Shown: positions 1-36,005 of the stretch, piece after piece | Numbering within the stretch: the stretch's first letter is position 1 | How the letters are laid out: every line of letters begins with the position of its first letter | Assembly (NCBI GenBank): GCA_016179925.1 | Contig: JACPCG010000183.1 | Coordinates: 1 to 36,005 of the forward strand | DNA: 36,005 nt | DNA from: Candidatus Rokuibacteriota bacterium | GTDB taxonomy: Bacteria; Methylomirabilota; Methylomirabilia; Rokubacteriales; CSP1-6 | Direction of reading: 5' to 3' | Translations under genes and position numbers: made by a program | The notes under the pieces: generated by a model | The model's database searches: none | Told to the model about the DNA's origin: nothing | Seen by the model: the letters and a program-made list of their open reading frames with translations, nothing else

Positions 1-389
1 CACGCCAGGTAGTGCGCGGTCATCCCCTGGAGCATCATCGCGGCGCCCTGCTTGGTGCTGAGCCCGGCCGGCAGCGCGACGAGCCGCGGTGCGGGCACCG
101 CGGCGTACTGCGCGTAGGCGCCGGCCACGCCCGTGTAGGCGACCTTGTCGCCGACCTTCACCTCGGTGACACCGGGGCCGACGGCGGTCACGGTTCCGCC
201 GGCCTCGAGCCCGAGCGTGAGCGGCATGTCGAGCTTGTACAGACCGCTGCGCTGGTAGACGTCGACGTAGTTGAGCCCGGCGGCGTCCACCTTGACGACG
301 GCCTCGCCCGCCTTCGGCGTGGGCTCGGGGACGTCTTCGAGTTTCATGACCTCGGGACCGCCAGGGGTGTGGATGCGAACGGCTTTCAT
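1..389 (-). CDS. Zinc-independent quinone oxidoreductase (MDR superfamily), N-terminal part
   Basis: The gene starts at an ATG at 389 and runs off the left edge, leaving 129 codons. The translation begins MKAVRIHTPGGPEVMKLEDV and continues with AGLNYVDVYQRSG, LGLEAGGTV and VGDKVAYTG, the N-terminal GroES-like fold of NADPH:quinone reductases (QOR/crotonyl-CoA-reductase-like). The structural and catalytic zinc cysteines of zinc alcohol dehydrogenases are absent from the visible part. The family reduces quinones or enoyl compounds with NADPH in the cytoplasm. The Rossmann domain lies outside the window, so substrate class cannot be judged. A GGAG motif sits about ten bases before the start, and an extended -10 box overlaps the upstream stop codon, so the gene probably has its own transcript besides read-through. 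Confidence 0.88.
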   Translation of the reverse strand, partial: MKAVRIHTPGGPEVMKLEDVPEPTPKAGEAVVKVDAAGLNYVDVYQRSGLYKLDMPLTLGLEAGGTVTAVGPGVTEVKVGDKVAYTGVAGAYAQYAAVPAPRLVALPAGLSTKQGAAMMLQGMTAHYLA

Positions 390-426
390 GGGAGCGCCTC
401 CGTGGCTGGGATTCGTGGCGGAGCGG

Positions 427-435
427 ATTATAGCA
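427..435 (-). promoter_or_regulatory. Extended -10 promoter for the quinone oxidoreductase gene
   Basis: On the minus strand the sequence TGCTATAAT (435 to 427) is a perfect extended -10 element. It contains the TAA stop of the upstream membrane-protein gene (430-428). No good -35 hexamer is visible, as is typical for extended -10 promoters. The predicted start near 420 gives a leader of about 30 bases before the ATG at 389. Confidence 0.6.
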
Positions 436-1279
436 CCGGCGTCCGCGGCCCCTCGCCCAGCCGCCCGCGGAGCCAGTGATACATCGCGAAGCACTCGAGG
501 GCGAACGGCGGGAAGCCGAGGTAGCCGAGCACGGGCATCTCGAAGAGCTTCAGGTCACCCGCGTACGGGAGGGAGTAGGTCCACTTCGTGAGCGCCCAGT
601 AGTTCCAGAACTCCCAGAGCACCCCGCACAGGAGCCCGCTCGCGAGGAGGGCCAGCACGCGCGAGGCGTCGCCCCGACGAAGGTCCGCGAGCCACGAGGG
701 GCGCCCGGCGCGCGCGTTGAGCGGCTCGAGCAGAAGCGCCCACCCGGCCCACACGAGCGGCACGAGCCACGCCGAGACGACGACGAGGGGCAGGACCACA
801 CAGACCGCGCCGGCGGCAACGAAGACGTTCAGGACCGCCGCGGGCGGCTGCCATGGGCTCACGCGTGCCCCGCGGAACACGGTCGCCCGAAGCGCCGCCG
901 CCGTGAGGAAGAGCGCGGGGAAGATCGTCGCGAACGCCCAGTCGTAGCCGACGCGGCGGAGGAAGAGGCTCGGCTCCAGGGTGTGGTACTGCCACCAGAG
1001 CCCGGCGGCGTCGGCGCCACCGCGCCAGAAGCGGGGGGCGTTGTACCACTCGAAGAGCCACCAGCCGCCGACCGACGTGAGCGCGACCAGCACGCCCTCC
1101 ACGCGGTCGGTCGTGAGGTACGAGCGGCCGGTGAGCCGCGCGACGACCGCGTCCATCAACAGGACGTAACCCGTCCAGACGACCGGCGTGAACCACTCCC
1201 CGACCAGCCGCGAGCCCGCGAACAGCGCGGCCTCGGCACCGAGGATGATGCCGAGGCCGATCCAGCCGTGGAGTCGCAC
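428..1279 (-). CDS. Polytopic membrane protein of unknown function
   Basis: This 283-residue protein has about seven or eight hydrophobic segments, including WIGLGIILGAEAALFAG near the start, FATIFPALFLTAAALR and the long stretch VFVAAGAVCVVLPLVVVSAW. It is rich in tryptophan, and WWLFEWYNAPRFW and LLCGVLWEFWNYWALTKW contain W-E-W/F-N-Y motifs repeated in the two halves, which suggests an internal duplication. I do not recognise the family and assign no reaction. The GTG start at 1279 shares one base with the TAG stop of the thioredoxin-fold gene (TAGTG), so translation of the two is probably coupled. It ends inside the promoter of the next gene. Confidence 0.75.
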   Translation of the reverse strand: MRLHGWIGLGIILGAEAALFAGSRLVGEWFTPVVWTGYVLLMDAVVARLTGRSYLTTDRVEGVLVALTSVGGWWLFEWYNAPRFWRGGADAAGLWWQYHTLEPSLFLRRVGYDWAFATIFPALFLTAAALRATVFRGARVSPWQPPAAVLNVFVAAGAVCVVLPLVVVSAWLVPLVWAGWALLLEPLNARAGRPSWLADLRRGDASRVLALLASGLLCGVLWEFWNYWALTKWTYSLPYAGDLKLFEMPVLGYLGFPPFALECFAMYHWLRGRLGEGPRTPVL

Positions 1280-1782
1280 TAGACCCTGAGGAGCGAGCGG
1301 ATCTCCTTGACGACGCCCTCGCGCCAGTCCAGGTACCGCTCGGCGCGCAGCGCCCGGCGCGTCTCGAGCATCTTCTTCTCCATCTCCTCGGTCTGGGCGG
1401 GCGGCCGCTCGATGAACCGCGCCACCTCATTCATGCGCTCGTCGAAGAACACGAAGACGGGGATCGAGCGGAACAGGCCCTGGTTCAGGTACTGGTCCAT
1501 GAGGTCCGGGTTCTTGTCGCGGAGGAAGATCCGCATCTCGATGTTCGGGTTCCCCTCGACCATCCCGGCGAGCACCGGGACGTTGTAAAGGGCGTCGCCG
1601 CACCAGTCCTCGGTGATGACGAGCACCTTGAGCTTCGTGCCGAGCCGGTCGAGCGCGGCGCGGTCCTCGGGCTTCACCTTGATCTCGTTGAGGAACTGGA
1701 CGAACTTCTCCTTGTTCGTCCCCATCTGGTCCAGGTACTGCTGGAGCGTCATCCCCTGCGCGAACCGCTCGTTCGTGACCAT
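1279..1782 (-). CDS. Thioredoxin-family protein with a single active-site cysteine
   Basis: The 167-residue product lacks a signal peptide and is probably cytoplasmic. The thioredoxin fold is seen in KVLVITEDWCGDALYNVPVL, where W60-C61-G62-D63-A64 stands in place of the usual WCxxC, and in the cis-proline strand RSIPVFVFFD. This layout matches the Thioredoxin_9 group. Only the N-terminal cysteine is kept, so a monothiol, glutaredoxin-like or binding role is more likely than dithiol exchange; that is inference. The ATG at 1782 follows a strong GGGAGGAG ribosome site. It is the second-last gene of the peptidase/exporter run, with an 18-base gap after the secreted-protein gene. Confidence 0.82.
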   Translation of the reverse strand: MVTNERFAQGMTLQQYLDQMGTNKEKFVQFLNEIKVKPEDRAALDRLGTKLKVLVITEDWCGDALYNVPVLAGMVEGNPNIEMRIFLRDKNPDLMDQYLNQGLFRSIPVFVFFDERMNEVARFIERPPAQTEEMEKKMLETRRALRAERYLDWREGVVKEIRSLLRV

Positions 1783-1800
1783 GGTCCAGGCTCCTCCCTG

Positions 1801-2382
1801 TCAGCGCATCGTGGAGAGATCGATCGTGAACCGGCTGACGTCACGGCCGTCGGCGTCGCGGACGACCAGCAGCACGCGCGACTTCCCCGTGAGATCCCGG
1901 ATCGGAAAGCCGTAGAGGCAACGCGCGAGGTAGCCGCCACGCTCCTGGCGCGCGGCGGTGCGCTCGTTCTGCACGAAGGCCGGCTCGATCTCGCGGTCGC
2001 GCAGGACCAGCCGGGGCGCGAGGAAGCGGGCGAAGTCCTCGCGCGGCCCGCGCAGCTCCGCCCAGACCAGCAGGCGGCCCTGCTGCTCGCGCAGCAGCCG
2101 GTCCGGCTCGTCGGGCTTCATCTTCTCGTTCCTGAACGCCGCGTGCCGCGCGGCGAGGACCAGCCGGTGGAAGGGCGTGATCACCGTCACGCTGTCGCCC
2201 GACGCGTTCGCCACGCGCCACTCGGCGTCGAACGTCTCGACGGTGACCGAGCGCCGGCCGACGCGGAGCGCGTCGGCCTGCTCGCTCTGCGTCAGGGCGA
2301 ACGAGGCGGCGGGCGCCGGGGCCGCCCACACGAGCAGCGCGGCCGCGAGGAGCGCCCGGACCGCCGGGCTGCCGGATGTCAC
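1801..2382 (-). CDS. Secreted protein of unknown function
   Basis: The GTG start at 2382 overlaps the TGA of the M16-like gene by four bases (GTGA), which fixes the start. The 193-residue product begins MTSGSPAVRALLAAALLVWA and ends its leader at APAPAAS, a clear Sec signal peptide. There is no lipobox cysteine, so it should be a soluble periplasmic protein. The mature part is mainly beta-strand-like (VTVETFDAEWRVANASGDSV, RLVLAARHAAF) and ends DVSRFTIDLSTMR; a lone cysteine occurs in ARCLYGFP. No family is recognised. Tight coupling to the M16 protein suggests it works in the periplasm with the peptidase/exporter set. Confidence 0.72.
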   Translation of the reverse strand: MTSGSPAVRALLAAALLVWAAPAPAASFALTQSEQADALRVGRRSVTVETFDAEWRVANASGDSVTVITPFHRLVLAARHAAFRNEKMKPDEPDRLLREQQGRLLVWAELRGPREDFARFLAPRLVLRDREIEPAFVQNERTAARQERGGYLARCLYGFPIRDLTGKSRVLLVVRDADGRDVSRFTIDLSTMR

Positions 2383-3674
2383 GGCGCCTTGCCGACCACG
2401 ACGCGGTTGAACGCGTCGGGGTCGAAGTACTTCGGCGCCACGCGCAGGACGTCCTGCGCCGTCACCCGCCCCACGCGCTCCTTGTACCGGTCGGCGTAGT
2501 CGAGCCCGAGCCCCAGCTCCTCGATGGCGCCGACGAAATCCGCGACCTTCCCGGAGGTGTCGAGGCGGAGCGGAAAGCTCCCGATCAGGTAGGACTTCGC
2601 GAGTGACAGCTCGGCGTCCGTCACGGGCGCGCGCGTCATGCGCAGGAGCTCCTCCCGGACGATCGCCTTGACCCGGGGGACCTCCGCCGTCCGCGTCTGG
2701 GCGCTCACGATGAACGCGGAGCCATACTTGGACGGCGAGACGTAGCTGTACACGGTGTAGGCGAGCCCGCCTTCCTCGCGCACGCGCGCGTAGAGGCGGG
2801 AGGCCGACCCGCCGCCCAGCACGTACGAGGCGACGACCAGCGGGAAGTAGTCGGGATTCGTCTGGCGGACCGCCTGGCGCCCGAGCATGATCGTGGACTG
2901 CGTCAGGTCCCGCGCGACCGCTTCCTCGCGCGGCGGCGGGCCCGGCGCAGCCTCGGGCACCCGCGCGGGCGCGCCCGCGGGCCGGGGCCACGCGCCGAAG
3001 CGCGCCAGGACCTCGCGGCGCGCCTCAGCGACCGTGACCGCGCCGACCACCGCGACGATCGCCGCGTCGGGCCGGACGTGCTCGCGGTGGAACTTGACGA
3101 CGTCGTCGCGCGTGAGCCGGGCCACGGACTCGCGCGTCCCCTCGACCGGCGTCCCGTACGGGTGGTTCGGGAACACGAGCCGCGCGAGCGCGCGCGCCGC
3201 GACCGTCGGCGGATCCTCGTCGGCGCGCTTGATCGAGGCCTGGATCTCGGCGAGCTTGCGCTGGACCTCGGCCTCGGGGAACGTCGGCGAGAGAACCACT
3301 TCGGACAGCAGGTCGAGGCCGAGCGCCAGGTCCTTCTTGAGCACCCGGAGGGAGGCGGCGAGGCTGTCGCGGCTCGCCCCGGCCTCGAGGCTCCCGCCCA
3401 CGAACTCGATCGCCGAGTCGAGCTCGGGTCCCGTGCGCTTCACGGTCCCCCGCGTGAGCAGGGCCCCGGTGAGATTCGCCAACCCGGCGCGGTCGTGCGG
3501 GTCCAACACCGCGCCCGCGCGGATCAGCACGCGCACGGCGACGATCGGCACCGCCGGCCGCTCGGCCACGAGGAGCACGATGCCGTTCGGCAGGACCTCG
3601 CGGTGCGCGAGCGGCGCCGCGGCGACCGGCGTCGCGCCCAGCAGAAACAGGAGGAGCACGATCGCCCAAACCAT
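2379..3674 (-). CDS. M16-family peptidase-like protein lacking the zinc site
   Basis: The chosen ATG at 3674 starts MVWAIVLLLFLLGATPVAAA, a signal peptide; the upstream in-frame extension is low-complexity sequence inside a palindrome. The 431-residue product has the two-domain M16 fold: VLPNGIVLLVAERPAVPIVA at the start, and a C-terminal half with GGGSASRLYARVREEGGLAY. Where active members have HxxEH this protein reads GLANLTGALLTRGT (residues 64-77), with Asn, Gly and Ala at the three ligand positions. Such members normally act as the non-catalytic half of a heterodimer that shapes the chamber and holds substrate. The likely active partner is the M16 protein at 7291-8598, at the other end of the same gene run. 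Confidence 0.9.
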   Translation of the reverse strand: MVWAIVLLLFLLGATPVAAAPLAHREVLPNGIVLLVAERPAVPIVAVRVLIRAGAVLDPHDRAGLANLTGALLTRGTVKRTGPELDSAIEFVGGSLEAGASRDSLAASLRVLKKDLALGLDLLSEVVLSPTFPEAEVQRKLAEIQASIKRADEDPPTVAARALARLVFPNHPYGTPVEGTRESVARLTRDDVVKFHREHVRPDAAIVAVVGAVTVAEARREVLARFGAWPRPAGAPARVPEAAPGPPPREEAVARDLTQSTIMLGRQAVRQTNPDYFPLVVASYVLGGGSASRLYARVREEGGLAYTVYSYVSPSKYGSAFIVSAQTRTAEVPRVKAIVREELLRMTRAPVTDAELSLAKSYLIGSFPLRLDTSGKVADFVGAIEELGLGLDYADRYKERVGRVTAQDVLRVAPKYFDPDAFNRVVVGKAP

Positions 3675-3684
3675 GGCGGTCCAG

Positions 3685-3893
3685 CCCGGACTATTCGTGA
3701 ACGAGGATACCGGGGTCGGACGGGTGGCGCGGCGGGCTGTGCCCGTGCGGCCGGCGCCGTGGGCCCCCCGAGTCCCGTCCGCAGCTCGGAGAGCTGCGCT
3801 CGGGCGCGTGGGTGACGGAGCTGGCCGCGCGGGCACAGCCCGCGGCGCTTCCCGTCCGCCTCGCGCGTGGTCGTTCATGAAGAGTCCAGGCTC
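3685..3893. repeat. 209-bp imperfect palindrome filling an intergenic gap
   Basis: The left arm (from 3685) and right arm (to 3893) are gapless imperfect reverse complements about the centre 3789. The middle is a perfect 7-bp stem (GCAGCTC / GAGCTGC, 3781-3797). Well-matched blocks include about 22 bases at the outer ends and about 35 bases around GGGCTGTGCCC (left) and GGGCACAGCCC (right). It starts 11 bases upstream of the M16-like ATG and ends within the permease TGA, so it fills the whole gap. No transposase, direct target repeat or credible small gene was seen. It could be a mobile palindromic element or a strong RNA hairpin within the operon. Confidence 0.8.
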
Positions 3894-5016
3894 AGTCTAG
3901 CTGCTTGCGGAATCTGAGAATCGACAACGTGAAGACGACCGCGCCGAAGACGACGAGCGGCAGCAGGTTGGGCCACAGATACTCGATGCCGATCCCCTTG
4001 AGCACGATGCCCCGCACCACCCGCAGATAGTACGTCAGCGGAATGACGTGCGCGAGGTACTGCGCGCCCAGCGGCATCCCCTCGATCGGGAACAGCAAGC
4101 CGGAGAGATAGATGGACGGCAGGAACGTCATGAACGAGAGCTGCATCGCCTGGGGCACCGTCCGCGAGGCGGCCGAGACGAAGATGCCGATGCCGAGGGT
4201 GCCCCACATGAACACCGCGGAGAGCCCGTACAGCAGCGGGAGGCTGCCGCGGATCGGCACGTCGAACACGAAGTGCGCGACGAGGAGCGCCATCGTCATC
4301 TGCCCGTACGCCACGAGCAGGTTCGGGATGATCTTGCCGAGCAGCAGCTCCCAGCGCCGGATCGGGCTCACGATGAGCGCCTCGAGCGTTCCCCGTTCCC
4401 GCTCGCGGACGATCGCGATCGCCATCACGCTGACCGTCGTCTGCATCAGCAGGGCGCCGATCAGGCCCGGGACGATGAAGACCGCGGACACGAGATCGGG
4501 GTTGTACCAGGCGCGCACCCGGAAGTCGAGCGGCGGCGCGTCCTTCTTGAGCACGACGCCCTCGGTCGTCTGGGCCAGCAGCTGGAGCGAGCGGTCGGCG
4601 GCCAGCGAGGAGGCCGCGTTCATCGCCGAGGTGGCCACCATCGGGTCGGAGGCGTCCACGATCACCTGCACCTGGGCCCGGCCGCGCACGAGCTGGCGAG
4701 CGTAGTCGGGCGGGATCACGACGCCGACCTTGGCCGTCCCGTCGTCGATCATGCGCGTGAGCTCCCGCGTGCTCCGCGCCCAGTGGCGGACGTCGAAGTA
4801 CTGGCTGTTCTCGAGCGCCTCGAGGAGCGTCCGCGCCTCGACGCTCCCCGACTGCTCGAAGACGGCCGTCGGCACGTGCTTGACGTCGGTGTTGATCGCC
4901 CAGCCGAAGATGAAGAGCATCGCGACCGGCACGAAGAGCATGAGCGTCAACGCCAGGCGGTCGCGCCAGAGCTGGAGAAACTCCTTGGCGATGATCCCGT
5001 GGAGCCGGCTGCCCAC
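3892..5016 (-). CDS. ABC-2 type transporter permease
   Basis: This 374-residue inner-membrane protein begins at a GTG at 5016, five bases after the ATPase stop begins, with GAGG upstream. Its architecture is that of YhhJ/YbhS/YbhR-type permeases: one N-terminal membrane helix (LALTLMLFVPVAMLFIFGWA), a large extracytoplasmic loop of about 150 residues, and five more helices in the C-terminal half. The cytoplasmic RERERGTLEALIVSPIRRWELLLGK coupling segment is typical of the ABC2_membrane_3 family. With the adjacent ATPase and HlyD adaptor it should form an efflux or export system. Only one permease gene is present, so the channel is presumably a homodimer. Confidence 0.92.
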   Translation of the reverse strand: MGSRLHGIIAKEFLQLWRDRLALTLMLFVPVAMLFIFGWAINTDVKHVPTAVFEQSGSVEARTLLEALENSQYFDVRHWARSTRELTRMIDDGTAKVGVVIPPDYARQLVRGRAQVQVIVDASDPMVATSAMNAASSLAADRSLQLLAQTTEGVVLKKDAPPLDFRVRAWYNPDLVSAVFIVPGLIGALLMQTTVSVMAIAIVRERERGTLEALIVSPIRRWELLLGKIIPNLLVAYGQMTMALLVAHFVFDVPIRGSLPLLYGLSAVFMWGTLGIGIFVSAASRTVPQAMQLSFMTFLPSIYLSGLLFPIEGMPLGAQYLAHVIPLTYYLRVVRGIVLKGIGIEYLWPNLLPLVVFGAVVFTLSILRFRKQLD

Positions 5017-5020
5017 GGCC

Positions 5021-6043
5021 TCAGCGCTCCGCGGCGCCGAGCGCCCGGAGCTGCTCGCGCACCCGCGACTTCCGCTCGCGGTCCACGAACGAGACGAACA
5101 GGTCCTCGACGCTGGGCTCGACCTCGCCGACCCAGTCCAGGGCCACGCCGCGCGCGGCGAGGAACTCCCGGACGGCGGCGACATCGGGCCCGCCCGGCGC
5201 GAGGATGAGCCGCACGCGGGCGCCGGCGCGCACGACCTCCTCGACCGCGTCCCAGTCGGCGAGCGCGGCGCTGGCGGCGCGCGGGTCCTCGGCGGCGAGC
5301 TCGATCACCGGCCGGGCGAAGGTCTCCGCCTTGATCCGCGCCGGAGAGCCGTGGGCGATCAGCTTCCCCTGGTAGATGAAGCCGAGCGTGTCGCAGAGCT
5401 CGGCCTCATCCATGTAGTGGGTCGTCACCACGATCGTCGTGCCCTCGTCGGCGAGGTGCCGGACGAGCGCCCAAAACGTGCGGCGCGAGACCGGATCGAC
5501 CCCCGCGGTCGGCTCGTCGAGGAAGAGCAGCCGCGGCCCGTGGACCAGCGCGCACGTAAGCGCGAGCCGCTGGCGGTAGCCGCCCGACAGCTGGCCGGCG
5601 AGCTGGCGCTCCCGCCCGCCGAGGTCGCCGAGGCGCAGCATCCGCTGGATGCGCGGCGCGCGCTCGGCGCGCGGGACCATGTAGACGCGCGCGTAGAAGG
5701 TGAGGTTCTCCTCCACCGTGAGGTCGTCGTAGAGCGAGAACCGCTGCGACATGTAGCCGATGACCGACTTCACGCGCTCGGGGTCGCGGCGGAGGTCGAT
5801 GTCGAGCACGCGCCCCTGCCCGTCGGTCGGTTCGAGGATGCCGCACAGCATGCGGAGCGTGGTGGACTTGCCCGCGCCGTTCGGGCCGAGGAAGCCGTAC
5901 AGCTCGCCGCGGCGGACGTGGAGGTCGAGGTGGTCGACGGCGACGACCTTGCCGAAGCGCTTCGTGAGCCCGCGCGTGACGACCGCGTCCTGATCGTCCG
6001 TCACGGTCACCGCGGGGGTGCGGGGGATGCCTGCCTCGACCAC
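5021..6043 (-). CDS. ABC transporter ATP-binding protein (export type)
   Basis: The 340-residue protein carries Walker A GPNGAGKST (residues 53-61), a Q-loop in YMSQRFSLYDDLTVEENL, the signature LSGGYRQRLAL, Walker B LLFLDEPTAGVDP and the switch histidine in VVTTHYMDEAE. The C-terminal hundred residues form the extra domain seen in drug- and polysaccharide-export ATPases (YbhF/CcmA-like). It energises the permease encoded just downstream. The start is uncertain: the GTG at 6043 lies inside the spacer of an inverted repeat whose left arm encodes residues 3-13, while GTG codons at 6010 or 6004 would give a protein starting just before the conserved domain. Confidence 0.93.
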   Translation of the reverse strand: MVEAGIPRTPAVTVTDDQDAVVTRGLTKRFGKVVAVDHLDLHVRRGELYGFLGPNGAGKSTTLRMLCGILEPTDGQGRVLDIDLRRDPERVKSVIGYMSQRFSLYDDLTVEENLTFYARVYMVPRAERAPRIQRMLRLGDLGGRERQLAGQLSGGYRQRLALTCALVHGPRLLFLDEPTAGVDPVSRRTFWALVRHLADEGTTIVVTTHYMDEAELCDTLGFIYQGKLIAHGSPARIKAETFARPVIELAAEDPRAASAALADWDAVEEVVRAGARVRLILAPGGPDVAAVREFLAARGVALDWVGEVEPSVEDLFVSFVDRERKSRVREQLRALGAAER

Positions 6044-6146
6044 GCTAGCACTCGCTACGAGCGTTCAAGACCGACCGGTGGCCGGCGAAGCGACGCCCAG
6101 AAGCCACGGGTCTCGGCAGGCATCCCCCGCACCCCCGCGGTGACCG
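6004..6146. repeat. Inverted repeat with perfect 32-bp arms between adaptor and ATPase genes
   Basis: Bases 6004-6035 and 6115-6146 are exact reverse complements (32 of 32) separated by 79 bases, centred at 6075. The right arm ends one base before the TAG stop of the HlyD gene (6147-6149); the left arm covers the first codons of the ATPase gene. The arms contain the block CCGCGGGGGTGCGGGGGATG on the plus strand. In RNA this would be a very stable stem closing over the ATPase translation start. It may be an insertion of a palindromic element or an attenuator. Confidence 0.85.
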
Positions 6147-7289
6147 CTACGGGCGGAGCTGGGCATCGGCCGGCAGGCCGGGCTTCAACACGCCCTCGGC
6201 ATAGTGGACCGCGATCTTCACCCGGAACACCAGGGTCACGCGCTCTTTCTTGGTCTGCACGTTCTTCGGAGTGAATTCCGCCTCCGAGGCGATCTCGCTG
6301 ATCGCGCCCGCGAAGGTCCGGCCCGGGAACGCGTCCACCGTGATCACGGCCTGCTGGCCGATCCGGATCCGGCCGACCTCGGTCTCCGACACGTAGGCGC
6401 GGAGCCACATGTCTTGAGGATCCATGAGCGTGAGGATCGAGACGCCCGGGTTCGCCATCTCGCCGACCTCGAGGTTCTTCCTCAGGACGAGCCCGGTGAT
6501 CGGCGAGCGGATACGCATCTCGCCCAGCCGGACCTGCCCGAGGGCCAGCGCCGCGCGGGTCTCGGCCACCTGGGCGCGCGCGGCCGCGACCGCGTCGGGC
6601 CGCGGCCCCGCGCGCAGGAGCCTCACGCGCTCCTGCGCCGCCCGCAGCTCCGCCCGCGCCGCGTCGATCTCGTCCTTCCGCGCGCCGGCCTCGAGCAGCG
6701 CGAGCCGCTCGCGGGCGCTCGCCTCGTTCGCCGCGGCCACGTCGTAGGCGTTGCGCGCGCGGTCCACCTCCTGGAAGGCGACCAGATCCCGCGCGTAGAG
6801 CTCGCGCGTCCGCGCGAGCTCGCGCTCGCTCCACTCGCGCACGGCCGTCGCGTTCCGGACCGCCGCGCGCGCCTGCTCGATCTCCTGCTGCCGCGAGCCG
6901 GCGAGGAGGTCGTCGAGCTGCGCCCGGGCGCGGGCCGCCCGCGCCTCGGCCTCCTCGATCTCTTCCCGGCGCGCGCCCGCCTGGAGATCCCTGAGCTGCG
7001 CCTCGGCGGTCCGGACCGCCGCTTCCGCGCGCCGGACCTCGGCGGCGAGCTCCTCGTCCCCCAGGTGCACGAGCAGCTGGCCGCGCTCGACCGGCTGCCC
7101 CTCGCGCACGGTGCGCTCGACGATGCGTCCGGCGATCTTGGCGCTCACCTCCACCTGGAGCGCTTCGATGGTGCCCGTCACGCCGACGGTCCGGTCGTGG
7201 CCGTTGAGGCGGCGCACGGTCCAGGTGGCGGCGAGCCCCGCGAGGAGCACCAGCGCCGCCGTCGCGGCGAGCTTGAGAGGCCGGCTCAT
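6147..7289 (-). CDS. HlyD/membrane-fusion-type periplasmic adaptor
   Basis: The 380-residue product has an N-terminal membrane anchor (LKLAATAALVLLAGLAATWTV), a lipoyl-like half (VSAKIAGRIVERTVREGQPV, then LLVHLGD), a long helical hairpin, and the matching second half MRIRSPITGLVLRKNLEVGEM followed by a beta-barrel. The hairpin contains a repeated unit of the form LRDLQAGARREEIEEAEARA / LDDLLAGSRQQEIEQARAAV / LALLEAGARKDEIDAARAEL, a strong coiled-coil repeat typical of YbhG-type adaptors. It should bridge the ABC exporter to the periplasm or an outer-membrane partner, which is not encoded here. ATG start at 7289, one base after the stop of the active M16 gene. Confidence 0.93.
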   Translation of the reverse strand: MSRPLKLAATAALVLLAGLAATWTVRRLNGHDRTVGVTGTIEALQVEVSAKIAGRIVERTVREGQPVERGQLLVHLGDEELAAEVRRAEAAVRTAEAQLRDLQAGARREEIEEAEARAARARAQLDDLLAGSRQQEIEQARAAVRNATAVREWSERELARTRELYARDLVAFQEVDRARNAYDVAAANEASARERLALLEAGARKDEIDAARAELRAAQERVRLLRAGPRPDAVAAARAQVAETRAALALGQVRLGEMRIRSPITGLVLRKNLEVGEMANPGVSILTLMDPQDMWLRAYVSETEVGRIRIGQQAVITVDAFPGRTFAGAISEIASEAEFTPKNVQTKKERVTLVFRVKIAVHYAEGVLKPGLPADAQLRP

Positions 7290-7290
7290 C

Positions 7291-8598
7291 TCAGGGCTTG
7301 GGCAGCAGGACGCCGACGTTCTTCCGGTCGTCGGGGAACCACGCGCGGGCGACGCGCTGGAGGTCGGCGGCGGTGACGGCGCGGATCTTCGCGAGGAACG
7401 CGTCTTTCAGTCCGTGGCCGCCGAGCAGCTCGAAGCGTGCCAGCAGCGCGGCACGCCGGTGGATGGAGTCCTCCTGGAAGACGAACGTCGCCTCGATCTG
7501 GTTCTTCGCGCGCTGCAGCTCCTCCTCGGTGACCGGCTCTTTCCTGAGCCGCTCCATCTGGGCGAGCAGCTCCTGCTCCAGCGTCTCGGGCGTCTGGCCG
7601 GGCATCGCCGTCGCCCAGAACCAGAAGAGGTTCGGATCGAGCGAGAAATACGAGTAGTCGCCGCCCGCCTCGAGGGCGAGCTGGCGCTCGTAGACGAGTT
7701 GCTTGTAGAGCCGCGAGGCGCGGCCTCCCGACAGGACCGTGGACAGCACCTCGAGCGCCGCGGCGTCCTCCGCGCGGTGGTTGGGCACGTGCCAGGCCAG
7801 GTAGACGATCGGCAGCTCGGCCTGCTTCCGCACGATCACGCGCCGCTCGCCGTTCTGCGGCGGCTCGACGGCGAGCACGGCGGGCGGCTCCGGCCCGCGC
7901 GGGATCCGGCCGAACCGCCGCTTGATCCGCTCGAGCGCGTCCTCGGCGCGGAACGCGCCGACGGCGACGACGATCGCGTTGTTGGGAACGTAGTAGGCCC
8001 GGTAGAAGGCGCGGATCTCGTCCGGCGTGAGCCGCTTGAGGTCCTCCATCCAGCCGATGATGGGGTAGCCGTACGGGTGGGCCTTGAACGCGATCGAGCT
8101 GACCTCCTCGCCGAGGAACCCGCTCGGATCGTCCTCGGTGCGCGTGCGCCGCTCCTCGATGACCACCTGCCGCTCGGAGTCGATGTCCTTCGGCTCGAGG
8201 AGCAGGTTCTGCATCCGGTCGGCCTCCAGCTCGACGACGAGGTCGAGCTTGTCCGCGGCGATGTTGACGAAGTACGAGGTGACGTCCTGCGAGGTGAACG
8301 CGTTGTCCTGGCCGCCGTTCTGCTCGACGATCCGCGCGAACTGGCGCGGGCCGTAGGTCGGCGTGCCCTTGAACATCATGTGCTCGATGAGGTGCGCGAT
8401 GCCCGTGGCGCCGCGCTGCTCGTTGCGCGAGCCGACCCGGTACCACACCTGGAACGACACGATCGGGCTCCGGGGGTCCTCCAGCAGGAGCACGCGGAGG
8501 CCATTCAGGAGCGTGGCGGTAAGGACGCCATCGGCCGCGTGCGCCGCCGCGGGGGCGAGCAACGCCACGGCCAGGAGGACGACGAGCGCTCTGCTCAC
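7291..8598 (-). CDS. M16-family zinc metallopeptidase, catalytic
   Basis: The GTG at 8598 gives a 435-residue protein beginning MSRALVVLLAVALLAPAAAH, a signal peptide, followed by the mature sequence LLNGLRVLLLEDPRSPIVSF. The inverted zinc motif HLIEH is at residues 69-73 (His69, Glu72, His73), in GATGIAHLIEHMMFKGTPTY, and the distal glutamate lies in the VVIEERR helix. The C-terminal M16 half has GGRASRLYKQLVYERQLALE. Family members degrade or mature peptides in a closed chamber and usually need a partner subunit; the zinc-less M16 protein at 2379-3674 is the obvious candidate. First gene of the run, with a -10 box only seven bases upstream of the GTG. Confidence 0.95.
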   Translation of the reverse strand: MSRALVVLLAVALLAPAAAHAADGVLTATLLNGLRVLLLEDPRSPIVSFQVWYRVGSRNEQRGATGIAHLIEHMMFKGTPTYGPRQFARIVEQNGGQDNAFTSQDVTSYFVNIAADKLDLVVELEADRMQNLLLEPKDIDSERQVVIEERRTRTEDDPSGFLGEEVSSIAFKAHPYGYPIIGWMEDLKRLTPDEIRAFYRAYYVPNNAIVVAVGAFRAEDALERIKRRFGRIPRGPEPPAVLAVEPPQNGERRVIVRKQAELPIVYLAWHVPNHRAEDAAALEVLSTVLSGGRASRLYKQLVYERQLALEAGGDYSYFSLDPNLFWFWATAMPGQTPETLEQELLAQMERLRKEPVTEEELQRAKNQIEATFVFQEDSIHRRAALLARFELLGGHGLKDAFLAKIRAVTAADLQRVARAWFPDDRKNVGVLLPKP

Positions 8599-8605
8599 TG
8601 TTTCG

Positions 8606-8611
8606 ATTATA
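8606..8611 (-). promoter_or_regulatory. Consensus -10 box giving a probable leaderless transcript
   Basis: TATAAT on the minus strand (8611 to 8606) stands seven bases before the GTG at 8598. Transcription would begin at or next to the start codon, and no Shine-Dalgarno sequence precedes it. The -35 region is weak: TTGTCG is spaced only 14 bases away. Confidence 0.6.
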
Positions 8612-8813
8612 ACGCGCCGTGCCCACGACAAGGACGGCGCCCGCCGCCGCGATGCTCGTGAAAAACGCGGGCGTCGTCCCATCGAGCTCATCGTCGTCGC
8701 GGGCATGCTCGCCACGGCTGTGAGATCATCTGCGGAGGGCGCGCCCCGCCGGGCGCTGGAGGCCGAGGGCCCCACGAAGACCATTCGCCGCTGAGAAGGC
8801 GAGGGAACGCACC

Positions 8814-9173
8814 ATGCCGAAACCCGAGCTTGAGTTTTTCCGACCCGATCACCTGCCCTGGGAGGCGGTGGCGGCCTCCGCCACCGGGGGCGCCGGCGGC
8901 CCCGGGGTCCGCCAGAAGATCCTGAGCCGCGACCCCGACACGGGCGACCTCACGCGGCTCCTCCAGTTCGAAGCAGGGGTGGAGACGACCGAGACCATCG
9001 CCCACGACTTCTGGGAAGAGGTCTGGATCCTGGAGGGGGAGCTGATCGACCTCGGCAAGAAGCAGTCGTTCACGGCGGGGATGTACGCGTGCCGGCCGCC
9101 GGGAATGCTCCACGGCCCCTACCGGGTGCCGAAGAGTTGCATGACCCTCGAGATCCGTTACGGCAAGAAGTGA
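8814..9173 (+). CDS. Small cupin-domain protein
   Basis: This 119-residue protein is a single-domain cupin: LTRLLQFEAGVETTETIAHD and FWEEVWILEGELIDLGKKQS form the first beta-barrel motif with E-E-V-x-I-L-E-G, and FTAGMYACRPPGMLHGPYR carries the second motif, PPGMLHGP. The metal-binding histidine set is partly replaced: one His in the first motif and one (H-G-P) in the second. Similar small cupins bind metal and act as dioxygenases or sensors of small organic molecules; no substrate can be named. ATG at 8814 follows GAGGGAA. It diverges from the M16 peptidase and lies 177 bases upstream of the flavin oxidoreductase gene. Confidence 0.85.
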   Translation: MPKPELEFFRPDHLPWEAVAASATGGAGGPGVRQKILSRDPDTGDLTRLLQFEAGVETTETIAHDFWEEVWILEGELIDLGKKQSFTAGMYACRPPGMLHGPYRVPKSCMTLEIRYGKK

Positions 9174-9236
9174 CGCCGCTGTGACTATCGGGTGACGCCG
9201 ATCGCCTGAGAGCCTGTGAAGAAATCGCGCGGTCGA

Positions 9237-9301
9237 GGGGCGCCACGGCTTCGCCGGGGTGCCCCGAGCGCTGGGGGGTTTGGGGGGCGCCTGGAGCCCC
9301 C
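9237..9301. repeat. Tandem intergenic hairpins with G-runs
   Basis: Bases 9237-9265 fold into a 13-bp stem with two imperfect pairs and a TTC loop (GGGGCGCCACGGC / GCCGGGGTGCCCC). Bases 9283-9301 form a second stem (GGGGGC / GCCCCC, seven-base loop). Between them lies GGGGGGTTTGGGGGG (9273-9287). No T-run follows, so this is not a standard terminator; it resembles a REP-type intergenic element between the cupin and oxidoreductase genes. Confidence 0.5.
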
Positions 9302-9350
9302 ATGTACTGGGTGAAGGCGTGAGCGCGGGTCACCGGGGAGGACGCGGGCA

Positions 9351-10349
9351 ATGGCGAAGCTGAAGTTCGGGGCGTGGATCCCGACGTACGCGTGGGGCGA
9401 CGTCAAGCACGGCGGCGGCGTCAGAAACGTCCGGAACATCCGGGAGTCCATCGCGAAGTGCGAGAAGCACGGCATCGACGTCTGGGTGATCGATCATCTG
9501 CTCTCGGCCCCCGGGCTCTACGGCAACGCCTGGCTCGAGCCCCTCAACGTCCTCGCCTACGCGGCCGCCCTCACGAGCCGGGTGAAGATCGCCACCGGGA
9601 TCCTGGTCCTGCCCGTCCGCCACCCCGTGGTGCTCGCCAAGGAGATCTCGACGCTCTGCCACATCTCCAACAACCGCTTCGTCTTCGGAGTGGGCCCCGG
9701 CTGGTACGCGCGCGAGTACGAGGTGACGGGCTCCCGGATCGAGGAGCGGGGCCGGCGGACGGATGAGATCATCGAGGCGGTGACGCTCCTCCTCTCCAGG
9801 CCGAACGCGAGTTACGAGGGGCGCTACTACCGGTTCACCGACGTGACGATCGACCCGCGCCCGCCGAAGCTGCCTCCCATGTGGGTCTCGGGCGGCTCGC
9901 GCATCCCGGACCCCGACGAGCACGACGTGCCTGTGATCGCCAAGACCGTGATGGACCGGATCGTCAAAGCCGGGAACTGGCTCTCCCGCTGCTCGGGCAA
10001 GCAGGAGTGGGTCAAGCGCGACTGGGGCCAGATCCAGGAGCACGCGCGGATGCTCGGCAAGGACCCCAAGACCCTCACCTTCGGCCACTGCAACTTCATC
10101 CACCTCGTGGAGGACAAGAGTCACGAGCGGGCGGTGGCGAAGTCCAGGGCGCCCTTCCTCCGCGCCATGGGGACTCACCGGTCTTACGAGCACCTGCAGG
10201 AGTGCTACATGGTCGGCGGGATCGACCGGATCAACGCCCGCATCCAGGACCTGGTGGACGCCGGGCTCAAGTACCTGGTCCTGGGGCCGGTCACCGACGA
10301 CCCCGGACAGATCGACCTGCTCGCGAAGCACGTCGTGAAGCCGTCGTGA
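9351..10349 (+). CDS. LLM-class flavin-dependent oxidoreductase
   Basis: The 332-residue protein has the luciferase-like TIM-barrel pattern: KFGAWIPTYAWGD at the start, HGIDVWVIDHLL, LTSRVKIATGILVLPVRHPV, the conserved FVFGVGPGWYAREYEVTG and the late PPMWVSGGS strand. It ends with YLVLGPVTDDPGQIDLLAKH, common to F420- or FMN-dependent members such as those annotated as tetrahydromethanopterin-reductase-like. The reaction would be a flavin-dependent oxidation or monooxygenation, but the substrate is not deducible. A GGGAGGAC ribosome site precedes the ATG. The molybdopterin hydroxylase gene follows after 24 bases, so both probably serve one catabolic step series. Confidence 0.92.
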   Translation: MAKLKFGAWIPTYAWGDVKHGGGVRNVRNIRESIAKCEKHGIDVWVIDHLLSAPGLYGNAWLEPLNVLAYAAALTSRVKIATGILVLPVRHPVVLAKEISTLCHISNNRFVFGVGPGWYAREYEVTGSRIEERGRRTDEIIEAVTLLLSRPNASYEGRYYRFTDVTIDPRPPKLPPMWVSGGSRIPDPDEHDVPVIAKTVMDRIVKAGNWLSRCSGKQEWVKRDWGQIQEHARMLGKDPKTLTFGHCNFIHLVEDKSHERAVAKSRAPFLRAMGTHRSYEHLQECYMVGGIDRINARIQDLVDAGLKYLVLGPVTDDPGQIDLLAKHVVKPS

Positions 10350-10373
10350 AGCGCTTCGCCTGACGGCGAGGCC

Positions 10374-12755
10374 ATGGGCGGCAAGTACGTCGGAGCCGAG
10401 GTCCGTCGCCGCGAGGACCCGCGGCTTCTGACCGGCCGCGGCCAGTACGTCGACGACTTGCCGGTGGCGGCCTGCCTGCACGCCGCCATCGTGCGGAGCC
10501 CGCACGCGCACGCGCGGATCGCGGCGATCCGGGCCGACGCGGCCCGGCGCGTGCCGGGCGTGGTCGCCGTCTTCGCCCTCGACGACCTCCGAGCGCAGAT
10601 GGCGCCACTCCCCGCCGCCGGCGTTCCTCCGCCTGCGCTCCAGTCGCGGGTGGGCTTCACGATCAAGCCGACGCCGCAGTATCCCCTCGCCGGCGGCACC
10701 GTCCGTTACGTGGGCGAGCCCGTCGCGATCGTCGTCGCCGAGGACCGTTACGTCGCCGAGGACGCGCTCCACCTCGTCGAGGCCGACTGGGAGCCGCTCC
10801 CCGCCGTCGCCGATGCCGAGCGCGGCGTCGCCGCCGGGGCGCCCCTGATCCACCCCGAGCTCGGCGACAACGTGGCGGTCGAGTTCCGGGTCGCGATCGG
10901 CGATGTCGAGCGCGCCTTCGCCGGGGCACCCGTGGTCGTGCGCCGGCGGATCCGCGTCCAGCGCTACGCGGGGATGCCGCTCGAGCCGCGGGGCGTGCTC
11001 GCCGTCCCCGACGCCCGCGGCGGCCTCACCGTTCGAGGCTCGACGCAGGTCCCGCACTGGCTCCAGCGCGTCCTCGTCGAGGCGCTCGGCAAGGCGGCCC
11101 ACCAGGTCCGGGTGGCGGCGCCCGACGTGGGCGGCGGCTTCGGCACCAAGTGCTCGATCTACCCGGAGGATGTCCTGGTCCCTCTCGTCGCCGAGCGGCT
11201 CGGCCGCCCCCTCAAGTGGATCGAGACCCGGCGCGAGCACCTCGAGAGCGCCACCCACTCGCGCGAGCAGCTCCACGACGTCGAGATCGCGGCCACGCGC
11301 GACGGCGAGATCCTCGGCCTCCGCGACCGGTTCCTCCTCGACCAGGGGGCCTACAACCCCTGGGGCATCGTCCAGCCCTACAACACGGTGGGCCACATGC
11401 TCGGCCCCTTCCGCATCCGGAACTTCGCCGTCCACGCGCGCTCGGTCGTCACCAACAAGACGCCCCACGCTCCCTACCGCGGCGCCGGCCGTCCGGAGGC
11501 GGTCTTCGTCGTGGACCGCATCGTCGACTCCCTCGCCCGCGAGCTCGGCCTCGACCCCGCCGAGGTGCGGCGGCGGAACTTCGTGCGCGCCGACGAGCTG
11601 CCGTGGGACGTCGGGCTCCTCTATCGCGACGGTCACCCGCTCGTCTACGACAGCGCGGACTTCCCGGCCGCGCTCGAGGCGGCGCTCGGCGCCATCGGCT
11701 ACGACGCCTTCCGGCGGGAGCAGGCGACCCTCCGCGCGCGCGGGATCTGGCGGGGCGCCGGGATTTCCGCCTATGTCGAGGGCACGGGCATCGGCCCCTA
11801 TGAGGGCGCGACGGTGCGGCTCGATCCCACCGGTCACGCGGTGGTGGCCACCGGCGCCTGCTCCCAGGGCCAGGGCCACGAGACGGTCTTCGCCCAGATC
11901 GCCGCCGACGCCCTCGGCCTGCCGCTCGAGCGCGTCACCGTGGTGGGCGGCGACACGGGGGCCATCCCCTTCGGCATCGGCACCTTCGCGAGCCGGAGCC
12001 TCGTCCTGGCCGGCAACGCCATCGCCGAGGCGGGCCGGCGCGTGCGCGAGAGGGTGGTGGCGGCCGCGGCCAAGCTGCTCGAGGTGAGCCCGGCAGACCT
12101 CGAGGTGGTTGACGGCCGCGTCTCCGTCCGCGGCGTTCCCGACCGGGCGCTCACCTTCGTCCGCGTGATCCAGGCGAGCCTGCCCACCTTCGCGGGCCCC
12201 GGCGTCGCGGAGCCCGTCTTCGAGGCCACCACCTACCACACCGTTCCCACCGTCACCTACGCGAGCGCCGTCCACGCGGCGCTTGTCGAGGTCGACCTCG
12301 ACACCGGCCGGGTCACGCTCCTCCGCTACGCGGTCGCCCACGACTGCGGGCGCGTGGTGAACCCCATGATCGTGGAGGGCCAGATCCACGGCGGGGTCGC
12401 CCAGGGGATCGGCGGCGGCCTCCACGAGGAGATCCTCTACGACGACCGCGGCCAGCTCCTGACGGCGACCCTCATGGAGTACCACGTGCCGACCGCGGCC
12501 GAGGTGCCGTTCATCGAGACGGTGCACCTGGAGCTGCCCTCGCCGCGCAACCCCCTCGGGGTGAAGGGCGTGGGCGAGGGCGGGGCCATCGCGCCGCCGG
12601 CCGCCATCGCCAACGCCGTCGAGGACGCGCTGGCACCGCTCGGCGTCCGGATCACCGAGGCGCCGGTGACCGCGCCGCGGCTCTGCGCGCTCATCGCGGC
12701 GGCCCGCGCCGATCGTAACGATTCATCGCAGCGAGCCGTCCCGCGGGTGCGATGA
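10374..12755 (+). CDS. Xanthine dehydrogenase-family molybdopterin-binding large subunit
   Basis: The 793-residue protein opens YVGAEVRRREDPRLLTGRGQ, the usual start of CoxL/CutL/QorL-type subunits. The molybdopterin loop GGGFGTK is at 253-259, PYRGAGRPEA at 367-376, and the catalytic glutamate in GVGEGG is Glu735. The active-site loop is PYRGAGR, not the Cys-Ser-Phe-Arg loop of true CO dehydrogenase, so this is a form-II or other aldehyde/N-heterocycle hydroxylase, not a CO oxidiser. These enzymes need an FAD subunit and a two-[2Fe-2S] subunit; neither gene is next to it here. It follows the LLM oxidoreductase by 24 bases and ends just before the low-GC patch. Confidence 0.94.
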   Translation: MGGKYVGAEVRRREDPRLLTGRGQYVDDLPVAACLHAAIVRSPHAHARIAAIRADAARRVPGVVAVFALDDLRAQMAPLPAAGVPPPALQSRVGFTIKPTPQYPLAGGTVRYVGEPVAIVVAEDRYVAEDALHLVEADWEPLPAVADAERGVAAGAPLIHPELGDNVAVEFRVAIGDVERAFAGAPVVVRRRIRVQRYAGMPLEPRGVLAVPDARGGLTVRGSTQVPHWLQRVLVEALGKAAHQVRVAAPDVGGGFGTKCSIYPEDVLVPLVAERLGRPLKWIETRREHLESATHSREQLHDVEIAATRDGEILGLRDRFLLDQGAYNPWGIVQPYNTVGHMLGPFRIRNFAVHARSVVTNKTPHAPYRGAGRPEAVFVVDRIVDSLARELGLDPAEVRRRNFVRADELPWDVGLLYRDGHPLVYDSADFPAALEAALGAIGYDAFRREQATLRARGIWRGAGISAYVEGTGIGPYEGATVRLDPTGHAVVATGACSQGQGHETVFAQIAADALGLPLERVTVVGGDTGAIPFGIGTFASRSLVLAGNAIAEAGRRVRERVVAAAAKLLEVSPADLEVVDGRVSVRGVPDRALTFVRVIQASLPTFAGPGVAEPVFEATTYHTVPTVTYASAVHAALVEVDLDTGRVTLLRYAVAHDCGRVVNPMIVEGQIHGGVAQGIGGGLHEEILYDDRGQLLTATLMEYHVPTAAEVPFIETVHLELPSPRNPLGVKGVGEGGAIAPPAAIANAVEDALAPLGVRITEAPVTAPRLCALIAAARADRNDSSQRAVPRVR

Positions 12756-12823
12756 GCCGCCCGAGAAGGTTTCAACTGGCCGAGCATAAACCTTGCGGTC
12801 AGACGTCACCTGGGGTTACGAAC

Positions 12824-13258
12824 ATGGTCTACGTTGTGTCGCTGGGTTCTGGGTACCCGCAAGGTTGGACGACCAGCTGGATTGATGTCGTGGAGCGGCA
12901 CGGAAAGTACTTCTATCCAGCCGGAGGGAAGGGTTGGCCGCCGCCACCGAACTACCTCGCTTTCCGATATCGCGGCCAATTGCAGAGTGTTCATCACGTC
13001 GAGAGCTATCGAATCGTCGATGACCTGGGAAAGCACGTTCCAGGCGCCAAGCGAGGTCGCAGGCGGTCTCCGCACTACCTTTTTCAGCTGGGTCCAGCGA
13101 TTCGGCCGCCGCGGGTGATCAAGCCAGGACCGAGAGTGCGGCGTAGTGCCAGAGTGTGGTGCATGCTCGACGCCTTGCTCACATCACGCACTGTGTCGCA
13201 AGCTTTGACATTGACCAAACGCCGCAGGGCGCGAGCGGAACGCTCCGCTCAAGGGTGA
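12824..13258 (+). CDS. Unrecognised protein in a lower-GC patch
   Basis: From the ATG at 12824 the product is 144 residues: MVYVVSLGSGYPQGWTTSWI, then DVVERHGKYFYPAGGKGWPP, YLAFRYRGQLQSVHHVESYR, PHYLFQLGPAIRPPRVIKPG and WCMLDALLTSRTVSQAL. It is rich in aromatic residues and has a His-His-Val-Glu segment after two Tyr-rich strands; I do not recognise a named family. An earlier in-frame start at 12752 overlaps the preceding stop and adds residues with no visible conservation. GC and codon use are clearly lower than in its neighbours. The last 15 or so codons run into a HigB remnant in another frame, so the C-terminus may be a product of that junction. It is likely part of an acquired toxin-antitoxin or defence-type island. 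Confidence 0.6.
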   Translation: MVYVVSLGSGYPQGWTTSWIDVVERHGKYFYPAGGKGWPPPPNYLAFRYRGQLQSVHHVESYRIVDDLGKHVPGAKRGRRRSPHYLFQLGPAIRPPRVIKPGPRVRRSARVWCMLDALLTSRTVSQALTLTKRRRARAERSAQG

Positions 13259-13361
13259 CCGGAAAGGCGCTTGGGCGGTAGCGGTAAGCGGGAACTGGCG
13301 GGTGACGTTCAAGTTCGTTGGCAAGGACGCTGATTCCGTCGATTACGAGGACTATCACTAA
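13215..13361 (+). pseudogene. higB: HigB-type toxin gene, 3' remnant
   Basis: In the frame ending with TAA at 13359-13361 the translation reads NAPLKGDRKGAWAVAVSGNW, then [20 protein letters not shown]. This is the C-terminal half of a RelE/HigB mRNA-interferase toxin (LKG...W.V.VSGNWR..F.F....VD..DYH). The frame is closed by a TGA at 13212 and no N-terminal half is found in any frame upstream, where the unrecognised gene occupies the DNA. About half of the usual 90-odd residues are missing, so no active toxin is expected. Its stop lies 5 bases before the HigA start, the normal higBA order. Confidence 0.75.
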
Positions 13362-13366
13362 GGGGA

Positions 13367-13660
13367 ATGGCGATGCGTACGCACAACCCACCTCATCCGG
13401 GTGAGATCATCAAGGCTCTTTGCCTTGAGCCACTCGGTGTCACCGTTACGCAGGCGGCAGAGGCCCTGGGAGTAAGCCGCAAGACCCTCTCCGCCATTCT
13501 GAATGGCCGGGCAGGGATCAGCCCTGAGATGGCGGTCCGTCTTTCCATTGCCTTCGGCACCTCTGCTGAGAGTTGGCTCAACCAGCAAACGCAGTATGAC
13601 CTTTGGCACGCTGAGCAGCGTCGGAAGCAGCTTCGGGTTGTGAAGCTCGCGTCGGCGTAA
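13367..13660 (+). CDS. higA: HigA-family antitoxin (XRE-type DNA-binding)
   Basis: The 97-residue protein carries [20 protein letters not shown] followed by [20 protein letters not shown], the helix-turn-helix of the HigA/VapI addiction-module antidote family, and [20 protein letters not shown] plus [14 protein letters not shown], the family's usual ending. It binds its own operator and neutralises HigB. AAGGGG at 13360-13365 is spaced better for the second ATG at 13373 than for the one at 13367, so the true start may be two codons later. The cognate toxin gene is broken, so this is an orphan antitoxin and perhaps only a regulator now. Lower GC than its surroundings supports acquisition by transfer. 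Confidence 0.9.
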
Positions 13661-13685
13661 CCGGACGTCGAGAGGAAGAAATGAG

Positions 13686-14107
13686 GTGATCCGCACGCCT
13701 CCTTCCGGACGGCAGCGCGCGGTCCTCGGGCTGGCGTCGGTCGTGGCGACGGTTCTCGCCTACACGCTGGTCGCGAGCGCCTACGGCCGGCCCGACATCC
13801 TGCCCCGACCCGGACGCTCGTCGCGGCCCTCGCGAGCCTCGTCACGGGTCAGGCCGTGCTGCCTGCCAGCGGCCACCTCCACCCGAGCGACCAGATCGCG
13901 CACCTGCTCGACCCCGTCGCCGTGTACGCGCTGCAGGTCGGCGTGCTGCTCGCCGGCCTCCTCCTCGCCGTCCACGCGATGGACCGGATCTCGCGCCGGC
14001 TCTACCCCGACCGCGAGGCGGCGCTCGCCTCGTTCCTGCCCGTGGCCGGCCTCGGGCTGATCCTGACGCTGGTGTCGGTGTGGACGCTCGGGACCGCGCT
14101 CCTGTAG
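13686..14107 (+). pseudogene. Small membrane-protein gene with a one-base frameshift
   Basis: Reading from the GTG at 13686 gives a first membrane helix (AVLGLASVVATVLAYTLVAS) and then YGRPDILPR, after which the frame becomes nonsense. A second frame continues as RTLVAALASLVTGQAVLPAS, YALQVGVLLAGLLLAVHAMD and a last helix FLPVAGLGLILTLVSVWTLG, ending at TAG 14105-14107. One extra C in the CCCC run at 13803-13806 would join the frames into about 140 residues with three or four helices (…DILPPTRTLVAAL…). The shift may be a real mutation or a sequencing error. The family is not recognised; adjacency to a COX2-like protein suggests a respiratory-chain role. Confidence 0.6.
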
Positions 14108-14757
14108 ACCCGCCGGCGCGGAGCCCGGTGGCGACGGTCGTCGCGCTCGCGGCGCTGACCGTGGCGACCGTCGCCGTCAGCCTCGTCTTCCTGGGCCGGA
14201 TCTCCCTCGTGCCGGAGGGTCCGCGGGAGGCCTCCACCGTCTTCTACGTCGTCGCCTACCACTACGGCTACGCGTTCTACGACGCCGACCTGAACGAGCG
14301 GGAGACGATCGACGTCAAGGTCGGCGAGCCCGTGACGCTCTACATCGTTCCCTCGCAGGCGCTGCCCCGCGCGGTCTCGCTCGAGTACGCCGAGCGGACC
14401 ATGACGCTCGCGATCGGCGGCCTGGCGCCGAGCGATCCGGGCATCCGGAAGAAGGTCCTGGAGGACTTCGCCCTCGGCAACGTCGAGCACATCGTGGGCA
14501 TCGCAAGCCATCCGGTCTACGTCACCACCAGCGTCACCCCGCTCCTGGCGGGCGCGCCCTTCAGGGAGCAGGGGCCGCGCACACTCCGCGAGGCGGTCGA
14601 GCAGAAGGACCCGTCGATCAAGTCCGTCACGTTCACCCCGAAGCGCGTGGGCGCCTTCGACGTCCTCTGCGTGGACTCCGGGATGGACGGCGGCGGCACG
14701 TGCGGCTGGGGTCACAAGTGGATGGTCGCCAAGGGCGCCTTCGTCGTGCGCCCCTGA
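14080..14757 (+). CDS. Cytochrome c oxidase subunit II-like cupredoxin, membrane-anchored
   Basis: The 225-residue protein has one N-terminal membrane helix (VATVVALAALTVATVAVSLV) and an exported cupredoxin domain. FYVVAYHYGYAFYDADL resembles the aromatic start of COX2 domains, and FDVLCVDSGMDGGGTCGWGH ends in Cys208-x3-His212-x2-Met215, matching the second half of a CuA site. The first CuA cysteine, normally four residues before the second, is missing; the nearest is Cys197, eleven residues earlier. His137 or His144 could supply the remaining ligand. It may bind CuA in an altered loop, a single copper, or act outside respiration. GTG at 14080 overlaps the previous gene by 28 bases; GTG at 14128 is an alternative. 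Confidence 0.75.
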   Translation: MDARDRAPVDPPARSPVATVVALAALTVATVAVSLVFLGRISLVPEGPREASTVFYVVAYHYGYAFYDADLNERETIDVKVGEPVTLYIVPSQALPRAVSLEYAERTMTLAIGGLAPSDPGIRKKVLEDFALGNVEHIVGIASHPVYVTTSVTPLLAGAPFREQGPRTLREAVEQKDPSIKSVTFTPKRVGAFDVLCVDSGMDGGGTCGWGHKWMVAKGAFVVRP

Positions 14758-14775
14758 GGAACCGCCCTGGACGTC

Positions 14776-14803
14776 TTCAACTCTGCGCATAGGGGTGTAT
14801 CAT
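14776..14803 (+). promoter_or_regulatory. Promoter of the trypsin-like protease gene, probably leaderless
   Basis: TTCAAC (14776-14781), a 16-base spacer and TATCAT (14798-14803) precede the ATG at 14812 by eight bases. No ribosome site lies between, so transcription should start at or next to the ATG, as for the M16 gene at 8598. Confidence 0.45.
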
Positions 14804-14811
14804 CCACGCTG

Positions 14812-15861
14812 ATGCGTCACGCGGCCCTCCTCGCCGTCCCGCTCCTGCTCCTGGCCCCGGCCGGGGTCCCGGCCCAGCCGTGCACCGAGCCGCTCGCCAC
14901 GCTGTTCGAGCGCGTCTCGCCGGCGGTCGTGTCCATCCAGGCGACGAAGATCAACAGGGTGAAGCCCCAGCGCCGCTTCGAGACGGTCGTCGGGTCCGGT
15001 GTCGTCATCGAGCGCGACGGCCAGATCCTCACGAACGCCCACGTCGTGGACGGCGGGACCTCCCTCTCGGTCACCCTCGACTCCGGCACCAAGGTGCCCG
15101 CGCGCGTCCTCGGGCTCGACACGCTCCTCGACCTGGCGCTGATCAAGATCGACACCGCGACGCCGCTGCCCGTCGCGCGGCTCGGCGACTCGTCCACGCT
15201 CCGCGTGGGCGACGAGGTCGTGGCGATCGGCAACCCGCTCGGTCTCGAGCAGACGATGACGCGCGGGATCGTGAGCGGGCTGAACCGGCTGCTGCCCGGC
15301 CTCACGGAGCAGCCGATGATCCAGACCGACGCGCCGACCAACCCTGGCAACTCCGGCGGCCCGCTCGTGGACCGCTGCGGCAGCGTCATCGGCGTCAACA
15401 CGTTCATCTCGGAGGAGGCGCAGGCGATCGGCTTCGCCATCCCCATCAACAGCGCCAGGGCGGTCCTCCGCGAGCTCCGGGACGTGGGCCGAGTCGTCCG
15501 CCCGTGGCTTGGCCTCCAGGGGCGCGAGGTGGACGGGCGCCTCTCCGCGATCGTGAAGCTCCCGCTCGTCCCGGGCTACCTCGTCGAGGTCGTCCACGAG
15601 GGCAGCCCGGCCGAGCGCGCAGGCGTGCGCGGGGGCCACCTGTCCATCGTCCTGCAGGGCGAGGAGTACCTGCTGGGCGGCGACATCCTGACCGCGATCC
15701 AGGGCGTACCGGTCAAGACGCACCAGGAGTACGTCGCGAAGGTGAAGACGCTCAAGCCGGGACAGCGCGTGCGCCTCACCCTCGTGCGCGACGGACAGAG
15801 CCGCGAGCTGACGCTCACGGTCGCCGAGCGCCCGCGCCTGCCGACCGACCTCGTCGACTAG
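14812..15861 (+). CDS. Trypsin-like serine protease with PDZ domain (HtrA/DegP family)
   Basis: The 349-residue protein starts with the signal peptide MRHAALLAVPLLLLAPAGVP (cleavage after AQ or PAQP). The catalytic triad is His77 in LTNAHVVD, Asp107 in TLLDLALIKID and Ser181 in NPGNSGGPL. A single PDZ domain follows (WLGLQGREVDG ... PAERAGVRGG ... LLGGDILTAIQGVPV), making it a short HtrA with one PDZ. It should act in the periplasm in protein quality control or processing of exported proteins. One cysteine occurs at the start of the mature chain and one in VDRCGSVIG. It is monocistronic, with its own promoter, and converges with the VOC remnant nine bases beyond its stop. Confidence 0.95.
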   Translation: MRHAALLAVPLLLLAPAGVPAQPCTEPLATLFERVSPAVVSIQATKINRVKPQRRFETVVGSGVVIERDGQILTNAHVVDGGTSLSVTLDSGTKVPARVLGLDTLLDLALIKIDTATPLPVARLGDSSTLRVGDEVVAIGNPLGLEQTMTRGIVSGLNRLLPGLTEQPMIQTDAPTNPGNSGGPLVDRCGSVIGVNTFISEEAQAIGFAIPINSARAVLRELRDVGRVVRPWLGLQGREVDGRLSAIVKLPLVPGYLVEVVHEGSPAERAGVRGGHLSIVLQGEEYLLGGDILTAIQGVPVKTHQEYVAKVKTLKPGQRVRLTLVRDGQSRELTLTVAERPRLPTDLVD

Positions 15862-15870
15862 CCTCGATTT

Positions 15871-16140
15871 TCACGCTACCAAAAGGACTAACATTTGCCC
15901 AGCCGCGTACTCCGGGTACTCGCGCGGCGGGCCGTACAGCGCCGGAATCCCGCGCGCCACCAGGAACTCGCGGTGGAAGGTGTCCACGGCCTCTCGGGAC
16001 TCGGCGCCGAACGCGAGGTGGTTCAGCCCGGTGCGCTTGCGATGGAAGGGCGGGCTGGTGTGCCCGGGCGCGGGGTAGAACGGGATCGATCGTTGCGGGT
16101 CCGACACGTTCAGCTGGACGTGATAGAGAAAGGTCTTCAT
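15871..16140 (-). pseudogene. VOC/glyoxalase-family gene, internally deleted and 3'-truncated
   Basis: The 89-residue reading frame begins MKTFLYHVQLNVSDPQRSIP, the first strand of a VOC (glyoxalase/dioxygenase fold) domain. It jumps from IPFYPAPGHTSPPFHRKR straight to TGLNHLAFGAESREAVDTFH, so about 40 residues normally between these blocks are missing. After GIPALYGPPREYPEYAAGQ the usual YYAVYFEDPDRIKLEVV-type ending is replaced by MLVLLVA and a stop. Both losses remove metal-ligand strands, so no activity is expected. The ATG overlaps the uracil-DNA glycosylase stop (ATGA), so the remnant may still be translated. Confidence 0.7.
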
Positions 16141-16829
16141 CGCCTGGGCTCCACGAGGCGGCGCGCGGTCCGGAAAACGCCGCGCAGCATCGGACGCGTG
16201 AGCTTGCCGGTGAACGTGTTCTGCTGGCTCGGGTGGTACGAGGCGATCAGGGTGATCCCGTCGTCGAAGGTCGTGATCGCCCCGTGGCCGAACTCGGGCC
16301 GGCCGCGCGGCGGCGGGGCGCCGAGCTCGCGGCGGGCCCGGAGATAGGCCAGCCAGCCGATGCGCCCGAGCCCGACGACGACCCGCACGCGCGTCAGGAG
16401 CCGCAGCTCCTCCAGGAAGTACGGCTGGCAGCTGGCGATCTCCTTCGGCGTCGGCTTGTTGCCCGGCGGGGCGCAACGGATCGTCGCGGTGATGTAGGCA
16501 TCCTTGAGTCGAAGGCCGTCGTCGCGATGAAGCGAGGTCGGCTGGTTCGCGAACCCCGCGTGGTGGAGCGCATCGAACAGCCAGTCGCCGCTCCGGTCGC
16601 CGGTGAAGATCCGGCCCGTGCGGTTGCCGCCGTGCGCGGCCGGTGCGAGGCCGACGAGCAGGAGCCGGGCGCGCGGATCGCCGAAGCCGGGGAGCGGCCG
16701 CGCCCAGTAGCGTTCGCCCGCGTACCGGCGAGGCGGGGCGGCCGCGGCCGCCTCGCGGTGGCGCACCAGCCGGGGACACTTTCGACAGCGGACGATGCGG
16801 GCGTTCAGCCGGTCGAGCGCGCTTTGCAA
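16137..16829 (-). CDS. Family-5 uracil-DNA glycosylase (UdgB type)
   Basis: This 230-residue enzyme removes uracil and other deaminated bases from DNA in base-excision repair. Visible motifs are RCRKCPRLVRHREAAAA (two iron-sulfur cysteines, residues 15 and 18), LLLVGLAPAAHGGNRTGRIF (motif 1, with the G-L-A-P-A-A-H-G-G-N-R form of family 5), ITATIRCAPPGNKPTPKEIA (third cysteine; the fourth follows in SCQPYF) and ASYHPSQQNTFTGKLT (motif 2). The start is a TTG at 16829, chosen because the domain begins at once; no better ATG or GTG lies upstream. It diverges from the asparaginase fragment with only about 30 bases between. Confidence 0.92.
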   Translation of the reverse strand: MQSALDRLNARIVRCRKCPRLVRHREAAAAAPPRRYAGERYWARPLPGFGDPRARLLLVGLAPAAHGGNRTGRIFTGDRSGDWLFDALHHAGFANQPTSLHRDDGLRLKDAYITATIRCAPPGNKPTPKEIASCQPYFLEELRLLTRVRVVVGLGRIGWLAYLRARRELGAPPPRGRPEFGHGAITTFDDGITLIASYHPSQQNTFTGKLTRPMLRGVFRTARRLVEPRR

Positions 16830-16858
16830 TCCGGCGGGATTGTGACACGGTGGAGGCC

Positions 16859-17044
16859 ATGCCGCCAGCGCGCGTGCCCTCGATCATCGTCCACGGTGGC
16901 GCGGGCGCCGACCCTGCCGAGGGGCGGGACGAGCTGCGCGCCGGCCTCCGCGGGGCGGTCCTCGCGGGCTGGCGCGTCCTCGGAAGCGGCGGCGGCGCGC
17001 TCGATGCGGTCGAGGCCTCGGTGCGGCACCTCGAGGACCTCTGA
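16859..17044 (+). pseudogene. Isoaspartyl peptidase/L-asparaginase (Ntn-hydrolase), N-terminal fragment
   Basis: From the ATG at 16859 the 61-residue product reads PSIIVHGGAGADPAEGRDEL, then AGWRVLGSGGGALDAVEASV and RHLEDL, stopping at TGA 17042-17044. This is the start of the plant-type asparaginase/isoaspartyl peptidase family (IIVHGGAG ... GWxVL..GG.ALDAVEA.V..LED). Everything after the first 60 of about 300 residues is missing, including the self-cleaving threonine. The break comes exactly where PxFNAGRGSVL should follow. The threonine ammonia-lyase ATG comes two bases after the stop, as if a deletion joined the two genes; the fragment may now serve only as a leader ORF. Confidence 0.8.
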
Positions 17045-17046
17045 GT

Positions 17047-18234
17047 ATGCTCGCGCTCGCCGAGATCGAGAGCGCCAAGCAGCGGCTCCAGGGCGCGATC
17101 TACGAGACGCCCTGCCCCTACTCGCAGACGCTGTCCGAGCTGTCGGGCGCGCGCTGCTTCGTGAAGCTCGAGAACCTCCAGATGACGGGCTCGTTCAAGG
17201 AACGGGGCGCGGCCAACCTCCTGCTCCAGCTCGACGCCGCGGCGCGCGCCCGCGGCGTGGTCGCCGCCAGCGCCGGCAACCACGGGCTCGGTGTCGCGTT
17301 CCACGCCTCGCGGCTCGGCATCCCCTCGGTCATCGTGATGCCGGAGTGGGCGCCGCTCATCAAGGTGACGTCCTGCCGGCGCTACGGCGCCGAGGTGATC
17401 CTGCACGGGGCGGACTACGACGAGGCGTACGCGCGGGCGCGCGAGGTCGAGGCCGAGCGCACGCTCGTCTTCGTCCACCCGTTCGACGACGCGCGCGTCA
17501 TCGCCGGCCAGGGCACGCTCGGGCTCGAGCTCTGCGCCCAGCGCCCCGAGATGGACGCGGTGCTCGTGCCCGTCGGCGGCGGCGGGCTCATCGGGGGCGT
17601 GGCGCTCGCGATCAAGTCCCGCCGGCCCGAGGTCCGCGTGATCGGCATCCAGGCCGCGGCCCTGCCCGCCATGAAGAAGGCCCTCGAGGCGGGGGCGCGC
17701 GTCACGCTGCCTCCGGCCTCGACGATCGCCGACGGGATCGCCGTCCGCCAAGTCGGCGAGCTCACCCTGGCGCTGGCCAGGAAGCACGTGGACGAGGTCG
17801 TGACGGTGAGCGAGGAGGAGCTGGCCAACGCGATCCTCCTCCTGCTCGAGATCGAGAAGACCGTCGTCGAGGGCGCGGGCGCCGCACCGCTCGCCGCGCT
17901 CCTGAACCGCCCGCTCGGGCTCGCAGGACGCAACGTCGTGCTCGTGCTCTCAGGCGGCAACATCGACGTGACGGTCATCGCGCGGATCATCGAGCGCGGC
18001 CTCGTCAAGGACGGCCGGCTCGTGCGCCTGGGCGTCCTCCTGCGCGACCAGGCGCTGGTCGCCCGGGAGCGGGCGAACATCCTCCACATCGAGCACGACC
18101 GGGCCTTCTCGCGCGGGACGATCGGCGAGACCGAGGTCGAGCTGACGCTCGAGACCTCGGGACGCGCCCACATCGACGCGATCACCCAGCGTCTCATCGA
18201 CGCCGGCTACCGGGTCGAAGAGCGCAACGCGTAG
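17047..18234 (+). CDS. ilvA: Threonine ammonia-lyase with C-terminal ACT domain
   Basis: The 395-residue PLP enzyme deaminates threonine (or serine) to 2-oxobutanoate and ammonia, the first step toward isoleucine or a catabolic step. The PLP lysine is Lys51 in MTGSFKERGA, the phosphate-binding glycine loop is VPVGGGGLIGG, and ASAGNHGLGVAFHASRLGIP covers the substrate loop. Residues about 320-395 (RLGVLLRDQALVARERANIL ... VELTLETSGRAHIDAI) form a single ACT-type regulatory domain, the short IlvA layout. No upstream ribosome site is obvious because the start abuts the asparaginase fragment; translation may be coupled to it. Confidence 0.94.
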   Translation: MLALAEIESAKQRLQGAIYETPCPYSQTLSELSGARCFVKLENLQMTGSFKERGAANLLLQLDAAARARGVVAASAGNHGLGVAFHASRLGIPSVIVMPEWAPLIKVTSCRRYGAEVILHGADYDEAYARAREVEAERTLVFVHPFDDARVIAGQGTLGLELCAQRPEMDAVLVPVGGGGLIGGVALAIKSRRPEVRVIGIQAAALPAMKKALEAGARVTLPPASTIADGIAVRQVGELTLALARKHVDEVVTVSEEELANAILLLLEIEKTVVEGAGAAPLAALLNRPLGLAGRNVVLVLSGGNIDVTVIARIIERGLVKDGRLVRLGVLLRDQALVARERANILHIEHDRAFSRGTIGETEVELTLETSGRAHIDAITQRLIDAGYRVEERNA

Positions 18235-18341
18235 TCGCAGCTAACCGGAGACGGGAGGCCCCTCTGGTCGAGGAGAAACCCCTCCCGGTCGCCTGCGCGA
18301 CCCGCAGCGCATCTCAGAGAGTCCTGCCCCGCTCCCGCTCG
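18235..18341. other. Convergent intergenic region with a weak hairpin
   Basis: Between the convergent threonine ammonia-lyase and PlsC genes, the block GGGAGG ... CCTCCC (about 18254-18288) can pair, with a smaller CCTC/GAGG stem inside. No T-run follows on either strand, so termination here is only a possibility. Confidence 0.3.
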
Positions 18342-18953
18342 TCATCCGTGTCTCAACGCGCTGGTGATGGCGGCGTAGGCGCGCTCGCTCAGCTGCCGGG
18401 CGGCCTGCCGTGGCTCGAGCGACGGGTCGGGATGGAGCGGCGGGTGGTAGGTGACCGTGATCTTCCCGGGCCGCGGCAGGGCGCGCCCTGGCGGCCACGA
18501 GTGGTGGCCGCCCGCGATCGTCACCGGCAGGACCGGGGTGGCCAGCGAGACCGCCAGGCGGAAGGCGCCCGGCTTGAAGCGCTGCACCTGGCCGTCGGGG
18601 CTCCGCTCGCCCTCGGGGAAGATCATCACCACGTGCCCCGCCTGCAGCAGGCGCACCGCCTCGCGCGTCGCCCGGGGATCGGACGACTCGATCTGGACGG
18701 GAAACGCCCTCAGGAGACGGATCATCCGGCCGAACACGGGGACCTTGAAGAGGCGGCTCCAGGCCATGTAGTAGACCGCCGGGCGGACCGGAATCGTGAC
18801 GAGCGGCGGATCGGCGAACGTCTGGTGGTTGGGGGTGATGATGAAGGGCCCCGAGGCGGGGATGTGCTCGACGCCGACCAGCTCGAGCCCGAAGTAGGCG
18901 CGGCTGACCGCACGGAGCACCGGGCGGAACATGTCGAGCACCGGGGTGCGCAC
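18342..18953 (-). CDS. plsC: 1-acyl-sn-glycerol-3-phosphate acyltransferase (PlsC family)
   Basis: The 203-residue enzyme transfers an acyl group to lysophosphatidate in phospholipid synthesis. The HX4D motif appears as NHQTFAD (His43, Asp48) and the glycerol-phosphate-binding motif as FPEGERSPDG near residue 112. A hydrophobic patch (PAVYYMAW) suggests membrane association, and there is no signal peptide. The GTG start at 18953 lies six bases after a possible -10 box (TAGGCT, 18965-18960), and the gene sits directly downstream of the DksA-type gene's terminator, so it is probably transcribed independently. Confidence 0.93.
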   Translation of the reverse strand: MRTPVLDMFRPVLRAVSRAYFGLELVGVEHIPASGPFIITPNHQTFADPPLVTIPVRPAVYYMAWSRLFKVPVFGRMIRLLRAFPVQIESSDPRATREAVRLLQAGHVVMIFPEGERSPDGQVQRFKPGAFRLAVSLATPVLPVTIAGGHHSWPPGRALPRPGKITVTYHPPLHPDPSLEPRQAARQLSERAYAAITSALRHG

Positions 18954-18983
18954 GCCTCTAGCCTACACGGAAGAACGGCAGAC

Positions 18984-19017
18984 AAAAAAACGGGGCCGGC
19001 ATGCTCCCCGGCCCCGT
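18984..19017 (-). terminator. Intrinsic terminator of the DksA/TraR-type gene
   Basis: On the minus strand a perfect 10-bp stem (ACGGGGCCGG / CCGGCCCCGT) with an eight-base loop is followed by seven T residues. It lies 23 bases after the stop codon at 19040 and insulates PlsC. Confidence 0.93.
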
Positions 19018-19039
19018 CGACGACCCGTCTTGGGGGGTG

Positions 19040-19441
19040 TTACTCGTCTTCGGCGAGAACCTCGATCTCCTCCGCCTCGTGCCGACGGCCAAGGCGCTCG
19101 ATCCTATCCTGACACCGCACGCAGGTCTGGACCTCGGGCATCGCGCGCAGCCGCGCGAGCGAGATGGGCTCCTCGCACTCCACGCAGGTGCCGTAGTCGC
19201 CCTCGTTCAGCCGATCGAGCGCCGCCGACATGCGGTTGACGCGCTCCACCAGCAGCTCCCGCGTCGCGAAGCCGATCTCTCGGCTCTCGTTGGCCTGAAT
19301 CTCATCCACCTCGTCGGCGAACGGCGAGTTATCCCCGATCGCCCCGGGCATCTCCTCGACCGCGACGGCGCCGCCCAACTGGCGGAGCCGGCCGATAGCC
19401 ACTCGCAGATCCTCCTCGAGCCGCTTCCGAATGCTCTCCAT
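19040..19441 (-). CDS. DksA/TraR-type C4 zinc-finger RNA-polymerase-binding protein
   Basis: The 133-residue product begins MESIRKRLEEDLRVAIGRLR, a long helical region like the DksA coiled coil, with acidic residues at the probable tip (SPFADEVDE). The zinc finger is Cys86-x2-Cys89 ... Cys107-x2-Cys110 in CVECEEPISLARLRAMPEVQ and TCVRC. Family members insert into the RNA polymerase secondary channel and tune rRNA and amino-acid promoters with ppGpp. The ATG at 19441 follows GGGAGGG at good spacing; a longer in-frame start lacks a site. The acidic tail HEAEEIEVLAEDE is unusual. Ends with a strong terminator. Confidence 0.93.
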   Translation of the reverse strand: MESIRKRLEEDLRVAIGRLRQLGGAVAVEEMPGAIGDNSPFADEVDEIQANESREIGFATRELLVERVNRMSAALDRLNEGDYGTCVECEEPISLARLRAMPEVQTCVRCQDRIERLGRRHEAEEIEVLAEDE

Positions 19442-19561
19442 GGTGACCCTCCCAATAACGGCTGGCCGCAAACGCTGCAACAGCCATGCCGAGCATCAGA
19501 CGGACCACCCATTGCTTCAATTCACTGAAAACACAGGGATTCTAGGACGGAGCGAGTCACG

Positions 19562-19670
19562 TCAGCCGGGCATAATGCCCGGCTGATGACACTTTTGGCG
19601 ACAGAGTGACTTATTTTGGCCCAGGTCCTGGGCACCTGGGTCGGCGGGCCTGCGCCAGGCCCCGCCCGCC
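19562..19670. other. Cluster of three hairpins downstream of the malic enzyme gene
   Basis: Bases 19562-19586 are a perfect 12-bp palindrome around one base (TCAGCCGGGCAT / ATGCCCGGCTGA). Bases 19620-19640 form a 7-bp stem (CCCAGGT / ACCTGGG), and about 19643-19670 a GC-rich stem (GGCGGGCCTG side). None has a T-run on either strand. They may act as Rho-independent-like pause sites or RNA 3'-end stabilisers for the malic enzyme transcript. Confidence 0.5.
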
Positions 19671-19701
19671 ACACGCGACGACCGCTCGTGAATAATGCGC
19701 G

Positions 19702-21138
19702 CTAGCGCGGGGCCTTGGCGCTCGCCGTGCGCGGCCGCCGGCGCGCCACGCCGGCGCGGATCGCCGCCTCGGCGACGGCGGCGGAGACGGCGGGCACGAC
19801 GCGGCCGTCGAACATCGAGGGCGTGATGTACTCCTCGGAGAGCTCCTCCTTCGACACGATGGACGCCAGCGCGTGGGCCGCGGCGAGCTTCATCTCGTCG
19901 TTCACCCGGCGGGCCCGCACGTCGAGCATGCCGCGGAAGAAGCCCGGGAAGCAGCACGAGTTGTTGATCTGGTTCGGGTAGTCCGAGCGGCCCGTCGCCA
20001 TGACCCGCACGTAGGGGCCCGCCTCCTCCGGCTGGATCTCCGGGATCGGGTTCGCCATCGCGAAGACGATCGGGTCGCGGTTCATGGCCTTGATGTCCTT
20101 GAGCGACACGACACCGGGCCCCGAGAGCCCGATGAACACGTCGGCGCCCTTCAGCGCCTCGCCGACCGTGCCTTTGATCAGCTTCTCGTTCGTGTGCTTG
20201 GCGAACCACTCCTTCATCGGATTCATGTTGTCCGTGCGCCCCCGGTAGAGGGTGCCCGCGCGGTCGCAGCCGATGATGTGCTTGGCGCCCGCCTTCATGA
20301 GCAGCTTCGCGGTCGCGATGCCCGCGGCGCCGGCGCCGCAGAACACGATCCGCATGTCGCTGAGGCGTTTCTTCACGATCTTCAGCGCGTTCAGGAGGGC
20401 GGCCAGCACGACGACGGCCGTGCCGTGCTGGTCGTCGTGGAAGACCGGGATCTCGAGGTCGCGCTGGAGCCGCTGCTCGATGTCGAAGCAGCGGGGCGCG
20501 GAGATGTCCTCGAGATTGATTCCGCCGAAGACCGGAGAGATCGCCTTCACGATCGAAACGATCTCATCCACGTCCTTGGTCGCGAGGCACACCGGGAAGG
20601 CGTCCACGCCCGCGAACTCCTTGAAGATGAGCGCCTTGCCCTCCATGACCGGCTGGGCCGCGCTCGGGCCGATGTCGCCGAGGCCGAGCACCGCCGTGCC
20701 GTCCGTCACGACCGCGACGCAGTTCTGCTTGATCGTCAGCGCGTACGCCTTCTCCGGGTCGTGATGGATCGCCATGCAGACGCGCGCCACGCCCGGCGTG
20801 TACGCCATGGAGAGGTCGTCGCGCGTCTTGACACTCATCTTGCCTCGCACCTCGATCTTCCCGCCGAGGTGCATGAGGAACGTGCGGTCGGAGACATTCA
20901 CGACCTTGACGCCCTGAACGGCGCGGATCTTGTCGACGACCTGCTGGCCGTGCCGCTCGTCGCGCGCCTTGAAGGTGAGGTCGCGGGTGATCGTGGACTT
21001 GCCGACCTGGACGAGGTCGATCGCGCCGATATCGCCGCCCGCCTTGCCGATCGCGGAGGTCACCCGCCCGAGCATCCCGGGCCGGTTCTGGATCTCGAGC
21101 CGTACCGTCATGCTGTAACTCGCGCTTGGGGCCTGCAT
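19702..21138 (-). CDS. NAD(P)-dependent malic enzyme with N-terminal ACT domain
   Basis: The 478-residue enzyme oxidatively decarboxylates malate to pyruvate. The malic domain starts at MSVKTRDDLSMAYTPGVARV; key segments are AVVTDGTAVLGLGDIG, PVMEGKALIFKEFAGVDAFP, the metal site PVFHDDQHGTAVV and the dinucleotide fold MRIVFCGAGAAGIATAKLLM. Residues about 8-85 (YSMTVRLEIQNRPGMLGRVT ... VKVVNVSDRTFLMH) are an ACT domain, probably sensing an amino acid, which is an addition to the usual bacterial enzyme of about 400 residues. ATG at 21138 is preceded by GGAGGAG. The last 20 residues form a basic Arg/Ala-rich tail. It diverges from the DUF169 gene. Confidence 0.95.
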   Translation of the reverse strand: MQAPSASYSMTVRLEIQNRPGMLGRVTSAIGKAGGDIGAIDLVQVGKSTITRDLTFKARDERHGQQVVDKIRAVQGVKVVNVSDRTFLMHLGGKIEVRGKMSVKTRDDLSMAYTPGVARVCMAIHHDPEKAYALTIKQNCVAVVTDGTAVLGLGDIGPSAAQPVMEGKALIFKEFAGVDAFPVCLATKDVDEIVSIVKAISPVFGGINLEDISAPRCFDIEQRLQRDLEIPVFHDDQHGTAVVVLAALLNALKIVKKRLSDMRIVFCGAGAAGIATAKLLMKAGAKHIIGCDRAGTLYRGRTDNMNPMKEWFAKHTNEKLIKGTVGEALKGADVFIGLSGPGVVSLKDIKAMNRDPIVFAMANPIPEIQPEEAGPYVRVMATGRSDYPNQINNSCCFPGFFRGMLDVRARRVNDEMKLAAAHALASIVSKEELSEEYITPSMFDGRVVPAVSAAVAEAAIRAGVARRRPRTASAKAPR

Positions 21139-21406
21139 CGTGATGTCTCCTCCGGCTCGATACGTGCGTTCGAGCCATTTCACCGCTCGCCTCGGCGCGC
21201 TTCGACCCTCTCACCGCTCGGCTCGCGCCGGGACGGCGCTCACCTCGCCCTGCGACGCGCCTCGGCTCGCTCTGCCTGGTCGAGTGGGCGGTATTTTACA
21301 TTGTTGTCGCGGGGTCCGCGAGAGAGGCGCGGACCGCAGGCTGCCCGGCGAGACGCGTTGCGGCTCCCCACGCGCGGTAGTACGCTCAGGCGCGGAGGCA
21401 ACCCCC
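21139..21406. promoter_or_regulatory. Divergent promoter region between malic enzyme and DUF169 genes
   Basis: The only AT-rich patch is 21292-21307 (TATTTTACATTGTTGT), which gives a possible -10 on the plus strand (TATTTT or TACATT) and TAAAAT on the minus strand. Leaders would be about 100 and 150 bases. Between 21170 and 21275, loosely repeated CTCGCCTCGGCGCG / CTCGGCTCGCGCC-type blocks occur whose role is unknown. Confidence 0.4.
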
Positions 21407-22276
21407 ATGATCGACGTGAAAACCGCGGACCGGGAGCTCAGCTTCTACCTCCGGCCGCAGACGTTCCCCGTGGCGATCCGGATGCTCCGGCCCGGCGAGC
21501 CGATCCCGGACAAGGCCCGCCGCCCCGCCCGCGACTTCAAGAAGCTCAGCATGAATTGCCAGGTCATCGACATGGCCCGGCGCTACGGCTGGATGCTCGC
21601 GCTCACGCGCGAGGACTCCATCTGCTCGCTCGGCATCGCCGCCCTCGGGCTCGAGAAGCCCACGCACCTGCACAAGTCCGGGACGCTCTGCGAGGGCATG
21701 TACACCGAGACGAAGGAGGCGGGGCAGCGCTCGGAGGCGGCCGTGGACCAGTTCGCGCCCGGTGACTACGGGGCGCTCCTGGTGGCCCCCCTCGACCGCG
21801 CGCCCTTCGAGCCGGACCTGGTCTGCGTCTACGGCAACCCCGCCCAGATCATGCGCCTCACGCAGGCGGCGCTCTGGAAGCGGGGCGGCAAGCTCACGTC
21901 CTCCTTCGGCGGGCGGGTGGACTGCGCGGAGATCATCGTGACGACGATGCGCACCGACCAGCCCCAGGTGATCCTGCCGTGCTCGGGCGACCGCATCTTC
22001 GGCCAGACGCAGGACCACGAGATGGCGTTCACGATCCCCTGGGGGCAGATGGAGGCGATCATCGAGGGTCTCAAGGGGACCCACGCCGGCGGCATCCGCT
22101 ACCGCCTACAAGCGCTCGTTCGCCGACCGCGTGCCGGTCTATCCGATCGTCGCCTCGTTCGCCGGCACCCTCGACGGCCTCTCGATCGAGGAGTACTGCA
22201 CGAACGTGCCGCGGGCGATCACGGCGATACTGAACTATTACGAGAGATACCAGCCAGATGTCGTGCTTGCCTATAA
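21407..22276 (+). CDS. DUF169-family protein, C-terminus disrupted
   Basis: From the ATG at 21407 (GGAGG upstream) residues 1-232 match the DUF169 family: FKKLSMNCQVIDMARRYGWM, CSLGIAALGLEKPTHLHKSG, PDLVCVYGNPAQIMRLTQAA and TDQPQVILPCSGDRIFGQTQ, with DHEMAFTIPWGQMEAIIEGL near the end. Its biochemical role is unknown; several cysteines and the C-S-G-D motif hint at a metal or cofactor site. After THAGGIRY (about 22102) the family resemblance stops and the frame reads through UroD-gene DNA until TGA at 22276. The normal tail and the next gene's start are missing, so a deletion seems to have fused the two genes out of frame. Confidence 0.8.
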   Translation: MIDVKTADRELSFYLRPQTFPVAIRMLRPGEPIPDKARRPARDFKKLSMNCQVIDMARRYGWMLALTREDSICSLGIAALGLEKPTHLHKSGTLCEGMYTETKEAGQRSEAAVDQFAPGDYGALLVAPLDRAPFEPDLVCVYGNPAQIMRLTQAALWKRGGKLTSSFGGRVDCAEIIVTTMRTDQPQVILPCSGDRIFGQTQDHEMAFTIPWGQMEAIIEGLKGTHAGGIRYRLQALVRRPRAGLSDRRLVRRHPRRPLDRGVLHERAAGDHGDTELLREIPARCRACL

Positions 22277-23078
22277 CGACTTGGCGAAAGAAGCCGAGGC
22301 GTTTGGATGCCGCGTGAAGTACTCGGACTACGTCGTGCCGTCCATCGACCGGCATGTGCTCCAGGATGACAAGAAGCGGCTCGCCACCCTCGCGATGCCC
22401 GACCCGCACAAGACGGCGCGCCTGCCGGGCTTCCTCGAGCAGTGCGAGGCGCTCGTCAAGGCGAAGCCGCCGACGGCGATCGGCGCCGTCGCGGTCGGGC
22501 CCTGGACGATCGCGATGCTGCTCCGCAACCCGGAGACGATGCTCCTCGACACCTTCGAGGACCCGACGGGCATTGGGCTCTCGTTCTCGGAGCCCACGGC
22601 GTCCATCAGCCTCATCTCGCCCGACAACTATCGGGACTTCATCGCGCCCTATCACAAGGAGCTGGTGGACTACTTCAAGGCCAAGAAGGTCGGCGTGACC
22701 ACGCACATCTGCGGGACGACGTATCCGATCTTCGAGGACGTCATCGGCTGCGGCTTCACGACGTTCTCGTTCGACCTCGACCAGCAGGCGGACCCGAAGC
22801 TCTACGTGGACCAGCTGGCGCGGTTCGTGGAAGTGTCCAGGGGCCGCGCGGTCGCGATCGGCAACGTGGACGCGACCAAGTTCGAGAAGACGACGAAGGA
22901 GGCGATGGTCGCGGACGTCCGCCGCTGCATCGACGCGGCGGCCCGGCACTCGGCCTTCATCCTCTCCACGTCCTGCGAGATCCCGCCGAGGTCGGACCCC
23001 GCGGTCGTGCAGTGGTTCATGGACGCCGCCCGCGAGTACGGCCGCTACGACCGCATCTTTTCCTCGGAGGGGGCCTAA
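22131..23078 (+). CDS. UroD-superfamily corrinoid methyltransferase-like protein, 5'-truncated
   Basis: The reading frame is recognisable from AYKRSFADRVPVYPIVASFA; the first usable start is the GTG at 22131, giving 315 residues. The fold is that of uroporphyrinogen decarboxylase, but residues THICGTTYP (His192, Cys194) and STSCEIP (Cys282) supply the HxC...C zinc site of MtaA/CmuA-type methyltransferases, which move methyl groups between corrinoid proteins and thiols. Heme synthesis is therefore unlikely. About 15 N-terminal residues usual in the family are lost at the junction with the DUF169 gene, 146 bases inside which it starts. A hairpin covers its stop. Substrate unknown. Confidence 0.82.
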   Translation: MPVYPIVASFAGTLDGLSIEEYCTNVPRAITAILNYYERYQPDVVLAYNDLAKEAEAFGCRVKYSDYVVPSIDRHVLQDDKKRLATLAMPDPHKTARLPGFLEQCEALVKAKPPTAIGAVAVGPWTIAMLLRNPETMLLDTFEDPTGIGLSFSEPTASISLISPDNYRDFIAPYHKELVDYFKAKKVGVTTHICGTTYPIFEDVIGCGFTTFSFDLDQQADPKLYVDQLARFVEVSRGRAVAIGNVDATKFEKTTKEAMVADVRRCIDAAARHSAFILSTSCEIPPRSDPAVVQWFMDAAREYGRYDRIFSSEGA

Positions 23079-23091
23079 AGGCCCCCTCCGA
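23064..23091 (+). terminator. Hairpin over the stop codon of the UroD-family gene
   Basis: A perfect 13-bp stem (TCGGAGGGGGCCT / AGGCCCCCTCCGA) includes the TAA stop at 23076-23078. The following bases (ACACCTCCCC) lack a T-run, so termination may be weak or need Rho. Confidence 0.6.
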
Positions 23092-23131
23092 CACCTCCCC
23101 CATCGAGTGCGGCGGGGCTCGAAGGGCGGGC

Positions 23132-23168
23132 AAACGAAACGGGCCAAGCGTCGGTGACGCGTGGCCCG
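23132..23168 (-). terminator. Intrinsic terminator of the RRM-protein gene
   Basis: On the minus strand a 12-bp stem with one internal mismatch (CGGGCCA.GCGTC / GACGC.TGGCCCG, loop of three) at 23168-23140 is followed by TTTCGTTTG. It lies about 30 bases beyond the stop of the RRM gene. Confidence 0.7.
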
Positions 23169-23198
23169 CCGTCCGTTACGCTCGGGTGCTCGGGACCG

Positions 23199-23570
23199 TT
23201 ACCACTTCACCGGCTTGGAGGGCCGGTGGGCGTAGCCGCTCTCGCGACCGCCGCCGCCCGGGCCGCGTCGGCCGCCACCCGGCCGCCCGCCGCCCCCGGG
23301 CCGTGGCCCGCCGGAGCGTGGCGCCTGCGGGTTCGAGATCTCCACCGAGATCCGGCGCCCGTCGAGTTCCCGGCCGTTCAGTTGCGAGATCGCGTTCTGC
23401 GCCTCTTCGGCCGTGCTCATTTCGACGAAGCCGAACCCGCGTGATTGGCCCGAGAACCGGTCCGTGATCACGGTCGCGGAGAGGATGTTGCCGCACTGCC
23501 CGAAGAACTCCCGAAGCCCTTCGCTCGTGGTGGAGTACGAGAGACCACCGACATACAGTTTGGACGCCAT
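23199..23570 (-). CDS. RNA-binding protein with one RRM and a glycine/arginine tail
   Basis: The 123-residue protein has an RRM at residues 3-80, with RNP2 as LYVGGL and RNP1 as RGFGFVEM, followed by an RG/GG-rich tail (SGGPRPGGGGRPGGGRRGPG). This is the layout of bacterial and cyanobacterial Rbp cold-inducible proteins, which bind single-stranded RNA as chaperones. The start ATG at 23570 is preceded by GAGGGGG; an upstream in-frame start has no site. The gene has its own promoter and terminator. The leader of about 95 bases can fold, so thermal control is possible but unproven. Confidence 0.95.
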   Translation of the reverse strand: MASKLYVGGLSYSTTSEGLREFFGQCGNILSATVITDRFSGQSRGFGFVEMSTAEEAQNAISQLNGRELDGRRISVEISNPQAPRSGGPRPGGGGRPGGGRRGPGGGGRESGYAHRPSKPVKW

Positions 23571-23670
23571 CTGAACCCCCTCGGACTGTCTTCCGCCGTC
23601 GTACACGCCCCGCGAACCGGAAGAGACGTTGCGTCGGAGGCGAGGACCGGCCGATCCGGCCGACACTTGC

Positions 23671-23698
23671 AGTGTACACGCACGCCCACGGCACGCAA
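23671..23698 (-). promoter_or_regulatory. Sigma-70-type promoter of the RRM-protein gene
   Basis: On the minus strand TTGCGT (23698-23693), 16 bases and TACACT (23676-23671) form a fair promoter. The expected transcript start is near 23664, within a CGGCCGATCCGGCCG inverted repeat (23650-23664) that could be an operator or a 5' stem. Confidence 0.6.
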
Positions 23699-23711
23699 GC
23701 GACCGGCGGGG

Positions 23712-23918
23712 CTAGAACGTCAGCGCCGGCCTCTTGGCGGGCTCGCCGCTCTCCACCTCGGACGCGATCGGGATCTCCGGTTCGATCGCCCCGGTGAAGA
23801 GCGTGGTCGGGGCGGCCACCCTCCGCTCGCTCGCGAGGCAGGAGAGCTCGAGGATCCCCACCACGAGGCCCACGGCGACCAGCGCGGCGAACCCTTTGAC
23901 GAAGACGGTGGAGGTCAC
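23712..23918 (-). CDS. Small single-pass membrane protein, unrecognised
   Basis: The GTG at 23918 overlaps the TGA of the receiver-like gene (GTGA), which supports both genes. The 68-residue product has one membrane helix, FVKGFAALVAVGLVVGILEL, followed by SCLASERRVAAPTTLFTGAI and an acidic, proline-containing tail EPEIPIASEVESGEPAKRPA. The short N-terminus TSTVFVKG suggests the tail faces the periplasm, though the ERR after the helix could argue otherwise. No family is recognised. It appears to be co-transcribed from the sigma-54 promoter at 24327-24342 and may be an output or accessory of the neighbouring two-component system. Confidence 0.65.
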   Translation of the reverse strand: MTSTVFVKGFAALVAVGLVVGILELSCLASERRVAAPTTLFTGAIEPEIPIASEVESGEPAKRPALTF

Positions 23919-24283
23919 CGGCCGAGCTCCACGGCCGGCGCGGCGGCCGCTTCGACGAGATCGTCGACGGCCACCGGGCGGCTCAGGACGCGGAACCCGC
24001 TGAGCTCGTAGGCGACGCGACGGTCGAGCGGCGCGTCGGCCCGTACCACCACGACCACGGGCACCCCCGGCGCCGCGCGCTCGAAGAGCGCCGCATGCTC
24101 CCGGGCGGTCAGCCTCAGATGCGCGGCGTCCACGACGATGAGCGAGACGGCCGTCGAGAGCAGCGCGCGCACGCCGTCGCACAGGGTCTCGGCCATCGCG
24201 ACGCCGATGCCCTTCTCGAGACAGGCCAGACCGAGCTGCTGCATCGCCGCGCGGTCCTGATCGATCACCAGAAAACGATCCAT
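23915..24283 (-). CDS. Degenerate response-regulator receiver domain protein
   Basis: The 122-residue product starts MDRFLVIDQDRAAMQQLGLA and resembles a stand-alone CheY-like receiver: hydrophobic strand and acidic pair (VIDQD), then SLIVVDAAHLRL with a central aspartate, VPVVVVVRADAPL, and RVLSRPVAVDDLVEA at the end. The conserved lysine of the last strand is replaced by Arg in SRP, and the first acidic pair is spaced D-Q-D, so phosphorylation may be lost or altered. GGGGAG lies before the ATG at 24283. It follows a consensus sigma-54 promoter and lies beside an NtrC-type activator gene. Confidence 0.75.
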   Translation of the reverse strand: MDRFLVIDQDRAAMQQLGLACLEKGIGVAMAETLCDGVRALLSTAVSLIVVDAAHLRLTAREHAALFERAAPGVPVVVVVRADAPLDRRVAYELSGFRVLSRPVAVDDLVEAAAAPAVELGR

Positions 24284-24326
24284 CGGCTCCCCTTCCTTGA
24301 GGACGGTCGTCCCGGCCCCGTGTACG

Positions 24327-24342
24327 AGCAAAGGCGGTGCCA
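24327..24342 (-). promoter_or_regulatory. Sigma-54 (RpoN) -24/-12 promoter
   Basis: On the minus strand TGGCACCGCCTTTGCT (24342 to 24327) matches the consensus TGGCAC-N5-TTGCT exactly, with GG and GC ten bases apart. The start point would be near 24317, giving a leader of about 34 bases to the ATG at 24283. The promoter lies directly downstream of an NtrC-type activator gene. Confidence 0.85.
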
Positions 24343-24405
24343 GTCCCGCTCGACAGGCAAGCCGACGATTTCACAGGGCGGGCCGGCGGCGCCCTCCGGC
24401 GCGGC

Positions 24406-24422
24406 TCGGGCAGAACGCCCGA
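24406..24422. promoter_or_regulatory. Candidate activator-binding palindrome upstream of the sigma-54 promoter
   Basis: TCGGGC-AGAAC-GCCCGA is an inverted repeat with 6-bp arms, centred about 80 bases upstream of the -24 element. That fits an enhancer site for the adjacent activator. It could instead be a weak stem after the activator gene's stop (24448). Confidence 0.4.
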
Positions 24423-24447
24423 TCCGCCGCGGGGGCCGAGGCCCTCG

Positions 24448-25800
24448 CTAGCGGAACTCCTCGGCCCTGATGCTGTACGCGAGGATCTTCCGATAGAGCG
24501 TCTTCGGGTCGATCGCGAGGAGCGCGGCGGCCTTGCCCCGGTGGCCGCCGACCTGGCGCAGGGTTGCGACGATGTGCGCGCGCTCCATGGCCTCCAGGCT
24601 CCCGCCGGATGTCGCCGCGGGCGACGCCGGCGCGCCGCGGACCTCCGGCGGGAGGTCGTCGGGCAGGATCTCGTCGCCCTGCGAGAGGATCACGGCGCGC
24701 TCGATCACGTGGAGCAACTCGCGCACGTTGCCCGGCCAGTCGTACGCCTCGAGCGCCGCGACGGTCCGGGGGTGCAGGCGCCTCACGCCGTAGGTCGCGT
24801 TGGCCGTCACGAAGTGGTTGGCCAGGAGCGCGATGTCCTCGCGCCGCTGGCGGAGCGGCGGCAGCTTCAGCGCGATCGTGTTGATGCGGTAGTAGAGGTC
24901 CTGGCGGAACTCGCCCGTCTTCATCGCCTCGGCGAGGTCGCGGTTCGTCGCCACGACGAGCCGCACATCCACCCGCCGGGGCCGCGTGCCGCCGACGCGG
25001 AAGAAGGTGCCGGTCTCGAGCGCGCGGAGGAGCTTCACCTGGCTATCCGGCTCCATCTCGCCGATCTCGTCGAGGAAGAGCGTCCCGCCGTCGGCGAGCT
25101 CGACCAGCCCCGGCTTCGCGCTCACCGCGCCGGTGAACGCGCCCTTCTCGTGGCCGTACAGCTCCGACTCGAAGACCTCGCGCGGCAGCGCCCCGCAGTG
25201 GATCGGGACGAACGGGCGCTGGGCCCGCGCCGAGCGCTCGTGGATCACGCGGGCGACCAGCTCCTTGCCCGTGCCGCTCTCGCCGAGGATCAGCACCGCC
25301 GAATCGGTGGGGGCGACCCGCTCGACGATCCGCAGCACCTCCTGCATCTCGGGGCTGCGCGTGACGATGCCGCCGAACGGCTCGGCCCCGGGCGCGTGCG
25401 CGCGCAGCGCCTCGTTGTCGCGGAGGAGCTGGGCCTTCTCCGCGGCCTTGCGGATGACGATGTCGAGCTCCTCGATCTTCGTGGGCTTGGTGAGGTAGTC
25501 GTAGGCGCCCAGCTTCATCGCCTCGACGGCGGTGGAGACCTCCTGGAAGCCCGTCATGACGATCACCTGCGGCTGCTCGGGGAACTCCTGGAGCTCGCGC
25601 AGGACCTCGATCCCCTCCTTCTTCGGCATCTTCATGTCGAGGACCACGACATCGTACAGCGTCTCCGCCATCCGCTCGAGCGCCGCGGCGCCGTCCTCGA
25701 CGCCGTCCACCTCGTGGCCTTTGCGCGCGAGCTCGCGGACCACGAGCTCGCGGAGGTTCCGCTCGTCGTCGGCGACGAGGACCCGGATCTTCCGGCTCAC
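24448..25800 (-). CDS. NtrC-family sigma-54-dependent response regulator
   Basis: This 450-residue regulator has a receiver (VLVADDERNL, phospho-acceptor Asp in VVVLDMKMPKKEG, Lys in YLTKPTK), an AAA+ domain with Walker A GESGTGKE, the sigma-54 contact loop GAFTGA, Walker B GGTLFLDEIGE and arginine-finger region QDLYYRIN, and a C-terminal Fis-type helix-turn-helix (GGHRGKAAALLAIDPKTLYR). It should activate RpoN promoters after phosphorylation. The GTG start overlaps the kinase stop (GTGA), so it is the cognate partner of the multi-GAF kinase. A perfect -24/-12 promoter 106 bases beyond its stop is a likely target. Confidence 0.96.
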   Translation of the reverse strand: MSRKIRVLVADDERNLRELVVRELARKGHEVDGVEDGAAALERMAETLYDVVVLDMKMPKKEGIEVLRELQEFPEQPQVIVMTGFQEVSTAVEAMKLGAYDYLTKPTKIEELDIVIRKAAEKAQLLRDNEALRAHAPGAEPFGGIVTRSPEMQEVLRIVERVAPTDSAVLILGESGTGKELVARVIHERSARAQRPFVPIHCGALPREVFESELYGHEKGAFTGAVSAKPGLVELADGGTLFLDEIGEMEPDSQVKLLRALETGTFFRVGGTRPRRVDVRLVVATNRDLAEAMKTGEFRQDLYYRINTIALKLPPLRQRREDIALLANHFVTANATYGVRRLHPRTVAALEAYDWPGNVRELLHVIERAVILSQGDEILPDDLPPEVRGAPASPAATSGGSLEAMERAHIVATLRQVGGHRGKAAALLAIDPKTLYRKILAYSIRAEEFR

Positions 25801-28800
25801 CGCTCGGGCCCGCCGCCCGGCAGGATCACGCGGAACACGCTGCCCTTGCCCGGCCGGGAGGTGACTTCGATCCTGCCGCCGTGATCCGCTACGATCCCCT
25901 GGGCGATCGCCAGGCCGAGCCCCGTCCCCTGCCCCGGCGGCTTGGTCGTGAAGAACGGGTCGAAGACGCGCGCGAGGATCTCGTCGGGGATCCCGGGCCC
26001 CTCGTCCTCGAACTCCACCTCGATCTCCCCGCGCCGCAGGCGCGAGCGGAGTGTCAGCGTGCCGCGCCCCTCCATCGCCTCGAGCGCGTTCGACGCGAGC
26101 CCGATGAAGACCTGCCGCATCTGGCCTTCGTTGACCTCCGCGGCGGGCAGCGCCGGGTCGAGCTCCGTCACGAACCGGCTCTCCGCGAACCGCGACTGGC
26201 GCGACAGGAGCTCGACGGTCTTGAGCACGAGGGCGCCGAGGTCGGTCGGGGCACGCCGGCTCCCCGGGTCGCGCACGAACTGGAGCAGGCTCCCCGTGAT
26301 CTCCTTGCAGCGGAACGCCTCCTCCTCGATCAGGCGGAGGTAGTGCGGGAAATCGGCGAGCTCGGGCGTCTTCGCGAGCTCGCCCTCCTGGAGCCGTCCG
26401 TGGAGTGACTCCGCGCAGCCCGCGATCGTCGCGAGCGGGTTGTTCAGCTCGTGCGCGACCCCCGCCGCCAGCCGGCCCGCCGTGGTGAGCCGCTCGGTCA
26501 GGAGCATCTGGCGTTCGAGGCGCTTGGCCCGCGTGATGTCCTCCACGAGCACCACCGCATGGGTCACGTGGTCGTCCGCCGACTCGAACGGCGCCGTCGT
26601 CAGCCGGAACATCTTCGCCTCGCCCGCGATTACGATCTCCTCCTCCATGGCGTCGCCCCGCCCGGTCGCGAACGCCTGCCGGAGGAACGCCTCCACCGCC
26701 CCCCGCTTCTCGGGCGGGAACATCTCCACGAGCGAACCGCGCGCACCGGGATCGCAGGCGAGGGCGTGTGCGCCCTCGTGGTTGGCCCGGACCACGCCGA
26801 GGCCCGCATCGAGCACGAAGAGGCCGAGGGGGAGCGTCTCGAGCACGACCTCGACGAAGCGCTTCTGGGTGTCGAGCTCTCGGGTGCGCTCGGCGACCAT
26901 CCCCTCGAGGGCCGTGTACAGGCGCGCGTGCTCGAGCGCGATCGCGGCCTGGTCCGCGAGCGCCAGGAGCAGCTCCTCCTCCGACGCCGAGAACGCGTGG
27001 ACGTCGCGCCGGAACACGCTGATCGCGCCGATCGCGCGGTCGCCCACGTGGAGCGGGGCGGCCAGCATCGAGCGGAACCCGCTCGAGCGCGGCAACTGCG
27101 GATACCGGACGCGCGGGTCGTCGGAGAGGTCGCGGCTCTGCATGGGCCGCCGCTCCTGCACGGCGAGGCCTGCGATCCCCTCGCCGACCTTCAGCCGGAT
27201 CTGGGAGATCATCTCCGGCGGCAGGTCGAGGCTCGCGATCGAGGCGAGCTCGTTCGTCGCCGAGTCAAGCGTGTACAGCCCGCACGAGTCAGCCCCGAGG
27301 ACGCCGCGCGCCTCCTCGAGGATCACCCGGATCGTCCGGTTCACGTCGAGGCTCGCGGTCACCGCGCGCCCGGCCTCGAGGAGCGCCCGCGTCTCCCGCG
27401 CCCGGCGCACGCTCTCCTCGAAGAGCTGCGCGTTGTGGATCGCGATCCCCGCCTGCTCGCCGAACGCCTCCAGCACGCGCTGGTGGTGCGCGGTGAAGGC
27501 GCCGGGCCGCGTCGAGAAGGCCGAGATGACGCCGATCCCCGTGCCCCCGACCTTCAGCGGCACGCACAGCATCGAGCGGATCCCCTCCCGCTCGTCCACG
27601 TCGCGGCGGGCCGAGCGCGGATCGGTCCGCACGTCGTCCACGCGGATCGCCGTGCCGCTCTCGGCGGCGCGGCCCATGATGCCCTCGCCGACCGGCAGCG
27701 ACAGCGCGCGCCACTCCTCGCTCTTGAAGCCGTGGGCGGCGACGTGGGTCAGGTGGGTGCGCCCGGCGTCGAGGAGGCCGATCCCGCAGCCCGTGCTGCC
27801 GATGAGCCCGGTCACCGAGCGGCTGATCCGGTCGAGGACCGACGCCGGGTCGAGCCCCGCGGTGATGAGCTGGCTGGTCGCGTGGAGGGCCGCGAGCTCG
27901 TCGCTCCCGCGCCGCCTCTCCTCGCTGAGCCGCCGCTGCACGATCGCCGCGGCGAGCGGCCGGGCGAGCGCGGCGACGGCCTCGACGTCCGCATCGTCGA
28001 AGGCGCGCGGGCGCGCCGCGGCGAGCGTGACGGCGCCGAACACCTCGCCCCCCGCCTGGAGCGGCACGAGCGCTGCGGCGCGGTAGCCGCCGGCCGCGAG
28101 GATCCGCCGGCTCGCCGCCGGCACCGGCTCGCGCTCGAGGTCGTCCACGCGCGCGGGCGCGCCGGAGGCGATCATCCCCTCGAGCAGCGTCCCGCCGAGC
28201 GGCATCCGGCTGTCGCGCTGGGCGCCGAGCGGGAGCCCGCGTGCGGCGACGTCCACGATCTCGACCTCCCCGCGCTCGGCGTCGAGCAGCGCGACGGCGA
28301 TCGAGTCGAAGGGGACGAGCTTCGCGGCGCCCTCGGCGAAGGCGCGGAAGACGTCGTCGAGCGAGTCGCGCGAGACGAGGAGCTGCGTGAGCTCGTCGAG
28401 GACCGCCGTGCGGAGCGTCCGCCGCCGGAGCTCCACGACGCGCTTGATCGCGCTCCCGAGCTCGCGCGGGAAGCCACGGGCGAGCGTGACGCGCGTGAGG
28501 GTGCCGGCACGCCCGAGCAGGAGCAGCTCGCCGGCGGCGCGCCGGGACTTGCCGAGCGGCGCCCGCAGGAGCGCGGCCGCGCGGCCGCGCCGCCAGCCGG
28601 GCGGCGCCACGCGCGCGACCGCGAGGGTGCGCGCCGGCGTCTCCGCCGTCGCCAGGAGCCACGCGCGCAGCCCGGGGGGGAGCCGCCGCGCTCCCGCGGT
28701 GACAACGACCGGCTCGTCCCGCGGTGGCCGCACGACGAGCGCCCCGGCCTGGGCACCGGTCGCCGCGACGAGCCGTGCCAGCACCCGGGCGAGCGCCTCC

Positions 28801-28862
28801 TCGAGCGACACGGGGGCGGTCAGCGGCGCCAGCAGCTCCGCGGACGCTTCCACGATCGTCAC
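25797..28862 (-). CDS. Soluble multi-GAF/PAS sensor histidine kinase
   Basis: The 1021-residue kinase has no membrane segment. A degenerate GAF-like region (1-140) is followed by GAF domains near 155-310, 325-490 and 495-660, a PAS domain near 675-790 ([20 protein letters not shown]), a HisKA helix with phospho-acceptor His804 in [11 protein letters not shown], and an HATPase with N-box SNALEA, G1 DEGPGIP and G2 GQGTGLGLA. This is the cytoplasmic NtrB-like layout; the tandem GAFs suggest small-ligand, redox or light/gas sensing but show no diagnostic ligand cysteine. It is coupled by GTGA overlaps to the amidohydrolase gene upstream and to its response regulator downstream. Confidence 0.95.
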
Positions 28863-30454
28863 GGCGGGGTCAGCAGCTTGCCGGGCAGGCTCCCGGTGTG
28901 CTCGCCGTCCTTGATCACGAGGCGACCGTTCACGAGCACGTGCTCGACGCCCACGGGATACCGGTGCGGCTCCTCGTACGTCGCCTGGTCGGCCACGCGC
29001 TTTCCGTCGAAGACCACGAGATCCGCCTTGGCTCCCACCCTGACGATGCCGCGGTCGCGCAGCCCGAGGCGCCGCGCCGGCAGCCCCGTCATCTTGTGCA
29101 CGGCCTCCGGCAGCCCGAGCACGCGCTGCTCGCGCGCATACTCGCCGAGCACGCGCGGGAACGTCCCGTAGCTCCGCGGGTGCGGCTTGCCCGCGCCCAG
29201 CGCACCGTACGGGGCGAGGGACGAGCCGTCGGAGCCGATCATCACCATCGGATGGACGAGCGCCCGCCGGAGGTCGGCCTCGTCGAGCTGGAAGAGGATC
29301 ATGTAGGCCTTGCCCGCTTCGTCCACGATCAGCTCGAGCGCGGCCTCGAGCGGGTCCATGCCGCGCGCGGCGCCGAGCTCCGACAGGCGCTTGCCTTCGG
29401 CGTCCTTCCGCCGCGCGCAGTAGGCGATCATGATGTTCTCCCAGCCGATGCGGTCGAGCAGGCTCTGGCCCGTCACCGGCGCCTCGAGCTCGCGGCGGAT
29501 GCGGCCGCGGACCTCGGGATCGGCGAGACGCTTCATCATCGCGTCCACCCCGCCCTCGAGGGCCCAGTCGGGTAGGAGCGTGCGGAGCGTCGTGCTCGAG
29601 GCGGTGTAGGGGTACACGTCGGCCATCACGTCGAGCCCCTCGGCGCGGGCGGCGTCGACCAGCGCGAGCGCCTGGGCGACCTTGCCCCAGTTCGGCCGGC
29701 CCGCCGCCTTGATGTGGCTCACCTGCACCGGCAGGTCGCCCTCGCGACCGACGCGGATCGCCTCCGTCACCGCGTCGAGCAGCGTGGCGCCTTCACCCCG
29801 GATGTGGCTCGCGTAGAAGCCGCGGTGGCGCCCGGCGACGCGGGCGATCTCGACGATCTCCTCGGTCGCGGCGTACGAGCCGGGCGCGTAGATGAGCCCG
29901 GTCGAGAGGCCCCACGCGCCGTCCTCCATCGCGTCGCCCATGAGCCGCTGCATGCGCGCGAGCTCCTTCCCATCGGGCGCACGCCGGGCGAAGCCCATCG
30001 TCGCGATGCGGAGGGTGCCGTGGCCGACGAGCTGGACGACGTTGAGCGCGGTGCCGTCGGCGTCGAAGGCGCGCAGGTACTCGCCGACCGAGCGCCAGCC
30101 GAAGTCCATCCCGTCGGGCACGTAGAGCGCGAAGCCGCGCAGGTCGTCGAGGAACTCGGCGGAGACGGGCGCCGGGGAGAAGCCGCAGTTGCCGACGACC
30201 TCCGTCGTGACGCCCTGCCGGATCTTGGACTCGGCCCGGCGGTTCTCCCAGAGCCGCCAGTCCGAGTGCGAGTGCATGTCGATGAAGCCCGGGGCCACCA
30301 CGCGGCCCGCGGCGCGCAGCGTCGAGCCCGCGGGCTCGCGGGAGAGATCCCCCACCGCCGCGATGAGGTCGTCGCTGACGCCGACGTCGGCGCGTCCGCC
30401 CTCGGCGCCCGTGCCGTCGATCACCGTCGCGCCTTCGATCTTGAGATCGAACAC
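28859..30454 (-). CDS. N-acyl-D-amino-acid deacylase / D-aminoacylase-type amidohydrolase
   Basis: The 531-residue zinc enzyme hydrolyses N-acyl-D-amino acids or related amides and ureas. Motifs are the metal site APGFIDMHSHSDWRLWENR (His61, His63), the cysteine ligand region TEVVGNCGFSPAP, FYASHIRGEG and VQVSHIKAAG histidines, and MIGSDGSSLAPYGA with the catalytic aspartate. The C-terminal PLAYDLVVFDG-like strand reads GAKADLVVFDGKRVADQATY. The GTG at 30454 was chosen because the domain starts there (MFDLKIEGATVIDGTG); a GTG at 30499 would add 15 unconserved residues. It is translationally coupled to the sensor kinase, an unusual pairing. Confidence 0.92.
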   Translation of the reverse strand: MFDLKIEGATVIDGTGAEGGRADVGVSDDLIAAVGDLSREPAGSTLRAAGRVVAPGFIDMHSHSDWRLWENRRAESKIRQGVTTEVVGNCGFSPAPVSAEFLDDLRGFALYVPDGMDFGWRSVGEYLRAFDADGTALNVVQLVGHGTLRIATMGFARRAPDGKELARMQRLMGDAMEDGAWGLSTGLIYAPGSYAATEEIVEIARVAGRHRGFYASHIRGEGATLLDAVTEAIRVGREGDLPVQVSHIKAAGRPNWGKVAQALALVDAARAEGLDVMADVYPYTASSTTLRTLLPDWALEGGVDAMMKRLADPEVRGRIRRELEAPVTGQSLLDRIGWENIMIAYCARRKDAEGKRLSELGAARGMDPLEAALELIVDEAGKAYMILFQLDEADLRRALVHPMVMIGSDGSSLAPYGALGAGKPHPRSYGTFPRVLGEYAREQRVLGLPEAVHKMTGLPARRLGLRDRGIVRVGAKADLVVFDGKRVADQATYEEPHRYPVGVEHVLVNGRLVIKDGEHTGSLPGKLLTPP

Positions 30455-30456
30455 GC

Positions 30457-30555
30457 TCAGAGGACCGGCGCCTTCGAGAAGGCGAGCTGGCGCTCGCACC
30501 AGGCCGCCGCCGCCGGCAGGCGCGCGGAGGCTCCGGGCCCCTCAACGGATCGCAT
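30457..30555 (-). CDS. Possible 32-residue small ORF
   Basis: An ATG at 30555, overlapping the end of the bifunctional methyltransferase/reductase gene by 14 bases, opens MRSVEGPGASARLPAAAAWC followed by ERQLAFSKAPVL, ending two bases before the amidohydrolase GTG. The last residues look more protein-like than random, and the ORF bridges the gap neatly. There is no ribosome site and no recognised family. It could equally be the 3' stub of a lost gene or chance. Confidence 0.2.
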   Translation of the reverse strand: MRSVEGPGASARLPAAAAWCERQLAFSKAPVL

Positions 30556-32392
30556 CGAGGACCTCGGCGACGACCTCGAAGCGGCCGAACGAGGGCATCA
30601 GGTACGCGCCGGAGTACCGCTCGCGCACCGCGCGGACGAGCGCCTGCGCCATCTCGATCCCGAGGCGGAGCGCGCCGTCGCCCGCGTCCCGCAGCCGGCG
30701 CCGCACCGGCTCGGGAATGCTGATCCCCGGCACCTCGTTGTGGAGGAACTCCGCGTGCCGGAAGCTGTGGAGCGGCAGGATGCCGACGAGCACCGGGACG
30801 GGCGAGCCGCCGGCGCGCTCGAGGAACCGGTCGAGCGAGTCGAGGTCGTAGACGGGCTGCGTCTGGACCCAGCGGGCGCCGGCGCGCACCTTGCGGTGGA
30901 AGCGCTCGATCTCCCGCGCGGCGTCCGCCGCCACGGGGTTGAGCGCCGCTCCCACGCAGAACGACGTGGGCTCGCCGATCGACGCGCCCGTGGCGTCGAG
31001 CCCCTCGTTCATCCGGCGGATGATCTCGATCAGCCCGATGCCGTCCACGTCGAAGACGGCCGTGGCGTCCACGTAGTCGCCGGCGCGCGGCGGGTCGCCG
31101 GTCATCGCGAGGATGTTGCGGATGTCGAGCGCGTGCGCGCCGAGCAGGTCGGCCTGGATGCCCATCAGGTTCCGGTCGCGGCACGTGAAGTGCATGTTGA
31201 CGTCGAGCCCGGTGGCCTCGCGGACGAGGAGCGCGGTGGGCAGCACCGACATCCGCACGCGCCCGAGCGAGCCGTCGTTGATGTCCACGATCTCCACGCC
31301 CCGCTCCTTCAGGAGCTTCGCCCCCTGGACGAGCTTCTCGACCGTGTGGCCACGCGGGGGATCGAGCTCGACGGTGACGACGAACTCGCGCGCCTCGAGC
31401 TTGCGCTGGAGCGTGGTCGGCGGCCGGACGGTGCGCAGGCCCGCGGCCTCGCCGACGGCCGGCGCGCTCACCGTGACGGTCGGCAGCCGCGCCGCGCGCC
31501 GCACGGGGACCTTTCGGTCCAGCACCTCGCGCATGGCGGCGATGTGCTGGGGCGTCGTCCCGCAGCACCCGCCCACGATCCGGGCGCCCGCGTCCACCAT
31601 GCGCCCCGCGTAGTCCGCCATGTAGGCGGGCGACGAGAGGTAGATGAGGCGCTCGCCGATCCGGCTCGGCAGGCCGGCGTTCGGCTGGATCGAGAGCGGC
31701 AGGCCCCCGGCGGCCGGCGCCATCCGCTCGAGGACCTCGTAGAGTGTGCTCGAGCCGACCGAGCAGTTCGCGCCGAGCGCCTGCGCGCCGAGCGCGCCGA
31801 GCGTCCGGGCGACCTCGCCGGGCGTGCGGCCCGTGAACGTGACACCGTCGTCCGTGAACGCCATCTGCGCGACGACCGGCAGGTCGGTGATCGCCCGGAT
31901 CGCCTCGACCGCGAGCGCGATCTCCGCCAGATCCGAGAACGTCTCGACGATGAATGCGTCCACGCCGCCCTCGAGCAGCGCCTCCGCCTGCTCGCGGAAC
32001 GCGGCGCGCGCCGCGTCCGCCGTCACGGCGCCGAGCGGCGCCAGGTACTTGCCGAGCGGGCCGATCGACCCGAGCACGAGGACGTCGCGCCCGGCCGCCT
32101 CGCGCACGTCGCGCGCGAGGCGGACGCCGCGCAGGTTGATGTCGCGGACGTCACCCTCGAGCCCGTGGATCGCGAGCTTGAAGCGGCTGGCGCCGAAGGT
32201 GTTCGTCTCGATGCAGTCCGCGCCCGCGGCGATGTAGTCGGCGTGGATCGCCTGGACGAGCCTGGGGTTGTTGCGGTTGAGGACGTCGAAGCAGGCGTCC
32301 AGCGAGACGCCGCGGGCGTAGAGCATCGTGCCCATCGCCCCGTCGCAGAGGAGCGGACCCGCCTCGAGGCGGCGACTAAACGCGTGCGGCAT
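30542..32392 (-). CDS. Bifunctional homocysteine S-methyltransferase / methylenetetrahydrofolate reductase
   Basis: Residues 1-300 of this 616-residue protein form a zinc-dependent homocysteine methyltransferase (LLCDGAMGTMLYARG, GADCIETNTFGASRFKL, Cys in GANCSVGSSTL and the Cys pair in VGGCCGTTPQHI). Residues about 320-616 are a MetF-type reductase (FVVTVELDPPRGHTVEKLVQ, HFTCRDRNLMGIQADLLGAH, LAMTGDPP, WVQTQPVYDLDSLDRFLER), which makes 5-methyl-THF. The YitJ-like fusion is known in several phyla. It starts 17 bases inside the shikimate kinase gene. Near the corrinoid protein and reactivase it completes a methyl-donor branch for methionine synthesis. Confidence 0.95.
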   Translation of the reverse strand: MPHAFSRRLEAGPLLCDGAMGTMLYARGVSLDACFDVLNRNNPRLVQAIHADYIAAGADCIETNTFGASRFKLAIHGLEGDVRDINLRGVRLARDVREAAGRDVLVLGSIGPLGKYLAPLGAVTADAARAAFREQAEALLEGGVDAFIVETFSDLAEIALAVEAIRAITDLPVVAQMAFTDDGVTFTGRTPGEVARTLGALGAQALGANCSVGSSTLYEVLERMAPAAGGLPLSIQPNAGLPSRIGERLIYLSSPAYMADYAGRMVDAGARIVGGCCGTTPQHIAAMREVLDRKVPVRRAARLPTVTVSAPAVGEAAGLRTVRPPTTLQRKLEAREFVVTVELDPPRGHTVEKLVQGAKLLKERGVEIVDINDGSLGRVRMSVLPTALLVREATGLDVNMHFTCRDRNLMGIQADLLGAHALDIRNILAMTGDPPRAGDYVDATAVFDVDGIGLIEIIRRMNEGLDATGASIGEPTSFCVGAALNPVAADAAREIERFHRKVRAGARWVQTQPVYDLDSLDRFLERAGGSPVPVLVGILPLHSFRHAEFLHNEVPGISIPEPVRRRLRDAGDGALRLGIEMAQALVRAVRERYSGAYLMPSFGRFEVVAEVLDAIR

Positions 32393-32909
32393 GCGCCTCC
32401 CGGAGCGCGGCGAGGATGCGCGCCACGACCTGGTCGGGGCCGAGCCCCCCGGTCTCCACGGTGAGGTGCGCGCGGCGGTAGTACGGCCGGCGGGCGCCGT
32501 AGAGCGCCTCGAGCTCGGCCTCGGTGCGCCCGGCGAGCATCGGGCGACCGCCGGTCCGGCGCGCGCGCTCGAGGAGGGCGTCGAGGTCGCCGGCGAGCCA
32601 CACGACGAGACCGAGCTCGCGCAGGGCCTCCATCCGCCCCTCGCGGCACGGGAACCCGCCGCCGGTGGCGATCACGTCGCCCGACTTCAGCCTGAGGGCC
32701 TCGAGCGTCTCGGCCTCCAGCTGGCGGAACCGCTCCTCGCCGTCCGCACGGAAGATCTCGGGGATGGACCGCCCCTCGCGCGCGACGATCATGTCGTCGG
32801 TCTCGACGAAGCAGCGGCCGAGGCGGCGCGCGAGCAGGCGCCCGACGGCTGATTTCCCGGCGCCCATGAAGCCGATGAGAATGACGTTGTCCGTCGGCAT
32901 CGCCGCCAT
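32376..32909 (-). CDS. aroK: Shikimate kinase
   Basis: The 177-residue enzyme phosphorylates shikimate at the 3-OH with ATP in aromatic amino-acid synthesis. It has Walker A GFMGAGKSAVG, the shikimate-binding FVETDDMI, RFRQLEAETL, GGGFPCREG and the lid arginine in RRTGGRPMLAGR. An in-frame ATG at 32900 gives a protein starting PTDNVILIG, nearer the usual AroK start, and the ATG at 32909 may be dispensable. No other aromatic-pathway gene is nearby; the gene sits between the methionine-cycle genes, overlapping one by 17 bases, which suggests shared transcription only. Confidence 0.95.
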   Translation of the reverse strand: MAAMPTDNVILIGFMGAGKSAVGRLLARRLGRCFVETDDMIVAREGRSIPEIFRADGEERFRQLEAETLEALRLKSGDVIATGGGFPCREGRMEALRELGLVVWLAGDLDALLERARRTGGRPMLAGRTEAELEALYGARRPYYRRAHLTVETGGLGPDQVVARILAALREAHAARV

Positions 32910-32973
32910 CGTATCAAATCGCGCGTTCGCGAGAGCGAGCGCTCGTCAGAGCCCCGCCGCCCGGCCCGCCGTT

Positions 32974-33702
32974 CTACCGGTGCACGGTGCGACGGGCGGG
33001 AGCGCGGCGGTAGGCGCAGTCGCGCATCCAGCAGCGCGCGCACTGGCTGAAGTAGTGGTCCACGCGCGCGGCCCGGCCGGCGCCGGCGAGGAGCGAGATG
33101 GACTTCACCGGCGTCATGAAGCGGGCCGCGTTCAGCGCGACGCCGACCGGATCGCCGGCGCAGAGCCTGAAGAGCTCCGTCTGCTGCGAGACGTCCCAGC
33201 CGCCGTAGCCGGGGCTGATCCGGTTCGTCACGCGAAGCCCGCGCGCGAGCCCCTCCTGGCACAGGAGGTCGTTGACGTACTCGGCGAGGCTCTCGACCGC
33301 GCCCGAGCCGACGCTGTCGAGCATCGCCGCGAGCGGCAGCTCGCGGGCCTCCCACAGCTCCGCCACGCGTCGCTCCAGGGCGTCGCCGATCGTGCAGACG
33401 CAGGCCGCGACGTGCTCGACCTTGCCCCAGCTCTCCCCGATCGCCGGGATCGTGAGCGTGACGCCGCCCGCCTCGAGCCCGTCCGGCGCTCTGCGCCTGA
33501 CGGCGACCCAGCGGACCACCGCGCGCGGCTCCATGAGGCGGCCGCCCAGCGCGAGCGCTTCGTCGAAGAGGGCGAGGACGTCGGGGCCCGGGATGTCGCG
33601 TCCCTTCTTGTACCCCTGGAAGCGCAGGACCTCGGCGGGGTCGATCTCGAGGGCGATGTCGGCGAGGACGCGCGGCCCGTCGGGCGACAGCGGCGTCGTC
33701 AC
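32974..33702 (-). CDS. Stand-alone cobalamin-dependent methionine synthase reactivation-domain protein
   Basis: The 242-residue protein resembles the C-terminal activation domain of MetH. Residues 161-181, NRISPGYGGWDVSQQTELFR, correspond to the RISPGYP signature that places S-adenosylmethionine over the corrinoid, and IGESWGKVEHVAACVCTIGD plus FMTPVKSIS follow the family pattern. The C-terminus adds a cysteine cluster, Cys221-x2-Cys224-x4-Cys229 in YFSQCARCWMRDCAYRRA, absent from classic MetH and suggesting an iron-sulfur or metal site. The GTG at 33702 overlaps the homocysteine methyltransferase stop (GTGA). It should reductively remethylate inactive cob(II)alamin on the adjacent corrinoid protein. 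Confidence 0.85.
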   Translation of the reverse strand: MTTPLSPDGPRVLADIALEIDPAEVLRFQGYKKGRDIPGPDVLALFDEALALGGRLMEPRAVVRWVAVRRRAPDGLEAGGVTLTIPAIGESWGKVEHVAACVCTIGDALERRVAELWEARELPLAAMLDSVGSGAVESLAEYVNDLLCQEGLARGLRVTNRISPGYGGWDVSQQTELFRLCAGDPVGVALNAARFMTPVKSISLLAGAGRAARVDHYFSQCARCWMRDCAYRRAPARRTVHR

Positions 33703-34613
33703 TTCTTCCGACTTCGCACGACCTCGGCGATGCGGCGGATGTGCTCGGGGTTGGAGCCGCAGCAGGCGCCGACGATGTCGGCTCCGGCCTCCAGCAGCGC
33801 CGGGTACTCGCGCGCCATCGTCTCGGGCCCGAGCTCGTAGGTGACGGTGTCGCCCCTCGTGACCGGCAGCCCCGCGTTCGGGTAGGCGACGAGCGGGGCG
33901 TCCGTGACCTGGCGCATCTCACGGACGATGACGATCGCGCGGTCGGGCCCGCGGCCGCAGTTCATCCCGACGACGTCGGCGCCCGCCGCGAGGAGGTTCT
34001 TCGCGACCTCCGCGGGGCTCTCGCCCCACATCGTGCGGTCGCGGTCGTGCGCCTCCTCGAACTGGAAGAACATCGTCGCCATCACCGGGAGGTCCGCCAC
34101 CTGCTTGCAGGCGCGCACGGCGGCGGTGGCCTCCTGCGGGAACATCATCGTCTCGACGGCGAAGAGGTCCACGCCGCCCGCCGCCAGGGCCTCCGCCTGC
34201 TCGCGGAACGTGGCGGCGTACTCCTCGTCGGTGACGCCCGCGTCGAGCGCGTAGTCCCGGGGCAGCCGGCTCGTCGGCCCGATCGAGCCCGCGATGTAGC
34301 CGCCGCCGGGCGCGGCCTCCCGCGCCAGGCGCGCGCCCTGCTCGTTCAGCTCGCGCGTGCGGTCGCCGATCTTGTACTCGTCGAGCTTGAGGCGCGTGCC
34401 CCCGAACGTGTTCGTCTCGACGATCTGGCTGCCGGCGGCGAAGTAGGCCCGGTGGATCCCGCGGACGACGTCGGCGTGCGTGTCGTTCCAGAGCTCCGGG
34501 CAGGCGCCGTTCGCGAGGCCGGCGGCGAAGAGCATGGTGCCGTAGCCGCCGTCGAAGACGAGCGTCTCGCCGGCGCGGATCCGCTCGAGGATCTCCCAGC
34601 CCCGCGCCCTCAC
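33699..34613 (-). CDS. Homocysteine S-methyltransferase domain protein
   Basis: The 304-residue protein is a single zinc-dependent methyltransferase barrel: LVFDGGYGTMLFAAG, GSQIVETNTFGGTRLKLDEY, GSIGPTSRL, VDLFAVETMMF, the first zinc cysteine in VVGMNCGRGPD and the Cys-Cys pair in VGACCGSNPEHIRRI. It equals the N-terminal domain of MetH or a betaine/methionine-type methyltransferase. In this order, directly between a corrinoid protein and a reactivase, it most likely takes the methyl group from methylcobalamin to homocysteine. Start GTG at 34613 overlaps the corrinoid-protein stop (GTGA). Confidence 0.92.
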   Translation of the reverse strand: MRARGWEILERIRAGETLVFDGGYGTMLFAAGLANGACPELWNDTHADVVRGIHRAYFAAGSQIVETNTFGGTRLKLDEYKIGDRTRELNEQGARLAREAAPGGGYIAGSIGPTSRLPRDYALDAGVTDEEYAATFREQAEALAAGGVDLFAVETMMFPQEATAAVRACKQVADLPVMATMFFQFEEAHDRDRTMWGESPAEVAKNLLAAGADVVGMNCGRGPDRAIVIVREMRQVTDAPLVAYPNAGLPVTRGDTVTYELGPETMAREYPALLEAGADIVGACCGSNPEHIRRIAEVVRSRKK

Positions 34614-35281
34614 GGCGCCACCGCCGCCTCGGCACCGGCGAGCGCCTTGGCCTTCAGGACGGCGAGCGTGGCGTCCTTGGCGTAGCCGTCGGCGCCGATC
34701 TCGTCGGCGAACGCCTGGCTCACCGGCGCGCCGCCGACCATCACCTTCACCCGCTCGCGCAGCCCGGCCTTGGTCAGGGCGTCGATCGTGCGCTTCATGC
34801 CGGGCATCGTCGTCGTCATGAGCGCCGAGATGCCCACGAGGTTCGCCTGGTGCTCCTCGACCGCCTTCACGAACGCCTCGGGCGCGACGTCCCGCCCGAG
34901 ATTGTGGACCTTGAACCCGGCGCCCTCGAGCATCATCGCGACGAGATTCTTGCCGATATCGTGGAGATCTCCTTGCGCGGTGCCGATGACGACCGTGCCC
35001 AGATAGTCGCCGGCGCGGGCGGAGGCCGTGATGAGCGGCTTCAGCAGGTCGAGCCCCGCGTACATCGCGCGGGCGGACAGGAGCACCTGGGGCACGTAGT
35101 ACTCGTTCCGGCGGAATTTCTCGCCGACGACGTCCATCCCCGGGATGAGCCCCTTGAAGATGAGCGCCTTCGGGTCCAGGGAGAGGCCGAGGCCCTCCCG
35201 GGTCTTGCGCGCGACCGTGTCACGGTCGCCCAGGATCAGCGCGCGCGCCATCGTCGGGTAATCGAAGGTCTCGTCGCCCAT
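34610..35281 (-). CDS. Corrinoid (B12-binding) methyl-carrier protein
   Basis: The 223-residue protein has the four-helix cap (residues about 5-85, including GLIPGMDVVGEKFRRNEYYV) and a Rossmann-type B12 domain. Asp105-x-His107-x2-Gly110 in TAQGDLHDIGKNLVAMMLEG supplies the lower axial histidine, and VGISALMTTTMPGMK plus VMVGGAPVSQAFADEIGADG give the S-x-L and GG nucleotide-tail contacts. It carries the methyl group as methylcobalamin, as in MtaC/MtbC-type proteins and the MetH core. First gene of a GTGA-coupled trio with the homocysteine methyltransferase and reactivase. ATG at 35281; no clear ribosome site. Confidence 0.95.
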   Translation of the reverse strand: MGDETFDYPTMARALILGDRDTVARKTREGLGLSLDPKALIFKGLIPGMDVVGEKFRRNEYYVPQVLLSARAMYAGLDLLKPLITASARAGDYLGTVVIGTAQGDLHDIGKNLVAMMLEGAGFKVHNLGRDVAPEAFVKAVEEHQANLVGISALMTTTMPGMKRTIDALTKAGLRERVKVMVGGAPVSQAFADEIGADGYAKDATLAVLKAKALAGAEAAVAP

Positions 35282-35326
35282 GGGCCAATCTTACTCTCTT
35301 TGTGTGTTAACCTCCGATTCGTCGAT
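35282..35326. other. Short AT-richer gap upstream of the corrinoid-protein gene
   Basis: The gap holds TTAACACACAAAGAGAGTAAGAT on the minus strand in two parts; TAAGAT ends about six bases before the ATG at 35281 and could be a -10 box for a leaderless or short-leader transcript. No matching -35 element is clear. Confidence 0.3.
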
Positions 35327-36005
35327 CTAGCCGCCGCCGGCCTCGGGGATCAAGACCACGGTCTCGCTCGAGACCTCCACACGCACCCGGTCGCCGAGCC
35401 GGTAGATGCGCGTCTCGCCGGTCGACGGCACCTCGACCCGCACCGGCAGGCTGCCACCGACGTCGAGCTCGTAGAGGTGACGCGCGCCCTCGAAGACGCG
35501 GAGCGCGACCTTGCCGGGGATGCCGGGGCCGCGCGCCATCGCGGCCTCGGTGAGCGACAGCGTCTCGGGCCGCAGCACGAGCAGGCCGCCGTCGCCCTTC
35601 CGGAACGCGCCGATGCCCGCGACGGGCACCTGGTGGCCGCCCTCCGTCTCGACGACGACGCCGAGCTCGCGCACCTCGACGACGCGCACCGGCAGGAAGT
35701 TCGCCGGCCCGAGCGCCTCGGCGACGGCGCGGCTCGACGGCCGGTGGTACAGCTCGTCGGGATCGCCGATCTGCAAGACACGGCCGGCGTCCATCACCGC
35801 GAGCCGGTCGGAGAGGGCGAGCGCGTCGGCGGCGTTCCGGGTGGCGTGGAGCGTCGTGACGGCGAGGTCGCGGTGGAGCTTCGCCAGCTCGAGACGCAGG
35901 GTCTTGCGCGCGACCGGGTCGACGTTCGCGAGCGGCTCGTCGAGCAGCAGCACGCGCGGCTCGACGGCGAGCGCGCGGGCGATGGCGAGCCGGCGGCGCT
36001 GCTCG
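35327..36005 (-). CDS. ABC transporter ATP-binding protein (PotA/FbpC type), C-terminal part
   Basis: The gene enters from the right edge; 226 codons are visible. The sequence begins at EQRRRLAIARALAVEP, just after the signature motif, then Walker B LLLDEPLANVDP, the switch histidine in VTTLHATRNAADALALSDRL and RVLQIGDPDELYHRPSSRAV. The last 110 residues form a TOBE-type regulatory domain (FLPVRVVEV ... LLVLRPETLSL ... RVEVPSTGETRIYRLGDRV). This layout belongs to importers of polyamines, iron, molybdate/sulfonate or sugars. The substrate cannot be told because the partner genes lie outside the window. Confidence 0.92.
   Translation of the reverse strand, partial: EQRRRLAIARALAVEPRVLLLDEPLANVDPVARKTLRLELAKLHRDLAVTTLHATRNAADALALSDRLAVMDAGRVLQIGDPDELYHRPSSRAVAEALGPANFLPVRVVEVRELGVVVETEGGHQVPVAGIGAFRKGDGGLLVLRPETLSLTEAAMARGPGIPGKVALRVFEGARHLYELDVGGSLPVRVEVPSTGETRIYRLGDRVRVEVSSETVVLIPEAGGG

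Follow-up and report, generated by a model that had tools for sequence, protein, structure and literature searches.

The 209-bp palindrome between an ABC-2 permease gene and an M16-family gene in the window, by which we mean the entire 36,005-nt stretch of Rokuibacteriota DNA under analysis, is best explained as a MITE with IS1380-family ends that was most likely mobilised in the past by an IS1380-type transposase acting in trans, a reading to which we assign a probability of roughly 0.87. The element body (positions 3685–3890) is a short, transposase-less segment of 206 bp, within the range of roughly 30–300 bp typical of MITEs. It shares its terminal inverted repeats (TIRs) with an autonomous IS, occurs in multiple dispersed copies, and is missing from the orthologous site in relatives. 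The preliminary description had offered three explanations for the palindrome, namely a non-autonomous mobile element, a recombination site, and an RNA structure controlling the M16 gene. The first is supported by the dispersed copies, the IS-type terminal repeats, the 4-bp flanks that point to target duplication at family level, and the empty sites in relatives; nothing was found in support of the second, and the third is weighed below. A striking operon structure is thereby explained as an ordinary, if unreported, mobile element, which guards against wrongly assigning it a role in M16 regulation.

The palindrome is near-complete, imperfect, and real. Its 78-nt arms (3683–3760 and 3815–3892) are 78% complementary, the best ungapped register pairs 70 of 105 positions compared with 39–42 in registers three to four positions off, and the reported perfect stem is present at the centre as 8 bp closed by a 3-nt loop (3780–3787 and 3791–3798). 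Folded as minus-strand RNA, the sequence reaches −156.2 kcal/mol against −102.6 ± 4.7 kcal/mol for shuffled versions (z = −11.3), and none of 200 shuffles folds as well. The TIRs read CCCGGACTATTCGTGAACG on the left (3685–3703, plus strand) and CCTGGACTCTTCATGAACG on the right (3872–3890, as read on the minus strand). They are bordered by the 4-bp flanks CCAG (3681–3684), a degenerate target duplication where the family consensus is CTAG, and CTCA (3891–3894), which overlaps the permease stop codon. Both neighbouring genes lie on the minus strand: the upstream permease gene (3892–5184, PF12698) ends with TGA at 3892–3894, matching the claim that the palindrome extends to this stop, and the downstream M16 gene (2379–3674, PF05193/PF00675) begins with the ATG at 3674, leaving a gap of 217 nt of which the element makes up 206. 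The M16 product had been called zinc-less, and it indeed contains no HxxEH motif; the operon’s second M16 protein (7291–8784) has one. An inward-facing ATG lies in the TIR, and in the window copy the in-frame ATG at 3878 also opens the M16 frame on the minus strand, which crosses the element from 3878 to 3674 and enters M16 without coding for a transposase. Decay of the exit CTAG to CTGG has kept this frame open. A protein fusion starting at ATG 3878 is considered unlikely, since M16 has its own start at 3674, followed by a signal-peptide-like sequence.

Palindromes of this length had been described as rare, and a search of the own and related genomes had been proposed. The own genome, a metagenome assembly of 3.57 Mb in 223 contigs that is 81% complete, gives 24 matches to the 209-bp stretch, including the stretch itself and its reverse complement, and 11 of 40 relatives also contain matches; with dozens of related copies in the genome, the palindrome is not rare. 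The copies have a common end, CTAGCC(C/T)GGA(C/T)TATTCATGAACG, which at up to three mismatches is found at 42 places in the own genome and is present in 14 of the 40 relatives, compared with no occurrence of a control pattern (reversed but not complemented) in any of these genomes. Pairing of ends produced 46 rows of 58–261 bp including flanks. Three of these (overlapping alternatives, nested or tandem) were removed before flanks and neighbours were counted, leaving 43 paired short elements, 26 of them in the own genome. Core types differ among the copies, and very short copies consist of the two ends and little else. The longer own-genome matches are 67–79% identical, so these copies are old and no recent transposition is seen. 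A second core type (233–261 bp), which has a conserved GCGGCTGGGCTCCATCC-like loop, occurs with the same ends at eight loci of the own genome, G000 (L017, L019, L025, L079, L084, L085, L089, and L093). The window itself holds a truncated family copy on the minus strand (19650–19705), in which a single end remains with its TIR (19683–19701) and CTAG (19702–19705) and the rest is missing. One further copy, L008 (G000, contig C190, element 1495–1711), is embedded in a longer inverted duplication of its flank, which spans about 47 bp on each side with two mismatches and takes in the start of the neighbouring gene; either fold-back at the palindrome or an error of assembly may have produced it.

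The same ends also bound full-length elements. In one relative (G018), two ends lie 1692 bp apart including flanks and delimit a complete IS of 1684 bp whose product is a 469-residue IS1380 family transposase (362 bits with NF033539, for which the cut-off is 180; PF13701, E = 2e-126). IS1380 transposases score above the cut-off in 10 of the 40 relatives, and among the 12 loci concerned, seven have at least one such end at up to six mismatches, including four with both, and five are without these ends; the end-sequence control gave no matches in 66,880 shuffled bases. The only assembled end of the IS1380 copy in Ca. Rokuibacteriota AR22 (relative G008, contig QHSV01000403.1; L192 and L047 are identical over 2,972 bases), a member of the same GTDB family as the window genome, matches the left end of the window element over all 19 element bases. 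Among the matches listed in genome_contigs, the end is found in Rokubacteria, Methylomirabilota/NC10, Nitrospira, Planctomycetota, Gammaproteobacteria, Acidobacteria, Myxococcales, Eisenbacteria, and others, and 72 of the 113 loci examined have a second end within 310 bp. All five IS-sized end pairs among the matches listed (1691–1716 bp), which come from Rokubacteria, Planctomycetes, and Acidobacteria, encode IS1380 transposases of 45–80% identity; three of the five were also scored with NF033539 and exceed the cut-off. Short element and IS have only the TIR in common, the element core being unrelated to the IS. Neither an IS1380 transposase nor, with it, a partner in the same genome was matched in the own 81%-complete assembly, and 10 of the 12 element-rich genomes examined, the own genome included, lack the transposase; these are incomplete MAGs. 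We infer that mobilisation occurred in trans. An ancient partner may since have been lost or, as a multi-copy IS, may have escaped assembly in the MAGs, and either would account for the missing transposase.

The flanking sequences were compared to define the target. CTAG is present on both sides of 22 of the 43 short elements and, as it is its own reverse complement, most copies cannot distinguish direct from inverted duplication. Direct agreement exceeds inverted agreement at L089 (GTAG/GTAG), L084 (TCAA/TCAG), and L020 (TTCG/TTAG), and the full-length IS in L116 is flanked by TTAG/TTAG, which only a direct duplication explains. The reverse holds for L008 and the window copy, whose flanks CCAG/CTCA form no clean duplication (two of four positions agree when inverted, one of four when direct), and the other non-CTAG copies tie. 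The IS1380 family is usually listed with duplications of 4–5 bp. An origin from an IS630/Tc1-like element with a TA target, first considered because of the CTAG flanks, was rejected, as IS1380 transposase genes lie in the full-length elements with these ends and flanks of 4 bp are the better fit. At the insertion site itself, six of the seven relatives that retain the permease–M16 junction have a short gap with no insert. The seventh (G005, locus L266, contig C18) carries an unrelated gene there, an open frame of about 670 bp with no palindrome.

These data also bear on two other accounts of how the palindrome arose. A different enzyme, such as a REP-associated Y1 transposase or an as yet unidentified DDE enzyme, might have moved the element, with the likeness to IS1380 ends due to coincidence or common descent. 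The scarcity of IS1380 transposases in element-rich genomes is in its favour, as is the published description of REP-like palindromes located at stop codons, together with RAYT genes flanked by TIRs (PMC3733652). However, Y1_Tnp (PF01797) is likewise missing from G000, G014, and G025, every IS-sized TIR pair among the matches listed codes for an IS1380 transposase, and IS and short element agree in TIR, CTAG target, and duplication length, which together make another enzyme improbable. Classification as a REP/RAYT element was discarded for its part, since the element is about 206 bp long against a unit of 20–40 bp and PF01797 is absent from G000. A fold-back artefact of assembly or library preparation could be suspected in a metagenome assembly of 223 contigs, the more so as the inverted duplication around L008 may be such an artefact. 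The flanks of the window copy show no inverted duplication (10 of 30 positions), however, and independent, diverged copies with identical ends occur in many contigs and genomes, so that we regard this explanation as extremely remote.

The long-hairpin fold is maintained among copies. Fifteen of them (12 from the own genome and three from G014; alignment A1, from which L021 was left out for an internal deletion) fit one long stem in which 94.4% of cells are paired, and 24 of its 73 pairs have changed on both sides, compared with 15.1 ± 2.0 in shuffled alignments, none of 500 of which scored as high. Such covariation raises the prospect that the palindrome is a domesticated MITE kept as a functional RNA hairpin on the operon, serving as a terminator, RNase III site, or mRNA stabiliser, and the location of the copies between co-directional genes (22 of the 24 own-genome copies with both neighbours called) could be read in the same way. 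Homogenisation of the arms in a palindrome can also yield covariation, however: gene conversion or template switching between arms could maintain the fold without selection on the RNA. Furthermore, no terminator-like site was found in the element; a single 5-pair candidate lies inside the M16 gene and was rejected. Rfam covariance models gave no match at E ≤ 1 for positions 3600–3950 and returned two tRNAs only on 15 loci with related elements. A dedicated RNA structure controlling M16 is not supported, given the presence of the same element next to many unrelated genes and its absence from this junction in six relatives.

The behaviour of the target sequence on its own also argues against a retained operon function. 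A stop codon lies 0–1 nt from the element in 19 of the 26 own-genome copies (neighbours were called with a simple codon-usage gene caller, and the two copies not counted above had one neighbour called). CTAG without an element is rare, with 28 sites in about 124 kb. Six of these were too near a contig end and were left out; the 22 testable sites comprise 11 at native stops, six otherwise intergenic, and five intragenic, and 16 of the 17 non-intragenic sites lie between co-directional genes. Since element-free sites show the same location bias, target choice and tolerance suffice to explain the distribution and no regulatory role is needed. A preference for operons as such was rejected on the same grounds: the element lies between co-directional genes because its CTAG target is mostly at stop codons. 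We therefore consider a functional hairpin unlikely, if somewhat less so than mobilisation by another enzyme, and a side effect of the element on operon mRNA possible.

The preferred reading, a MITE mobilised by an IS1380-type transposase, suggests the following course of events. The transposase, acting in trans, would have excised such transposase-less segments by their 19-bp terminal repeats and inserted them at CTAG-like tetranucleotides with a 4-bp duplication. In this GC-rich genome CTAG is rare and mostly part of (C)TAG stop codons, hence the position of copies directly behind stops, in tight gaps between co-directional genes, where they would be tolerated. In the window, the target would have been the region around the permease stop, a short way upstream of where M16 begins, and the transcript of each copy is predicted to form a long hairpin in the operon mRNA. 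CTAG targeting alone would be enough to place hairpin MITEs within operons, behind stop codons.

In other phyla, the elements that bear these ends belong to many core clusters, one of which is common to Gammaproteobacteria, Nitrospira, and Acidobacteria. A model of this core (R1), derived from 11 cores after removal of the ends, matches over its full length in Eisenbacteria (E = 8e-11), additional Nitrospira, and others. Copy numbers reach at least 133 in a gammaproteobacterial genome (Co_bin.113) and at least 46 in a member of the Lysobacterales, with at least 18, 16, 13, 7, 6, and 2 in further genomes and none in G048. Both ends, at up to six mismatches, are present at 24 of 30 fetched R1 places, two of the other six having been checked at a wrong offset. 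In the Rokubacterial family the scores are only borderline (L016, E = 0.0098 and 0.028; L015, 0.11). The R1 search did not find the window copy, and the own genome, like G048, yielded nothing at E ≤ 0.01. The search at E ≤ 1 also lists chance-level places, among them window positions 25401–25537 and a part of L019 outside its element.

In 32 model-aligned rows, 33 of 39 pairs have changed on both sides against a shuffle mean of 26.8, with 304 double-change cells against 104 in shuffled alignments and 27–57 when partners are slid, in an alignment (A5) that was fitted to the model structure and so favours pair counts, in which copies within a genome are not independent and one row (L292, plus strand) repeats, read from the opposite strand, a place that another row covers. 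Several unpaired core positions are fixed. Mean conservation is close in unpaired and paired columns (0.69 and 0.66), so the argument from loops rests on particular motifs, namely near-fixed asymmetric internal loops with GCGAG opposite GCAGNAG and AGGCGTA..TACGTCGA. The GCGAG/GCMGYMG motif, defined after the data had been viewed, occurs in 28 of 106 elements against a shuffle mean of 0.35 and is not fitted by the remaining 78, the window copy included. As an observation in its own right, the loci L284–L313 in genomes G040–G047 (Gammaproteobacteria, Nitrospira, Acidobacteria, and Eisenbacteria) represent high-copy IS1380-ended hairpins with a covarying asymmetric core that is not in Rfam; the 183-bp gammaproteobacterial element had no counterpart in the plasmid collection.

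In many uncultured phyla, hairpin MITEs are found with IS1380-type ends. We tentatively suggest, as a minority view of these data, that such ends carry a trans-phylum hairpin class whose core is a selected structured RNA (or an extruded DNA hairpin) instead of inert filler, with the window element as a distant relative. So far, only the ends, a loosely similar sub-terminal motif, and the borderline scores of sister copies would tie the window element to this class. If the suggestion is right, a host or element protein could bind the core RNAs, promoting spread or taming insertions in operon mRNA. The strongly covarying core, common to hairpin elements of several phyla, offers a testable route to a structured RNA or DNA family, so far undescribed, travelling on transposon ends.

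A literature search combining MITE, CTAG, and nonautonomous with IS1380, and using the end sequence, found no description of the family, and no paper that connects MITEs with IS1380, in the openly accessible literature; among the papers listed, nothing relevant was found on repeats in Rokubacteria or Methylomirabilis. Comparable MITEs and REPs derived from other transposons are covered by PMC11578231, PMC4133298, PMC3281130, PMC3542288, PMC10969869, and PMC3733652. The IS1380 family IS (NF033539) shares terminal repeats and target type with the element, which differs in having no transposase gene and an unrelated core, and the complete relatives, at 1684–1689 bp, agree with the family in length; the family member IS1247 is given in Table 2 of PMC3281130 as 1672 bp with IR 16/13 and DR of 5 bp. 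Bacterial MITEs with IS-matching ends (PMC10969869; PMC11578231) resemble the element in being short and transposase-less, in having IS-family TIRs and direct repeats, in forming one long hairpin transcript, and in being mostly intergenic; MITEPye1 has IS1182 ends (PMC11578231), whereas those of the window element are IS1380. Tn3-ended elements are similarly non-autonomous, with lengths of 200–300 bp, conserved short core stretches, and predicted stable hairpin transcripts, but they generate 5- or 6-bp duplications at AT-rich targets, in contrast to the IS1380 ends and 4-bp CTAG-like duplications of the window family. REP/BIME palindromes with a GTAG or CGTC tag (PMC3733652) are also palindromic, dispersed, and located near stops between co-directional genes, where they sometimes supply a TAG stop; REPs are 20–40 bp long without TIRs or target duplications, whereas the element has about 206 bp and IS1380 TIRs and resides in a genome without a Y1 transposase.
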